NCBI GenBank assembly: GCA_027622195.1
Contig: JAQBZO010000002.1
Location: 1-64,000, forward strand
Length of the DNA: 64,000 nt
From: Planctomycetota bacterium
Lineage (GTDB): Bacteria; Planctomycetota; Phycisphaerae; Phycisphaerales; SM1A02
Direction of reading: 5' to 3'
In this document: positions 1-64,000 of the stretch, in pieces
Numbering within the stretch: the first letter of the stretch is position 1
How the letters are laid out: each line of letters begins with the position of its first letter
Position numbers and translations under genes: made by a program
The notes under the pieces: model-generated
The model's database searches: none
The model's input: only the letters and a program-made list of their open reading frames with translations
Told to the model about the DNA's origin: nothing

Positions 1-39
1 TTCCGTTTTCGCGAACTCCGCAAAACTGCGAGTTCTGAA

Positions 40-1068
40 TCAGAATCCGATCGACTTGTATGGACCTTCTGGAACGATTCCAGGAAGAAGCCGATCACGG
101 AAGTAAATCCAATCGAGTCGAATTGCGCCGTAGGTTGGGTCGCTCAAGTCGGATGGCTGTGCGTAACGATGTCCGAAGAGGTCGAGGTCATCTGGAAGTT
201 CTGGATTCTGAACTGAGTACACCTCGGTCGAACCATCGACATACGAAAACGGAATCGCTGTCGGATCCCACATCGCGGGCCAATCGATCCAACCTTCCCA
301 ACCACCAGCTTGTGGCGTGCCTGGAAAACGGGGATCAATCACCCATCCCTGGTTGTTGTAATTGAAACCGTCGCTGTCGTCTTCGACAATCGAGCAGATC
401 GTGCGCGCAGGTTGGGGAATGCGAGAGATCTTCGTGGTATTCGTCGCGGTCATCGGAACACCATTCACACAGAACCAATCGTCCCACTTGTTCGCCCACT
501 CGTTGCTGTCCTCAGGGACAGTGGCACCGACAAAACTGTTGATCGAGTAACTGCGAATGCGTGCAGTTGGATCGAGAGGGCTTCGATAGACACCGTAGTC
601 GCCGATGTAGTTCCAGAGTTTTCCACCGGAGAGGGCGTTGGCGGTCGGAACTGTGGTGGTGTTGAGTCCATACTCGTACTCAGTTCCGCCCACGACGCCT
701 GCGCCGTACGAAGCGGTCCATGAGTGGTACGTCGTTGCAGCGGTGCTTCCATTATTGATGAGCACCGTGAAGGGACCACCGCAACTTCCAGCGGTTGGAT
801 TCAGTGTGTAATTGAAGTTTCCATCTGGACTCGTTCGATTCGAAGGAATCGCTCCATTGAAGTCCATGCTGTAACTGCTGAACGCCAGGGCGATCTGCCT
901 CTGGTTGTTGAGGTCTCCAGCCATATTCGACATGCGATGAACCTTTTGCGCGGCGACGATCACAAGTCCGGCGAGCAGCGCGATGATTGCCACAACCACC
1001 ATCAGTTCGGTGAGCGAGAATCCGCGCCGATGGGTGGCAATCTTCTCCGTTTTGGAAAACATGATCAT
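40..1068 (-). CDS. Type II secretion/prepilin-type N-terminal cleavage/methylation domain protein
   Basis: ORF with prepilin leader RRGFSLTELMVVVAIIALLAGLVIVA; start chosen at MIMFSKTEK just before the leader (ORF is open to 1122). Confidence 0.85.
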   Translation of the reverse strand: MIMFSKTEKIATHRRGFSLTELMVVVAIIALLAGLVIVAAQKVHRMSNMAGDLNNQRQIALAFSSYSMDFNGAIPSNRTSPDGNFNYTLNPTAGSCGGPFTVLINNGSTAATTYHSWTASYGAGVVGGTEYEYGLNTTTVPTANALSGGKLWNYIGDYGVYRSPLDPTARIRSYSINSFVGATVPEDSNEWANKWDDWFCVNGVPMTATNTTKISRIPQPARTICSIVEDDSDGFNYNNQGWVIDPRFPGTPQAGGWEGWIDWPAMWDPTAIPFSYVDGSTEVYSVQNPELPDDLDLFGHRYAQPSDLSDPTYGAIRLDWIYFRDRLLPGIVPEGPYKSIGF

Positions 1069-1110
1069 GGAATGGTATACGCACAGGAGCGCGAACCGTA
1101 GCATGGAACC

Positions 1111-1566
1111 ATGAAGAATCACCAGAGAAACAGGTCACCTTGGGTCCTTGGGGTTGCATTCCTCGGTCTTGCAATTGCTTGGCCGAGTTCGGTCGCGTTG
1201 GCTCAGTCGGACTCTTCTGGTTTGGTGGTTCCCGAGGTTCCACTCGACAAGATTCCAGAAGCCGAGAGAGAGGCTGCAAAGCACGCTCGAACTGGAAAGT
1301 TCGCTGAATTCAAGAAACTGGCGATCACTCGCGCCGTAGCGGGAATGAAACTTCAAGCATTTCGAAAGTCGCTTCGCGGAAAAGAAATCACAGAGAGTGA
1401 TGAGAAGGAAGTGGCGAAGTTGGCCGATGCTGTCTCGAAGGCATCAGACCGTCTCGATGGCTGGGGCGAGGGAAAAAAATTGACAGCGCAGGACACCGCC
1501 GCGATGGACTACATCAATAGCGAGATCATGCGTGCGATCAAGACTCAGGCGCAAACACAAGGATAA
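1111..1566 (+). CDS. Secreted hypothetical protein
   Basis: 151-aa ORF with signal-peptide-like N-terminus (VLGVAFLGLAIAWPSSVALAQ). Confidence 0.6.
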   Translation: MKNHQRNRSPWVLGVAFLGLAIAWPSSVALAQSDSSGLVVPEVPLDKIPEAEREAAKHARTGKFAEFKKLAITRAVAGMKLQAFRKSLRGKEITESDEKEVAKLADAVSKASDRLDGWGEGKKLTAQDTAAMDYINSEIMRAIKTQAQTQG

Positions 1567-1573
1567 TCCTCAC

Positions 1574-1801
1574 ATGGAATGCAACATCAACCAGCGCGGC
1601 AAGACGGTGCGGATGCTCGTCGGTGTGATCGTGGAGAGCGCGGGGTGGTTCATTCTTGTGCTACGGATTGTCGGCATTGTCTCGGGAACTTGGCCCTGGG
1701 TTGCGGGCGGCATCCTGCTCGCTCTTGGATTGGTCTTGATTCTTGAGGGCGTGTTCGGCTGGTGTGTGATCCGAGCACTCGGACCAGGTGCACCGCAGTA
1801 A
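1574..1801 (+). CDS. DUF2892-like small membrane protein
   Basis: MECNINQRGKTVRMLVGVIVESAGWFILVLRIVGIVSG..., short two-TM protein resembling DUF2892. Confidence 0.6.
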   Translation: MECNINQRGKTVRMLVGVIVESAGWFILVLRIVGIVSGTWPWVAGGILLALGLVLILEGVFGWCVIRALGPGAPQ

Positions 1802-1824
1802 CGCAGTAACGCAGAGTACAGAGC

Positions 1825-3768
1825 ATGGGATGTTGCGGGACATATGAACGAGTGAAAGATCAGCAGGCTGGTTTCTGGCGCTCGGTGTTTCGCGACCGCG
1901 ACCTGATGAGTGCTCTCTTCAGCGGGATCCTTCTCGCGATTGGATTCGTGGGCGAGTCGGTCGCGGGTCCATCCCCCCTCTTGACAGGAATCTTTGTGGC
2001 GAGCGCGCTCGTGGGCGGTTGGCATGCTGTGCTCACTGCAACGAAGCAGTTGCTGCAGTTTGAATTCAACGTCGATCTCTTGATGGTGGTCGCTGCGATT
2101 GGCGCGAGTGCAATCGGTCATGTGGACGAGGGAGCAATGCTGCTCTTTCTCTTCGCGCTGGGACATGGACTCGAAGGATTCGCCGCGGACCGTGCGCGAC
2201 ATGCAATCGATGCGCTTGGCACACTGACCCCGCGCACAGCGAGTCGGATTCTCGGTGGAGGAGATGTTGAGTCAATTCCTGTTGAAGCGATTCGTGTTGG
2301 AGATCGCGTGCGCGTGGTCGCCGGCGAGCGTTTGCCGATGGACGGAACAGTCGAGTCTGGTGATTCGGCAGTCGATCAGGCTCCGATCACAGGAGAAAGC
2401 ATTCCAGTCTCGAAGCATGCGGGTTCGCCGGTCTTCGCTGGAACGCTGAATGGTGATGGCGTGCTCATCGTGGTGACGACACGGTTAGCCTCTGAGTCAA
2501 CAATGGCGCGCATGGTGCGACTCGTCGAAGAGTCGAGCACAAACAAGGGCCGAGTGCAGCGCGTCGCAGAACGATTCACCAGAATCTATACGCCCATCAT
2601 CTTGGTTGCTGTTCCGGTTCTGATCGGCGCGTTGGTTTCGTCTGGGTTTTCATTCTCGGATGCATTTACCCGTGCGATGGCGGTATTGGTCGGTGCGTCG
2701 CCGTGCGCCTTGGCGATTTCAACACCAAGCGCGGTCTTGAGTGGCATCGCGCGCGCTGCTCGCGCGGGGGTTCTCATCAAGGGCGGCGCGTTCCTCGAAG
2801 CATTGGGGCACATTGATGTCATCGCCTTCGACAAGACTGGCACATTGACCGCGGGGCGTCCTGAGCTCTCGATGATTGTGACTGCAGCAAACACCGATGA
2901 AGAGCGGGTGATTCGATTGGCTGCCGCGCTGAGCGATCAAAGTTCACACCCGCTCGCACGGGCGGTCGTCGAGAGCTCGAAGAAACGTGGTGTTCCTCTC
3001 ATCCGCGCGGTGGATGTACGCACATTGAGTGGGAAGGGTGTTGTTGGAACAGTCGATGGGGAACGCGCTGCGATTCTCTCTCCTCGCGCCGCGGGAATGG
3101 GAACTTTTCCCTCGATTCCACCAGAGATGGCGGCGCGTATTGCATCACTCGAATCAGATGCCTACACCGTTTCAGTTGTAGTCGGCGGAGACTCGATCAT
3201 TGGAGCCATCGCGTTTCGTGATCCTCCGCGCGAGGGAGTCGCTGAAGTCATGCAAGAGTTGGCTCGGTGCGGTGTGAAGCGAACGATCATGCTGACGGGC
3301 GATAATGCGGCGGTCGCGGCATCGATCGGTCGCGCTGTCGGGGTGAGCGACATTGAGTCGAATCTGATGCCAGAGCAGAAAATTGACGCGGTGAGATCAC
3401 TCCTGAAAACTTCGCGCGGTGTTGCGATGGTTGGTGACGGAGTAAATGATGCCCCCGCTCTTGCCGCGGCAACCGTTGGCATCGCGATGGGCGCGGGAGG
3501 CACCGACGTTGCGCTCGAGGCGGCCGACGTCGCGTTGATGGCGGATGATCTTCGCAAGTTGCCCTTCGCACTTCGCCTCAGCCAAGCGGCGCGTGTGATC
3601 GTCGCTCAGAACGTCGCGATCTCACTCGGGGTGGTGTTCATGCTCGTCATCGGTGCATCGCTCGGTTGGATCGGACTGAGTGTCGCCGTCGTGCTGCACG
3701 AAGGAAGCACGGTGGTCGTTGCCTTCAACGGACTTCGGCTTCTCACCTTTCCAGACGATCAGTCCTGA
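1825..3768 (+). CDS. Heavy-metal translocating P-type ATPase (P1B, SPC-type)
   Basis: DKTGTLT phosphorylation motif, TGES, GDGVNDAPAL, TM motif ASPCALAISTPSAV and C-terminal HEGSTVVVAFNGLRLL. Confidence 0.93.
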   Translation: MGCCGTYERVKDQQAGFWRSVFRDRDLMSALFSGILLAIGFVGESVAGPSPLLTGIFVASALVGGWHAVLTATKQLLQFEFNVDLLMVVAAIGASAIGHVDEGAMLLFLFALGHGLEGFAADRARHAIDALGTLTPRTASRILGGGDVESIPVEAIRVGDRVRVVAGERLPMDGTVESGDSAVDQAPITGESIPVSKHAGSPVFAGTLNGDGVLIVVTTRLASESTMARMVRLVEESSTNKGRVQRVAERFTRIYTPIILVAVPVLIGALVSSGFSFSDAFTRAMAVLVGASPCALAISTPSAVLSGIARAARAGVLIKGGAFLEALGHIDVIAFDKTGTLTAGRPELSMIVTAANTDEERVIRLAAALSDQSSHPLARAVVESSKKRGVPLIRAVDVRTLSGKGVVGTVDGERAAILSPRAAGMGTFPSIPPEMAARIASLESDAYTVSVVVGGDSIIGAIAFRDPPREGVAEVMQELARCGVKRTIMLTGDNAAVAASIGRAVGVSDIESNLMPEQKIDAVRSLLKTSRGVAMVGDGVNDAPALAAATVGIAMGAGGTDVALEAADVALMADDLRKLPFALRLSQAARVIVAQNVAISLGVVFMLVIGASLGWIGLSVAVVLHEGSTVVVAFNGLRLLTFPDDQS

Positions 3769-5093
3769 GTTGGATTCTCTGCGCGCGGAATCGAGTGTCC
3801 GTGCGGATCAGTCGTCGAGGCGGCCTCATCGGCAAGTCGGATGGCGAGCTCAGGAGTCGTGACATGCTCAAGCAATGTCGCCGTCGTGTGCACGTGATCG
3901 GGACGAATGTCCGCTCGCGATGCGAGGAATGATTCCCACAACCGATGCGATCGGATGATTTGGGATGCTGCCACGGCCCCAGTTGGTGTGAGCGCGAGGT
4001 GAATGCCATCGTCGCACGAGACATGGTTCTCAGTTCGCAACATACGCAGCGCACCTCTTGAGGTGCGTCGCCGAAGTGCCGATTGATCCATGAGCGTCAA
4101 GAGCGAGGCGACCTCGAGCGGTGTTTCGCGCTCTCGTGCGCGCCAGAGTTGTGCGAGCGCTTCTTCTCTCGCGATGCGAAGGCGCAGTCGACTTTGTCTT
4201 GCGAGTTTCGGGAGGAGTCCATCCTCGGGGCCAAGAGCGACGCACACCGCGAAGATGGCCCCACTCGCAACGGCGATCGCTCCTGCACTCGACGTATCGG
4301 TTGCTGTCGCACTCACAAGCGGTGGAATGAGAATCGCACTGGCGTGACCGATCACTGCAGCCACTGCACCAAGGAGAGGACCGATCACGAGAATCCATCC
4401 CATGCGATTGGTCAACATCCGCGCAGCAGCTGGAAGTGCGGCAAGTAGTGCGACAACAAGGATGGATCCAACGCTTTCAAATGCTGCGACCGACACCAGT
4501 GCAACGAGTGCGGCGAGGAGCAAGTCCATCACGAGCGGACGCGCACCGATCGCATTCGCAAAGGCGGGATCGAACGCGGCAAGGCGAAGTTCCTTGAAAA
4601 AGAGAAACGATGCCAAGGCGCACGCAACGAGTGTGGTGGTCAGGATGGGTAGTGCGCGTGGGAGATCCATGCCGAACCAATCCACTCGGTCGACTGGTGT
4701 CAGTTCGAGTGCTCCGTACAACACACACGACGGATCGAGATCCACGCGGTCTGCCCCTCGCACGATGAGGACGAGTCCCACGGCAAAGAAGACGGTAAAT
4801 GCAGTGCCGAGCGCAGCTCCTTTGTCGACGCGAAGTGTTCGTTCGAGAAGGACGGCGAGAAGCAAACAGGCCACTCCACTGATCGCCGCTCCAATGAGCA
4901 TCACCATCGGATCGCGAGAACCCGTCATCAGAAATGCGCCCGCGATCCCAGGAAGAACCGCGTGCGTCACCGCATCGCCCGCCATGAGTCGTCCGCGAAC
5001 GAGAAGCCAACTCCCAGGGACCGCGCACGCCGCACCAGCGAGTGCGCCGACGAGGATGATCCACCCATCGACTTCGAATGAGAGTGGTCTCAT
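3759..5093 (-). CDS. ABC-3 family metal ABC transporter permease fused to C-terminal DtxR/MntR-like domain
   Basis: N-terminal ~280 aa hydrophobic ABC-3 permease (GDAVTHAVLPGIAGAF); C-terminal LTPTGAVAASQIIRSHRLWESFLASRADIRPDHVHTTATLLEHV resembles the DtxR metal-binding/dimerisation domain. Confidence 0.9.
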   Translation of the reverse strand: MRPLSFEVDGWIILVGALAGAACAVPGSWLLVRGRLMAGDAVTHAVLPGIAGAFLMTGSRDPMVMLIGAAISGVACLLLAVLLERTLRVDKGAALGTAFTVFFAVGLVLIVRGADRVDLDPSCVLYGALELTPVDRVDWFGMDLPRALPILTTTLVACALASFLFFKELRLAAFDPAFANAIGARPLVMDLLLAALVALVSVAAFESVGSILVVALLAALPAAARMLTNRMGWILVIGPLLGAVAAVIGHASAILIPPLVSATATDTSSAGAIAVASGAIFAVCVALGPEDGLLPKLARQSRLRLRIAREEALAQLWRARERETPLEVASLLTLMDQSALRRRTSRGALRMLRTENHVSCDDGIHLALTPTGAVAASQIIRSHRLWESFLASRADIRPDHVHTTATLLEHVTTPELAIRLADEAASTTDPHGHSIPRAENPTQD

Positions 5094-6424
5094 GTGGATC
5101 CTCGTTCAATAGGATGAATACTTGCTGGCACCGGTCGAGCGGAGAACGATTCTGAGTCGTCTCCATCGAGTTCGATGATCAGTTGCGCGACGAGTGGCTC
5201 TGGGAGAATGTGTTCGATTTGATCGGCATCGCGGTCCACATGGCTCGGAGCGATGTCGGCGAATCGGACGAGATACAGCTCCCAGAGTCGATGGTTCCGA
5301 ACGACTCTCCGCGCTTCGGTGAGACCGCGCGGTGTGAGTTGGATTGCGCCAGCGTGCGAAGTGACGAGCTTCCTTCGTTGGGCGCGGCGAATGAGTCGAT
5401 CGAGTGCGGGACCACTCCATGAACGTCTTTGCATCAGCCTCGCGATCGCGACAGGCGCGTTCGCGTCGCCGCCTCCGACCTCAAAGAGTGCGCGAAGTAA
5501 GTGTTGCGATCGCACACGAGATTCAAGCCTTGCGCGTCGAATCATGCGCCACACGGCTCCTTCTGCGGGACCAAACATCACGGCGAGGGTGAAGAATCCT
5601 GCTGCAACGATGACGCAGAGTGCTCCTGCCGGAAGATCGGGAGCGGCAGCTGATGCAGCAGATCCGACCGCTCCGCTGAGTGCGCCGAGAGACGATGCGA
5701 TGATCAACATCCCACCAGCGCGGGCGGTGCATGCGCGCGCGGCGGCGGCGGGAACAATCAGAAACGCGACGACGACGAGCAGTCCTGCCGCTTGCATGCC
5801 CACGACAATAATGATGCACAGTGACAGCATGAGCAGCGCGTCGAGTCGCTTCACTGGGTATCCAATGCTCATGGCGAAGGATTCGTCGAAGCAGAGAAGT
5901 CTCCACTCCTTGAAGAGCAGGATGCAGAGGATTCCGACGACGACCGCTCCTGCGCAGACAGACCAGAGATCGACTGTTGTCATGCTCGCCACACGACCGA
6001 GGAGCACGCTGGTGAGTCCCGCTTGTGATCCTGTTGGAAGTGATTGCACGATGCTGAGGATCACGACACCGAGCCCGTATCCGCAGCCGAGCACGATGGC
6101 CATGGCTGCGTCATCCTTGAGTCGAGTGTGTCGGCGAATGGCGGACACGAGCCACGCACCGGAGAGTGCGCTGATGGCTGCGCCGACTGCGAGTGCCCAC
6201 ATCACGCGTCCTTCGCCCAGTGCGGCACAGATGAGGAATGCTCCCGCAACACCTGGAAGTGCGGCGTGACTCATGACATCGCCGAGCAGCGCGCGTCTTC
6301 GAAGAAGGACGAATGTACCGACCGCTCCTGCTGCTGCCCCGAGTGCTGACACCGTCGAGAGCACCACTCGCATTGTCCAATCCATCGCCACGATGTCGAT
6401 CCACTCGGTCATAGAGTCAATCAA
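5090..6424 (-). CDS. ABC-3 family metal ABC transporter permease fused to C-terminal DtxR/MntR-like domain
   Basis: GDVMSHAALPGVAGAF permease signature; C-terminal LTPRGLTEARRVVRNHRLWELYLVRFADIAPSHVDRDADQIEHIL resembles DtxR; ATGA overlap with the next permease. Confidence 0.9.
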   Translation of the reverse strand: MIDSMTEWIDIVAMDWTMRVVLSTVSALGAAAGAVGTFVLLRRRALLGDVMSHAALPGVAGAFLICAALGEGRVMWALAVGAAISALSGAWLVSAIRRHTRLKDDAAMAIVLGCGYGLGVVILSIVQSLPTGSQAGLTSVLLGRVASMTTVDLWSVCAGAVVVGILCILLFKEWRLLCFDESFAMSIGYPVKRLDALLMLSLCIIIVVGMQAAGLLVVVAFLIVPAAAARACTARAGGMLIIASSLGALSGAVGSAASAAAPDLPAGALCVIVAAGFFTLAVMFGPAEGAVWRMIRRARLESRVRSQHLLRALFEVGGGDANAPVAIARLMQRRSWSGPALDRLIRRAQRRKLVTSHAGAIQLTPRGLTEARRVVRNHRLWELYLVRFADIAPSHVDRDADQIEHILPEPLVAQLIIELDGDDSESFSARPVPASIHPIERGST

Positions 6425-7242
6425 CTATCTCCGCGACGCGCTGCTGCGCGCAGTGCATCGGCTGCTTCTGAGAGGATGGTGAGTCGTCCACCGTACGTCT
6501 TCGCGAGATTGGCGTTGGTGAGGGTGGTCGGCGTTGGTCCAGCAGCAACCACACGCATGTTGAGGAGCACGCACCAATCGAATGCATGCGCTGCCGTCGC
6601 GAGGTCATGATGGACAGCGATGATGGTTGCTCCGTCTTGACGCAGTTGATGAAGAACTTCGAGGATCACCTGTTCTGTGGCGGCATCCACACTCGCGAAC
6701 GGCTCATCAAGGAGGTACACGCGCGCGCGCTGCATGAGTGCTCGCGCGAGGAAGATGCGTTGTTGTTGTCCTCCAGAAAGTCGGCCGATCTGACGAAGTG
6801 CGAAGGACTCCATTCCCACACGCGCGAGCATGTGCGTTGCCTCATCGATCACTTCGCGAGAGACCGAGCGACACCAACCGAGCCTTGCGTACGCTCCCAT
6901 GGCCACGACATCGACGGCGCGCACGGGGAAGTCCCAGTCCACACTCTCGCGCTGCGGAACATAGCCAATGAGTCGTCGTTGCGATTCGAATGATGCGCCG
7001 TGAACGAGGACACGTCCGCTCGTGGTCGGCACCTGACCGAGAATCGCTTTGAGAAGCGTGCTTTTTCCTGCGCCGTTGGGTCCGATGACTCCAGCGAAAC
7101 TTCCAGTTGGGAAGTCGAGGTCGATGTCCCACAGGACAGGTCGCCCGTCATACGCAACGGTGAGATCGTGAACGCAGATGGCGGCATCGGAGGCGTGCTC
7201 TAATCCAGGGAGAGAACTCTCGGTGCCGTGGATGAGTGTCAT
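6421..7242 (-). CDS. Metal ABC transporter ATP-binding protein
   Basis: Walker A GPNGAGKST, signature LSGGQQQR, Walker B VYLLDEP; MntB/ZnuC-like. Confidence 0.95.
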   Translation of the reverse strand: MTLIHGTESSLPGLEHASDAAICVHDLTVAYDGRPVLWDIDLDFPTGSFAGVIGPNGAGKSTLLKAILGQVPTTSGRVLVHGASFESQRRLIGYVPQRESVDWDFPVRAVDVVAMGAYARLGWCRSVSREVIDEATHMLARVGMESFALRQIGRLSGGQQQRIFLARALMQRARVYLLDEPFASVDAATEQVILEVLHQLRQDGATIIAVHHDLATAAHAFDWCVLLNMRVVAAGPTPTTLTNANLAKTYGGRLTILSEAADALRAAARRGDS

Positions 7243-8306
7243 GTCGATGACTCCGTAGACGCCGCAAGCGCACCGAGTCGACCATAGGGATGCACTTCAC
7301 CGCCGAGTGCGGAGACGATGGTGGTGAGATCGTGATCGATCATTCCAAGATAAGTCCCCTCATACGTTCTTGCCGGACCGAGACTATCTGAAAAGAGTGT
7401 GCCTCCGAGTGTGACGGTATGTCCGCGCGCTGCCGCGCCCTCGATGAGTGCGGTGACACTCTTGTTCGCGACGCTTGATTCGGCAAAGACCGCTGGGATC
7501 GAACGCTCGACGATGAGATCGACGAGGCGTCGCACGTCGGCGAGTCCAGCTTCAGACTCGGTGCTTACACCTTGAATGCCGTGCACTTCAAATCCGAATG
7601 CGCGGCCGAAGTAGCGAAATGCATCGTGTGATGTAATGATCACGCGTCGCTCTTTCGGGATGGATGCGGCGCGCTCGATTCCCCACACTCGAAGCGCGGC
7701 GAGTTCGCGTTGATAGAGTTCGGCTTGCGCGAAGACAAGTGCTTGAATCTTCGAATCGGTCATCTTCGCTGCATTGATGATCTCAGCCGATGCGAAGGTC
7801 GCGCACTGCGACCAGATGGCAGGGTCCATCCAAATGTGCGGATCCCACACTGCATGGGTTGCATCTGGATTTTGTTCATGAGCCGAAAAAAGTTCTGACT
7901 TGTTGATGACATCACCAACGGCGATCACAGGAAGTCCTCGGTCGGAGGCGCGGGCGAGCGTCTCGCCCATCTTTCCCTCGAGTCCGAGTCCCACGACAAA
8001 AATGGCGCGCGCGCTCATGATCGCGGCGACATCCGATGCAGTGGGTCGATAGAGATGCGGATCGACGCCCGATCCCATCAGGCTCGACGAGCGAATGCGT
8101 GTGGCTTTCCCGATGTGGGCAATGAGGTCATGAAGGAATGGGGTGGAGCAGATGAATTCACCAGAGAGCGCTCGCGAGGAGGAGGCATCTTGGCAGCCCA
8201 CGGTCATCGGAATCCCAAAGAGGACGGGAAGAGCCGTCGAAGCAAGACCGAGTCCAAGGAGTCCAAGTGTTTTTCTCCGAGAGAGTTCGGTGGATGTTGT
8301 AGGCAT
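7239..8306 (-). CDS. Metal ABC transporter substrate-binding protein (TroA/MntC/ZnuA family)
   Basis: VDPHLYRPTASD, DPHIWMDPAIWSQ motifs, lipoprotein/Tat-like N-terminus; start assigned to MPTTSTELSRR. Confidence 0.92.
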   Translation of the reverse strand: MPTTSTELSRRKTLGLLGLGLASTALPVLFGIPMTVGCQDASSSRALSGEFICSTPFLHDLIAHIGKATRIRSSSLMGSGVDPHLYRPTASDVAAIMSARAIFVVGLGLEGKMGETLARASDRGLPVIAVGDVINKSELFSAHEQNPDATHAVWDPHIWMDPAIWSQCATFASAEIINAAKMTDSKIQALVFAQAELYQRELAALRVWGIERAASIPKERRVIITSHDAFRYFGRAFGFEVHGIQGVSTESEAGLADVRRLVDLIVERSIPAVFAESSVANKSVTALIEGAAARGHTVTLGGTLFSDSLGPARTYEGTYLGMIDHDLTTIVSALGGEVHPYGRLGALAASTESST

Positions 8307-8313
8307 ACCTACA
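8298..8313. promoter_or_regulatory. Candidate MntR operator box 1: TGTAGGCATACCTACA
   Basis: TGTAG-N6-CTACA inverted repeat in the divergent SBP/mntR start region; overlaps the proposed SBP start codon. Confidence 0.6.
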
Positions 8314-8317
8314 AGTA

Positions 8318-8333
8318 TGTAGCATAAACTACA
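8318..8333. promoter_or_regulatory. Candidate MntR operator box 2: TGTAGCATAAACTACA
   Basis: Second TGTAG-N6-CTACA inverted repeat, exactly 20 bp downstream of box 1. Confidence 0.6.
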
Positions 8334-8341
8334 CTTTGTCA

Positions 8342-8833
8342 ATGGCACTTCGAATACCCAAGAACAGATTCGCCAAAACGAGGAGCGATCACCAGACCGA
8401 GCGGGCTGAGGATTACGTGGAAGCGATCGCCACCCTCTCTGCTGGCGGAACCCCCTGCCGAGTCACTCCCCTGGCGAAGGAGTTGGGTGTCTCTCATGTA
8501 ACAGTCATCCAAGCACTCGACCGACTGAGCGAGGATGGACTCGTCTCTCGTTCAGAGCGTGGTCCGATTCGACTGACACGCGAAGGGTCGCTCATGGCAG
8601 AGCGGTCGCGCGATCGGCACGAGTGCGTGCTCAAATTTTTGTTGGCGCTCGGAGTTCCCGAGGTCGATGCGCAGCGCGATGCTGAAGGGATCGAACATCA
8701 TGTGGGTGATGCCACTCTTGCTCAGATGCGACGATGGATTGATCGATCGGCGACTGCGCCATCCACTGCGAGAACCACTCATGCGGCGGCGATTCCAAAG
8801 CGCAAGCCGAGCGACTCGCTACGCAATCGGTAA
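8342..8833 (+). CDS. mntR: MntR/DtxR-family metal-dependent transcriptional regulator
   Basis: EDYVEAIATL and DAEGIEHHV match the MntR ligand positions (D8, E11, E99, E102, H103 of B. subtilis MntR); RHECVLKFL supplies the H77 equivalent. Confidence 0.88.
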   Translation: MALRIPKNRFAKTRSDHQTERAEDYVEAIATLSAGGTPCRVTPLAKELGVSHVTVIQALDRLSEDGLVSRSERGPIRLTREGSLMAERSRDRHECVLKFLLALGVPEVDAQRDAEGIEHHVGDATLAQMRRWIDRSATAPSTARTTHAAAIPKRKPSDSLRNR

Positions 8834-9832
8834 TGCATACAAGTCAATGGCGGTCTGTGCTCGTGATGCGGCCTCTTCGAGTCGCGCCGCGAACACTGTG
8901 CTGCGCTGCGCTTCGAGGGCAACTGCTTGAAGAATGGAATCCTGTCGAGCAGCGTCGTGACAACAGAGTGCGACGTCTGCTCCTGCTGTGATCGTGGCGA
9001 CGGCGGCATCGCACACGGCGTAACGATCAGTGATCGCTTGCATTTCGAGATCGTCCGAGATGATGGCGCCGCGAAAACGAAGGCTGTGGCGAAGGAGTCC
9101 CGTCAGCACACGATGACTCATTGTTGCAGGCACCGCTGAGTCAATCGCGTCGAACAGAATGTGCGCGGTCATAATGAACGCAACGCGTGCTTCGATCGCG
9201 GCATCAAACGGAACCAGTTCAACGGACTCGAGGCGATGCAGCGCGTGAGATAGTCGCGGCAGTTCGAGGTGTGAGTCCTGCGTGGTGTCTCCGTGACCAG
9301 GAAAATGTTTCGCACATGCTGCGACTCCTTCGGATTGCATCGCCGTGACAAACGCTCGAGCGCACGACGCCACCACCAAAGGATCGCGCGAAAAGGATCG
9401 TTCTCCAATCACTGGGTTCGCTGGGTTCGTGTCGACATCCACGACGGGCGCGAAGTCAAGCCCGATGCCAACCGACCGAAGTTCGCGCGCAAGAATCGTC
9501 GCGACTTCCGCGGCGTTCACTGCCGCTGTTGCGGGGTCAGAGCCAATCTCGCGCATAGGTCCGATGCGCGTGAATCCATCCACCAGTCGCTGCACTCGCC
9601 CACCCTCTTGGTCGACGCTGACCAAGACTCGATCGTTGGCGGCCTCGTGGATCGATCGAGTCAATGCGGCGACTTGATCCCGATCACCGATATTGCGGGC
9701 GAACAAGATCACTTGCCGAACTCCAGCGTGCAGGAGTCCGCGCAATTCAGGGGTCACTTCATGCGTGTGAAAACCGACACAGAGTGTCTTCGCAGCGAGC
9801 GCGTGCGCACGATTGGTGTGCATGGGGTCCAT
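8819..9832 (-). CDS. nagZ: Beta-N-acetylhexosaminidase, GH3 (NagZ-like)
   Basis: VSVDQEGGRVQRL, CAKHFPGHGDTTQDSHLELP, ISDDLEMQAI motifs. Confidence 0.92.
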   Translation of the reverse strand: MDPMHTNRAHALAAKTLCVGFHTHEVTPELRGLLHAGVRQVILFARNIGDRDQVAALTRSIHEAANDRVLVSVDQEGGRVQRLVDGFTRIGPMREIGSDPATAAVNAAEVATILARELRSVGIGLDFAPVVDVDTNPANPVIGERSFSRDPLVVASCARAFVTAMQSEGVAACAKHFPGHGDTTQDSHLELPRLSHALHRLESVELVPFDAAIEARVAFIMTAHILFDAIDSAVPATMSHRVLTGLLRHSLRFRGAIISDDLEMQAITDRYAVCDAAVATITAGADVALCCHDAARQDSILQAVALEAQRSTVFAARLEEAASRAQTAIDLYALPIA

Positions 9833-9864
9833 GGTACGCACTGCGTCTAGAGTGTCCATCTTCG

Positions 9865-11136
9865 ATGAGTCAAGAGCAGTCCACACATTCGTCGATCATG
9901 CGCCAGCAGTCCACACATTCGTCGGTCATGCGCCTCGGCAACTACCAACTTTTCGCGGTTGGGTTCTTGTGCAGTTCAACAGGACTCCACATCTTGACCG
10001 CCACCATTCTGTGGGAAATATGGGAGCGCACAGAAAGCGCGATGGCGATTGGCGCGAGTGGACTCGCGAGGGCTGTACCAGTGATCGCATTCGCCATGCT
10101 CGCGGGACATGTTGCTGACCGACACAATCGAAAACGAATCGTGGCACTCACGCAAAGTTGTTTTGCGATCATCGCGCTGCTCTTTGCTGCAGCAGCGTGG
10201 TACGAGCTTCCAGTGGAAACGCTCTACGCGTTGCTCTTCGCATCGGGAGTTGTTCGCGCTTTCAATGGCCCATCCCGTGCGAGCCTCTTACCGCTCATCG
10301 TTCCAAAGGAATCGTTCGAGAATGCTGTGGCATGGAACAACGGCATCTTTCAAGCGGCAGCGATTTCCGGACCACTCATCGCAGGAGGGATGATCGCTGC
10401 AACAGGATCCGTGGCGTGGAACTACATCATCGTCGCCGTGCTCACGGGTGTGTTCGCGATCACGATTGGATTCGTCCACCCGCGTGATAGCCAAAGAAGT
10501 AACGATCCCATCAGTTGGCACGGCATGCTTGAAGGAGTGAGGCATATTTGGCGGTCGAAGCCCATCCTCGGAGCGATCACACTCGACCTTCTCGCTGTTC
10601 TCTTCGGTGGCGCTATCGCGCTCTTGCCGATTTATGCCGACGAGATTCTTCATGTGGGTCCGATTGGATACGGCATCCTGCGTGCATCACCCTATGCGGG
10701 AGCGTTGCTGTGCGCAATCTGGCTCGCCAATCGAAAACCGATGGAAAACGCGGGTCCTGCCCTCTTGTGGAGTGTCGCAGGGTTTGGTGTATGCATGATT
10801 GTCTTTGGACTCAGCGAGAACATCATCGTCAGCGTCATCGCCCTCGCCGTCAGTGGAGCGTTCGACAGCGTGAGTGTGATCGTGAGGCATGTGCTCGTGC
10901 AGATGCGAACACCCAATCAACTGCGCGGACGGGTGTCAGGCGTGAACAGCATGTTCATTGAGTCGAGCAATGAACTCGGATCATTCGAAAGTGGACTCGT
11001 GGCGCATTGGTTTGGCAGTGTCTTCAGCGTCGTGAGCGGAGGCATCGGAACGCTCGTCGTCGTTGGTGTTATCAGTTGGCGATTTGTCGAACTGCGAACA
11101 CTGCGACGACTGTCCGACGTGGGACAGGTCGAGTGA
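9865..11136 (+). CDS. MFS transporter (EntS-like)
   Basis: MFS fold; AGHVADRHNRKRIVALTQ loop 2-3 motif; multiple TM segments. Confidence 0.88.
   Translation: MSQEQSTHSSIMRQQSTHSSVMRLGNYQLFAVGFLCSSTGLHILTATILWEIWERTESAMAIGASGLARAVPVIAFAMLAGHVADRHNRKRIVALTQSCFAIIALLFAAAAWYELPVETLYALLFASGVVRAFNGPSRASLLPLIVPKESFENAVAWNNGIFQAAAISGPLIAGGMIAATGSVAWNYIIVAVLTGVFAITIGFVHPRDSQRSNDPISWHGMLEGVRHIWRSKPILGAITLDLLAVLFGGAIALLPIYADEILHVGPIGYGILRASPYAGALLCAIWLANRKPMENAGPALLWSVAGFGVCMIVFGLSENIIVSVIALAVSGAFDSVSVIVRHVLVQMRTPNQLRGRVSGVNSMFIESSNELGSFESGLVAHWFGSVFSVVSGGIGTLVVVGVISWRFVELRTLRRLSDVGQVE
9876..9935 (+). repeat. Two-copy 30-bp in-frame direct repeat at the N-terminus of the MFS gene
   Basis: gcagtccacacattcgtcgatcatgcgcca / gcagtccacacattcgtcggtcatgcgcct, two differences in 30 bp. 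Confidence 0.9.
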
Positions 11137-11200
11137 ATGGTGTGATTTCAACGGGGGTCGCGATGGACTCCACGACCTGCTACGATGCGCTCCCCTGTAA

Positions 11201-11274
11201 CGGGGCGTAGCTCAGATTGGTAGAGCGCCTGCTTTGGGAGCAGGAAGTCGTCGGTTCAAATCCGGCCGCCCCGA
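11201..11274 (+). tRNA. tRNA-Pro (anticodon TGG)
   Basis: cggggcgtagctcagattggtagagcgcctgctttgggagcaggaagtcgtcggttcaaatccggccgccccga; acceptor CGGGGCG/CGCCCCG, anticodon loop TTTGGGA, T-arm GTCGG-TTCAAAT-CCGGC; no encoded CCA. Confidence 0.97.
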
Positions 11275-11318
11275 TTCACTCAGGTTCCGCCGCGAGTGTT
11301 GCTTAAAAGAATCCGCGG

Positions 11319-11335
11319 AAGTGATGTGGTCACTT
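11319..11335. terminator. Short perfect hairpin between tRNA-Pro and the convergent dockerin gene
   Basis: AAGTGA-TGTGG-TCACTT, 6-bp stem, no clear U tract. Confidence 0.3.
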
Positions 11336-11361
11336 GCGTTCCCAGATGAGACTCACCATCG

Positions 11362-14010
11362 TTAGGGGCACGCGCCCCAGCCACCGAGGAGTGCGGTGAG
11401 ATCGCTTCCGTCGACAGTGCCAGAGCAGTCGAAGTCAGCGGCGGCTGATCCTCCCCAGTTCGAGAGTAGCAAGGCGAGGTCAAGTCCGTCGACTGCACCG
11501 TTGCCGTCGACATCGGGACATCCGCCTCCTGTTGCAGGTGTGCTCGTTGGATCAGCGGGATCGGCACATTGATCGACTTCATCGCGGTCGTAGAAACCGT
11601 CACCGTCTCGGTCGAGTGCTGTTCGAATGGCCGTGCCATTCATGACGAGTGTGTAAGTGAATGGATTCGACGCGGAGGACTGTGCGTCGAGTTGGGCAAG
11701 CGTGCGCGTTTCATTGGCCCGGTCGGACTGGAATGTGGATGGTGCAGTGAACAAGAATGATCGTTGTTCTCCGCTGAAGACGCCGCGCGCGATCAATTGG
11801 CTTGATCCTGCGGTTGCAATCGCGATGAGTTGTGCGCGCCTCGCTGCTTGATCGACTGCTCCCCCCTTGGTGGCCTGTGCTCCGACGCTTGCATGCGTTC
11901 CAGTGTCGAAACTCAAGAGGAATGCGGTGACATCGCGTCGTTGCTGCTGCCCCGCTGTTCCTGCCGCGAAGTTAAACACGGTGAGGGAAAGGAAATTGAC
12001 GAGCGTGTCGGTTGATCCGTCATGGACGAATCCGAAACCTCGGTTGTTGTTCTGGCTTGTCTTGTCCATGCCAGCCTTCTCATACATGTTTCGCAGTTGC
12101 GGCACCTTCATGCTCTGCGCTTCTTGCAGCAAGCTGGCTGAAATAATCGTTCCGAGTCCACCCGTCGGCAACGTGTGACACGTCACGCACTGCACGAAGT
12201 CGAGATTGCCTGTCTGGTAGAGGTCTAATCCAGTCACAGGATTTCCGTTCTCGAGACTCGTCTTGAGCGAGCCGTCGAGATTTCTGTTTGGATTCGGAGG
12301 GAAGTGGATCGCTTCAAGAAAGAGTGCAAACTTCGCCATCTCTTTCGCGGTGAAGTCTGAATCGCCACCGAGCAGTTCCACGGCGGCGTGGGCGAATTGT
12401 CCGAAGTCGGCGCGATCACCGCGCCAATGAAATGGCTCGGCGCCTGCGAGTCCGAGCAAGGTCTGCGTGTTCATCGGTCCCTTCATGGGATGAAAGTCTT
12501 CGCATGTGCCCACTGGAAGTTCAAGATTGCAACTCTCATTGTTGTTACCAACGATTCCCTGCGGATTACCCAGATCCCATGAGAGTTGATCCATGCGACC
12601 ATCGATGTGGCACGATCCGCAGGAGGTCTGACCCAGTCCGCTGAACAGGTGCGTGTCATAGAGGAATGGTCGCCCCGCCTTCACCACCGTTGGCGTTGGA
12701 TCGAAGAACGCTGCGGCTTGCGTTTCGACGAGTGTGTTTTCGTCGATCACACTCACCGTGCCTTCGAATCGATTGAGTACATAGATTCGTGAGCGCGATG
12801 CATCAACGGCGATGCCCGTTGGTCCCTCTCCTGTCGCGGCGAGTGCGACGCGCGCGAGGCTCGCGGCGTTCGCGACGATGAGGTTGTCGGAGCCCATGCC
12901 AGTGACATAGACCTTGGTGCCATCACTCGAGAATGCAACGCCTCGTGGATCTCCGATCGAAAGCATGCGCGTTGCCATCGGTACCGATGCGGTCGCATAG
13001 GTCAGGTGTGGATTGAGATCGGTCTTCGTGGTTGGTGTAGTCGATCCTGCACTGAAGAGTGCCCCTTCCACTCGCAAGAAGATGCTCTTCACATTGGGCT
13101 CGAAGCGGATTTCATTCTTGGCTTCAGTACCGACGACAACTGCGGTCCCACTGGCGGTCGCGGCGATCGCCATGTTGGTGGTCATGAACCCCTTCTTGTA
13201 AGTCACCGCGAGCGTGTTGCCATCAATTTGTGCAATGTCGTTTCCGTGGAGACCCCAAGTCACCGCTGCGGACCAATCCTTCTGATTGACATCACGCCAC
13301 TTTCCATCAGTCCCCTTGCGAACGATGATGCTCGACTTGGGCGGAGTTGGAAGACCCGCGGCCATGGCGGGTGAAAAGGTTGTGCCAGAATTGGGCGGAG
13401 GATTCGGATCTCCCGCGTACGGATTCACCGTGGTCGACACGGTGATTTCAGAAATCGCGGTCGTGTCGTTTCCTGACTCGAAGATCGCACACCAGACCCG
13501 TGTGCCATCCGTGGCGAGTGCACGCGGGTCTTCTCCAGCAAGGGCGATGATGGTCGGAGCTGCCGAAAGATTCGTGGACTGAAAGACTTCGATGCGGTTG
13601 AGTTGCGACACGCTGACGAAGGCTCTTCCTGCCGATCCAGCGAAAACGACATCGGCAGGCTCGTCTCCTGTCTGGAGTGTCGCGGACAGTGTCATCGTCG
13701 CAAGATTCACAACGGACACGCTGTCGCTCAGGTGATTGCAGACCCACGCCTCAACGGAACTGCGAGCACGAACTGAAACGGGTTCGAGGCCTGTGCCGAT
13801 GGATCCTGACCATGTGAGTCCTGTTGGTGTGACATTGAACACCTCAAGCCGATTGTCAGCTGTGTTGCAGACCAACAATCTCGCTCCGTCTGGAGTGAGT
13901 TCAACAGGATGAGACTGCGGCGATTCAAAACTCGCGACGGTCTGCGCTGAAGTGGATGCGACCGCAGCCAACAACACACACGCCACCAAGGAAAAAGTGG
14001 TGATTCGCAT
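11362..14010 (-). CDS. Secreted YVTN-type beta-propeller/di-haem cytochrome c protein with C-terminal GC-type dockerin-like domain
   Basis: Signal peptide; repeated PxGVAFSSDGTKVYVTG blades; CGSCH and CVTCH haem motifs; C-terminus DVDGNGAVDGLDLALLLSNWGGSAAADFDCSGTVDGSDLTALLGGWGACP. Confidence 0.85.
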   Translation of the reverse strand: MRITTFSLVACVLLAAVASTSAQTVASFESPQSHPVELTPDGARLLVCNTADNRLEVFNVTPTGLTWSGSIGTGLEPVSVRARSSVEAWVCNHLSDSVSVVNLATMTLSATLQTGDEPADVVFAGSAGRAFVSVSQLNRIEVFQSTNLSAAPTIIALAGEDPRALATDGTRVWCAIFESGNDTTAISEITVSTTVNPYAGDPNPPPNSGTTFSPAMAAGLPTPPKSSIIVRKGTDGKWRDVNQKDWSAAVTWGLHGNDIAQIDGNTLAVTYKKGFMTTNMAIAATASGTAVVVGTEAKNEIRFEPNVKSIFLRVEGALFSAGSTTPTTKTDLNPHLTYATASVPMATRMLSIGDPRGVAFSSDGTKVYVTGMGSDNLIVANAASLARVALAATGEGPTGIAVDASRSRIYVLNRFEGTVSVIDENTLVETQAAAFFDPTPTVVKAGRPFLYDTHLFSGLGQTSCGSCHIDGRMDQLSWDLGNPQGIVGNNNESCNLELPVGTCEDFHPMKGPMNTQTLLGLAGAEPFHWRGDRADFGQFAHAAVELLGGDSDFTAKEMAKFALFLEAIHFPPNPNRNLDGSLKTSLENGNPVTGLDLYQTGNLDFVQCVTCHTLPTGGLGTIISASLLQEAQSMKVPQLRNMYEKAGMDKTSQNNNRGFGFVHDGSTDTLVNFLSLTVFNFAAGTAGQQQRRDVTAFLLSFDTGTHASVGAQATKGGAVDQAARRAQLIAIATAGSSQLIARGVFSGEQRSFLFTAPSTFQSDRANETRTLAQLDAQSSASNPFTYTLVMNGTAIRTALDRDGDGFYDRDEVDQCADPADPTSTPATGGGCPDVDGNGAVDGLDLALLLSNWGGSAAADFDCSGTVDGSDLTALLGGWGACP

Positions 14011-14134
14011 ACAAAGCAATCTAAATCCAAATCGATGCGATTGGCGACGAAATGAGTTCAATCCGCGGAGAATTCATTGCAATATTCGAGCGTGAACACG
14101 CATTCCCCGAACCGTCGGAACGTTGGCGGCTGCC

Positions 14135-15541
14135 TCAAACATTCCACAGGCTCAGGAGTGCTGCGAGGTCGGCTCCATCGACGATGCCATTATGGTCGAC
14201 ATCCCCAAGGTTGTTTGTGCCCCAATTGGCAAGCAGAATGCCGAGGTCAACGCCGTTCACCACTCCATCAGTGTTGAAATCTGCGCTTGGAACAGGAACA
14301 CCAGGCACGCGCACCGATGCGTTGATCGAGGTTGGTTCGGATCCTGTCCCAGTTCGGAACAATCCAATGACTGCTTGTCCATCTTGTGGAGCAGCACTCG
14401 ACACAAAACTGAATGTGTAACCGGTACCCCATCGAATCGCGTTGGCATTTTGGTTCTGCGCGAAAGTCTGCGTGGACCACGATGACTGTGATGATGTGAA
14501 GTTTGAAGTCCAAGGCGCGGTGGAATACGTCTCGCCTGAGTGACTTGCAGGTGCGCGGAAGTAAGGTGTTGTGGCGCTGGCACCTTGTCCAAGAGAGACC
14601 GAGAACGACTGCGCGCTGCGGTGCGAGTTCATGTTGTAGATGACATAGTCGTATCGCCACATTCCGCCAGCGATGGATTGAGCGCGGCTCCCCACGACGA
14701 ATCGTCCATCCCCCGCGACATCTATTGTGGAGACACGCACGGCGGGATCTGGAATACCTGCACCAAGTCCGTGCGCCGCCCACGCGTCGACCATGCATAA
14801 TTGTTGATAGGTCGCTCCGGTGAGTGAGAGTGAGTACGCCGTTCCGCTGAGTGCACCGACGAGGATCTTTCTCACCGATGCGTTGTTATTGTCATTCATC
14901 CATGTGGCATCATCGGGCGCGACATACTGTGCCTCGCCCCAGTACGCCGCGCCGGGATTACTCGCGGGTGTCAAGTCGATGAGTGGAACTTGGCATCGGC
15001 GTCCGACCGTTGCGGGTGCTGCTGGAGCGCTGAATGGATAGGGAAAATAGCCCGTTGCTGCATTGATCTGTGAACGAGGTCCGAGTGAACTCTGAGAACC
15101 GTTGAGTGAAGCGCTGTACGGATCGGAGCATCCGATGCCGAGGGTGTCGCATCCGCCACTTCCAGGATTGCATGCCCCACACAATGTTTGGTCGAGCGCG
15201 CAGAATCCGTGCTTCACCCAGCTCTGTCCGATCTGCTCGAGTCGTCCGTCCGCGATGCGCCAAATGTTTTGCGCGATGACGGGATGGTGGTTGCTGTTCG
15301 TTCCAGAGTCGATCCACTCTGCTTGCATGTCGCCAATGTTGCAACTGGTAGTGCCGATGGCATAGGCCGAGACTCCACCCACGGTGCCGTAACTGCTCAT
15401 GCCTGAAAGTGAGCCTGTAATGATGTCGGGACCGATGACTCCTGCGACTTCACCGATTCCAGGAACGGCAAACCAAGTGCCCATGCCCACGGCGGATGTG
15501 GCGAGGGCGAGATGAACAGTCGAGCGATTGATTTTTTTCAT
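14135..15541 (-). CDS. Secreted Cys-rich protein of unknown function with dockerin-like C-terminus
   Basis: Signal peptide; CGACNPGSGGCDTLGIGCSDPYSASLNGSQ region; C-terminus DFNTDGVVNGVDLGILLANWG...DVDHNGIVDGADLAALLSLW. Confidence 0.8.
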   Translation of the reverse strand: MKKINRSTVHLALATSAVGMGTWFAVPGIGEVAGVIGPDIITGSLSGMSSYGTVGGVSAYAIGTTSCNIGDMQAEWIDSGTNSNHHPVIAQNIWRIADGRLEQIGQSWVKHGFCALDQTLCGACNPGSGGCDTLGIGCSDPYSASLNGSQSSLGPRSQINAATGYFPYPFSAPAAPATVGRRCQVPLIDLTPASNPGAAYWGEAQYVAPDDATWMNDNNNASVRKILVGALSGTAYSLSLTGATYQQLCMVDAWAAHGLGAGIPDPAVRVSTIDVAGDGRFVVGSRAQSIAGGMWRYDYVIYNMNSHRSAQSFSVSLGQGASATTPYFRAPASHSGETYSTAPWTSNFTSSQSSWSTQTFAQNQNANAIRWGTGYTFSFVSSAAPQDGQAVIGLFRTGTGSEPTSINASVRVPGVPVPSADFNTDGVVNGVDLGILLANWGTNNLGDVDHNGIVDGADLAALLSLWNV

Positions 15542-15653
15542 GTGTAGTGCCTCTTCATAAGTGTAAGTCGATTCAACACGGTTTCAATCTGAATATGAAC
15601 ACAACGGCGAGGAATGCGCATCCAACCCACTGCCCGCTAGACTGCCCACCCCC

Positions 15654-16046
15654 ATGGTTCTTGCTGAAATCGATCTTCAGTCCTATGCGCCGCTCGCATT
15701 GGTCATTGTGATGGCGGTTGGATTCGCCATCATCAATGTGGTGGCGAGTTTGCTTCTTGGCCCAAGCGCGGATGGCGTTGTCAAAGGTCTTGCGTACGAG
15801 AGTGGAATGAATCCATTCGGCACGGCCCGCAAGCGATTCAACATTCGCTTCTACATCATGGCGATGACATTCTTGATCTTTGATGTTGAGATCATCTTTT
15901 TGTACCCATGGGCAGTCGCGTTCTCAAAACTTGAGCCCGCGAGTGCCGAAGCCTCACTCTTCCTTGCGCGTATCGGATTCTTTGTCGGTACAAGCGTGAT
16001 CGCGTACATCTACGCGTGGAAGAAGGGCGTCTTTCGCTGGGACTGA
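15654..16046 (+). CDS. nuoA: NADH-quinone oxidoreductase subunit A
   Basis: [41 protein letters not shown], diagnostic NuoA motif. Confidence 0.95.
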
Positions 16047-19000
16047 GCGGAAGAAGAGCAACACTTTCCCGAGGGGCGATTGTCCTGGAGCAATGCGCAC
16101 CACGCGCGCAGTGGCATCGGGTTCTGTTCTGGTCTTCAATTCAACCCCTTGTTGATCGACTGCGCTCGCGAGTTCTGTATTGATTGGAAGTTGAATACGA
16201 AGCGGCTCGCGACCTGCGCAGTCGATGACGGCGCCCGTGAGCTGTCCATCCGTCCATTCCATGTTGACGGCGAATCCTCCTCGTGCACGAAGTCCACGAA
16301 CAGATCCATCCTTCCAACTTGGTGGAAGTGCGGGCAACAAGTGCACGATGTGGCCCTGTTCAATGCGATCGGTCTTTCGACTGGGCGCATCGCTGGATGG
16401 GCGACCTGCCACTCGGTGACTTTGCAGAAGCATCTCGCAGATCCCCGCGGTGGCTCCGAAATTGCCATCGATTTGAAACGGAGGGTGATTGTCGAACAAG
16501 TTCGGCAGTGTGCTTGAGATCAAGAGTTGCTGAACATGCTGCCCCGCTGCGTGACCTTCTTGCAGCCGTGCCATCATGTTGATGAGCCATGCGCGGCTCC
16601 ATCCCGTGTGACCGCCTCCATTGGCGAGCCGATCGACGATCGATCGCGCAGCCGCAGCGGCAAGTTCAGGAGTTTCTTCGACGGTGATTTGCGTGGAAGG
16701 GTGAAGTGGATACAGATGGCTCATGTGGCGATGTCCAGGCTGTGCTTCCTTGAATGGTTCACGCCACTCCATGATGCGACCATCGGCTCCAATGGTTGGC
16801 GGACGAAGCTGCGCGCGCGCCTCGCGTACACGAATCATGAGGTGATCGTGACTCGCTCCAAGCACATCCGCCGCATCGAGTGTGCATGTAAAGAGGTCCC
16901 ACGCGATGGCTTGATCCATCGCATTGCCCATGGCGGTGTCTGCTTCCGCTCCATCAGCGGTGAAAAATGAGTTCTCAGGACTCGCACTCGGACCGCCAAT
17001 CAACTTCCCGTCAACAGGATCAATGGTGAGATAATCCAGCACAAATTCACATGCTTCGCGCAAGACGGGCCATGCGCGAGCGCGGAGATACTCCATGTCT
17101 CCGGTGAATGCGAAGTGCTCGTAGAGATGGCGCGACATCCACGCACCCCCCCACGGCCAGAGTCCCCAGACGGTGAGTCCAGAGGGCACCGTTGGACCCC
17201 ACAAGTCGGTGACATGATGGGCGACCCAGCCGGATGCGCCGTAGAGATTGCGCGCTGTTTCTCGTCCACGCACTCGAAGTCGTTCCACGAGATCGGTTGT
17301 TGGAAGATGACTTTCTGAAAGATTGGCAACCTCGCTCGGCCAATCATTCATCTGCATATTGATATTGATGTGGTAATCAGAGTTCCACGGGGCTTGCATC
17401 AGCGGATTCCACAGTCCCTGCAAATTGGCGGGTTCGTCTCCAGGCTGACTACTTGCATTCAAGAGGTAGCGTCCGAATTGAAAATAGGTTTCGATGAGAT
17501 CAGGATCGAAACTCTGGACTCCACTCGCGCGCAGTGCATCGAGGCGCACATCCGTGGCCATGGCCGCGCGCGTTGGATCACTCGTGCCGATGTCGAGCGA
17601 CACGCGGCGCATGCGCTCTCTCGTCCAGAGCCCCGCGCGGCTTTCGAGTGTCTCTTGCGAGGACAACGCCTTCTCAATCGTGCGCTCATTCGTGCCACCC
17701 AACATTGTGAAGGCGATCTCCTCATTCACAGGAACGCGTGCAGAATCGGGATGTTGCGCGTGTTGGACAATCAGTGCAGGATCGAAGTCAGTCTCTGCGG
17801 CGATGACGATCAACAATTGCTCGGCGTTCTCGACACGAAGCGTCTTGCCTTCCACGAGAATGACTCCGCCCACCGCAATCACGCGAGCGCGTGCTTCAAA
17901 GCGAACGCCATGTCTGGCATCTGATTCGGTCGCACCGCGCAGCACGAGCGTTCCCACGCCAGTCCCAGCGACGACACTCGCTGATCTTTCGAGGGCGCAC
18001 TCTGCACAACTTGCCTCGCGCTTGAGTTCGACGACTGCGTCGATAGGACCATCGCCCGTGGCGTTCAATCGATAGACAATGACCTCATCTGGTTTGGAGG
18101 CGCACACCGTCTCGAGAAATGCCTCGCCCGATTCAGTCCACCGCGCAAGAACTAAGCCTGATTCGAGATCCAGTGCGCGTCGATACGAGTTGATGTCCAT
18201 GTCGCTTCGAGTGATGGAGAGGTCGGCAAGCGGCTGGTAGCTGCGTGTGGGATTCTTGATGCGCAGCAACTTTTGCTGCGCGAGCGCTTGACCTTGGACA
18301 AACGCACCATCAAGCAACAACTGTCTGACTTGAGGAACCCACTGCGCTGCATCCGCCGCGCGCATGTCATCGTCGGTCCCCTGCCACACCGTGTCTTCGT
18401 TGAGTTGAATCAACTCGCGAAACGGATGGGCAAAGACCATGGCACCGATGCGCCCTTGTCCGATTGGAAATGCTTCGACCCATTTCAATGCGGGATGGTC
18501 GGACCAAATCACAGCGCCCTCTGGAGCAGGGTCTTGTGTTGGAAAAAGTGATGCGAGTTTTTGACCTGGCGCGGGAGCGGAAATGGCTGAAAATGCCTCT
18601 CCATCGCGCTTTGTTTCGTCTGGAGTTCCTGTCTTGCTCCACTGGGGATCGTCGCCTGCTCGCAGTTGCCAGACTCCAGCCAAATCGAGTGCGCCAAGAT
18701 CGCACCGCAATGTGATGGGACCACCAATGATGCCGCCCGAGCCTCCAAAGTCACAGACACGAATGGCGATCAGATTCCATGCGCCAGGGCGAATGGATGG
18801 TGCAGCGACTTCATAGCGGCGCGGTTGATCGGCGGCCGTTTTGGATGTGACGCAGTCGCCGAGTCCTCCGATGCGTGTGCCGTTGAAAAAGACTTCGTCT
18901 GCATCATCGATCGCCGCGCATGAAAAGTGAACGGCATGCCCACTCCACTCCCAAGGCACCTGAATCCACGCGCGGTACCAAGCGACGCCGTCGTACTCTC

Positions 19001-19157
19001 GAAAATCAGACGAGCGCACTTCCCAGGCACCTGGGACGGTGACAAGAGTCCAGTCATCGAGTGCACTCTTGGCAAGAGTGGCATTCGCGATGACGATCGA
19101 AGTGAGAAACGTACTGGACATCGCGAAGACCATCGGTCTTGCGCGTCTTTCGATCAT
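15954..19157 (-). CDS. Glycoside hydrolase family 95 (alpha-L-fucosidase-like) with N-terminal GH2-type jelly-roll domain
   Basis: [42 protein letters not shown]...[42 protein letters not shown]. Confidence 0.92.
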
Positions 19158-21142
19158 CCGCCTCGCGCCTCGGATGCTTTGAGTGTGACCGCGATGTCCA
19201 ACATGGTCTCGCCGCGCAGTACGGTGAGTTTGACAACATCACCTGGCGCATGGGCCTTCAATTGCGTCATCAAGTCGGCAGCACCATTCATTTCTGCGGC
19301 ATTCCATGTGAGGATCACATCACCGGCAAGAAGTCCTGCCTCGGAAGCACTGGTGTTTTCGCTGACGCCTTCCACATGCAGTCCCTTGCCTGTATCGGTG
19401 TATCCAGGAGAGATACCGAACCGCACCTTCGCATACCCGCGGTCCTGCCCCTTCCCTTCCGACTTCGTGAAGACGAGTTTCGTCGGGTCGTTCGCCAGCA
19501 TCTCAATGAGTTCGTCCGCAAGATCGATCACTTTCAATGCGCCGCGGGGATCGACCGTCCATCCGTAATCGGTTGGCTTGTGATAGTCGTCGTGCACGCC
19601 GGTGAAGAGGAAGAGGACGGGAATGCCGACCTTATAGAAGGATGCGTGGTCACTCGGCCCTCGACCGCTTGGATCAGCGCGCACTGTGAGTCCGCTCGAC
19701 TCGAAAATGGGAGTGAGTTTCGCCATGAATCCTTCGGCGGTCTCAGTGCCTCCGACCGCGAGATCATTGCTTCGCAGACGACCGACCATGTCGAGATTGA
19801 CCATCGCGTTGATCTTGTCGGTGGGAAGTGATGGATGCTTTGTCCAGAAGTCAGACCCTTCAAGCCCGCTCTCTTCTGCACTAAACCCCATGAAGAGAAT
19901 CGAGCGGAGGTTTTCGGGGGCATCTTTGGCCGCATACTGCTCAGAGATACGACTGGCGAGCACCAACATGGCGCTCGTGCCGCTGGCATTGTCATCCGCG
20001 CCTGGATGGAGTTTCCCTCGATTGCGTGGGTCGGCTCCGAAGTAACCGTATCCCACGTGGTCAAAGTGTGCTCCAACGATGACCCACTCGTTGGCGAGTG
20101 TCCCCTTTCCTTGCAACACACCACCGACATTCCAAGTTTCGGTCACGCCGCGAGTGGTCTCGACTTCGATGGTGACCGGCTTGTCCGTTCGAAGCGCGAC
20201 GGTCTTCGCCGTGCCTTCGTCAGCGAGAAGTCGGAATGTTTTCAGTGAACGACCTTGTGGATCGGCACTCTTCACGAGCGCGTCCGCCGCAACTTCGTCC
20301 AGTTGAATGCATGGAATGTCGAGTCGATCTCCAAAGCGGCTCGTTGTGGTCGACTCGAGTCCCTTTCGAGCTCTCGCGCAGTCGGGAGGTGTCACCATGA
20401 TGATGCCCAACGCACCACGATTGGCAATCGCTTCAAACTTCGCTGCCGCTGAAGCATGGCTGCTGAATCGGCGATCGTCCCAACGACTGTTGCCCTTCTC
20501 GTCGAGTGGTTCGTAACGGAAAATCAAGGCGATTTTGCCCTTGAGGTCATCGTTGCTCGATGGCGCAAAAGAGGAGTATCCATCCTGCCCTTCTTCAATG
20601 GCGTATCCGGCGAAGACGATGGGAGCAGTCAACGAACCTGAACCGCTGTTTCCAAGGACAGCAAATTCCTTCCCTGCTTCAAGTGTCTTTCCATCCACAA
20701 TGACGGTGCTCGAAACCACCTTGGGTCCCGCGCCGGGGAGTTCAAACGGTTGGCGAAACTCGGTCCATGCGGATTCTCCTTCCACTTTTGGAAATGCAGG
20801 AAGGAGTCCATCTTGCTCAAAGTTCCACTGCACATACTCGGCGGCGAGTTCGTTGCCATGAAGTCCAGGGGCGCGCCCCTCGAAGAATGGGTTGGAAAGC
20901 GTCATGACGTGCTGATACCACTCTGCTCCTTCAACGCCGAGTTCCTCGAACCACGTGCGAAGGAATCCATCACCCTTTTCATCGTCGGGCGAATAGTTGT
21001 ACACGCTCACATCTCCTGGGATGATCACTCCTTTGACGGACGGGCTCTCGTCTTGCCCGAACGACGACGGGATCATCGCGAATGCGGGCACAGTCAAGAC
21101 CAATGTGAAGATGGAACGGCGGCAAGCAGTCAGAGGGATCAT
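19154..21142 (-). CDS. Secreted M28-family peptidase with PA-like insert and C-terminal PDZ domain
   Basis: [59 protein letters not shown]-terminal [31 protein letters not shown]. Confidence 0.92.
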
Positions 21143-21264
21143 GGGGAGTTCCTGTGTCGAGTGGTGTGGCGAATCAACCACTTTACAACGGACTGCAGAA
21201 GGTAGGCAATGGGAGGGCACGCTATTGGGATTTTGGTCGTTGTTCCTATAATCCCGCCCTCTCC

Positions 21265-24210
21265 ATGACTACTCAATCTGCCTCGATGTCTTCTACTCGC
21301 CTCCAATCCTCGACCGACCCAATCGCGCCGAATGACACATTCGCTCGTCGACACATTGGTCCGACCCCGTTCGATATTGAGCAGATGCTCGCAGTGGTTG
21401 GCTATCCATCACTCGATGCGATCACCGAGGCGGCCATGCCATCATTCATTCGCGTGAAGAGTGCGCTCACGATTCAGGATCCGACCAACACTCAGCTTTT
21501 TGCGACGCGCGGAGAGTACGAGACGCTTGCGTCGCTTCGTGTGCTGGCGTCGCAGAATGAAGTGTGGCGCACCTATATCGGAATGGGATACTCAGGAACG
21601 CTGACGCCTCCCGTCATCGCGAGAAACATTCTTGAGAATCCAGGTTGGTACACCGCCTACACCCCGTACCAAGCAGAGATTGCGCAAGGACGACTTGAGG
21701 CGCTGCTCAACTTCCAAACGCTCGTGACCGAACTCACTGGACTTCCAACAGCGGGTGCTTCGCTTCTCGATGAAGCGACCGCCGCAGCGGAAGCGCTCGC
21801 GATGTGCCTCTCGATTGCAGGCGGTGCGAAGCGTTCGTTCTTCGTCTCGGCTGATTGCCATCCACAGACGGTGGCCGTCTTGATGACGCGCGCCGATGCG
21901 CTTGGAGCAACACTCGAGATCGGTGATCCAGAAACCGCTGACTTCACAACGGGCGAGTATTGCGGTGCCCTCTTGGCGTACCCATCCACCGATGGAACGG
22001 TGCGTGATTGGAGTGCCACCGCTGCACGCATTCACGCTGCAGGAGCGCAAGTGGCCGCGGTGTGCGACTTGCTTTCACTGTGCTTGCTGACTCCTCCAGC
22101 AACATGGGGTGCCGACATTGCGATCGGTTCCGCACAGCGATTTGGTGTTCCACTTGGACTCGGTGGACCCCACGCAGCCTTCCTTTCCACTCGCGCTGAA
22201 CATGTGCGACGAATGCCCGGAAGGCTCATCGGCGTGAGTCGCGACGCGCAAGGGCAGACTGCGCTGCGCATGGCGATTCAAACTCGCGAACAGCACATCA
22301 AGCGCGACCGAGCGACCAGCAATATCTGCACATCACAGGTCTTGCTGGCGGTCATGGCTGGCATGTACGGCGTCTATCACGGTCCAGATGGACTCACCGC
22401 CATCGCCACACGCATTCACCGAGCCACAACGATGTTGGCTGCAGCGGTGAGTGCACTCGGACACACGGTGACGAACTCAACGTGGTTCGACACGATTCGT
22501 GTGCGACCTGCCGTTGGATGCGGCGCGGCTATTTTGACTGCCGCTGCATCAAAGCGCATCAACTTCAGAGAGTTTGCGGATGGATCCATCGGCATCGCGC
22601 TCGATGAAACCGTCCTTGCGAACGATCTCACAGACATCGTGGAGTGCTTCGCGGCGGGATCTAAGAAGGCTGCTCCATCGATTCACTCGTTCGCGTCGGC
22701 GAAGAGCCCGATCACTAGGACTCTCGCTCGTGTCGGAACATTCCTTCCGCAATCTGCATTCAACACGCACCGCAGTGAAAGTGAGTTACTGCGTTACATC
22801 AAGCGTCTTGAGAGCAAGGATCTTTCACTCTGTCACAGCATGATTCCACTTGGTTCATGCACGATGAAGTTGAATGCGACGAGCGAGATGCTTCCCGTCT
22901 CGTGGGCCGAGTTCTCGAACATTCATCCCTTTGCGCCCGCTGCACAGTGGAAGGGGTCGGCAACGCTCTTCGCGCAATTGGAGTCGTGGCTCTGCGAGGT
23001 GACCGGATTCGCAGGCGCAAGTCTTCAGCCCAACGCAGGAAGTCAGGGCGAATATGCGGGATTGCTCGTCATCCGCGCCTATCACGCACACCGAGGAGAA
23101 TCGAAGCGCACCATTTGTCTCATCCCCGAAAGCGCGCACGGCACCAATCCTGCGAGCGCGATTGTGGCTGGGATGCAAGTCGTTGCGATCGCCTGCAAAG
23201 CGGACGGGGAGATTGATCTCGACAGTCTTCGCGCCAAAGCGCATGAGCATCGTGACACACTCGCCGCGGTGATGATTACGTACCCGAGCACGCACGGCGT
23301 TTTTGAGACATCCATCAAGGAGGCGTGTGACATCGTTCATGCTGCGGGCGGACAGGTCTATATGGACGGCGCAAATATGAACGCGCAAGTGGGTCTGGCT
23401 CGTCCTGGTGATATCGGCGCGGATGTATGCCACCTCAACTTGCACAAGACTTTCTGCATTCCGCACGGTGGTGGCGGTCCTGGCGTCGGACCGATCTGCG
23501 TCGCGAGTCATTTGTGTGATTTCTTGCCTGGGCATCCCGTCGTGCGCCCTGCGAGCGCTGGACGATTCGCGATTGGCCCAGTGAGTGCTGCTCCCTACGG
23601 CAGCGCGAGCATTTTGCCGATTTCGTGGATGTACATCGCGATGATGGGATCGAACGGCATTCGTCTTGCAACGCAGGTTGCCATTCTCAATGCGAACTAC
23701 ATGGCGGCACGACTCGCCGGCCACTATCCCATCAAGTATGTCAACGCGAATGGACGATGCGCCCACGAGTTCATCATGGACTGCAATGGTTTCGAGAAGT
23801 CAGCGGGCATCAAGGTCGACGACATTGCGAAGCGATTGATGGACTACGGATTCCATGCTCCGACCATGAGTTGGCCAGAGGCTGGCATGTTGATGGTCGA
23901 ACCAACAGAAAGTGAAGGTCGCGCTGAACTCGACCGATTGTGTGACGCCTTCCTTCTCATTCGAGAGGAGATTCGCGCCATCGAAGAGGGACGCATGCCT
24001 CGCGACAACAATACTCTTCGCAACGCTCCGCACACCGCTTCAGTCGTCACGGCGGATCACTGGAACCGTCCCTACACGCGCGAGCAGGCTGCATACCCCG
24101 CCGGATGGTTGCGCGGTACGAAGTTCTGGCCAGCGGTCAGTCGGATCGATAACCCATTCGGAGATCGCAATCTCGTCTGCACCTGCGATGGGATGAGCGC
24201 CTACACATAA
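21265..24210 (+). CDS. gcvP: Glycine dehydrogenase (aminomethyl-transferring), full-length P-protein
   Basis: [18 protein letters not shown]-terminus; [25 protein letters not shown]-lysine motif; ~980 aa single chain. Confidence 0.97.
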
Positions 24211-24263
24211 GTTTTTGCATCTTCGGTTGGATTTTCTGAAAGAACACCTATATTCAGGCACCG

Positions 24264-25790
24264 ATGTCGTCCGCCCCCACTCCACTCTTGAAGGACGACG
24301 CCCCAGAGTCCGCCGAGGGAACTCCTTGTCATGATCCTCTGATCGGACTCGAGCCGGTCATTCGATTGCTTTCAAACTTGACCACCTGGGTGGATGCGAA
24401 TCGGTCGTTGATTCGAGAAGCGAATGCGATCCTCACGGCGCGCGCTGCGCAACTATTGTCCGAGGATGCGGTGGTCTTTCCACCAGCGATCATCGAAGTC
24501 ACAACGACCCTCGAGCGGATTGCGGAGTCTGTTGAACCGGCGACCGAGGTTCAACTCGACGAGAGTGTGTTGCTCGCAGAGATGTCCTCACTCATTGCCA
24601 AAAACTCTGGATTCATCGAGAGCAATCGAGCCACTCCCGACCACATTCGTGCACCGAAGTCAGACCACGGGTCAGAGTTCCTCAACACACTCTCTGCACA
24701 GTTTCAATCTGCGCAGTCGATGTGTCGCCTGATCTCGCGCGCGCTGCGCATTGAACGCGCGAGGCGCGGTGGTGAAGCGGACCGAGAAGCTTTGCTGCGA
24801 ATGCAACCCGATGTCGAGGCGGCTTTGCTCAAGGAGCGACTCACTCCGTGGCCATTTCGAGATTCGATTCGGTCCGTCGATGATGGGTCCTTGCTGTTTG
24901 CGGAAGAGTCGTACAGAGGTCTCTCGATTGCGTGTGGCGAGTTGTGCAATCTCATCGAGGATAAGAGAGCTGACCTCCTGCTTGGGGCGAAGCATTCGCA
25001 GCGAAAACTGCCTCTTCTTGAGTACCTGGCCCAACGCACTGCCACGCTGGCAAGTGCTGCTTTTCACGCATCGAAAGTGTGTGGGGCTGAAGCGTGTGTC
25101 GCGCAGACCGCCGCACACAAGGCACTTCGAGCGCTCGTCCGCGAAGATGCATTCTCGATCCCTTTGAAGAGACACATGGTGTTGGATGACCCCGCGAACC
25201 TCTCGGATGTACAGTCCGCGATTGACGCGCTCGAAATCGTCGCCGCTCGACGAACGACTTTTCACGCTGAGGCTGAGGCCGCGGTCGTCGAACGTGCTCG
25301 CCGTCGCAAGCACAAGTCAGTGGTCGATGATGGGATCGCGCCACAACGCTTTCTGTGTGTTGCCGACGCGCTTGACGCCGCTGAGCGGGAGTTCTTTAGC
25401 GATGATGGAACCACCGTCGTCGTGACGGCGAGTGCGCGTGGATCCGCGGAAGATTCCCCATTCGTTCGACCGGACGAGGTGTTTGCATTCTTCCAAGCAC
25501 TCGACCGCGTGTCGCGTGCTTGGGCGACGAATGTGCTTCAGAGATCCTTTCATGTGGCAATGCGTGAATATGGCTTCGACGATCAACCCATCTCGGATAC
25601 GGCCAAGACCCGATTTCGACGCCACTACATCATCCCGTGGCAGGGCGAACGCGTGTTGATGATGAATCACTTCACACTTGGATCACACAGTGCCAATACG
25701 TGCCTCTGCATTCACTGGTACCGAGATGAAGATCGTCGTCGGATTGTCGTGGGGCATTGCGGCATTCACCTTCCCAACACTCGCTCGTAG
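24264..25790 (+). CDS. Hypothetical protein (508 aa)
   Basis: Long ORF in the same orientation as gcvP; helical N-terminal region, C-terminal NTCLCIHWYRDEDRRRIVVGHCGIHLPNT; no confident family. Confidence 0.75.
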   Translation: MSSAPTPLLKDDAPESAEGTPCHDPLIGLEPVIRLLSNLTTWVDANRSLIREANAILTARAAQLLSEDAVVFPPAIIEVTTTLERIAESVEPATEVQLDESVLLAEMSSLIAKNSGFIESNRATPDHIRAPKSDHGSEFLNTLSAQFQSAQSMCRLISRALRIERARRGGEADREALLRMQPDVEAALLKERLTPWPFRDSIRSVDDGSLLFAEESYRGLSIACGELCNLIEDKRADLLLGAKHSQRKLPLLEYLAQRTATLASAAFHASKVCGAEACVAQTAAHKALRALVREDAFSIPLKRHMVLDDPANLSDVQSAIDALEIVAARRTTFHAEAEAAVVERARRRKHKSVVDDGIAPQRFLCVADALDAAEREFFSDDGTTVVVTASARGSAEDSPFVRPDEVFAFFQALDRVSRAWATNVLQRSFHVAMREYGFDDQPISDTAKTRFRRHYIIPWQGERVLMMNHFTLGSHSANTCLCIHWYRDEDRRRIVVGHCGIHLPNTRS

Positions 25791-25835
25791 TGCGCGTGGA
25801 TCGGGTAAAATGGGGTGCTTTCCCGAAGAACACCC

Positions 25836-26231
25836 ATGTTCGGACCGAGCCCCACCCCATTTGATCCCTCACGCGACTACGGAGCAGTCCTCCCTAATTT
25901 GTTGCGTCAACCGCGCGCTGAACTTGAAGCTGGGGTTCAGAAGTTGCGCGTCTTGCTTTCCGCCGAGTCGGTGCAGACCCGCGAGATGTTGGAGATCTAT
26001 GCACGAGCCTCGACTGGAAAGGCTTCAAGGGAAGAAGTCGGCCGCGCCAATGATCAGATGATGGATCTCATCCGCCTCGCAGGTCTTGGGACATTTTTCA
26101 CGGTGGTTCCAGGAAGCATGCTGCTGCTTCCACTCATGGTCGCAGCGGCGACGCGCATGGGCATTCGGTTGCTGCCCGACACATGGGTCGATCCAGCGCC
26201 TCCCGAAAAGAAACAAGCCGCCCCAAAATGA
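25836..26231 (+). CDS. Small LETM1-like protein
   Basis: LAGLGTFFTVVPGSMLLLPLMVAAATRMGIRLLPDTW resembles the LETM1 core helix region; ATG at 25836. Confidence 0.55.
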   Translation: MFGPSPTPFDPSRDYGAVLPNLLRQPRAELEAGVQKLRVLLSAESVQTREMLEIYARASTGKASREEVGRANDQMMDLIRLAGLGTFFTVVPGSMLLLPLMVAAATRMGIRLLPDTWVDPAPPEKKQAAPK

Positions 26232-26238
26232 GGGCGGC
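26217..26238. terminator. Perfect GC-rich hairpin overlapping the stop codon
   Basis: GCCGCCC-caaaatga-GGGCGGC, 7-bp stem; no strong U tract. Confidence 0.45.
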
Positions 26239-26265
26239 GAGTCTCAACTTTGCCTGCATAGTCCC

Positions 26266-26568
26266 TTAGCAGTCAAAAGCGTCGGTCGTGCTGGCGAGCT
26301 CACCTTCTTCCATGCAGAGGAAGTAGCGGCCAGCTGGTACGTGAAATCGGAAAGTCCCATCAGCTGGAAGTTCGGTGGTCATCTGGGCTATTCCAGAATT
26401 CTGTTCCACCAGCGACAGCGAAACTGCGGTTCCATTCATTCGCTGGTACTTCCCACTGATCCAATGCTTTTTTTCTTCGCCCGAAATACAACCGCTCCGC
26501 CAGATGAGGCCGCTCTCTAAATCTTGGATTGGTTTTCGGCGTGGCATCGAGTGGGGATCTCGCTCCAC
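26266..26568 (-). CDS. Hypothetical small protein, carboxypeptidase-regulatory-like fold
   Basis: 100 aa; TTELPADGTFRFHVPAGRYFLCMEEGE resembles a CarboxypepD_reg-like beta sandwich. Confidence 0.45.
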   Translation of the reverse strand: MERDPHSMPRRKPIQDLESGLIWRSGCISGEEKKHWISGKYQRMNGTAVSLSLVEQNSGIAQMTTELPADGTFRFHVPAGRYFLCMEEGELASTTDAFDC

Positions 26569-26659
26569 AAGAGTGTGAAATGCCGATTGTGATGCCTCCC
26601 CACGACAGAAAAGTGCGATTTTGGCTACTTTTGTCCAGCTGGGCGGTTATAGGGCTTCT

Positions 26660-28135
26660 TTACTGCGCCAGAATCCAATGTGAGAAGAGACCGGCGAGTG
26701 CGAGAAACACGAAGAAACTCAAACTGTCGGTGACCATCGTGAGAAAGATGGTGCTCGCCGTGGCCGGGTCATACCCAAGCCGACTCATAAGAATCGGAAG
26801 TGTTGCTCCCCAGAGACAACCTATCGTCAGGGTGCAAGTCATCGACAGACTGACGACGAGTCCAAGGTGCCAGGTCTGCCCAGCCGCCACTTGGAGAATC
26901 GCCACAACCGCTCCAACGAGGACTCCGCAGATCACTCCGTTGATCAATCCCACCAGCGACTCGCGCATGATGTGAATCCACGCACGGTGCGGTCTGATAT
27001 CACCCACAACGAGAGCGCGCAGCGTGACGGCGAGCGATTGTTGCCCAGCATTGCCCGATTGATTCGCGATCACAGGCATGATGACGGCGAGGAGTGCGAT
27101 CTGCCCAATGAGTGAGTCGTAGTGCAGCACAACGAGCGCGGCGATGCAACTCGTGAAGAGATTGACGATGAGCCATGGGAATCGACCGCGCCACTTGACG
27201 CCGAGTGTCGACCACACTGCTTCATCCGAACCTGCACCCACCATTCGATGCGCATCTTCGGTGTGTTCAGCGCGAATGATGTCGATCACATCGTCGACTG
27301 TGACCACACCGATCAATCGACCTTCAGCATCCACCACGGGAAGCGAAAGGTAATCATATTTTTCAAACTGTCGAGCCACCGCTTCGCGATCCGTCTCGGG
27401 TGGCACGGCATCAACATTGCGCGTACACAGGTCACCAATGCGATCGTGACTCTTGGCGAGGAGGATTCTTCGCAGCGGCGCATTGCCAACGAGATGTCCC
27501 TTGCGATCGATGACCCAGAGTGACTCTTGACCATCCGCCACTTCGTGATGACGAATCCACTCTGTTGCTTCAATGACCGACATCGTGTCACGCAATGTGA
27601 GGTAGTGCGTCGTCATCAGTCCACCCGCGGTGTGGGGCGGATAGACCATGAGTTCGCGAAGGCGACGCGCTCCAGTCGTGCTCATCGATCCGAGCAATCG
27701 ATCGCGCTCTCTTGCGGGGAGCCGCTGAAGCAGATCGGTCGCGTCATCGGGAGCCATCTCCTCAAGCAGTCGCACCGCCGTTGCCGGCGATTCCTCAATG
27801 AGATCACCAATGATCGACAGAGCGAGCGGCACTTGCATATGCACCAGCGCGTCGGCTGCTGCTTCAACTTCCATTTCAGAGATGACATCCGACGCCTCGC
27901 TTGGACGGAGCGACTCAAGGGTCTCTGCTGCATCGGCTGGCTCTTGCTGCTCGACAGCTCCAGCGAATGTTGCGGCGTCGATCGAATGCTCCATCAGTGC
28001 GGCAACGCGACGATCCTCTTGTGTGGGCTCGATCGGATTGTCAATGTCCAGCACCGCATCCGATGATCCATCGCTCGACGAGGTGTCGATCGGATCAATC
28101 GGGTTCGTCGGCTGGTCGAGCGAATCCGCGTTCAT
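26660..28135 (-). CDS. mgtE: Magnesium transporter MgtE
   Basis: MgtE N domain, paired CBS domains (VVDAEGRLIGVVTVDDVIDII), C-terminal TM domain with MPVIANQSGNAGQQSLAV. Confidence 0.96.
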   Translation of the reverse strand: MNADSLDQPTNPIDPIDTSSSDGSSDAVLDIDNPIEPTQEDRRVAALMEHSIDAATFAGAVEQQEPADAAETLESLRPSEASDVISEMEVEAAADALVHMQVPLALSIIGDLIEESPATAVRLLEEMAPDDATDLLQRLPARERDRLLGSMSTTGARRLRELMVYPPHTAGGLMTTHYLTLRDTMSVIEATEWIRHHEVADGQESLWVIDRKGHLVGNAPLRRILLAKSHDRIGDLCTRNVDAVPPETDREAVARQFEKYDYLSLPVVDAEGRLIGVVTVDDVIDIIRAEHTEDAHRMVGAGSDEAVWSTLGVKWRGRFPWLIVNLFTSCIAALVVLHYDSLIGQIALLAVIMPVIANQSGNAGQQSLAVTLRALVVGDIRPHRAWIHIMRESLVGLINGVICGVLVGAVVAILQVAAGQTWHLGLVVSLSMTCTLTIGCLWGATLPILMSRLGYDPATASTIFLTMVTDSLSFFVFLALAGLFSHWILAQ

Positions 28136-28170
28136 AGAGCAAGTGTAACCCTGCCAGAGAATCGGTCACA

Positions 28171-28992
28171 ATGCACGCCATGCAAATCTCCCCCGTGCGA
28201 GTCTCTCGAATGTGTGATGGTGCGGTGCGACGGGTCACTCTGTCCAATGCCGACTCGCGCAATGTCATGAACGATGGGTTCTTTGATGCAATGGAGATCG
28301 CGCTCGATGGGATTCCACAACTGCCTTCGTTTGATACGAAGAATCCATTGCCTGTTGCAGCAGTTGATCATCCCTTCGTCGTGTTGATCGATGCTGATGG
28401 ACCCTCCTTCTGCGCGGGGTTTGATTTGCGCGAATGTGTCGAGCATGCACAGTCCGCGTCGCGATTCGTCGAGTTGCTCGGCGCATTGACGTGGCGCATT
28501 CGTTCGTCCGCCACGATCGTTGTCGCCAGTGTTCAAGGGGCAGCACTCGCGGGAGGTTGCGCGCTCGCCGCATCGTGCGACATCGTGATCGCCTCGCCGA
28601 AGGCGAAGTTCGGATACCCCGTTCACCGCATTGGCATCTCTCCCGCAGTGAGCCTTCCGATTCTCGCTCGCACATTGTCTGGATCGGCGAGTCGGATGTT
28701 GGCTCTTTCTGGAGAAGTGGTCTCGGCTGCGGCGGCCCTGCGAATGGGGCTCATCCACCGAGTGATTGAGGATGAAGCGGCACTCTCCTCTGCAGCGGTT
28801 GAATTCGCCGCCGCATTGGCGAAGAAGGGTCCTAGAGCACTTCTCTCGACGAAGATGTTTCTCAATCGACTGGACCTCACCGATGATGCCACGGCTGCTG
28901 GTGCAGCGACCCACGCGAGCATGGGAACGGCGATGCACGAAGAATGCCGCACGATGCTTGGATCATTCTGGGCGGCGCGATCGAACGGGTAG
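28171..28992 (+). CDS. Enoyl-CoA hydratase/isomerase family protein
   Basis: GPSFCAGFDL, VQGAALAGGCALAASCDIVIAS, KFGYPVHRIGISPA. Confidence 0.9.
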   Translation: MHAMQISPVRVSRMCDGAVRRVTLSNADSRNVMNDGFFDAMEIALDGIPQLPSFDTKNPLPVAAVDHPFVVLIDADGPSFCAGFDLRECVEHAQSASRFVELLGALTWRIRSSATIVVASVQGAALAGGCALAASCDIVIASPKAKFGYPVHRIGISPAVSLPILARTLSGSASRMLALSGEVVSAAAALRMGLIHRVIEDEAALSSAAVEFAAALAKKGPRALLSTKMFLNRLDLTDDATAAGAATHASMGTAMHEECRTMLGSFWAARSNG

Positions 28993-29002
28993 AGTGGAGC
29001 GC

Positions 29003-29746
29003 ATGCTCGTGCGCGCGACCGAATCAAATGGTGTCGTCACACTCACCCTCAACCGACCCGAGGCGCGCAATGCGTTGAATCTCGAACTGATGCGCGCCCT
29101 TCGCGAAGCCGTTGAACGGGTCGCGTCCACTCCGAATGTTCGCGTTTTGATTCTCGCTGGAGAAGGCCGATCGTTTTGCGCAGGCATGGATCTCAAGGGC
29201 GTTGCGGCAGATCCCGTCGTCATGGGATCGATGTTGACTGAACTCGCTGAGACGACACTCGCACTTCGCAATGTGCATTGTCCAACCATTGCTGCGGTGC
29301 AAGGCGCGGCGATTGGCGGCGGATGTGGATTGATGGTCGTCTGCGACTTTGCGGTCACCCACGCCGATGCGAAGTTGGGATATCCGGAAGTCGATCTTGG
29401 AATCAGCCCAGCCGTCGTCGCTCCGTGGCTCGTGCGAAAAATTGGCGCAGGTCGCGCGCGGGCCATGTTGTTGATGGGTGGAACAATGTCTGGACAAGCA
29501 GGACTCGACGCGGGACTGGTCACCCATCTTGTCGCGGCAGAACTCGTCCAATCCACGGCAGTCGAACTTGCTCAGAGGTTGATCACAGGGGGACCCAAAG
29601 CACTTGCGGCGACGAAGAAGTGGTTGAATGAGTTGGACGAGTCCTATAACAGAGAGGTCGTCTTGCAGGGCGCGCGACTTTCAGCCGAACAGATTCGTTC
29701 TGAAGAGGCTCAGAGCCGAATTCGCGATCGACTGAAGGGAGTTTGA
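29003..29746 (+). CDS. Enoyl-CoA hydratase (methylglutaconyl-CoA hydratase-like)
   Basis: GRSFCAGMDLKG, VQGAAIGGGCGLMVVCDFAVTH, LGYPEVDLGISPAVVAPWLVRKIG. Confidence 0.92.
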   Translation: MLVRATESNGVVTLTLNRPEARNALNLELMRALREAVERVASTPNVRVLILAGEGRSFCAGMDLKGVAADPVVMGSMLTELAETTLALRNVHCPTIAAVQGAAIGGGCGLMVVCDFAVTHADAKLGYPEVDLGISPAVVAPWLVRKIGAGRARAMLLMGGTMSGQAGLDAGLVTHLVAAELVQSTAVELAQRLITGGPKALAATKKWLNELDESYNREVVLQGARLSAEQIRSEEAQSRIRDRLKGV

Positions 29747-29768
29747 GGATCGACGAGGATCGGAACAA

Positions 29769-30659
29769 ATGACACCAGATTCGCTGAAAATTGACACAGA
29801 ACAAGATGGTGTTGTCACACTTTGGTTGAGTGTGCATCCAGAACGGGCTCGCGGAGGTGTCGTCGTCCTCGACAATTGGCTCATCGGGGCGATAGCCGAG
29901 GCGATGGAGAAAATTCACTCGGGGCCAACTCCCTCTGGATTCGTTCTCCGCTCTGCAAGCGACCGCGTCTTCGTCGCGGGTGCCGACCTCGCAGAGATTG
30001 ATGCGCTGGATGATCCTGATTTGCACGCATATCTCGAGCGGGGTGCGCACGCGTTCGGACTGATTTCAACGCTCGACTGTCCGTCGGTTGCCATCGTTCA
30101 CAAGGCGGCGCTCGGAGGCGGTCTGGAAATCGCCATGCACTGCGACGCGATCATCGCCGTCGCACGCGCTTCGGACGAAAAACCGTGGCGCATCGGACTC
30201 CCTGAATGCGCACTGGGAATCTGCCCGGGATGGGGTGGATCACAGTGTTTACCGGCACGAATCAACCCGGAAACCTCTCTTCGAGCCATCGCCTCGGGAA
30301 CGACCTGGGCGATCGATAATGTCCCCTCGGGACTCTTCGACTCGGTCGGGCTCGCCGGCGCAGATCCCATGATTCTTGCTCGCGAGTGGATCTCGAAGAA
30401 CCGCCATTCCATAGTGAAAAAGACCCATCCGAGGTCGATTGGCGATGCAGCGAACAAGACTTCTGCCGCCAAGGCACTTACTGCTGTGAGAACCGAAATT
30501 TCCTCGAGCGAGCACGGCTTCGCCATCGCCGACGCAGTCGACTCCGGACTCAAGAATGGGTGGCAGGCGGGATGTGCCAGCGAGCGAAGTCACCTTGTCG
30601 CGCTTCGACACACCCAAGCAGCCCGATCCAAACTCGACGCGTTCCTCAAAAAGGGCTAA
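29769..30659 (+). CDS. Enoyl-CoA hydratase/isomerase family protein
   Basis: DRVFVAGADLAEI, KAALGGGLEIAMHCDAIIAV, IGLPECALGICPGWGG, similar to the FadB/FadJ N-terminal domain. Confidence 0.88.
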   Translation: MTPDSLKIDTEQDGVVTLWLSVHPERARGGVVVLDNWLIGAIAEAMEKIHSGPTPSGFVLRSASDRVFVAGADLAEIDALDDPDLHAYLERGAHAFGLISTLDCPSVAIVHKAALGGGLEIAMHCDAIIAVARASDEKPWRIGLPECALGICPGWGGSQCLPARINPETSLRAIASGTTWAIDNVPSGLFDSVGLAGADPMILAREWISKNRHSIVKKTHPRSIGDAANKTSAAKALTAVRTEISSSEHGFAIADAVDSGLKNGWQAGCASERSHLVALRHTQAARSKLDAFLKKG

Positions 30660-30768
30660 TCAAGCGGTGTTTTGGGGATAGTCCTCGTTTGGATGAGGAA
30701 CTCCTCTTCCTCTATAGTCTGAGGGCTCTATCGGGTTTTTCCAACCGTTTTTTCGACACGAGACCACC

Positions 30769-32739
30769 ATGTCCAACGACCTTTCGAAACTGAAGAACAT
30801 CTCTGAGGCGGACCGCAAGCAGATCGTGCAGGCTCAGGAGTTGTTTGGTGCAGATCCCGACAAGATGGGGGCGCTTAAGAATTATTTTTGGGGCAACTTC
30901 AGACAGGCCGCGCTCTTCCCCTATCCGACGATTTCTGTCGAAGAGACCAAGCGCTGCGACCAACTGCTCGCTCAGCTCGACACGTACATGCGCACCGAGC
31001 ACCCCACGACTCTGATCGATCAAGAACAGCGGATTCCCGACTCGGTGATCCAACGGCTCTTTAGTCTGGGCGTCCTCGGAATGACGATCGGCGAGGAGCA
31101 CGGCGGCGGCGGATTCAGCATCACCAGTTACAACCGCGTTCTCGCTCGCATTGGGCGAACGTGCGGATCGACCGCCGTCCTCGTGAGTGCACACCAATCG
31201 ATCGGTTGTCGTGCCCTCTTGCTCTTCGGCAATGATGAACAGAAGTGCCGTTTCCTCCCTCGCATGGCGAAGGACACACTCAGCGCATTTTGCCTCAGTG
31301 AGCCCAATGTCGGATGCGATGCGGGCGGACAGGAAACCCATTGTGAACTCAGCGCGTGTGGACAGTTTTACATCTTGAATGGTGAGAAGAAGTGGGCGAC
31401 TTCAGCTGCGATTTCTGGACTCTTCACGGTACTGGCCAAGCAGAAGATCAAGGATAAGAAGACGGGCAAAGAGAAGGAATCGGGCACAGCTTTGATCTGC
31501 ACTCCAGACATGGACGGCATCGAGATTTTCAGCCGTAACCGATCGAAGTGTGGCATCCGCGGGACATGGCAAGCGCGTGTGCGATTGACCAATGTGAAAG
31601 TTCCCGTCGCCAATCGTCTTGGGCACGAGGGACGAGGACTTCAAATCGCTCTCACCTGCCTCAACTACGGACGATGCACACTCTCTGCCGGCATGGTCGG
31701 CGGCGCGAGCGCAGCCTTCGAGCAGGCCACCAAATGGGCGAAGTACCGATACCAGTTTGACCGCCCAATCGGCGAGTTCGATCTTGTGCGCGAGAAACTC
31801 TCTCGCATGGCTGGATATGTCTATGCGATGGACAGCATGCTCTACATGACCACGGGCTTCCTCGATCGCGGCGATGAAGACATCATGCTCGAAACGGCTG
31901 TTTGCAAGGTGTTTTGCAGCGAAATGGGATTCCGCACCGTGGACGATGCTGTCGAAATCATGGGCGGCGAGGGTTACATGACCGAGAATCATGTCGAGCG
32001 CATTTGGCGCGACAGTCGCATCAACATCATCGTCGAAGGTACCAACGAAGTCATGCACTCGTTCATCTTCGCCTACGGATCCAAACAACTCGGCGAATGG
32101 ATGATCGCCCTGAAGAGCAACCCTCTCAAGAGTCCGTGGCACGCACTGCAGATTGGCGCAGAACTCTTCCTCGGAATCCGCCGCGCTGTCCCTACGCACA
32201 CCATCGTGGATGCGCGTATTCGTCCACTCATGGACGAACTCATGGTTCGCATTCGCGATCACTCACACCATGTCAAGTTGATGTTCAAGACCCACGAGGA
32301 GCAACTCGTCACGAATCAGTTCATTCAGGCACGATTGAGCATGGTGGCCGTGTGGATTCACGGCATGTCGTGCTCACTCTCTCGCCTTGACCGCGATATC
32401 AATGCTGGACTCAACGGAGCCGCGCTCGCTCATGACCTCGTGGTCGTTCGCGCGTTCTGCGCTTTCGCGAATCGGCAGATCGAGATCGAAACACGCGCCC
32501 TCTACGAGAACCAAGACGCGCTCACGCGAGCGTGTGGTGTCAGTGTGATGCAGTGGTCAGACACTCTTCCCAACGGAAACTATGTGTTGCCTGAACGCAC
32601 CCCAGTGGTCGCGGTGCGTGGCTCTGGACTAAGGCTCGACCAGTCGAGCATTCCGCAGTTTGGAGCGGGAACTACATTCACTGGGAAGTCCCTCTCGTCC
32701 TCATGCGCAGCAAAGACCCCCTGCGAAGTCGCTTCTTGA
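30769..32739 (+). CDS. Acyl-CoA dehydrogenase (long, VLCAD-like)
   Basis: AFCLSEPNVGCDAGGQ, WATSAAISGLFTVLAKQK, GGEGYMTENHVERIWRDSRINIIVEGTNEVM. Confidence 0.94.
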   Translation: MSNDLSKLKNISEADRKQIVQAQELFGADPDKMGALKNYFWGNFRQAALFPYPTISVEETKRCDQLLAQLDTYMRTEHPTTLIDQEQRIPDSVIQRLFSLGVLGMTIGEEHGGGGFSITSYNRVLARIGRTCGSTAVLVSAHQSIGCRALLLFGNDEQKCRFLPRMAKDTLSAFCLSEPNVGCDAGGQETHCELSACGQFYILNGEKKWATSAAISGLFTVLAKQKIKDKKTGKEKESGTALICTPDMDGIEIFSRNRSKCGIRGTWQARVRLTNVKVPVANRLGHEGRGLQIALTCLNYGRCTLSAGMVGGASAAFEQATKWAKYRYQFDRPIGEFDLVREKLSRMAGYVYAMDSMLYMTTGFLDRGDEDIMLETAVCKVFCSEMGFRTVDDAVEIMGGEGYMTENHVERIWRDSRINIIVEGTNEVMHSFIFAYGSKQLGEWMIALKSNPLKSPWHALQIGAELFLGIRRAVPTHTIVDARIRPLMDELMVRIRDHSHHVKLMFKTHEEQLVTNQFIQARLSMVAVWIHGMSCSLSRLDRDINAGLNGAALAHDLVVVRAFCAFANRQIEIETRALYENQDALTRACGVSVMQWSDTLPNGNYVLPERTPVVAVRGSGLRLDQSSIPQFGAGTTFTGKSLSSSCAAKTPCEVAS

Positions 32740-32824
32740 CCGCGCAACGCTGATTTTGAATTCGAAGACGAATTCACTATCGTTCCCCACTTCATTCTGA
32801 TCTCCTTCTGTCTTTGGAACACCT

Positions 32825-33934
32825 ATGAACATTCTCGAAACGATGAATCATCTCGGACACGAGCGCGTAGTTTTTCACACCGATCAAGCGACCGGCCTGC
32901 GCGCCATCATCGCGATCCACGACACGACTCTGGGACCAGCGCTTGGTGGAACGCGTCGTTATTACTATGAAAAGGAATCGCAGGCGATCTTCGATGTCCT
33001 TCGCCTCTCTGAAGGAATGACCTACAAGAGCGCGGCGGCGGGACTTCCACTCGGCGGCGGCAAGAGTGTGCTTCTCCTTCCAAAGGTTGGACATCAACCC
33101 ACCGAGGCTGAAGGTCTCGCGATGGGACGCTTCGTTGATACTTTTTCTGGTCGCTACATCGCCGCGGAAGATGTTGGAGTCAGCCCGCAATTCTGCGATT
33201 GGATGGCGCGCGAGACGCGTTACATCATGGGTGGAGAAACCGTCAGCCATGGCGGAGATCCGAGTCCATGGACCAGCCTCGGCTGCTTCAACGCGATGAA
33301 GGCTTGCCTGAAACATGTCGGAAAGCCCGTCGATTTCAGCAATCTGACGGTCGCAATTCAAGGTGTTGGTGCAACGGGATACAAGTTGGCGAAGCTCCTG
33401 CGCGAAGCGGGTGCGGTCGTCTTAGTGACCGATGTGCATGTCCCCACCATCAAGCGCGCCGTGGAAGAACTCGGATGCATCGCTCTGGGCAACGACCAGA
33501 ATCTTTTCGAACAAGAGGTCGACATCATCAGCCCATGCGCCATGGGCGGCGTGCTCGACGCAACCAAGATCGCTCAATTGCGCACGACCATCGTCTGCGG
33601 AACCGCGAACAACATCCTGCTTGATCCAAAGCGTGATGGAGAATTGCTCAAGAAGCGTGGCATTTGCTACGCACCCGACTTCATCGCCAATGCGGGCGGC
33701 GTGATTCGCCTCGGCGGCTTGTATGTCGGATGGACCGAGAAGCAAGTCGATGACGCGGTTGCCAAGGTCGAAGCAACGACGCTTGAAGTGCTGAACATTT
33801 CAGTATCGAAGGCGAGCGCGTACGACGCCGCGGTTGAAGTGGCCATGCGCCGCATCAATGCAGCGAGGGCGGCTAAAGCGAAGGCTTCCCAATGCCAGAC
33901 GGTTGCCGCTGAGCACCAGTGCGGCTGCTGCTAA
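32825..33934 (+). CDS. Leu/Glu/Phe/Val dehydrogenase family (leucine dehydrogenase-like)
   Basis: DTTLGPALGGTRRYYY, SAAAGLPLGGGKSVLLL, VAIQGVGATGYKLAKLLREAGA, NAGGVI. Confidence 0.93.
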   Translation: MNILETMNHLGHERVVFHTDQATGLRAIIAIHDTTLGPALGGTRRYYYEKESQAIFDVLRLSEGMTYKSAAAGLPLGGGKSVLLLPKVGHQPTEAEGLAMGRFVDTFSGRYIAAEDVGVSPQFCDWMARETRYIMGGETVSHGGDPSPWTSLGCFNAMKACLKHVGKPVDFSNLTVAIQGVGATGYKLAKLLREAGAVVLVTDVHVPTIKRAVEELGCIALGNDQNLFEQEVDIISPCAMGGVLDATKIAQLRTTIVCGTANNILLDPKRDGELLKKRGICYAPDFIANAGGVIRLGGLYVGWTEKQVDDAVAKVEATTLEVLNISVSKASAYDAAVEVAMRRINAARAAKAKASQCQTVAAEHQCGCC

Positions 33935-33966
33935 GGACGAATCGCCTCTAGCGATATCGTGTCCCG

Positions 33967-35589
33967 ATGCTCGATTCTCCAGCATCGTGGCTCTCTCCAT
34001 TCCCCTCGGTGGGCGCGACGGTATTCGGTGCCGGCATTGCCGCGACGAGTCAATGCGCTGCGTCACAGATTGCGTTGTCCATTCTTGACCGAGGAGGAAG
34101 TGCGGTCGATGCCGCTATTGCCGCCGCCGCTGCGCTCACCGTGTGCGAGCCAACCACGAATGGCCTCGGAGGCGATCTCTTCGCGCTCGTGTGGGACGGC
34201 AACACACTCCACGGACTCAATGCATCGGGACGATCTCCTGCTGCACTTCGCGCCGACATGATCCAAGGTGCGAAGTATCCGACACGAGGTTGGCTTCCTG
34301 TCACCGTGCCAGGACAAGTGGATGGATGGTCGAAACTCCACAGTCGGTTTGGAACACTTCCATTTTGTGATTGTCTCGATGGCGCAATCCGATTGGCGCG
34401 TGATGGATTCTTGCTCGCTCCACTGACGGCTGAAATGTGGTCTCGCGCTGCGAAGGGATACAGCGACGAGGCCGCGTGGTGCGACACATTTCTTGTCCAT
34501 GGCTCTGCGCCCAGAGCAGGTGAACGCGTGCGGCTCGCTGATCACGCGCGCGCGCTTGAGTCCATCGCAAGGACGCACGGCGAGTGCGTGTACCGAGGCG
34601 AGATCGCTGACGCAATCTTGAAATACAGCGATGCGACGGGTGGATTGTTCTCGCGCGCTGATCTCGAATCGCACCAATCTGAGTGGGTCGCGCCCATCTC
34701 GATGCGATGGAGAGGACACCGATTGTGGGAGATTCCCCCGAGTGGGCAAGGTATTGCCGCACTCATCGCCGTTGGGGTGATGGATCGAATTGCTCCTCGA
34801 GACGGAACGGGCGGAGGGGTGCTCGACGCTCCTCGCATCCACCGAATGATTGAGGCGATCAAACTTGGATTCCTCGTCGCTCACGCTCATGTCGCCGACG
34901 CTGGTTCGATGCGCATCTCCACCAGTGAGTTGCTCTCGTCCACTTCGCTCGATGGGCTCGCGACTCGATTCGATCCGACACGAGCGCAGGATTTCTTAGC
35001 GGGGACTCCAAAGCCTGGCGGCACGGTGCAACTGTGCACCGCTGATCGAAACGGCATGATGGTCTCGCTCATCCAAAGTAATTACACCGGATTCGGAAGT
35101 GGACTCGTCGTGCGCGAATTCGGATTCGCACTTCAAAACCGCGGAGCATGCTTCACGCTCGATGCACACCATCCCAATTGTGTTGCGGGATCGAAGCGCC
35201 CGTACCACACGATCATTCCAGGATTCCTCACGCGCATTACAGCGCAGGGACAAGACGAAGCGACCGCTGCACTCGGCGTGATGGGAGGATTCATGCAACC
35301 TCAAGGTCACCTGCAATTGGTGTCCCATCTCTTGGACAGTCGACTCTCTCCGCAAGGCGCACTCGACGCGCCGAGGTGGCAATGGATGGAGGAGAAGCGT
35401 GTGCGATTCGAGCCAGGATTTCCTGACGAAACGACCGCCCAACTTCGCGCCCTTGGTCACCATGTTGAAATCGCATCGCGCGCCGATGTGGCCTTTGGTC
35501 GAGGACAAATTATTGCTCGCATTCCAAGCGGATACGCAGCGGGAAGCGACTTCCGCGCCGATGGATGTGCTTCGGCGCAAGTGTCGTGA
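33967..35589 (+). CDS. Gamma-glutamyltransferase family protein (YwrD-like)
   Basis: IALSILDRGGSAVDAAIAAAAALTVCEPTTNGLGGDLFAL; GGTVQLCTADRNGMMVSLIQSNYTGFGSGLV, catalytic Thr segment. Confidence 0.9.
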   Translation: MLDSPASWLSPFPSVGATVFGAGIAATSQCAASQIALSILDRGGSAVDAAIAAAAALTVCEPTTNGLGGDLFALVWDGNTLHGLNASGRSPAALRADMIQGAKYPTRGWLPVTVPGQVDGWSKLHSRFGTLPFCDCLDGAIRLARDGFLLAPLTAEMWSRAAKGYSDEAAWCDTFLVHGSAPRAGERVRLADHARALESIARTHGECVYRGEIADAILKYSDATGGLFSRADLESHQSEWVAPISMRWRGHRLWEIPPSGQGIAALIAVGVMDRIAPRDGTGGGVLDAPRIHRMIEAIKLGFLVAHAHVADAGSMRISTSELLSSTSLDGLATRFDPTRAQDFLAGTPKPGGTVQLCTADRNGMMVSLIQSNYTGFGSGLVVREFGFALQNRGACFTLDAHHPNCVAGSKRPYHTIIPGFLTRITAQGQDEATAALGVMGGFMQPQGHLQLVSHLLDSRLSPQGALDAPRWQWMEEKRVRFEPGFPDETTAQLRALGHHVEIASRADVAFGRGQIIARIPSGYAAGSDFRADGCASAQVS

Positions 35590-35659
35590 GGCGAGCGGGA
35601 TGGGTTATTCCTACCCCCCCTCTGCTAACATGACTCGTTCGGCAATTGCCGACTTTCCT

Positions 35660-36775
35660 ATGCCCATTACCACAGCATTTTCAACCGAAATCAAGCGCGT
35701 CAGCATCCTCGACGAGCACGGTTCCTTCGACGAGTCGCTCGGCAAGGGATTGATCCCTGATCCAGATCTCTTGCGGCTTTATGAGGCAATGGTCACGTGT
35801 CGGATCCTCGATGAAATCGCATTCCGATTGCAGCGATCGGGACGCATGGGCACCTACCCGCAGAACATGGGGCAGGAAGCGACGAGCCTCGGCGCGTCGT
35901 ATGTCCTCAACAAGGACGATTGGATGGTGACCTGCTACCGAGAGAACTGCGGACTCTTTTGGCGCGGTGTTCCAATGGAAAGCATTTTGTTGCATTGGAT
36001 GGGAGATGAGCGCGGCAATGCGATGCCTCGAGAACACTTCACTACTCCGATTGCGGTTCCGATTGGAACACAGATGTTGCACGCGACAGGACTCGCGTGG
36101 GCAGCGAAGTATCGCGGCGAGAAGCGCATCGCTGCCACCTTCTTTGGGGATGGAGCGAGTAGCGAGGGTGACTTCCACGAAGCATGCAATTTCGCCGCGA
36201 ATCTTGAGATTCCAGTCGTCTTTGTCTGCCAAAACAATTTCTGGGCGATCTCTTCCCCTGCCACGGTGAATTGCAGCGCACCGACGGTGGCACAACGAGC
36301 CATTGCCTACGGAATGCCGACCATTCAGGTCGATGGCAATGACCTTTTTGCCGTGGTGAAAGTCATGCGCGATGCCACAGCGTGGGTGCGCGAACACGGC
36401 AAACCGCACTTTATTGAAATGGTCACTTATCGCCTCGGAGACCACACAACGGCCGATGATGCCCGCCGATACCGCGATCAGCTCGAAGTGGACAAGTGGA
36501 AGGGTCGCGATCCAATCACACGCATCTTCAACTACATGAAGTCACGCTCACTCTGGGACGATGCGAAAGAAGCAGCGCTTCGCGAGCGGTGCGAAAAAGC
36601 GGCGAACGATGCGGTGGCTCGCGCTGAAGGAATCGTTGATCCTCAGAAGAACGAGTTCTTCGACAGCATGTACCACGAATTGCCAGCCGATCTTGTCCTG
36701 CAGCGCGACACGCGTCAAACTCACTCGCTCGGGCAAAGCGAATCCGCATCGCTGACCGCATCATCCTCACACTGA
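35660..36775 (+). CDS. Branched-chain 2-oxoacid (or pyruvate) dehydrogenase E1 alpha subunit
   Basis: GRMGTYPQNMGQEATSLGASYVL, FFGDGASSEGDFHEACNFAANLEIPVVFVCQNNFWAIS (TPP motif), TYRLGDHTTADD. Confidence 0.93.
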   Translation: MPITTAFSTEIKRVSILDEHGSFDESLGKGLIPDPDLLRLYEAMVTCRILDEIAFRLQRSGRMGTYPQNMGQEATSLGASYVLNKDDWMVTCYRENCGLFWRGVPMESILLHWMGDERGNAMPREHFTTPIAVPIGTQMLHATGLAWAAKYRGEKRIAATFFGDGASSEGDFHEACNFAANLEIPVVFVCQNNFWAISSPATVNCSAPTVAQRAIAYGMPTIQVDGNDLFAVVKVMRDATAWVREHGKPHFIEMVTYRLGDHTTADDARRYRDQLEVDKWKGRDPITRIFNYMKSRSLWDDAKEAALRERCEKAANDAVARAEGIVDPQKNEFFDSMYHELPADLVLQRDTRQTHSLGQSESASLTASSSH

Positions 36776-36794
36776 ATCTTTGACGAGACGATCT

Positions 36795-37763
36795 ATGGCG
36801 AATCTCAACCTTGTTCAAGCAATCAACCTTGCTCTCATCCAAGAGATGGAGAAGGACGAGCGTGTTCTCCTTCTCGGTGAGGACATCGGACTCAATGGCG
36901 GCGTCTTCCGCGTGACGGATGGATTGCAAGCTCGATTCGGAAAGTCGCGTGTGGTCGATACACCACTCGCTGAGAGCGGCATCATCGGCACGGCGATTGG
37001 ACTCGCGATGGCGGGACTTCGGCCGATTCCAGAGATTCAGTTTGAAGGATTCCTCGGTCCCGCATACGACCAGATCACTACACACGCAGCGCGGATGCGA
37101 ACGCGAACGCGCGGAGCCTTTACGATTCCGCTCACGATTCGTATTCCGGTGGGTGGCGGCATTCACGCTCCTGAACTGCATAGCGATAGTCCTGAAGCCA
37201 TCTACGCGCACACCCCAGGACTCAAAGTGGTGATGCCGTCGAGTCCCTACGACGCGAAGGGTTTGCTCATCAGCGCGATTCGTGATCCTGATCCTGTGAT
37301 GTTCTTCGAGCCAAAGCGCATTTACCGCTCCTTTCGAGAAGAAGTTCCCGAGGACGAGTACACCCTTCCGCTCGGCAAGGCGCGAACCGTTTGCTCGGGC
37401 AACGAACTCACCATCGTCAGCTGGGGAGCGAGTGTGGTGCAGTGCATGCAAGCGATCGAGAAGAGCGGGCGCGACATTGAACTCGTCGACCTCCGCACGA
37501 TTTATCCGTTCGACATTGATGCCATCGAAGAAAGCGTCAAGAAAACTGGACGCTGCGTGATTGTGCATGAGGCTCCCCTGACGTGCGGCTTCGGTGCTGA
37601 GATTTCTGCTCGCATCATGGAACGCTGCTTCCTGCACCTCGAAGCACCTGTCCAGCGTGTCACTGGATTCGACACGATTATGCCGTACTACAAGCTGGAA
37701 CTCGATTACCTTCCCGATGCGCATCGCATCAGTCGAGCGATCGATGATTGCCTCGCTTACTAA
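36795..37763 (+). CDS. Branched-chain 2-oxoacid (or pyruvate) dehydrogenase E1 beta subunit
   Basis: LLLGEDIGLNGGVFRVTDGLQARFG, DTPLAESGIIGTAIGLAM, EIQFEGFLGPAYDQI. Confidence 0.95.
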   Translation: MANLNLVQAINLALIQEMEKDERVLLLGEDIGLNGGVFRVTDGLQARFGKSRVVDTPLAESGIIGTAIGLAMAGLRPIPEIQFEGFLGPAYDQITTHAARMRTRTRGAFTIPLTIRIPVGGGIHAPELHSDSPEAIYAHTPGLKVVMPSSPYDAKGLLISAIRDPDPVMFFEPKRIYRSFREEVPEDEYTLPLGKARTVCSGNELTIVSWGASVVQCMQAIEKSGRDIELVDLRTIYPFDIDAIEESVKKTGRCVIVHEAPLTCGFGAEISARIMERCFLHLEAPVQRVTGFDTIMPYYKLELDYLPDAHRISRAIDDCLAY

Positions 37764-37780
37764 AGAGATATCCTTTCACC

Positions 37781-39106
37781 ATGGCTGGCATCAAGCAACC
37801 GAGCGACAAGAGTCATTTTCTTCTTCCCGACCTCGGCGAAGGATTGGCTGAAGCTGAACTCATCCTTTGGAAAGTCAATGCTGGCGATTCGGTGAAGGAG
37901 CAACAGACTCTGTGCGAGATGCAGACTGACAAAGCGCTCGTTGAAGTGCCGAGTCCGTGGACGGGTGTTGTCTCTGAGTTGTGCGGCGGCGCGGGTGACA
38001 TCATCAAGGTCGGTGCGGTCCTGGTGCGCTACAAGATCAACGCGAATGTTGTCGCGGTGGCTCCGAAGCCGACTTGTCTTTCATCCGCCATTGCGGCTGG
38101 AGTGCCAGAGGCGAAACAAGCAACTACAACTGATGCAGATCAAGGAACCGTGGTCGGCACGATGAGTGGATCGCTCGATGTCAGTGATCGATTCGCACGC
38201 AAGGGACAAGAACACGTTTCAGCAGTGGCACCATCGGTGATCGATGGCAAGGCGCTTGCGACTCCAGCGGTGCGCGGGGTTGCACGAAAACTTGGTGTGC
38301 AGATCAATTCCGTCGCTGGCACCGGTCGCGGTGGACGGGTCACTGCTTCGGATGTTGAACAATTCGCCTCGAGTGGAACGAGCGACCCGAGTGTTGCGAC
38401 GCCAACAGTCGACAAAGATGGCAACTCTTCGCGCATTCCATTCCGTGGCGTTCGCCGAAAAATTGCGGAAGCCTTGGCGAGAAGTGTGCAGACAGCGGTC
38501 CACTTCACCGTCACGAATGAAGCGGATGTGACGGCACTCGACGCCTATCGTCGCGACTACAGCAAGATCAAGGGAAAGAAGTTGAGCATGCTTCCCTTTG
38601 TGATGCGTGCGGTGTGCGTGGCGCTTCGTCGGCATCCAGCACTCAATGCCATTGTCGATGATGCCAATGCTGAAATTCTGGTCAAGGGCGTCATCAATCT
38701 TTCGCTCGCCGTCGATACAGAAACCGGTTTGATGGTGCCTGTCATTCACGGGGCCGACCACAAGAGCATCGTAGAACTTTCGGACAGCGTGAAGCGACTC
38801 GCTGAGCGCTGCCGTGATCGCTCGATCGCGCGCGAGGAAAGTCTTGGCGGCACATTTACGATTAGCAATGTGGGTTCGTACGGCGGCATGTTCGCCACGC
38901 CGATTATCAATTACCCGGAAGTGGGCATCCTCGCCGTGGGGCGTGCGCGTGAAACAGTCTTGGTGAAGGATGGACGCTTCTATGCGGGATCGACACTTCC
39001 GCTTTCGTTGTCGTGCGATCACCGAGTCGTCGACGGCGCTGAGGGCGCCCGATTCCTCAATACGCTCGTGACCTTGCTGGAAGATCCTTCCACATTCGTG
39101 GGATGA
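37781..39106 (+). CDS. 2-oxoacid dehydrogenase E2 (dihydrolipoamide acyltransferase)
   Basis: Lipoyl site MQTDKALVEVPSPWTGVV; E3-binding domain ATPAVRGVARKLGVQINSVAGTGRGGRVTASDVEQF; catalytic DHRVVDGAEGARFL. Confidence 0.96.
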   Translation: MAGIKQPSDKSHFLLPDLGEGLAEAELILWKVNAGDSVKEQQTLCEMQTDKALVEVPSPWTGVVSELCGGAGDIIKVGAVLVRYKINANVVAVAPKPTCLSSAIAAGVPEAKQATTTDADQGTVVGTMSGSLDVSDRFARKGQEHVSAVAPSVIDGKALATPAVRGVARKLGVQINSVAGTGRGGRVTASDVEQFASSGTSDPSVATPTVDKDGNSSRIPFRGVRRKIAEALARSVQTAVHFTVTNEADVTALDAYRRDYSKIKGKKLSMLPFVMRAVCVALRRHPALNAIVDDANAEILVKGVINLSLAVDTETGLMVPVIHGADHKSIVELSDSVKRLAERCRDRSIAREESLGGTFTISNVGSYGGMFATPIINYPEVGILAVGRARETVLVKDGRFYAGSTLPLSLSCDHRVVDGAEGARFLNTLVTLLEDPSTFVG

Positions 39107-39939
39107 ACTCCTCCACCGTCACGCTCGATGATCCTCGGCTTGAGGATTTCCGCTTCGTGCGCGAACGCGATTTGATGGGGCGCGATGGAAGGCCTGGTTT
39201 GTTCATCGGCGAGAGTGTGCTCGTCGTCGGTCGCATGGCGAGCGTTCCTGGGGTGCTGCACAAACTGTTATGCACTGAGCAACGCGAGCATGAAGCGCGG
39301 TTGATTGTGGATTCAGCACGGTCCATTGCTCCCTCTGGTCTCGAACCAGAACTCATCGTCGCTCCTGCCTCGGTGGTCGAGGCGATCACGGGGTTTCACT
39401 TCCACCGAGCCGTTCTCGCCACTGGTCGCCGCACCGTCGTCGAGTCGCGATCCGTCGAATCTGTTGCGCGTGGTGCGACACTCCTTCTCGCCTGTGAGGA
39501 CATCTCGAACATGGATAATGCTGGCGCACTCTTTCGAGATGCAGCTGCGTTTGGAGTCGATGGAGTCCTTCTCTCGCCCGATTCCCATGACCCGCTCTAT
39601 CGCAAGTGTCTTCGCACCAGCATGGGGCACGCGCTAAGTATTCCATTCGCCCGATCTGAGGATCTTCCCCAATCGCTCACGATGCTCGCGTCTCAAGGGT
39701 TTCGCATCATCGCCACAGTGATCGATCCCTCTGCGACGCCCGTCGAACAGGTTGCGCGAGCGAGCAAGCCGAGTCCTGTCGTCTTGGTGGTCGGACACGA
39801 ACACCGCGGACTTTCGCCCGCCATCCTCGCATCATGCACCGAGCACTCTCGCATTCCCATGGCGGATGGCGTCGATAGCCTCAACGTGGCCGTTGCCGCG
39901 GCGGTTCACCTTCATCATCTGCGGTGTCCACCACACTAG
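39103..39939 (+). CDS. TrmH/SpoU-family RNA methyltransferase
   Basis: EDISNMDNAGALFRDAAAFGVDGVLLS, VVLVVGHEHRGLSPA, IPMADGVDSLNVAVAAAV; ATGA overlap with E2. Confidence 0.92.
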   Translation: MNSSTVTLDDPRLEDFRFVRERDLMGRDGRPGLFIGESVLVVGRMASVPGVLHKLLCTEQREHEARLIVDSARSIAPSGLEPELIVAPASVVEAITGFHFHRAVLATGRRTVVESRSVESVARGATLLLACEDISNMDNAGALFRDAAAFGVDGVLLSPDSHDPLYRKCLRTSMGHALSIPFARSEDLPQSLTMLASQGFRIIATVIDPSATPVEQVARASKPSPVVLVVGHEHRGLSPAILASCTEHSRIPMADGVDSLNVAVAAAVHLHHLRCPPH

Positions 39940-39957
39940 ACTGATCCATCCAACGCC

Positions 39958-41130
39958 GTGACTCCTGAATACCCCACGAACGCGCTGCCTTTTTCGGTGC
40001 CCTTTGCGCACCGCGTTGTCTTCACGCACGGACTATTCAATCTGGACAATGACGCGGCCGCGCACGCCATGAGTGAAGTGCTCGGAGGGTCGGATCCTGT
40101 TTCTTCTCGTGGAATCATCGCGTTTATCGACGATGGCTTTCACACGCAGTGGCCCGATTTCGACGGGGAACTGCGCGGTTGGTTGCAGGCGCATCTTCCC
40201 AATGTTGAGTTACGATCGGTCACGCGCGTTCCGGGGGGCGAGTCATGCAAGCAAGACATGCAACTCGTGGATCAGGTCATCGAAGCCGTCGAGCGGTGGA
40301 AGATCGATCGCCGCAGTGCTGTCCTCGCTGTGGGCGGAGGCGCAGTGCTCGATGCGGTGGGACTCGGTGCAGCGCTGTCGCACCGAGGTGTTCGCCACAT
40401 TCGCGTGCCCACCTCGGTGTTGGCGCAAGATGACGCGGGCATGGGTGTCAAGAATGGCATCAATCGCTTTGGAAAAAAGAATTTTGTGGGATCGTTCTCG
40501 CCGCCCGATGCGGTGCTGTGTGATCTCTCGCACACTCGCACACTCTCGGTTCGCCATCGTCGCGCTGGACTCAGCGAAGCGGTGAAGATTTTTGCGCTGC
40601 GCGATCCACACTGGTTTGCGAAGATGGAATCGTCCGCAATTGCACTGCGCGATGGTGCTCCTGAGGCACTCGAGCCTGTGATCGTGCAGTCGGCGCATTG
40701 GCATGTGCAGCACATTGTGCGTGGTGGAGATCCATTCGAGAGACTCGCCGCTCGTCCACTCGACTTTGGCCATTGGAGCGCGCATCGACTCGAGTCGCTC
40801 TCTCAGTTCGAGATACCACACGGCGAGGCGGTTTCAATCGGCATCGCGCTCGATTGCCACTATGCCAGACTTGCAGGATTGATGTCCAAGGACGCGTGCG
40901 ATCGCGTGGTGTCGCTCCTGCGAACACTTGGACTTCCGACATTCCATCCGCTTCTCGAACAGACCGCTGCCTTGATCCCAAGTCTCGAGGAGTTTCGCGA
41001 GCATCTCGGTGGACAGCTCACCATCACACTACTCCGCGAGATTGGCGAATCGGTGGATGTGCATGCGATGGAGACCGCTCTCCTCGAACGCGCGGTCCTC
41101 TCACTGAAGGCTGAGTCGTCCTCAAAGTGA
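39958..41130 (+). CDS. eboD: EboD-like 3-dehydroquinate synthase family sugar-phosphate cyclase
   Basis: AVGGGAVLDAVGLGAALSHRGVRHIRVPTSVLAQDDAGMGVKNGINRFGKKNFVGSFSPPDAVLCD; linked to eboE/eboC/eboF-like genes. Confidence 0.8.
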   Translation: MTPEYPTNALPFSVPFAHRVVFTHGLFNLDNDAAAHAMSEVLGGSDPVSSRGIIAFIDDGFHTQWPDFDGELRGWLQAHLPNVELRSVTRVPGGESCKQDMQLVDQVIEAVERWKIDRRSAVLAVGGGAVLDAVGLGAALSHRGVRHIRVPTSVLAQDDAGMGVKNGINRFGKKNFVGSFSPPDAVLCDLSHTRTLSVRHRRAGLSEAVKIFALRDPHWFAKMESSAIALRDGAPEALEPVIVQSAHWHVQHIVRGGDPFERLAARPLDFGHWSAHRLESLSQFEIPHGEAVSIGIALDCHYARLAGLMSKDACDRVVSLLRTLGLPTFHPLLEQTAALIPSLEEFREHLGGQLTITLLREIGESVDVHAMETALLERAVLSLKAESSSK

Positions 41131-41165
41131 TTCTCGCGCATCGAAACGTGAGATACGATGGGTGG

Positions 41166-41444
41166 ATGGCGAGTCCACTCACAAAGGAACAGGCAATCGA
41201 TTTGTACTTCATGGAACATCGGGCCAAGGTGATTGATTTGGCTGCATTTCTCGACCGAATCGATCGCGCGAGCGGAGAGCCGTCAAAGGATTTTCGAATC
41301 AGTGCCATGCGGGAGGCCATCGCCCTCCTGCTCGACGGACAATCCGATCGAGCGCGGCGGATCTTGGAACTCTGGAGCGATCCCACTGAGAATCCGATTG
41401 ACAAGACGACGACCAAGGGCGCGTCGGGTACTTGGAATCGCTAA
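41166..41444 (+). CDS. Small conserved-looking protein in the ebo cluster (unknown function)
   Basis: 92 aa from ATG 41166 (alternatively GTG 41127 overlapping the eboD stop); YFMEHRAKVIDLAAFLDRIDRA...REAIALLLDGQSDRARRILELWSD. Confidence 0.65.
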   Translation: MASPLTKEQAIDLYFMEHRAKVIDLAAFLDRIDRASGEPSKDFRISAMREAIALLLDGQSDRARRILELWSDPTENPIDKTTTKGASGTWNR

Positions 41445-41458
41445 CACGAGATTGCACG

Positions 41459-42262
41459 ATGTACATTGATCCACACATTCATATGGTGAGCCGCACGACG
41501 GACGATTACCAGCGAATGGCGCAGGCTGGTTGCGTCGCGATCACCGAACCTGCATTCTGGGCGGGATACGACCGCGCGAGCGTGAATGGTTTTGTGGATT
41601 ATTTCAGACAACTCACCGATACCGAACCTCGGCGTGCGGCACAGTTCGGAATCGCCCACCACACATGGCTGTGCATCAATCCAAAAGAAAGTGAAGATGT
41701 GGGACTCGCGCGCGAAGTGCTTGGCGTGATTCCACGATTCATGGACCGTCCCAATGTGCTCGGCATCGGAGAGATCGGTCTCAACAAGAACTCGAAGACC
41801 GAACTCATCATCCTTGAAGAGCACATCGCACTCGCGAAGCGCACGGGTGTCTTGATGTTGGTCCATACGCCACACCTTGAGGACAAACTCAAAGGCACGC
41901 GACTCATCATGGACGCGATGCGAAACCAGTCGATTGATCCTGGACGCGTCTTGATCGACCATGTTGAAGAGCACACTGTTCCACTCGTGCTCGATCGTGG
42001 TTTTTGGGCGGGTATGACCCTGTATCCAGACTCAAAGGTGACTCCGCAACGCGCCGCCGACATATTTGAATTGCATGGGACAGATCGACTCTGGATCAAT
42101 TCTGCTGGAGACTGGGGTGTCAGTGATCCTCTCGCTGTGCCGAAGTGCCGCGTTGAAATGAAGAGGCGTGGTCATCTCGCCGAGACCATTCGCAAGGTGA
42201 GTTTTGAGAATCCTCTGCAGTTTCTCTCGCAGAGCGGTCGTTTCAAGATCACGACGGCATGA
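41459..42262 (+). CDS. eboB: EboB-like TatD-family metal-dependent hydrolase
   Basis: MYIDPHIHMVSRTTDDY, EIGLNKNSKTE, LVHTPH, VLIDHVEEHT, INSAGDWGVSD; location in ebo cluster. Confidence 0.78.
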   Translation: MYIDPHIHMVSRTTDDYQRMAQAGCVAITEPAFWAGYDRASVNGFVDYFRQLTDTEPRRAAQFGIAHHTWLCINPKESEDVGLAREVLGVIPRFMDRPNVLGIGEIGLNKNSKTELIILEEHIALAKRTGVLMLVHTPHLEDKLKGTRLIMDAMRNQSIDPGRVLIDHVEEHTVPLVLDRGFWAGMTLYPDSKVTPQRAADIFELHGTDRLWINSAGDWGVSDPLAVPKCRVEMKRRGHLAETIRKVSFENPLQFLSQSGRFKITTA

Positions 42263-42265
42263 GTG

Positions 42266-43723
42266 CTACGACCGAATCGCGCAACTCTCAACGGTGACGC
42301 GTTCTCCGCCACTCTTCAGCCATCCGTTGAATCCGCCTGAAACATTGCGGACATCGAACCCTTCCCGTTTGAGAAATGCTGCCGCCATAGCGCTGCGTAC
42401 TCCGCCTTGACAATGCACATGAAGGACTCGATCGTCGGGAATGTTGTCGAGTTGATCAGCGAGTCGGGTGTGTGCGATGTTGATCGATCCTAGAATCGAT
42501 CCCCGCACATGCTCGGCGGCTCGGCGGACATCAAGTACCACGGTGTGTGGCGCTGGCGTGTGCGCGAGGAGATTGCGAAGCGCCGACGGATCTTCCTCTG
42601 GAATCGACTCGAACTTCACTCCAAACTCACGACATGCGGCGATCTCGCTTGGATCAACCCACGCATCAATCATGTCGAGGCCAATGCGGACAAAATTGCG
42701 AATCACTCGTTCGCGTTGATCCTCTGGACACACGATCCACAAATGATCTTCTGGTTCAGCGTACGAACCAATGGTGAGTGTGAGGTTGATCCCCATCGTG
42801 CTCCAGAGCGAACCAGGAAGATGTGCCGCGCGGAACTCGCTCCAAGGACGAAGGTCGATGACGGTGATCTCTTCATTGAACGCGCGGCTGATTTCTTCGG
42901 CGCGCAATGTTCTCGGAGTCGGAAGGTGGCGCATCGATGGGACACCATCCCGATTCCACCCCTTCATCCTCGCGTAATACAGCGGAGGCTCGGGCTGAGC
43001 ATCAAGAACGTTCTGCACAAACACCTCTTCACCCGACGAGACGAGGTCGCAGAGAAGCGGCGAAAAACGCCGCTCATATCCGACGGTGGACTGAAGGACA
43101 GCTCCCAGCGACTTTCCACATGCACTCCCTGCCCCGTGTGCCGGCCACACTTGCACGAAGTCGGGAAGTTGTAGAAATCGCTTCGCACTCTCGGCGAGGA
43201 CGCGCGCACCGTCGACCGCGCTCTCTCTGACTCCGAGTGCTGATTCGAGGAGATCGGGTCGACCAAGATCGCCGACGAAGACGAAGTCTCCACTCACGAG
43301 TGCCATCGGCTCTTCTGCTCCAGATGCTCGGTCGCACACGAGGTACGAAACATGTTCAGGAGTGTGTCCAGGCGTATGTATCGCGACCAAAACAATTCCA
43401 CCCACTTCAATCGTGTCACCATCCGCGAGGAGTGTGGACTCGCACTGGGAGACCCACTTGCTCTGCCAATCGGGACCGCCGAGTCCAGACACGTAGACAC
43501 GTGCACTGGTCTTCGAGGCAAGTTCGCGCGCACCAGAGAGAAAGTCGGCGTGGATGTGCGTCTCGGCGACGGCGACGATCTTGAATCCGTGGGCCTTCGC
43601 AACATCTAGGACTCGATCGATATCTCTTGGCGGATCAATCACGATCGCCTCATGGTTGACCTGACATCCAATCAGGTAGCAAGCGTGCGCGAGATCTTCA
43701 TCGTAGATTGGTCGAACGAGCAT
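42266..43723 (-). CDS. MBL-fold metallo-hydrolase with two rhodanese-like domains (persulfide dioxygenase-like)
   Basis: ETHIHADFLSGA, HTPGHTPEHVSYL, SGDFVFVGDLGRPDL; C-terminal rhodanese active loop HVHCQGGVRSAMAAAFL. Confidence 0.9.
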   Translation of the reverse strand: MLVRPIYDEDLAHACYLIGCQVNHEAIVIDPPRDIDRVLDVAKAHGFKIVAVAETHIHADFLSGARELASKTSARVYVSGLGGPDWQSKWVSQCESTLLADGDTIEVGGIVLVAIHTPGHTPEHVSYLVCDRASGAEEPMALVSGDFVFVGDLGRPDLLESALGVRESAVDGARVLAESAKRFLQLPDFVQVWPAHGAGSACGKSLGAVLQSTVGYERRFSPLLCDLVSSGEEVFVQNVLDAQPEPPLYYARMKGWNRDGVPSMRHLPTPRTLRAEEISRAFNEEITVIDLRPWSEFRAAHLPGSLWSTMGINLTLTIGSYAEPEDHLWIVCPEDQRERVIRNFVRIGLDMIDAWVDPSEIAACREFGVKFESIPEEDPSALRNLLAHTPAPHTVVLDVRRAAEHVRGSILGSINIAHTRLADQLDNIPDDRVLHVHCQGGVRSAMAAAFLKREGFDVRNVSGGFNGWLKSGGERVTVESCAIRS

Positions 43724-43827
43724 AGGGTGGGTCCTCTTGATGGGCCGAGACATCACATTACTACATTGGCGCGCACGATTCCAGCACAATCTGTTTCCAC
43801 AGGAATGGCGTGCGATACCATTCGGCA

Positions 43828-44520
43828 ATGGCGCGGATCGACACCCATTCTCCACGCATTGGCATCAACGCCGATCTCGTCTCTTCTGGATCAGCACTAC
43901 GTCATTGTGTGAGGGAGGAGTATGTTCAGGCGGTGATTCGCGCTGGGGGAATCCCGATCATTCTGCCTGTATCCGCGACAGCGGGTGCTGAGACTCTCTC
44001 GCAACTTGACGGCATCGTCCTCACTGGCGGCGGCGACATTCATACACAATTAATGGGGATTGCTCTTCATGAGAAAGCCGAGTGCATGCATCCACAGCGG
44101 CAGTCGGCAGATTTTTCCCTGCTCACGGCACTCGATTCCTGTCCGAATATGCCTGTCCTTGGAATCTGTCTCGGCATGCAAGAAATGGGTGTTCACGCTG
44201 GAGGCCGACTCATTCAACATATTCACGATGTGTTGCCTGATGGAGATCGGCATGGCGGAGATCAGCTTCATCCTGTGACCACTGATTTCGGTTGCGGCAC
44301 CATCGCGTCGTGGCATCATCAGGTACTCGCCGATGCTGGAACAATGATCGCCGCTGGAACGAGTGATGATGGACTCCTTGAGGCGATTCGACATCCAACG
44401 CGTCCGTTCTATGTCGGTGTGCAGTGGCATCCTGAGCGAACCAAAGATGAACTCCTTGGACTCGGGATGTTCAAGCGACTCATCGAGGCAGCGCGTGCGT
44501 ACGCGGCAATGCAACGATGA
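43828..44520 (+). CDS. Class I glutamine amidotransferase-like, peptidase C26 (PuuD/gamma-glutamyl-gamma-aminobutyrate hydrolase-like)
   Basis: GIVLTGGGDIHTQLMG, VLGICLGMQEMGV (Cys), GVQWHPER (His/Glu). Confidence 0.85.
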   Translation: MARIDTHSPRIGINADLVSSGSALRHCVREEYVQAVIRAGGIPIILPVSATAGAETLSQLDGIVLTGGGDIHTQLMGIALHEKAECMHPQRQSADFSLLTALDSCPNMPVLGICLGMQEMGVHAGGRLIQHIHDVLPDGDRHGGDQLHPVTTDFGCGTIASWHHQVLADAGTMIAAGTSDDGLLEAIRHPTRPFYVGVQWHPERTKDELLGLGMFKRLIEAARAYAAMQR

Positions 44521-45746
44521 GTGCCACACTCGGATACTGCACGAATATCCATGCTGGTGCAACATTGTGCCAGATGTTGGATGAACTCGATCGGCACGCG
44601 GTGGCGGTTCGTCGGCGCGTCAACGAAAACACTTCTGCCGACGCGGCCACTCCACTTCCGATTGGACTCTGGCTGAGTGCGCGTCACGTCTTCACATTGA
44701 AAGAAGGTGGAGATCCTGCGCGCGCCGCGGGTCTCAGTGCATCGGATCCCATTGCGAGTTTGCGAGATTGGCTCACCGAGCGCGGACTTGAGGTGTTCAC
44801 GCTCAATGGATTTCCATACGGCGATTTTCACGGACCAGTGGTCAAGCGAGCCGTGTATGAACCGCACTGGGGCGACACGCGAAGAATGCTCCACACGATG
44901 GATCTTGCGGAGATTGCGGTGAAATTGGCGCCGATCGGGCAATCCGACTTCAGTATCTCGACTCTCCCACTCGGCTGGAGAGCAACGCTCTCGGCGAAAG
45001 ACGCGGCCGCTTCGATGGGAGTGGCGATGGCCAACCTTCATTCCCTTGTGCGATTCCTCTCTGAACTGGAGGACCGAACCGGCATCTGCGTTCATGTCGA
45101 TCTCGAGCCGGAGCCGGGGTGCATGATCGACCGCGCCGCGGATGTCGTCGTGTTTTTTGAGGCACTCGAAAAACAGGGCACCAATCCATCCCCCCACTCC
45201 ATGCTGAGACGCCATCTGGGAGTGTGCCACGACATTTGCCATAGTTCAGTCATGTTTGAGAGTCAGGAATTCGCCCTCGCTTCCTATCGTGCCGCTGGAA
45301 TCCAAATCGGCAAGGTCCAAATCAGCAGCGCGATTCAGTGCGATGGATCGGAGCGCGCCTTTCGTTGGCTTCAGCAATTCGTCGAACCGAAGTGGCTTCA
45401 CCAAACCTGTGTCATGGATGGAACGGGTGCGGTTCATTTCCATGATGATCTTGATGTCGCACTCGACACCGCACCCGATGGCCTGTGGCGTTCGCACTTC
45501 CACGTGCCGATTTTTTGTGACGAACTTGCTCCGCAGGGAGCGGTGATGAGCACACGCAGTGAAATCGAGGCATGCCTTGGGACCATCCTTCCGACAGATC
45601 GGATCGCTGCCTACGAGGTTGAAACCTATGCATGGTCAGCCCTTCCCGCTCACCTGCGAAAGGCAACACTTGCCGAGGATGTCGCCGCTGAACTTGCCGA
45701 AGCGAGAGCGATGTTGATCGCACGCGGACTCTTGCCTCAGTCGTAG
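44517..45746 (+). CDS. eboE: EboE-like TIM-barrel (xylose-isomerase-like) protein
   Basis: MSATLGYCTNIHAGATLCQMLDELDRHAVAVRRRV...; LWLSARHVF, VFTLNGFPYGDFHG, HVDLEPEPGCMI, GVCHDICHSSVMFE; ATGA overlap with upstream C26 gene. Confidence 0.82.
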   Translation: MSATLGYCTNIHAGATLCQMLDELDRHAVAVRRRVNENTSADAATPLPIGLWLSARHVFTLKEGGDPARAAGLSASDPIASLRDWLTERGLEVFTLNGFPYGDFHGPVVKRAVYEPHWGDTRRMLHTMDLAEIAVKLAPIGQSDFSISTLPLGWRATLSAKDAAASMGVAMANLHSLVRFLSELEDRTGICVHVDLEPEPGCMIDRAADVVVFFEALEKQGTNPSPHSMLRRHLGVCHDICHSSVMFESQEFALASYRAAGIQIGKVQISSAIQCDGSERAFRWLQQFVEPKWLHQTCVMDGTGAVHFHDDLDVALDTAPDGLWRSHFHVPIFCDELAPQGAVMSTRSEIEACLGTILPTDRIAAYEVETYAWSALPAHLRKATLAEDVAAELAEARAMLIARGLLPQS

Positions 45747-45784
45747 CGCGCCATCTTGTTGAGGCGTGTACCCTTCCCGCAATC

Positions 45785-47131
45785 ATGCCCATCACCGCAC
45801 GGATCGCGGCGTTCTTGGAGCTCGTCCGCTTCGCCAATTGGCCCACCATCCTTAGCGATGTGCTACTTGGAATTGTGGTCGCGTTTTTTCTCTATGGAGT
45901 GCCTGCTGATCCATTCACTCTTTGGCGTGACGACTACTCAGTCCCGTGGAGCCGCATTCTTTGGACACTCGTCGGACTTACTTGCTTCTATTGGGGTGGG
46001 ATGGCACTCAATGCTGCGGTCGATGTCGCGACCGATGCGCAACAACGACCCGACCGTCCAGTGCCGAGCGGGCGGATTTCGCTTTCGGCCACGTGGTTCA
46101 TCGCTGTCACACTGTTGATCGTTGGCATCACTCCATTCGCGAACGCGTTTCCCTACGAAGGACTCCTCGCCACCTATGTCGGCATGGCGTGTTTGACCCT
46201 TGTCAAACCCTATCCCAACAGGCGTGGACAACCATGGGTGCGGCGACTCGGCACAGGATGGTTGATCTTCGGAGTCGTTGCATGTGTGGCGCGACTCGCG
46301 AGTGCATCGATCGATTACGGAGATCAATGGCGCGGACTCGCACACTCTCTCGATGCGGCGCTCCTTCTGATGGCCATCGTCCTCTACAACCTCGTCCACG
46401 CGCACGCACGCTGGAGCGTTGCATTGCTTGGACTCTGCCGCGCGCTCACCGTTCTCATCGCTGCGCTCGCCGCCGCGGAAGCAACCGCATGGCCATTCAC
46501 TGCTGCTGCACTGGCTTGGAAGGGATCTCCTGACTATGGATTCTTCCCCATCGTGATCGCAGCGGTTGGCGGCGGTGTGTACATCGCACTCGTCAGTTTG
46601 GTGGCAAGGCGTGAGGCTCCGCACCTCGCACGCAAGGTCGCGGGGGCAAGTGACGCTCCGCTTTTTTGTCACAAGTGTGATCATGGACTCGCCTTCCCAC
46701 CACCATCATGCTGCCCTGAGTGCGGCGCGGATCTCTCGATCTTGCCTGCCATTCACGCTGACGAGCGGCGGGCAATGAGTGCGCGCTGGGTGCTGATTCC
46801 CGCGATGTTTCTGGTGCTCTCGCCGTGGGTGTTTTCGGCATGGACCTATGACATTGCGCAAGATCGACTTCCTCCATGGTGGTTGATGAGCGTTGCAGCG
46901 TTTGCTTGCGGCGTCTACTTTCTCCTTATCGTCACACGAGCGGTTCGAGCCGCTGATGTGCATCCATCGCGTGTTCCACGCGCCGTTGGAGCGATGCTCG
47001 CCGCACTCCCAGCTGGACAAGGGGTCTTGATGGCTGCGCTCGGCGCACCCTATGCGGCGTTTTTTGCCCTTGGACTCGCAATCGCGGTCAAACTGCTTCA
47101 GCGAGTGCGTGCGTTGAGCATCGGTTCGTGA
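45785..47131 (+). CDS. eboC: EboC-like UbiA prenyltransferase-family membrane protein with internal zinc-ribbon insertion
   Basis: FYWGGMALNAAVDVATDAQQRPDRPVPSGRIS (UbiA Asp-rich region), YNLVHAHARWSVALLGLCRALTVL; FCHKCDHGLAFPPPSCCPECGADL zinc-ribbon. Confidence 0.8.
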   Translation: MPITARIAAFLELVRFANWPTILSDVLLGIVVAFFLYGVPADPFTLWRDDYSVPWSRILWTLVGLTCFYWGGMALNAAVDVATDAQQRPDRPVPSGRISLSATWFIAVTLLIVGITPFANAFPYEGLLATYVGMACLTLVKPYPNRRGQPWVRRLGTGWLIFGVVACVARLASASIDYGDQWRGLAHSLDAALLLMAIVLYNLVHAHARWSVALLGLCRALTVLIAALAAAEATAWPFTAAALAWKGSPDYGFFPIVIAAVGGGVYIALVSLVARREAPHLARKVAGASDAPLFCHKCDHGLAFPPPSCCPECGADLSILPAIHADERRAMSARWVLIPAMFLVLSPWVFSAWTYDIAQDRLPPWWLMSVAAFACGVYFLLIVTRAVRAADVHPSRVPRAVGAMLAALPAGQGVLMAALGAPYAAFFALGLAIAVKLLQRVRALSIGS

Positions 47132-47175
47132 TTCAGCGAGCGCATTGATTTGACGCATTCTGGGATACTTCACCG

Positions 47176-48639
47176 ATGCGACGCGTTGCGGTTCTGAACA
47201 TTGTTGGACTTTCGACAGGGCTCTTGAGCGATGCAACGCCGCGGCTCAGAGAGTTCGCTCGTCACAGTGGTGGAGTGCGCACACTTCGTCCTCCGCTCCC
47301 CGCCGTCACGTGCACCGCGCAAACGGCGATGCTGACTGGCAAGCCCGCGCGCGATCATGGCATTGTCGGCAACGGTTGGTTTGACCGCGGTCTCGGAGAA
47401 GTCCACTTCTGGAAACAATCGAGCGGACTCGTCGAATCTCCTCGCGTGTGGGACAACGCACGCGCACGCGCTGGTACTACCTCCAGATGCGCCGATGGAT
47501 CCGCGTTCACTGCTGCGAATCTTTTTTGGTGGTTCAACATGGGATCGACGGTGGACATCGCTGTCACCCCGAGGCCGATGTATCCCGCCGATGGACGCAA
47601 GATTCCCGATGTGTGGACTCATCCACCCGAACTGCGTGATGCACTGCAATCGAAGCTCGGACGATTCCCCCTCTTTCACTTTTGGGGACCATCCGCTGGG
47701 ATTTCAAGCTCCGATTGGATTGCTGCGGCGGCGATGGAAGTGATCGCACTCCATCGTCCCACCCTCAGTCTCATCTATCTACCGCACCTGGATTATGCGC
47801 TTCAGAGACATGGACCAGACACGACGAAAGTGCGGCAAGATCTGCGCGAAGTCGATCGCATCTTCGGCGTCCTGATCGATTTTCTCAGAAAGAACGATAT
47901 CGAACCGATGGTCGTAAGCGAGTACGGAATCGCTCCTGTGTCAAAGCCTGTCTATCTCAATCGCGTCTTGCGAGAGGCTGATCTCGTTGAGGTGAGGAAC
48001 GAACTCGGGCGCGAGATGATCGACATTCCATCGTGCGCGGCCTTTGCCGTCTGCGACCACCAACTCGCCCATGTCGTGGTGAGAGACAAGGCGATGCACG
48101 CTGGTGTGCGCACGATTCTTGAATCAACAGCAGGAGTCGAACAAGTTCTCGACCGCGCGCAACAAGCCGCCGCTGGAATCGATCATGAGCGCAGCGGTGA
48201 TTTCGTCTGTATCAGCGAGCGCGACAGTTGGTTTGCCTATCCGTGGTGGATCGATGACAAGCGCGCCCCCGATTTCGCACGCACCGTCGACATCCACCGG
48301 AAGCCTGGGTACGACCCGTGCGAGCTCTTCTTTGACCCACAACTCTTGTTTCCAAGGCTGCGCGTCCTTGCAAAACTCGCGCTGCGCACACTCGGCATGC
48401 GCACTCTGCTCGATGTCATTCCGCTCGATGCGTCACTCGTCAAGGGATCGCATGGTCGAGTCGACAACGGTGCGATGTACGAACCATTCCTCATCGTGGA
48501 CGATCCGATGGTCGAAGGCCCACTCGCGATGGAGTCGGTGCACGATGTCATTCTTCGTCGTCTCTTCATCGATGAAGCGGATCCGCCGCACGCGCCATCG
48601 GCGATCGTTCGCACGAGTGCACGGCGTCACAAACTTTGA
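47176..48639 (+). CDS. eboF: EboF-like alkaline phosphatase/type I phosphodiesterase family protein
   Basis: PPLPAVTCTAQTAMLTGKPARDHGIVGNGWFDRGLGEVHFWKQS, YLPHLDYALQRHGPD, VVSEYGIAPV, VDNGAMYEPFLIVDD. Confidence 0.85.
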   Translation: MRRVAVLNIVGLSTGLLSDATPRLREFARHSGGVRTLRPPLPAVTCTAQTAMLTGKPARDHGIVGNGWFDRGLGEVHFWKQSSGLVESPRVWDNARARAGTTSRCADGSAFTAANLFWWFNMGSTVDIAVTPRPMYPADGRKIPDVWTHPPELRDALQSKLGRFPLFHFWGPSAGISSSDWIAAAAMEVIALHRPTLSLIYLPHLDYALQRHGPDTTKVRQDLREVDRIFGVLIDFLRKNDIEPMVVSEYGIAPVSKPVYLNRVLREADLVEVRNELGREMIDIPSCAAFAVCDHQLAHVVVRDKAMHAGVRTILESTAGVEQVLDRAQQAAAGIDHERSGDFVCISERDSWFAYPWWIDDKRAPDFARTVDIHRKPGYDPCELFFDPQLLFPRLRVLAKLALRTLGMRTLLDVIPLDASLVKGSHGRVDNGAMYEPFLIVDDPMVEGPLAMESVHDVILRRLFIDEADPPHAPSAIVRTSARRHKL

Positions 48640-48694
48640 TCGGTGACAATTCACTTAGCCTGTATCGACTTCACGATGCCGACTTGAGCACCCA

Positions 48695-51220
48695 ATGAAA
48701 CACTCTCCATTGACACAGTCGTTGAACATTCTCGCTGCATTGTTGTCGGTGGCTGCGCATGCTGCAGCCGACATGAACATCTCTGAAGTGCTCGTCCTCA
48801 CAGGCGCGGGTCGAGGCGGACGATCTCCGATCCTTGTCGATCCAATCGCTCAGGCTATTGTCAATGGCACATTCACGACACCCACCGCGGGCGATGTGGT
48901 GCTCGGCGCCGATGGAGCGGACCACATCTGGACACTCGTGAAATCAAATGACAATGGATCATTCACTGGTAATGCATTCTCAAACGCGTGGGCTGTTGCC
49001 ACGATTGAATCGCCCGACGACCACATTGCTGTCCTGAATGCCGCTGGACACACGAGCGTCTGCATCAATGGCGAGTGGCGAACGGGAGATCCCTATAGCT
49101 TTGGCTTTGTTTCACTCCCCATTGCCTTAATGCGCGGGTCCAACACGCTCGTTTTCGTGGTGGGACGCGGCACCCTTCGCGCGTCGGTGAATGATCTTCC
49201 AACGCCGACCACGAAAGCATGGTTCGAGCCGCGCGATGTGACTGCTCCAGACTTGATGTCGGGACGTGCCGCCGATGCATACACATCGCTCTTCGCTCTT
49301 CCAGTCGTGAATGGCACCAATAGTTGGCTTCGTGGACTTTCAATACGAGTCGTGAGCGGAGCATTTGAGATCACCTCACCCATCGATCCCATTCCCCCGC
49401 TTGGCGTTTTCAAGCCCACCCTCTCACTCGCTGGGTTGATTGCGCCATCTGAGTCTTCTTCGGTTGCTGTCTCTCTCGATCTTCTCGACGCAAGTGGCGC
49501 GATACTCGGCAACACTTCGATTGATCTGCGCGTGGTTGCCGCCGATGCGAAGCGCAAGTGCACCTACAAAAGTAACGTGGATGCAAGTGTGCAGTATTTC
49601 GCTGTGGTTCCACCGATTGGATGGACGCCAGAGACGATTCAACCGCCAGACCATCGCCCTGGACTCATGATGAGCTTGCACGGAGCGAGTGTCGAAGCGA
49701 CGAACCAAGCGAATTGTTACGCGCCGCGTGCTGACATCGCCATTGTGTGTCCCACGAATCGACGTCCATTCGGATTCGACTGGGAAGATTGGGGACGCAT
49801 CGACGCGATCGATGTCCTTCACATCGGCGCGGCGATGTTTTCAACGGACGAACGAAAACAGTGGCTCACTGGTCACTCGATGGGAGGACACGGCACATGG
49901 ATCATCGGCGCGCAACATCCAGAACTCTTTGCATCCATTGGTCCAAGTGCGGGGTGGATCGACTTCTGGTCCTACACGGGTGGACCTCTCTTCACGACAT
50001 CCACTGATGCCGGCGCAATCATCGCGCGCGCGCAGAACTTCAGCAAAACGCTTCTGCTGGAGAAGAACTACACGAGTGAGCGCGTGTACATCCTGCACGG
50101 AGACGTGGACGACAATGTTCCTGTCGAGCAAGCGCGCACGATGCGCTCGGTGCTCGGCGCATTCCATCCTGACTTCTGTTACTACGAGCAGCCTGGTGCG
50201 AGCCATTGGTGGGGAGATCAGTGCGTCGACTGGACGCCGATGATCGACTATCTCGTGGCGCGTCGTTTGCCTGAGCCAGAGGGGATCACACGAGGATCTT
50301 TCACCACGATTTCTCCGGCGATCATGTGCGAGCGCGGTGGATTTCGACTCGAGCAACAAGGGACGAACGGTGTTCCTTCGACCATCACGTGGTCCATCCA
50401 ACCTGCAACGACTGATCATCCAGCGGTGCTGACCATCACCACCGAAAACGTCGCTCTCCTCTCTGCGATGTTGGACATCGACGGCGACGATTCGCAGCTC
50501 ACCGTGGTGTTGGATGGAACCACGATCGAAACCAATGAGCCATCGGGCGGGAATTCGCTTTCATTCGCGCGCGCGAACTCGGTATGGACCATCAACACAC
50601 CGAGACGCAACGAACGGATGGCGGCGAAGAATCCATCACGGATGGGACCATTCAAGGCGGCCTTCGACCGAGGGTGCATACTCGTCGCAGGGACTCATGG
50701 CGATGACGATGCCAATGCGTGGAGTCTCGCAAAGGCGCGGTTCGATAGCGATCAGTTTTGGTATCGCGGCAATGGATCTCTGCGCGTGATGACCGACACG
50801 GACTATCTCGCTTCTCGAAAGAGTGGATCAGCACAAGGACACAATGTCATCTTGTACGGAACGACCGAGTCGAACGCCGCTTGGAATGAGTTGTTGCCTC
50901 GCTCGGTGATTCTCGCAACGAAGGGACGCATTGAAATCGAGGAGAGCGGCGGAGACGAAGACAAGTCGACGACGATCGCGAATGATCGCGCGCTCCTTCT
51001 TGCGGTCATGCCAGGACCAGACCATCCTGAACAATCGATCGGTGTGGTCGCTCCCACCGGAGCAGCGGCGCGACGCCTCGCCGACCGCACTCCCTACTTC
51101 GTCGCTGGTGTCCACTATCCCGATTGGTGTGTCATCGACGCGAACACGCTGACCACTGGAAGCGAAGGATTCCTCGCCGCGGGCTACTTCGCGAATGATT
51201 GGTCGGTTGGGGGAAAATAG
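48695..51220 (+). CDS. Secreted alpha/beta-hydrolase (prolyl oligopeptidase/esterase-like)
   Basis: Signal peptide; TGHSMGGHGTWIIGAQHPELFASIGPSAGW (GHSMGG nucleophile elbow); VYILHGDVDDNVPVEQARTM; PGASHWWGD. Confidence 0.85.
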   Translation: MKHSPLTQSLNILAALLSVAAHAAADMNISEVLVLTGAGRGGRSPILVDPIAQAIVNGTFTTPTAGDVVLGADGADHIWTLVKSNDNGSFTGNAFSNAWAVATIESPDDHIAVLNAAGHTSVCINGEWRTGDPYSFGFVSLPIALMRGSNTLVFVVGRGTLRASVNDLPTPTTKAWFEPRDVTAPDLMSGRAADAYTSLFALPVVNGTNSWLRGLSIRVVSGAFEITSPIDPIPPLGVFKPTLSLAGLIAPSESSSVAVSLDLLDASGAILGNTSIDLRVVAADAKRKCTYKSNVDASVQYFAVVPPIGWTPETIQPPDHRPGLMMSLHGASVEATNQANCYAPRADIAIVCPTNRRPFGFDWEDWGRIDAIDVLHIGAAMFSTDERKQWLTGHSMGGHGTWIIGAQHPELFASIGPSAGWIDFWSYTGGPLFTTSTDAGAIIARAQNFSKTLLLEKNYTSERVYILHGDVDDNVPVEQARTMRSVLGAFHPDFCYYEQPGASHWWGDQCVDWTPMIDYLVARRLPEPEGITRGSFTTISPAIMCERGGFRLEQQGTNGVPSTITWSIQPATTDHPAVLTITTENVALLSAMLDIDGDDSQLTVVLDGTTIETNEPSGGNSLSFARANSVWTINTPRRNERMAAKNPSRMGPFKAAFDRGCILVAGTHGDDDANAWSLAKARFDSDQFWYRGNGSLRVMTDTDYLASRKSGSAQGHNVILYGTTESNAAWNELLPRSVILATKGRIEIEESGGDEDKSTTIANDRALLLAVMPGPDHPEQSIGVVAPTGAAARRLADRTPYFVAGVHYPDWCVIDANTLTTGSEGFLAAGYFANDWSVGGK

Positions 51221-51506
51221 TGGCCGAGGACCACAGTATTTGCAGATGGACTGACTCTTGATTACGCATCGTTTCCGGTCCGCTCTGCTGCCCGAAAACA
51301 ACCACCGAGTCGAAAAATCTAGGAACAGGTGGAATCGAATCTGCGTTTGCGCCACGAAGTGAGTGTGGTTTTGGCAGAGCTCGAGCGCTCGCCAAGCGGT
51401 TTTTTCGATCCCCAAGAAAAAAGGGGCGGGTTCCGAGAATCGCTCAAAACTTCTTTATTGTGGTGGTTCATCCGACACAGTGTCGGCAGATCACTCGGGG
51501 ACCCCT

Positions 51507-52400
51507 ATGCAGACCACCACACATCGTGGGTGCAGCGCGATCACTTCGCGCGCTGCGTCCATTCATTACCTCGTCCACTTCACCGCGCTCCTTGCGTGTG
51601 CTACATCTGCACGCGCTGAGCCTCATCCGATGTTGGGATCCTCGAGAGCTGGGGGTGGCTCGGTCTACATCTCCGAGATCCGCATCGACCAGCCAGGCAC
51701 AGATAACGACGAGTATGTCGAAATCGCCGGACCTCCGGGCACACCGCTCGACGAGTACTCCTACATCGTGCTCGGCGACGGGACGGCTGCACAGCGATCA
51801 GGAGTCATCGAAGCGCTCGTCCCGCTCACTGGTCTCACCATCCCAACCAGCGGATTCCTCGTCATCGCAGAGGCATCGTTCACACTTGGAACGGCGAGCC
51901 ACACCACGACTCTCAACTTCGAGAACAGCGACAATGTCACACACCTCCTCGTGACTGGATTTATGGGAATGGTTGGACAAGATCTCGATGGGGACGACGA
52001 CTGCACCCTCGACACTCCTCCGTGGACCGCGATTGTGGATGGAGTCACGATGCTGCATCTCGATCCAACCGCTGGGAGAGGCGCAGAGTGTGGCTACCAA
52101 TCGACGATTGGACCGAGCGAAAGCAGTGTGCCCATGCACATCTTTCGATGCCGCAGCACCATTTGGATGATCGGCTCTCCAGACCCACTGACTGGTTCTG
52201 ATTCGCCGGGCGCAGCCAATCCGTGCTCTACCCTGCCATGCCCGGCCGACCTCGATGCCAACGGCTCTGTTGCCGTGGAAGATCTCTCACTCCTCCTCGG
52301 AGCGTGGGGCTTCCAGGATCATCCCGCCGACTTGGATTTTGACTCGGTCGTGGGAGGGACCGACCTCAACATCCTTCTGGGTGCGTGGGGACCATGTTGA
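51507..52400 (+). CDS. Secreted lamin-tail-domain-like protein with C-terminal dockerin-like domain
   Basis: VYISEIRIDQPGTDNDEYVEIAGPPGTPLDEYSYIVLGDG; C-terminus PADLDANGSVAVEDLSLLLGAWGFQDHPADLDFDSVVGGTDLNILLGAWGPC. Confidence 0.8.
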   Translation: MQTTTHRGCSAITSRAASIHYLVHFTALLACATSARAEPHPMLGSSRAGGGSVYISEIRIDQPGTDNDEYVEIAGPPGTPLDEYSYIVLGDGTAAQRSGVIEALVPLTGLTIPTSGFLVIAEASFTLGTASHTTTLNFENSDNVTHLLVTGFMGMVGQDLDGDDDCTLDTPPWTAIVDGVTMLHLDPTAGRGAECGYQSTIGPSESSVPMHIFRCRSTIWMIGSPDPLTGSDSPGAANPCSTLPCPADLDANGSVAVEDLSLLLGAWGFQDHPADLDFDSVVGGTDLNILLGAWGPC

Positions 52401-52429
52401 TTCGTCCGCGGGGTGCAGCCGCAGGGTGC

Positions 52430-52653
52430 AGTATGTTGAGGCGGTGCATGGCATCTCTTTGACCGACATCCGTGGACACCGATTTCGCGAAAGTGAGATT
52501 GTCGCCACCCTTCGAACCTGTCGTGCAGTCATTGCACACAATGCACCATTCGATCGGAGCATGATGCGTCGTCACTACGGCTGGATGACTTCTCTGCCTT
52601 GGTGCTGCTCGTGTTCAACTGCGCTGCCTTCTGAGTTTGATCCTTGGGGGTAG
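52430..52653 (+). pseudogene. Internal fragment of a DnaQ-like 3'-5' exonuclease
   Basis: Frame reads [76 protein letters not shown] and AHNAPFD motifs present, but N-terminal DTETTG and C-terminal catalytic part absent. Confidence 0.65.
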
Positions 52654-52664
52654 GCGAAGGCCCG

Positions 52665-53702
52665 ATGTTTCCTCCACTTACTATCGGAGCGCTCACACTC
52701 GAGACGCCTCTCATCCTCGCACCCATCGCTGGACATTGCGATCTCTCGTTTCGCATCGTCTGCCGAGAACAGGGTGGCGTCGGCCTCGCATCGACTGACC
52801 TTCTGAATTCGCGCGCGATCCTGGCGGGAAGCCAGCGGACCATTGAACTTGCCGCGACGAACGAACTCGACTTCCCCTGCGGAATGCAGTTGTATGGGAA
52901 CGGTGACGACCCGCTTCCAGAGGCTGCGTGTTGGGCGGTCGATCATGGCGCGAAACTGATCGACATCAATATGGGATGCCCTGTCGACAAGGTCGCAAAA
53001 AAGCACGGAGGGTCGCTCCTACTGCGTGATTGTGGTGCGACCACACTGCTCGCATCGCGCATCGTTCGCGCGGTCGAGTCTCACACCTCTGGAAAGATTC
53101 CAGTCACCGCGAAGATGCGACTCGGATGGGACCCTGAGCATCCCGTGGCTCCAGAACTCGCTCGGCAACTCGAGGATGTCGGCATTGCTGCGGTCACCGT
53201 GCATGGACGCACCACAGTTCAAATGTTTTCTGGGGTTGCTGACTGGAATGCGATCGGCGAAGTCGTGGCCGCGGTGAAGTCCATCCCCGTGATTGGTAAT
53301 GGTGACCTCACCGAACCAGAGCACATCCCAATGCGCATGGCGCAGACGGGTTGTCGTGGCCTGATGATTGGACGCGCAGCGCTTCGCACACCATGGCTCT
53401 TTCGACAGGCAGCGGCATTGTTGCTGCGCGGCGAAGTGTTGCCAGAGCCTTCATTCAACGATAAGTGCCGAGCAATCCTGCGGCACATCGACCTGCTCGA
53501 GCAGTACTCCACCGAACATCGCGCGATCGAAACGCTGCGCAAGCGCATTGCGTGGTATGGACACACGATGGGTCATGTGAAACCAATGAAAGAGGCGATT
53601 CGCACCGCGAAGTCGTTCGCTGTCATGCGTGACGCACTGCACGAATGGATGACTCCCGAGCGCGAGCATGTCTCTCGCGTCACGTCGACTACGCCGGCTT
53701 GA
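52665..53702 (+). CDS. dus: tRNA-dihydrouridine synthase
   Basis: [86 protein letters not shown]. Confidence 0.95.
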
Positions 53703-54393
53703 GTTCTCTATTCTGTGGAAGATCGTTCACACCAGCGATACCAAAGGTGCGAAGAAACTCTTGTGTTGTTCCATACAACATCGGACGACCCACCTCTTCG
53801 GCCCGTCCAGTGATGCGAACGAGTCGTCGATCCATCAGCGATCTCAATACTTCGCCGCACGCGACTCCACGAATCGATTCGATGTCTGAACGAAGGATCG
53901 GTTGTCGATACGCGACAATCGCGAGTGTCTCAAGCGAAGCTTGCGAAAACTTTTGTTGCTCACGCGCTCCACGAAGTTTTTCGAGCAGCGGCGCGAACGT
54001 GGGGAGGGTCATGATCTGTCGTCCGCCCGCAACACTCTCGATACGAAATGCGCGTCCTTGCGACGCGTAACTGGCGTTGAGTCGATCGATCGCATCACGC
54101 ACTTCTTGCACAGAAGAATGGCGAGCCGCATTGGCTGGTGATTTTGTCCCATCGCGAGGATTGGTGGTGTTCGCGACTTCTGGGATCGACTCCGCCGCCT
54201 CAGACAATGCGGCGCGCAACTGCGCACTCGGTGCCACGATGAGTCCAAGGACCTCTGCAAGTCGGTTCTCCGAGATCGGTCGATCCACGGCGAGAAGGAG
54301 TGCCTCGATGCGCACATCCAAAGGAGAATCTGCACAGGGCACAGCAGAGAGACTGCTTTTTGAATCTGGTGTTGTTGTTTCGCGCGTCACCAC
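53689..54393 (-). CDS. scpB: SMC-Scp complex subunit ScpB
   Basis: [65 protein letters not shown]. Confidence 0.94.
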
Positions 54394-54402
54394 GGCGCAG
54401 TT

Positions 54403-54819
54403 TTAGCCGCGAGAAGCCGCGAGCGCCAACTTGACGCGTCCGATTTGCTGCTGCACCTCGAGCGCCTCGCGCTGGACGAGCGAAAGCGGCCGCTCATTGG
54501 TGGCGTTGACCTTCGCGTTCGCCGCATCAAGGGCGTCCTGCGCATCCTTGCCGACGATCTCTTCCGCAGCGGTGGCGGCATCGACCAAGAGAGTCAGCGC
54601 GTTGTTTTGCAACTGCGCGAACCCGCCATCCACCGCGAAAAAGCGGCTGCCAGAGGCGGTGTCGACGCGCGTGACGCCCACTCCGAGTTTGGCGAGGAAT
54701 GGACTTCCGCCCGCCATCACTCCGTACTGTCCATCCCATGATTGGAACGAAACATAAGTCGCCTCCTCATTGAGAAGTTCGGCGGCGGGAGAAACGATTG
54801 AGCAGCGGAGTTGAGCCAT
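54403..54819 (-). CDS. atpC: ATP synthase F1 epsilon subunit
   Basis: MAQLRCSIVSPAAELLNEEATYVSFQSWDGQYGVMAGGSPFLAKLGVGVTRV..., VDGGFAQLQNNALTLLVD. Confidence 0.9.
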   Translation of the reverse strand: MAQLRCSIVSPAAELLNEEATYVSFQSWDGQYGVMAGGSPFLAKLGVGVTRVDTASGSRFFAVDGGFAQLQNNALTLLVDAATAAEEIVGKDAQDALDAANAKVNATNERPLSLVQREALEVQQQIGRVKLALAASRG

Positions 54820-54878
54820 GGTGGATCCCGTTTGGGAGGGTGAAGATTGTACACTGACCTTGCGCAGGGGCACCGCTC

Positions 54879-55517
54879 ATGAAAAAATTCCTCGTTCGAT
54901 CGCCAGAAGGTGTCATCATTGGTCCATTTACCGTTGATGAGGTCATCGCACTCGCCCATTCGGGTCGCATTTCGCGCGATTGCCATCTTCAAGAGGTCGG
55001 TGGATCTTCGTGGACTTCGGCCTCGCGCGTTCGTGGTATCCGCGAGGTTTTTGCAATATCAACTCCGCTGCCCCCGATTCCGCCAGAGCCGATCGTGCTC
55101 GCTGCGCTGAAACCAATCGAAACGGAAGAAGTCGAACGGGATCAACACCCACCCATCCCAGAAGATCAGCCGAAGCCCACCCGCATGGGTGTCGCGGATC
55201 GAATCTTGCGCGGAGCGTTCGGAATTGCGCGTGGGGTTTCAGTCTTCGTCATCTTGCTGTGCGTCTTGACCATCGTTGTTGGAGGCGGCGTGGTCGCCGT
55301 CTGTACCGTTCTCCCAGATCCAACCTTAGTGTTGACTCACTTGATGAACGACCCAATGATGGCCGACTTCTATGCCAATCGTCTTGCACTCATCGCTCTC
55401 GCCATGGCCGCCGTGTGGATGGCAATTCCCACGCTGATTGCGTTCGTCGCCCTTGCGCTCCTCATTCAGATTGAGCGCAACACGCGCGTCCGCGACCCTC
55501 GCACTTTAGAAGAGTAA
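54879..55517 (+). CDS. GYF_2 (DUF4339)-domain membrane protein
   Basis: KKFLVRSPEGVIIGPFTVDEVIALAHSGRISRDCHLQEVGGSSWTSAS, then two TM segments. Confidence 0.75.
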   Translation: MKKFLVRSPEGVIIGPFTVDEVIALAHSGRISRDCHLQEVGGSSWTSASRVRGIREVFAISTPLPPIPPEPIVLAALKPIETEEVERDQHPPIPEDQPKPTRMGVADRILRGAFGIARGVSVFVILLCVLTIVVGGGVVAVCTVLPDPTLVLTHLMNDPMMADFYANRLALIALAMAAVWMAIPTLIAFVALALLIQIERNTRVRDPRTLEE

Positions 55518-55524
55518 GAATCTC

Positions 55525-56034
55525 TCAGCGTCTCGGTACTCCCCACCTTGCGAGACTTGAGTTGGTGTATCTGGAATCGTCGGTGACTTCCTTCACCATC
55601 ACATCAACAAGCCATGATGGAAGTTCAACCTCGGTGTCGATGGTTGGAAGTTCGATCTCGGCGAGCACGATGGGTAGGTCAAGAAACTGATCGACTTCCC
55701 AGACGAGTCCTCGATCGCATGGGACAAACCACCTCGTCTTATGCACCCGCGCCCCACTGGTGGTCGGCCAAGCGGTGTTGAATCGATCCGCATCAATCTG
55801 CTCTTCGATCTCTTCGCGCACTCGTCCGACGCCGCGCTTGATCGTGTTCCAGTATTCGACGCGTCCATCAGAATGGGTCACTCTGCGAACGCGACCGACG
55901 AGTCCAGCCTCGGCTTCGCGTCCTTGCGCGATATACCCCTGCTCAAACTCCATGTGCTCTGTATCGCGGGGAAGCGCGGCCATCTCTCTGCACAACCACA
56001 CCCGTTCAATTTCGATGCCATCGGTGCGCTTCAT
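55525..56034 (-). CDS. CYTH-domain protein (triphosphate tunnel metalloenzyme-like)
   Basis: IEIERVWL, EFEQGYIAQG, VGRVRRVTHSDGRVEYWNTIKRG, EIEEQID, VHKTRWFVPCDRGLVWEVDQFL, LAEIELP; start at ATG overlapping the holB stop. Confidence 0.82.
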   Translation of the reverse strand: MKRTDGIEIERVWLCREMAALPRDTEHMEFEQGYIAQGREAEAGLVGRVRRVTHSDGRVEYWNTIKRGVGRVREEIEEQIDADRFNTAWPTTSGARVHKTRWFVPCDRGLVWEVDQFLDLPIVLAEIELPTIDTEVELPSWLVDVMVKEVTDDSRYTNSSLARWGVPRR

Positions 56035-57224
56035 GCGTCCACTGACTCGGTCGAGAGTGCTTCTTGCCATTCGCTCACAAGGTAGGTGAGTGCGTGCTTC
56101 AGATTGACATTCGCACTGACGACGCTTTCGACTTCGGCAATCACATCGATCACGCGAGTCCACCGCTCGAGATCTTCTCGCGGCTGCGCATCCGTCGCCG
56201 TCGCGCTCTGCGAGTGCATCTCTCGTCGAACTCTCTCGCTCAACATGTGGAGGATGATTTCAAGTCCACGACGATTCGCCGCCTCTTTGCTCGCGCGCGC
56301 ATCTCGCTTGACCGCGCGCTCTGCGTATTCACCGATCAGAACAGCCATTGTTTCTGCTGCGCCAGATGGCCAATGGCCCTTCGCAAGCGCGCTCCACATC
56401 GGATCCAGTTTGATCCACCAGCCATGAAGTCCCTCGTTCAGTGCCGTTAACGCCTGCCCAGGACTTCCTCCGCTATAGGGAATCGCCCAATCTCGTTCGG
56501 TTGGGTTGGCATCCGCAAGCCTGGCCTTCGACCATGTTTTCATTTCATCCTGTGTGAGCGGAGCGAACGAGAGTGATTGACAACGACTGCGAGTCGTCGG
56601 CAGCAGTCGATCGGCGTGCGAGGCAATCAAAAAGAACCACGTCTGCGGAGGAGGTTCCTCGAGGGTCTTCAAGAGCGCGTTTTGCCCTTCTGCATCGAGT
56701 AATTCGGCCTCATCGATGATGAAGACCTTGCCACCACCGCACCACGATGTACGAAACGCAGGAGCATCCATCACACGACCCTCGCTATCCACTCCGCCGA
56801 TCATGTGCTCGCGCAACAATCCGACGGGAATATTCAACTGCTTTCGATCACGCAGTGTTGCGTCCCGACTCGTCGCTGCAAGTTCCTTGTGGATGACGCG
56901 AACATCGGGATGCGTTCCAAGTCGAAGCAACTTCGCCGTGTTGCCATCGCGGCGTGGACTGAAATGCAACCACTCGTCGTTCGTCGTCGTGGGTTCAGTC
57001 AAGAGTGCGGCGAGGCGCATCGCGATCGTGCATTTTCCAATACCTGATGGTCCGTGGAAGATCCAAGCGTGCGCGAGGGTGGAGGCGGCTCCCGCGTGCG
57101 TCAATCGGCGAATGGACTCTTGGTGACCGAGGATCGTTCCGTCAATCGCGTCCCGCGCGAGTGAACCGATCGTCGAGTTTCCACTAGCCATCGGCTCGGT
57201 GCCTGATTCAACCCTGCGAGCCAT
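56031..57224 (-). CDS. holB: DNA polymerase III subunit delta'
   Basis: HAWIFHGPSGIGKCTIAMRLAALL, FIIDEAELLDAEGQNALLKTLEEPPPQTWFFLIA, LLPTTRSRCQSLSF. Confidence 0.93.
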   Translation of the reverse strand: MARRVESGTEPMASGNSTIGSLARDAIDGTILGHQESIRRLTHAGAASTLAHAWIFHGPSGIGKCTIAMRLAALLTEPTTTNDEWLHFSPRRDGNTAKLLRLGTHPDVRVIHKELAATSRDATLRDRKQLNIPVGLLREHMIGGVDSEGRVMDAPAFRTSWCGGGKVFIIDEAELLDAEGQNALLKTLEEPPPQTWFFLIASHADRLLPTTRSRCQSLSFAPLTQDEMKTWSKARLADANPTERDWAIPYSGGSPGQALTALNEGLHGWWIKLDPMWSALAKGHWPSGAAETMAVLIGEYAERAVKRDARASKEAANRRGLEIILHMLSERVRREMHSQSATATDAQPREDLERWTRVIDVIAEVESVVSANVNLKHALTYLVSEWQEALSTESVDA

Positions 57225-58633
57225 TAGCGGGGTACCTCAACCAGTCTCGGTGCTTGTGGTGAAAGTTTTTTGGGCTCACGCGGATCAAGTGCGATCAAGA
57301 ACTCTTCTCCGTTCACGAGGTGTTTTGGAAATCGCTTCATCACTGCGGTCACCTCGTCGCTGAAGAGTGTGCTTCGTGGATCGTACGCGTCGACGCCGTA
57401 CACGCCGACCGTCACCACACTCATCATGGGCGACTCGGTGTGCAGGTAAAAGGCTGGAAAACCCAGCGCGCGCAGTTCGCGGCAATACGATTCGGACTGT
57501 GTGCGAACCTGCGATGTGGTGATCTCGGTCGAATCGAAATCACTCCACACCGCAACTTGGATGGTGTACAAGGGGTTCACCTCTGAATAGCGCAAGCGAA
57601 GTTGTCTCACATCCCACGCGCCAATGCGTTCGCCATCCACCACACCCTTCATCGCCGTCAGCATGGCTCTTGGAAATGCAGGTTTTCCATCCACTTGAAT
57701 CGCCCTCACGCGGTTCAGCATCTCTTTCGCTTCGGGATCCGTCGCTTCGGCGAAGTGTCCTGCAAGAATGACACTTCCATTGGGCTTGCTGCGTACTGAG
57801 ATCTCGGTGATCGTGGGATAGGTGTCGATGATCTGCGCTGCGGCCGCATCCGCTACGGCTCGATTGCTGTCTCCGGAAAATGTGGCGAGCACGACTCCCC
57901 ATGGTTTGGTGGTGTCCGCCAAAGTTGCGGTACCGAAAGCGTTGTCTGGCACAGTCGCCGCATTGTTCTGGGGATCACCATCACCTGGGACGCTGGCAAG
58001 GTCTGGCCCCGCTGTTTTTCCATTCGCCGATTCACTCGATCGACCGACCGTTGTCGGATCAACGGCGAGTGGTCGCGCGGGTGGAGCGGACTTTGGAAAC
58101 GGTCGACGCTCCGGTGCAACAAGCGTCGTCAGTTCCAAGTCGGCGAGACGTGCTGGTGCGGATCCCGCGTAAGGAACATCATCCACCGAATAGATGGACT
58201 TCTCATTCGTTCGCGGCGCCGCCGCCTTGGACTTCTTGTTCGACTCTGGCTGGACCACCTTGGTCTTTGCATTGGGATCAGCCCTCGGAAGATTCGCGTT
58301 CAGTCCACTCGCGTACCTCGATGACGACTGCGATGGCGTGACATTCATCTGCACATCAGGATTCGTGAGGCGACTCTCGATTCCAGATGGGCTAGACCGC
58401 TCGTTGGTCTCGCATCCGCCCGCCAAGACGGCGAACGAGATGGCTCCGAAAAGGACGAGATGGCAACGTTGGCAGACCAATACACAAAACAACCTACCAA
58501 CTCTGAGGTGTTGAGTGGAATAGTATGCAAGATTCGTGTGTTTTATTGTTATATATGCAATTTTTATTGCATTCCTCAAAGAGTGCTCAATTCCTGCTGG
58601 GCAACCGGATTCCGAGTCGGGCACTCTCTCCAA
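57224..58633 (-). CDS. Probable lipoprotein with C-terminal SPOR-like region (start uncertain)
   Basis: SFAVLAGGCETN lipobox; long low-complexity linker; C-terminal YTIQVAVWSDFDSTEITTSQVRTQSESYCRELRALGFPAFYLHTESPMMSVVTVGVYG. Annotated 5' end is probably too long. Confidence 0.65.
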   Translation of the reverse strand: MERVPDSESGCPAGIEHSLRNAIKIAYITIKHTNLAYYSTQHLRVGRLFCVLVCQRCHLVLFGAISFAVLAGGCETNERSSPSGIESRLTNPDVQMNVTPSQSSSRYASGLNANLPRADPNAKTKVVQPESNKKSKAAAPRTNEKSIYSVDDVPYAGSAPARLADLELTTLVAPERRPFPKSAPPARPLAVDPTTVGRSSESANGKTAGPDLASVPGDGDPQNNAATVPDNAFGTATLADTTKPWGVVLATFSGDSNRAVADAAAAQIIDTYPTITEISVRSKPNGSVILAGHFAEATDPEAKEMLNRVRAIQVDGKPAFPRAMLTAMKGVVDGERIGAWDVRQLRLRYSEVNPLYTIQVAVWSDFDSTEITTSQVRTQSESYCRELRALGFPAFYLHTESPMMSVVTVGVYGVDAYDPRSTLFSDEVTAVMKRFPKHLVNGEEFLIALDPREPKKLSPQAPRLVEVPR

Positions 58634-58874
58634 TCACCCCTTGTTTCCTCGCAAAAAACGGCTGTGTACATGTTGTGGAAACATCGTCAAAAAGCCTCAA
58701 GTTGAGACGGTTGGTCCGACGATGAGAATCTTTGCGTTTCCTCCACAACGGAGAGTGGATTGAGCGGGCTTAGGCACCATACTGTGAGGTGACCGAAGGC
58801 TCCAGACGGACCGTGCGGATCGGTTCGAGTCACACTCTTCGCGTGGCATAGACGCTCGAAAAAAGGATGGCGTC

Positions 58875-59138
58875 ATGCCACATGTCTTGGACTCAGCGCA
58901 CATTCAAGAATCAATCATGAGCAAGTCTCAGGATGGCACAGATGGATCGGCCAAGCGACGCGAGCGCGCGCGTGATCCGCAGTCGAAGCAGATTGATGCG
59001 CTGAAAGCGATGCCCGATGTTCGGCTGGACCGAATCGAGGCGATGAAGCGCGCAATAACGAACGGTGAGTTCGACACTCCGGAACGATTACAGACCGCGA
59101 TTCGTCGAATGATTGATGAATTGCATCGATCTGAGTGA
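58875..59138 (+). CDS. FlgM-like anti-sigma factor
   Basis: C-terminal VRLDRIEAMKRAITNGEFDTPERLQTAIRRMIDEL matches the FlgM-type 'R...I..I..G.Y......A..ii..L' pattern. Confidence 0.6.
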   Translation: MPHVLDSAHIQESIMSKSQDGTDGSAKRRERARDPQSKQIDALKAMPDVRLDRIEAMKRAITNGEFDTPERLQTAIRRMIDELHRSE

Positions 59139-59183
59139 GATCGTTTTCTCGGTCGCCCATTCCATCCTGTCTAGACTAGGTGC

Positions 59184-62100
59184 ATGATTCGCATCCCATT
59201 GACCATCGGCTGCTGGACGCTCATTTTCTCGGTGGGACTCCAAGTCGCTACTTCGCAAGGCACCGACGTGGTCACGACGGGCCCACATGGACAAACGAAT
59301 GGACTCACCGAGGCCACCATTCGATGGGATTGTTTTGAACATGCTCGCGTCGTCGTCCGCCCTGGCACCGTGATTGAGAATGCAACGGTCATTTTGCGTG
59401 ACGGGTGGATCGATGCGGTGGGCGTTGGCATCCCCGCCCCCACAGGTGCCACACTGCACGACGCGACAGGCAAGACGATCTACGCAGGGTTGATCGACAT
59501 TGCTATCCCCGTCTCCACTGCCGCGGCGGCATCGCAGGCGGCGAGTACTCCTGGAGCGCATTGGAATCCACGCGTGACGCCGCAAGTGCGAGCCGCACTG
59601 GCTGCCCCGCTCGACGCTGCTGTGAAGAAGGAACTTCGTGCACTTGGATTCACTGCCGCATTCGTGCGTCCAGACAGTGGCATGTTTCGTGGAACAAGTG
59701 CCCTCCAACTGCTGGATGAAACATCCACCCGTTCATGGAAGGTGGACCGTGAATCAGGATCGAGCATCGCTCTGGAAGTTGGTGAGTTTGAGTGGGGACC
59801 CGATGCGGATGCAAAGATGCGAACGATTTCGTTTCCTGGATCTCAGATGGGAGCCGTCGCACTGATTCGACAGACACTCAGCGATGCGGCGTGGGGCATG
59901 ACGGCCAATGCGCTCTGGCAATCGAATCCGCAGGGAGACACTCCACCCGATGTAGATGCCGCGTTGCGCGCGCTCACTCCACTCGTGAAGAAAGAGTCCA
60001 CTGCTTGGCTTCACACGAAGAATGAACAGCAATTGTTGAGGCTTGCGCGGTTGATGAATGAGGCTGGAGTCAAGGCGGCCGTCATCGGTTCTGGACTTGA
60101 GTTTCGTCGAATTGGCGAAGTCAGCGCGACGGGACTCGACATCGTGATTCCTCTCACCTTTCCAAAAGTTCCTGAAGTGGCCGATCCTCGCGAGGCCGAA
60201 CAAGTTTCGCTTGGAGAACTCAAGTCGTGGGCACTCGCTCCAGCGAATGCTGCTCTGCTGCGCCGCGCTGGTGTCGACATCGCGCTCACCTCGGCTGGAC
60301 TTGAAAACCGATCTCAGTTCGCCGAGCGTGTTCGAATGGCGCAAGAGGCTGGACTTTCGGAAGACGACACACTCGCCGCGCTCACGACTGAACCAGCGCG
60401 CATGGCATCGATCGACGACATCGTCGGCACCGTCGAGGCTGGCAAGATGGCGAACCTCATCGTGACGGATGGTGGCAATCTCTTCGGACCCAAGACCAAG
60501 ATTCGCGAAGTGTGGATTGCAGGCGAGCGACACCTCGTCAATCCAGAGCCAACATTGGGATTGGACGGCGCGTGCGTTGCCCAACTTCCGAGCGGTGACT
60601 CGCGTGATTGCACCATCGATGCGAGCGCGTCGACGATTTCATTCACTCTTCCACTTCCCGAAGAGGATCCTGCTGTCGTAGCAGAGGGTGCCGTGGTTCC
60701 TGTGAAGAAGAACCCGAAGAAAATCGCGGCCACACAAGTCAAAGTGAATGGATCTCGCATTTCGTTTGTGGTCGCCGCCGAAGCTCTTGGACTTCCAGAG
60801 AGTCAAGCTGCCGCATCGTCTCTCGTTCGCTGCGCGGGAAGCGTGGACGGCGGCGTGCTCTATGTCACTGGATTGACCATCGGTGGATCTCCTGTTTCTT
60901 TTCAGGTGTCGAAGGCTGTCGACGACAAGGCTGCCACAACAACAGACGAAGAGAAGAAGGACAAACCTCTCCTCGCGATTGATCCCGCAATGGTTCCACT
61001 CACCACGCCAATGGGTGCATTCGGACGCGAGGCTTCTCCTCTCGCACAGTCTGTCGTTTTTCGTGGAGCCACCATTTGGACGAGTGGACCTCTGGGCATT
61101 CTCGAGGATGCGGATCTCTTTGTTTCAAACGGCAAAGTCGTTGCTGTGGGATGCGACCTCGTGACTCCTGGTGCAACGGAAGTCGACGCAACAGGGAAAC
61201 ACATCACCGCCGGAATGGTCGACTGTCACAGTCACACCGGTATCGACGGCGGAGTCAACGAGTTCACACAGGCGTGCTCTGCCGAAGTGCGCGTTGGAGA
61301 TGTCATCGACCCTGATGACATCAATTGGTATCGCCAACTCGCTGGAGGACTCACCGCTGCCAATCAACTGCACGGCAGCGCGAATCCAATCGGCGGACAA
61401 AACAGCGTTGTCAAAGCCCGCTGGGGACTCAGCAGCGACGCGTTCATGTGCGATGGTGCCAAGCCGGGAATGAAGTGGGCGCTTGGTGAAAATGTCGTTC
61501 GACCTGAACGTCGTTATCCCGATACTCGCATGGGTGTCGAAACATTCTTGCGTGATCGACTCACCGCGGCAAGGCACTACCTCGAAGCGATGGACGCGTG
61601 GCGTGCCAACAGTGGCGCTCGTTCGTCGACCGACATTGCTCCACGGCGTGATCTAGAACTGGAAGCACTCGGGCAGATTCTCAAGGGGGAACGAATCGTC
61701 CACTGCCATTCGTATCGGCAGGATGAAATCCTCATGCTGCTGCGGCTCGCTGAAGAGTTTCACTTCAAGATCGGCACGCTTCAACATGTTCTCGAGGGGT
61801 ACAAGATTGCTGAAGCCATCGCTGAGCACGGAGCAGGAGCGAGTTGTTTCAGCGATTGGTGGGCGTACAAAATCGAAGTGATGGATGCGATCCCCTATGC
61901 GGGAGCGATGATGCATGATGTGGGAGTCCTCGTGAGTTTCAACAGCGACTCGAACGAGATGGCGAGAAGGCTCAATCTTGAAGCAGCCAAGGCGGTGCGG
62001 TATGGGGGAATCGATCCATCCGAGGCGCTCAAGTTCACCACTGTGAATCCAGCCATTCAACTTGGAATTGGAGATCGAACAGGCAGTCTTGAACCCGGCA

Positions 62101-62468
62101 AAGATGCCGACCTCGTGGTGTGGAGCGGAGATCCACTCTCGAACTTTTCAAAGTGTGAATCGACTTGGATTGACGGTGCCTGTTACTTCGATCTTGCGTC
62201 AGACCTCGCCATGCGCGCGCGCGACGCATCCCTTCGCACCACACTGATCGCCGCAGCGATTTCGTCGTCGTCCAGTGGAGGCCCAGTAAAAGATGGAGCA
62301 TCAACCGATCGTCCACGGCGCGGTCGACGTGGAGGCGACAGCGCTCCAACAGGCGCTCCGACTCTCCTCTCTCGTTTGCTCGACGAGAGTGACCACATCC
62401 CACTCGAGGCATGGCGGAGTGGATTCGGTCCAAATGAAATGATGCCCACTCAGTGTGGTTGCCAATGA
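59184..62468 (+). CDS. Tandem amidohydrolase-domain protein (1094 aa)
   Basis: Two amidohydrolase-like halves; second half VDATGKHITAGMVDCHSHTGIDGG...; C-terminal GSLEPGKDADLVVWSGDPLS. Confidence 0.88.
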   Translation: MIRIPLTIGCWTLIFSVGLQVATSQGTDVVTTGPHGQTNGLTEATIRWDCFEHARVVVRPGTVIENATVILRDGWIDAVGVGIPAPTGATLHDATGKTIYAGLIDIAIPVSTAAAASQAASTPGAHWNPRVTPQVRAALAAPLDAAVKKELRALGFTAAFVRPDSGMFRGTSALQLLDETSTRSWKVDRESGSSIALEVGEFEWGPDADAKMRTISFPGSQMGAVALIRQTLSDAAWGMTANALWQSNPQGDTPPDVDAALRALTPLVKKESTAWLHTKNEQQLLRLARLMNEAGVKAAVIGSGLEFRRIGEVSATGLDIVIPLTFPKVPEVADPREAEQVSLGELKSWALAPANAALLRRAGVDIALTSAGLENRSQFAERVRMAQEAGLSEDDTLAALTTEPARMASIDDIVGTVEAGKMANLIVTDGGNLFGPKTKIREVWIAGERHLVNPEPTLGLDGACVAQLPSGDSRDCTIDASASTISFTLPLPEEDPAVVAEGAVVPVKKNPKKIAATQVKVNGSRISFVVAAEALGLPESQAAASSLVRCAGSVDGGVLYVTGLTIGGSPVSFQVSKAVDDKAATTTDEEKKDKPLLAIDPAMVPLTTPMGAFGREASPLAQSVVFRGATIWTSGPLGILEDADLFVSNGKVVAVGCDLVTPGATEVDATGKHITAGMVDCHSHTGIDGGVNEFTQACSAEVRVGDVIDPDDINWYRQLAGGLTAANQLHGSANPIGGQNSVVKARWGLSSDAFMCDGAKPGMKWALGENVVRPERRYPDTRMGVETFLRDRLTAARHYLEAMDAWRANSGARSSTDIAPRRDLELEALGQILKGERIVHCHSYRQDEILMLLRLAEEFHFKIGTLQHVLEGYKIAEAIAEHGAGASCFSDWWAYKIEVMDAIPYAGAMMHDVGVLVSFNSDSNEMARRLNLEAAKAVRYGGIDPSEALKFTTVNPAIQLGIGDRTGSLEPGKDADLVVWSGDPLSNFSKCESTWIDGACYFDLASDLAMRARDASLRTTLIAAAISSSSSGGPVKDGASTDRPRRGRRGGDSAPTGAPTLLSRLLDESDHIPLEAWRSGFGPNEMMPTQCGCQ

Positions 62469-63826
62469 AAGAACAACATTCCATGATGACGATTCAACAT
62501 CATCTCGCCTGCGCGCTTCTTGCGACAAGCGCGACCCTCTCTCAAACGTTTGCTCAGGCTCCGCCATCCGTGGCTCCTGCGCAATCGTCGCCGATCATCA
62601 TCAAGAATGTGGCGGTTCATACGGTGAAGGATGATTGTCCGCTCTTTGACCCGGGGTTCGTGGTCATTGAGGGTGGAAAGATCACGGCCGTTGGAAATGC
62701 GACCGAGACTCCGACGATTCCTGGAGCGATTGTGCATGACGCTTCTGGACTTCATCTTTATCCGGGGATCGTGTGCATCGGTTCTCCGATTGGTCTCATC
62801 GAAACAGATCAGGTGCGTGCCACCGATGATCGAAGTGAAATAGGCGAGTGGCACCCAGAAGTGGTGGCATCGGTCGCAGTCAATCCAGATAGCGCGCTCA
62901 TCCCGGTCTCGCGCGCGAACGGCATCATGACGAGCGTGGTCTTCCCTCAAGGCGGAGTCCTCTCTGGTCACGCAAGCGCGATTCGAATGGATGGATGGAC
63001 AACCGAGGATCTCGCGATCAATCCAGAACTCGGACTCGTCATTCGTTGGCCAGCCACCGAGCCGCTTCGACGCGAGGGGGTTCGCGGTCCCGATCGTCAG
63101 CGTGAACAGTCTTCAAAAGTCATCGAGAAACTCAACACATTCTTCGACTCGGCCGCGGCCTGGGCGCGTGCACGGGAAAGCGACCCGACCACTCCCATCG
63201 ATCTGCGTTTCCAAAGTGTGCAGCGCGCGATCAAGGGAGAGGAGTTGCTCTTCATCGATGCTTCCAGCACGGGACAAATCGAGAGCGCCGTTCTTTGGGC
63301 AACAGGCCGCGGTATGCGACTCGTCATCGTGGGTGGATCGGGTGCTGAAGAATGCGCGCCACTGCTCAATCGCCACCATGTGGGGGTGATCATTCGCGGA
63401 ACGCATCGTTTGCCGCGTTTTCCCGACGATCCCTACGACGCGCCATTCACCCTTCCTGCGAGACTTGCTGCGGCTGGAATCACCTTCGCCATCGCACAAA
63501 GCGGTGACCTCGGATCCGATGCATCCAACGATCGCAACCTTCCGCACAATGCGGGCACCGCCGTGGCGTATGGACTCGACCCTGAGCGCGCCATCGCCGC
63601 CATCACGCGCGATGCGGCATTGCTCGCAGGAGTTGGATCCACACTCGGCACGATTGAAGTCGGAAAGAGTGGAACGCTTATCTTGACGACTGGCAATCCA
63701 CTCGATGTGAGGTCCGCAGTACTCGGCGGGTGGATCGATGGTCGGCGGATTGATTTGAGCACCAAACAATCTGATCTCGAAAATCGGTTCCGCGAGAAGT
63801 ACCGACAACTCGGACTCCAGAACTGA
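62465..63826 (+). CDS. Amidohydrolase-like protein lacking the HxH metal motif
   Basis: LHLYPGIVCIGSPIGLIE where PGxIDxHxH is expected; IEVGKSGTLILTTGNPLDVRS; ATGA overlap with upstream amidohydrolase. Confidence 0.85.
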   Translation: MKEQHSMMTIQHHLACALLATSATLSQTFAQAPPSVAPAQSSPIIIKNVAVHTVKDDCPLFDPGFVVIEGGKITAVGNATETPTIPGAIVHDASGLHLYPGIVCIGSPIGLIETDQVRATDDRSEIGEWHPEVVASVAVNPDSALIPVSRANGIMTSVVFPQGGVLSGHASAIRMDGWTTEDLAINPELGLVIRWPATEPLRREGVRGPDRQREQSSKVIEKLNTFFDSAAAWARARESDPTTPIDLRFQSVQRAIKGEELLFIDASSTGQIESAVLWATGRGMRLVIVGGSGAEECAPLLNRHHVGVIIRGTHRLPRFPDDPYDAPFTLPARLAAAGITFAIAQSGDLGSDASNDRNLPHNAGTAVAYGLDPERAIAAITRDAALLAGVGSTLGTIEVGKSGTLILTTGNPLDVRSAVLGGWIDGRRIDLSTKQSDLENRFREKYRQLGLQN

Positions 63827-63850
63827 CGGCTGCCACGTGGGGTGGATACG

Positions 63851-64000
63851 ATGCATCGCATGTCGCCCAAGTTCGCCGTCACCTCCTGTGCACTCGCTGT
63901 CGCCACCTCCATCAGTGGATGTAAGTCACTCGGATTTGGTGAATGGAGCAATCCGCAGGAAACCTCCGAGACCACGGCGACTGACCCAGTCGAATCTCAG
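63851..64000 (+). CDS. Partial lipoprotein, truncated by window end
   Basis: MHRMSPKFAVTSCALAVATSISGCKSLGFGEWSN..., lipobox SISGC, open to the window edge. Confidence 0.6.
   Translation, partial: MHRMSPKFAVTSCALAVATSISGCKSLGFGEWSNPQETSETTATDPVESQ

Follow-up and report, generated by a model that had tools for sequence, protein, structure and literature searches.

A Peptidase_C26-family hydrolase gene upstream of eboE is an inherited, lineage-specific insertion in planctomycete ebo clusters

The planctomycete DNA analyzed here (the window, a contiguous stretch of 64,000 nucleotides) contains an ebo gene cluster in which a gene for a Peptidase_C26-family hydrolase (C26) immediately precedes eboE. 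Comparison with related genomes shows that the insertion of C26 into the ebo cluster is real, inherited, and lineage specific. The explanation that we consider probable is a one-time recruitment of a general C26 hydrolase, which would be expressed with the ebo genes without carrying out a core ebo step. Under this explanation, a single-copy C26 gene, located apart from ebo in most relatives, would have entered the eboB-eboE interval a single time, in the common ancestor of a sub-clade within one planctomycete family (the relatives are on deposit as MAGs of Phycisphaerales or Planctomycetia). Since then it would have been kept upstream of eboE, often translationally coupled to it, so that both proteins would be made together, and it most likely retains a general role in the turnover of small gamma-glutamyl compounds. 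In a pathway as widespread as ebo, each additional enzyme that is inherited with the cluster hints at what the intermediates are.

Layout of the ebo cluster in the window

All six ebo genes could be assigned; they follow the order D-A-B-E-C-F, and eboE forms one cluster with the others. The names eboD, eboA, eboB, eboC, and eboF combine weaker profile matches with gene order and identity to relatives. The features are as follows.

39958..41130, + strand: eboD, sugar-phosphate cyclase/DHQS-like; PF01761 and PF24621; NF004852, 454.6 bits
41127..41444, + strand: eboA, 105 aa; named by its place after eboD and before eboB; 40-63% identical to the ORF found there in relatives
41462..42262, + strand: eboB, TatD-like; PF01026, 24.9 bits, under the cut-off of 27; 69-87% identity to the ORF in the same place in relatives
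42266..43753 (ORF to 43855), - strand: MBL-rhodanese gene between eboB and C26; PF00581 and PF00753
43828..44520, + strand: C26 hydrolase gene, 230 aa from the ATG at 43828; alternative GTG start at 43810; PF07722, 129.6 bits
44517..44520, + strand: ATGA, shared by the C26 stop and the eboE start, read from the sequence
44517..45746, + strand: eboE, TIM-barrel, 409 aa; NCBIfam NF035939 (TIM_EboE), 355.5 bits, cut-off 250
45785..47131, + strand: eboC, UbiA-like, 448 aa; PF01040, 44.3 bits; follows eboE in relatives
47176..48639, + strand: eboF, type I phosphodiesterase; PF01663, 200.3 bits; named also by position

The profile searches returned no Pfam or NCBIfam match for EboA, and the best NCBIfam match of EboC, NF035940 (EboC), scored 77.6 bits, under the cut-off of 250. 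EboC (448 aa) carries a C-terminal extension with a zinc-ribbon-like stretch, CHKC...CPEC. Upstream of eboD lies a gene for a SpoU-type RNA methyltransferase (39103-39939), a neighbor that recurs at this place throughout the family, whether or not the cluster contains C26.

The MBL-rhodanese gene is inverted relative to the ebo genes and occupies the same place on the same strand in all three genomes of the window's genus that were read (G000, G376, and G580). Homology of its product begins near residue 41, and the true start is therefore probably at about 43723-43753, divergent from C26. The gene probably separates the ebo genes into two transcription units; we infer that a C26-eboE-eboC-eboF unit begins with C26, with eboD, eboA, and eboB upstream beyond the MBL-rhodanese gene. 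A promoter and terminator scan of 43600-44600 returned no sites.

C26-eboE adjacency in relatives and the origin of C26

Searches for EboE gave a match in 283 of 392 genomes from the phylum and in 106 of 121 from the window's family; C26 was searched for in the same 121 family genomes. The C26 matches form two groups, 42 strong ones (>200 bits and, for all but the window's own, 47-65% identity to the window C26) and 64 weaker ones, with at most one strong C26 per genome of the family sample. On the eboE strand and 5 to 3,334 bp upstream of eboE lie 38 of the 42 strong C26s, from 11 genera (here called linked C26s), and 20 of these 38 are within 85 bp of eboE, measured from match to match. One of the remaining four (G548) is split by a contig end, and the other three, all from genus g7, are on other contigs than eboE, in genomes whose ebo genes are split. 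None of the 64 weaker C26s is on the eboE contig; 53 of them belong to EboE-positive genomes and lie there on other contigs. The earlier note on this DNA had named a lack of C26-eboE adjacency in related genomes as grounds for refutation, and the adjacency was found.

The order eboB-C26-eboE was observed in every linked cluster in which eboB was on the stretch read. Extra genes in the eboB-eboE interval vary by genus and include MFS, redoxin-like, SIMPL, cytochrome c, epimerase, and MBL-rhodanese genes; among the interval genes, only C26 is present in every linked cluster examined and near eboE. In genera g279 and g6, the MFS transporter gene separates eboB from C26, and in g6 the redoxin-like gene separates C26 from eboE (L107:8090-9727, L114:7418-8971, and L114:9771-10487). 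Among 80 named C26 loci, the five with ebo genes near C26 are the five closest to the window C26 (48-58% identity). At one more locus, L248, the sole match near C26 is DHQ-synthase-like (31%), and the other 74 have no ebo genes within the available flanks. No C26 was found near the 30 EboE loci with the highest scores in the phylum, where about 1.5 kb on each side was covered.

The C26 ORF runs from 43810 (GTG) or 43828 (ATG) to 44520, and it shares the bases ATGA (44517-44520) with the start of eboE, as the earlier note had read. A 4-base overlap as such is ordinary, because eboD also shares four bases with eboA (41127-41130), and the ATGA was not taken as special by itself. Of the 17 checked junctions where no gene intervenes between C26 and eboE, 12 offer a start codon at -4, some of them together with another possible start; the 4-base overlap is possible in three or four genera. 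It is the inheritance of the overlap, not the overlap itself, that exceeds chance. The suggestion that C26 is co-produced with EboE finds good support in the gene order, with C26 on the same strand upstream of eboE in most genomes that carry a strong C26 and the 4-base overlap retained in several genera. Co-production of the two proteins is likely, and the two genes are presumably co-transcribed.

Each of the two genes also occurs without the other. In the family, 11 genomes carry C26 but no EboE, and 11 carry EboE but no C26, including G496 (91% complete) and G583 (90% complete); the EboE-positive genomes of genus g278 lack a strong-type C26. In the sister family f2, all nine genomes of the phylum sample carry C26, and none of the nine carries EboE. 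Most ebo clusters of the family have no C26 in the cluster, and it is absent from the clusters read from the rest of the family and order. These patterns indicate that C26 is not tied to ebo in general; with its presence failing to track EboE, we rejected C26 as a core ebo gene. Two genomes of the linked group that lack EboE or C26 (G406 and G529) were not counted as losses, as both cases may be assembly gaps: G406 has eboD, eboA, and eboB and 6.7 kb of contig past eboB, whereas the gap between eboB and C26 in relatives can exceed 6.7 kb, and in G529 eboB lies at a contig end.

The linked C26s form one clade, with support of 100/98 (99/97 in a tree with other rows), and the EboE proteins of the linked genomes are grouped weakly (62/8). 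Most of the examined unlinked C26s of the family lie in a FumC-(SIR2)-HEAT-TPR-C26-(M42)-GcvT-HMGL neighborhood. The same FumC-SIR2-HEAT-TPR-GcvT-HMGL neighborhood, whole or in part, is found without C26 in the linked genomes G463, G466, G585, G251, and G360, which implies that C26 moved away or was replaced; of this neighborhood, the window's own genome showed the M42-GcvT-HMGL part only. Judged by EboE, genus g268 is near the linked group, and it has its C26 in the old FumC-HMGL neighborhood. When g268 was added to the tree, the linked C26s grouped with the C26 of G325 from family f2 (97/87). A single clade of linked and g268 C26s was marginally tolerated (p-AU 0.056), and a single clade of all family C26s was not rejected (p 0.37). 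Given the tree placement and these tests, it is equally possible that a transferred copy displaced the resident gene and that the resident gene itself was relocated. The unlinked family C26s are 40-47% identical to the window C26 and share its CLGMQ and QWHPE motifs. Unlike the linked C26s, they are not near ebo genes and have GGDDP, often with HRQ, in place of GGDDID and HHQ; the C26 of G325, a genome with no EboE, also has GGDDID and HHQ.

The C26 protein and its predicted chemistry

The window C26 matches PF07722 (Peptidase_C26) over the whole domain, positions 3-219 of the 219-position profile, far above the cut-off of 20.5 bits. In an alignment of 17 homologs, C114, H201, and E203 are invariant, and both the nucleophile-elbow Cys and the His-x-Glu motif are present. 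The nearest solved folds to its AlphaFold2 model (pLDDT 95) are PuuD, SpuA, and Lin1909. The description of the gene as encoding a PuuD-like class I GATase fold therefore holds. From its Cys-His-Glu residues and its modeled PuuD/SpuA fold, C26 is predicted to be catalytically intact and would hydrolyze a gamma-glutamyl (or similar amide) bond.

The window C26 resembles PuuD of E. coli and SpuA of Pseudomonas in its Peptidase_C26 fold and family, in its Cys and HPE motif, and in TM-scores to PuuD/SpuA-type structures of mostly 0.83-0.87 on the query. It differs from them in having CLG for CRG after the catalytic Cys, in its identity of 26-28%, and in its ebo context. The PuuD equivalog profile NF008471 was not reached (71.2 bits versus a cut-off of 266). 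The nucleophile loop reads GICLGMQ, where alignments of PuuD, SpuA, and Lin1909 have (A/G)ICRGxQ, which bears out the earlier note's reading of this loop. All C26s that were read have CLG after the Cys, except for CMG and CYG once each. The GICLGMQ loop, minor variants included, is common to linked and unlinked C26s across the C26 subfamily of the order; carried by both alike, it is no evidence of an ebo-specific function and was discarded as an ebo mark.

A gamma-glutamylated intermediate had also been suggested, and this idea is weakened. A PF00120 search of 12 genomes gave a single match in each, always in a frame of 734-886 aa, and the frame of the window's genome also matches GSIII_N (246.8 bits) and so is a GSIII-type glutamine synthetase homolog. 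No separate PuuA-type ligase was found by this search of the 12 genomes (the window's assembly is 88% complete), which makes for a weaker case for a Puu-type gamma-glutamyl intermediate.

Alternative explanations and comparison with known ebo clusters

C26 could be a pure hitchhiker, brought to its place by gene-order drift in an eboB-eboE interval that tolerates insertions. The different extra genes found there in different genera fit this reading, as does the SpoU-type gene, presumably functionally unrelated to ebo, which likewise recurs upstream of eboD. We nevertheless regard it as somewhat unlikely, since C26 alone occurs in every linked cluster examined, stays near eboE, and has a possible 4-base overlap with it in several genera. 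Retention upstream of eboE over 11 genera while the other interval genes vary, together with the conserved overlap, is more than expected of a pure bystander, a point that also weighs against the favored recruitment of a general hydrolase. The same conservation of position and coupling would suit the opposite reading, that C26 is a true accessory ebo enzyme of this clade and works beside EboE, where it would remove a gamma-glutamyl or some other amide group from an ebo intermediate, and an MFS transporter or redoxin-like gene in the same interval of some genomes would fit such an extended pathway. Against it stand the C26-free ebo clusters that predominate in the family, the g278 genomes, the failure to find a PuuA-type ligase among the PF00120 matches, and genus g7, where C26 and eboE are on different contigs and the ebo genes are split. 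A role for C26 in the ebo pathway is possible from the sequence evidence, but the reading as a true accessory enzyme is unlikely, and the narrower proposal that the ebo pathway of this clade gained a dedicated hydrolase acting beside EboE is quite unlikely. The accessory component proposed by the earlier note was thus not established, with homologs occurring without EboE, EboE occurring without C26, and the linked C26s forming a single clade.

It is very improbable that C26 serves a Puu-type polyamine pathway as its hydrolase, the part played by PuuD in E. coli and SpuA in Pseudomonas. Its closest solved folds and sequences are indeed PuuD, SpuA, and Lin1909, but a PuuA-type synthetase was not found among the PF00120 matches, the PuuD equivalog score is far below its cut-off, and the loop has CLG, not CRG. 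One-time recruitment of a general hydrolase thus remains the explanation that we favor. If a dedicated hydrolase did act beside EboE, the ebo intermediate of this clade would bear a gamma-glutamyl or similar amide group. The family also offers a natural experiment, in that close relatives differ in whether C26 lies within the ebo operon, lies elsewhere, or is missing.

The eboA-F gene cluster has been described previously (PMC5133447, 2016; PMC6282210, 2018). Among the open-licence literature, neither of these papers mentions an amidotransferase in ebo clusters, and insertions of non-ebo genes are mentioned for other phyla (PMC5133447). No ebo clustering was seen in the three planctomycetes analyzed in that first survey (PMC5133447), whereas intact D-A-B-E-C-F clusters do occur in planctomycetes. 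Complete or nearly complete clusters of this order are common in the window's planctomycete order (L070-L077 and related loci). The window cluster is like known ebo clusters in having all six genes, in the order found in most clusters of the family; it is unlike them in having C26 between eboB and eboE and, within the window's genus, the inverted MBL-rhodanese gene as well.
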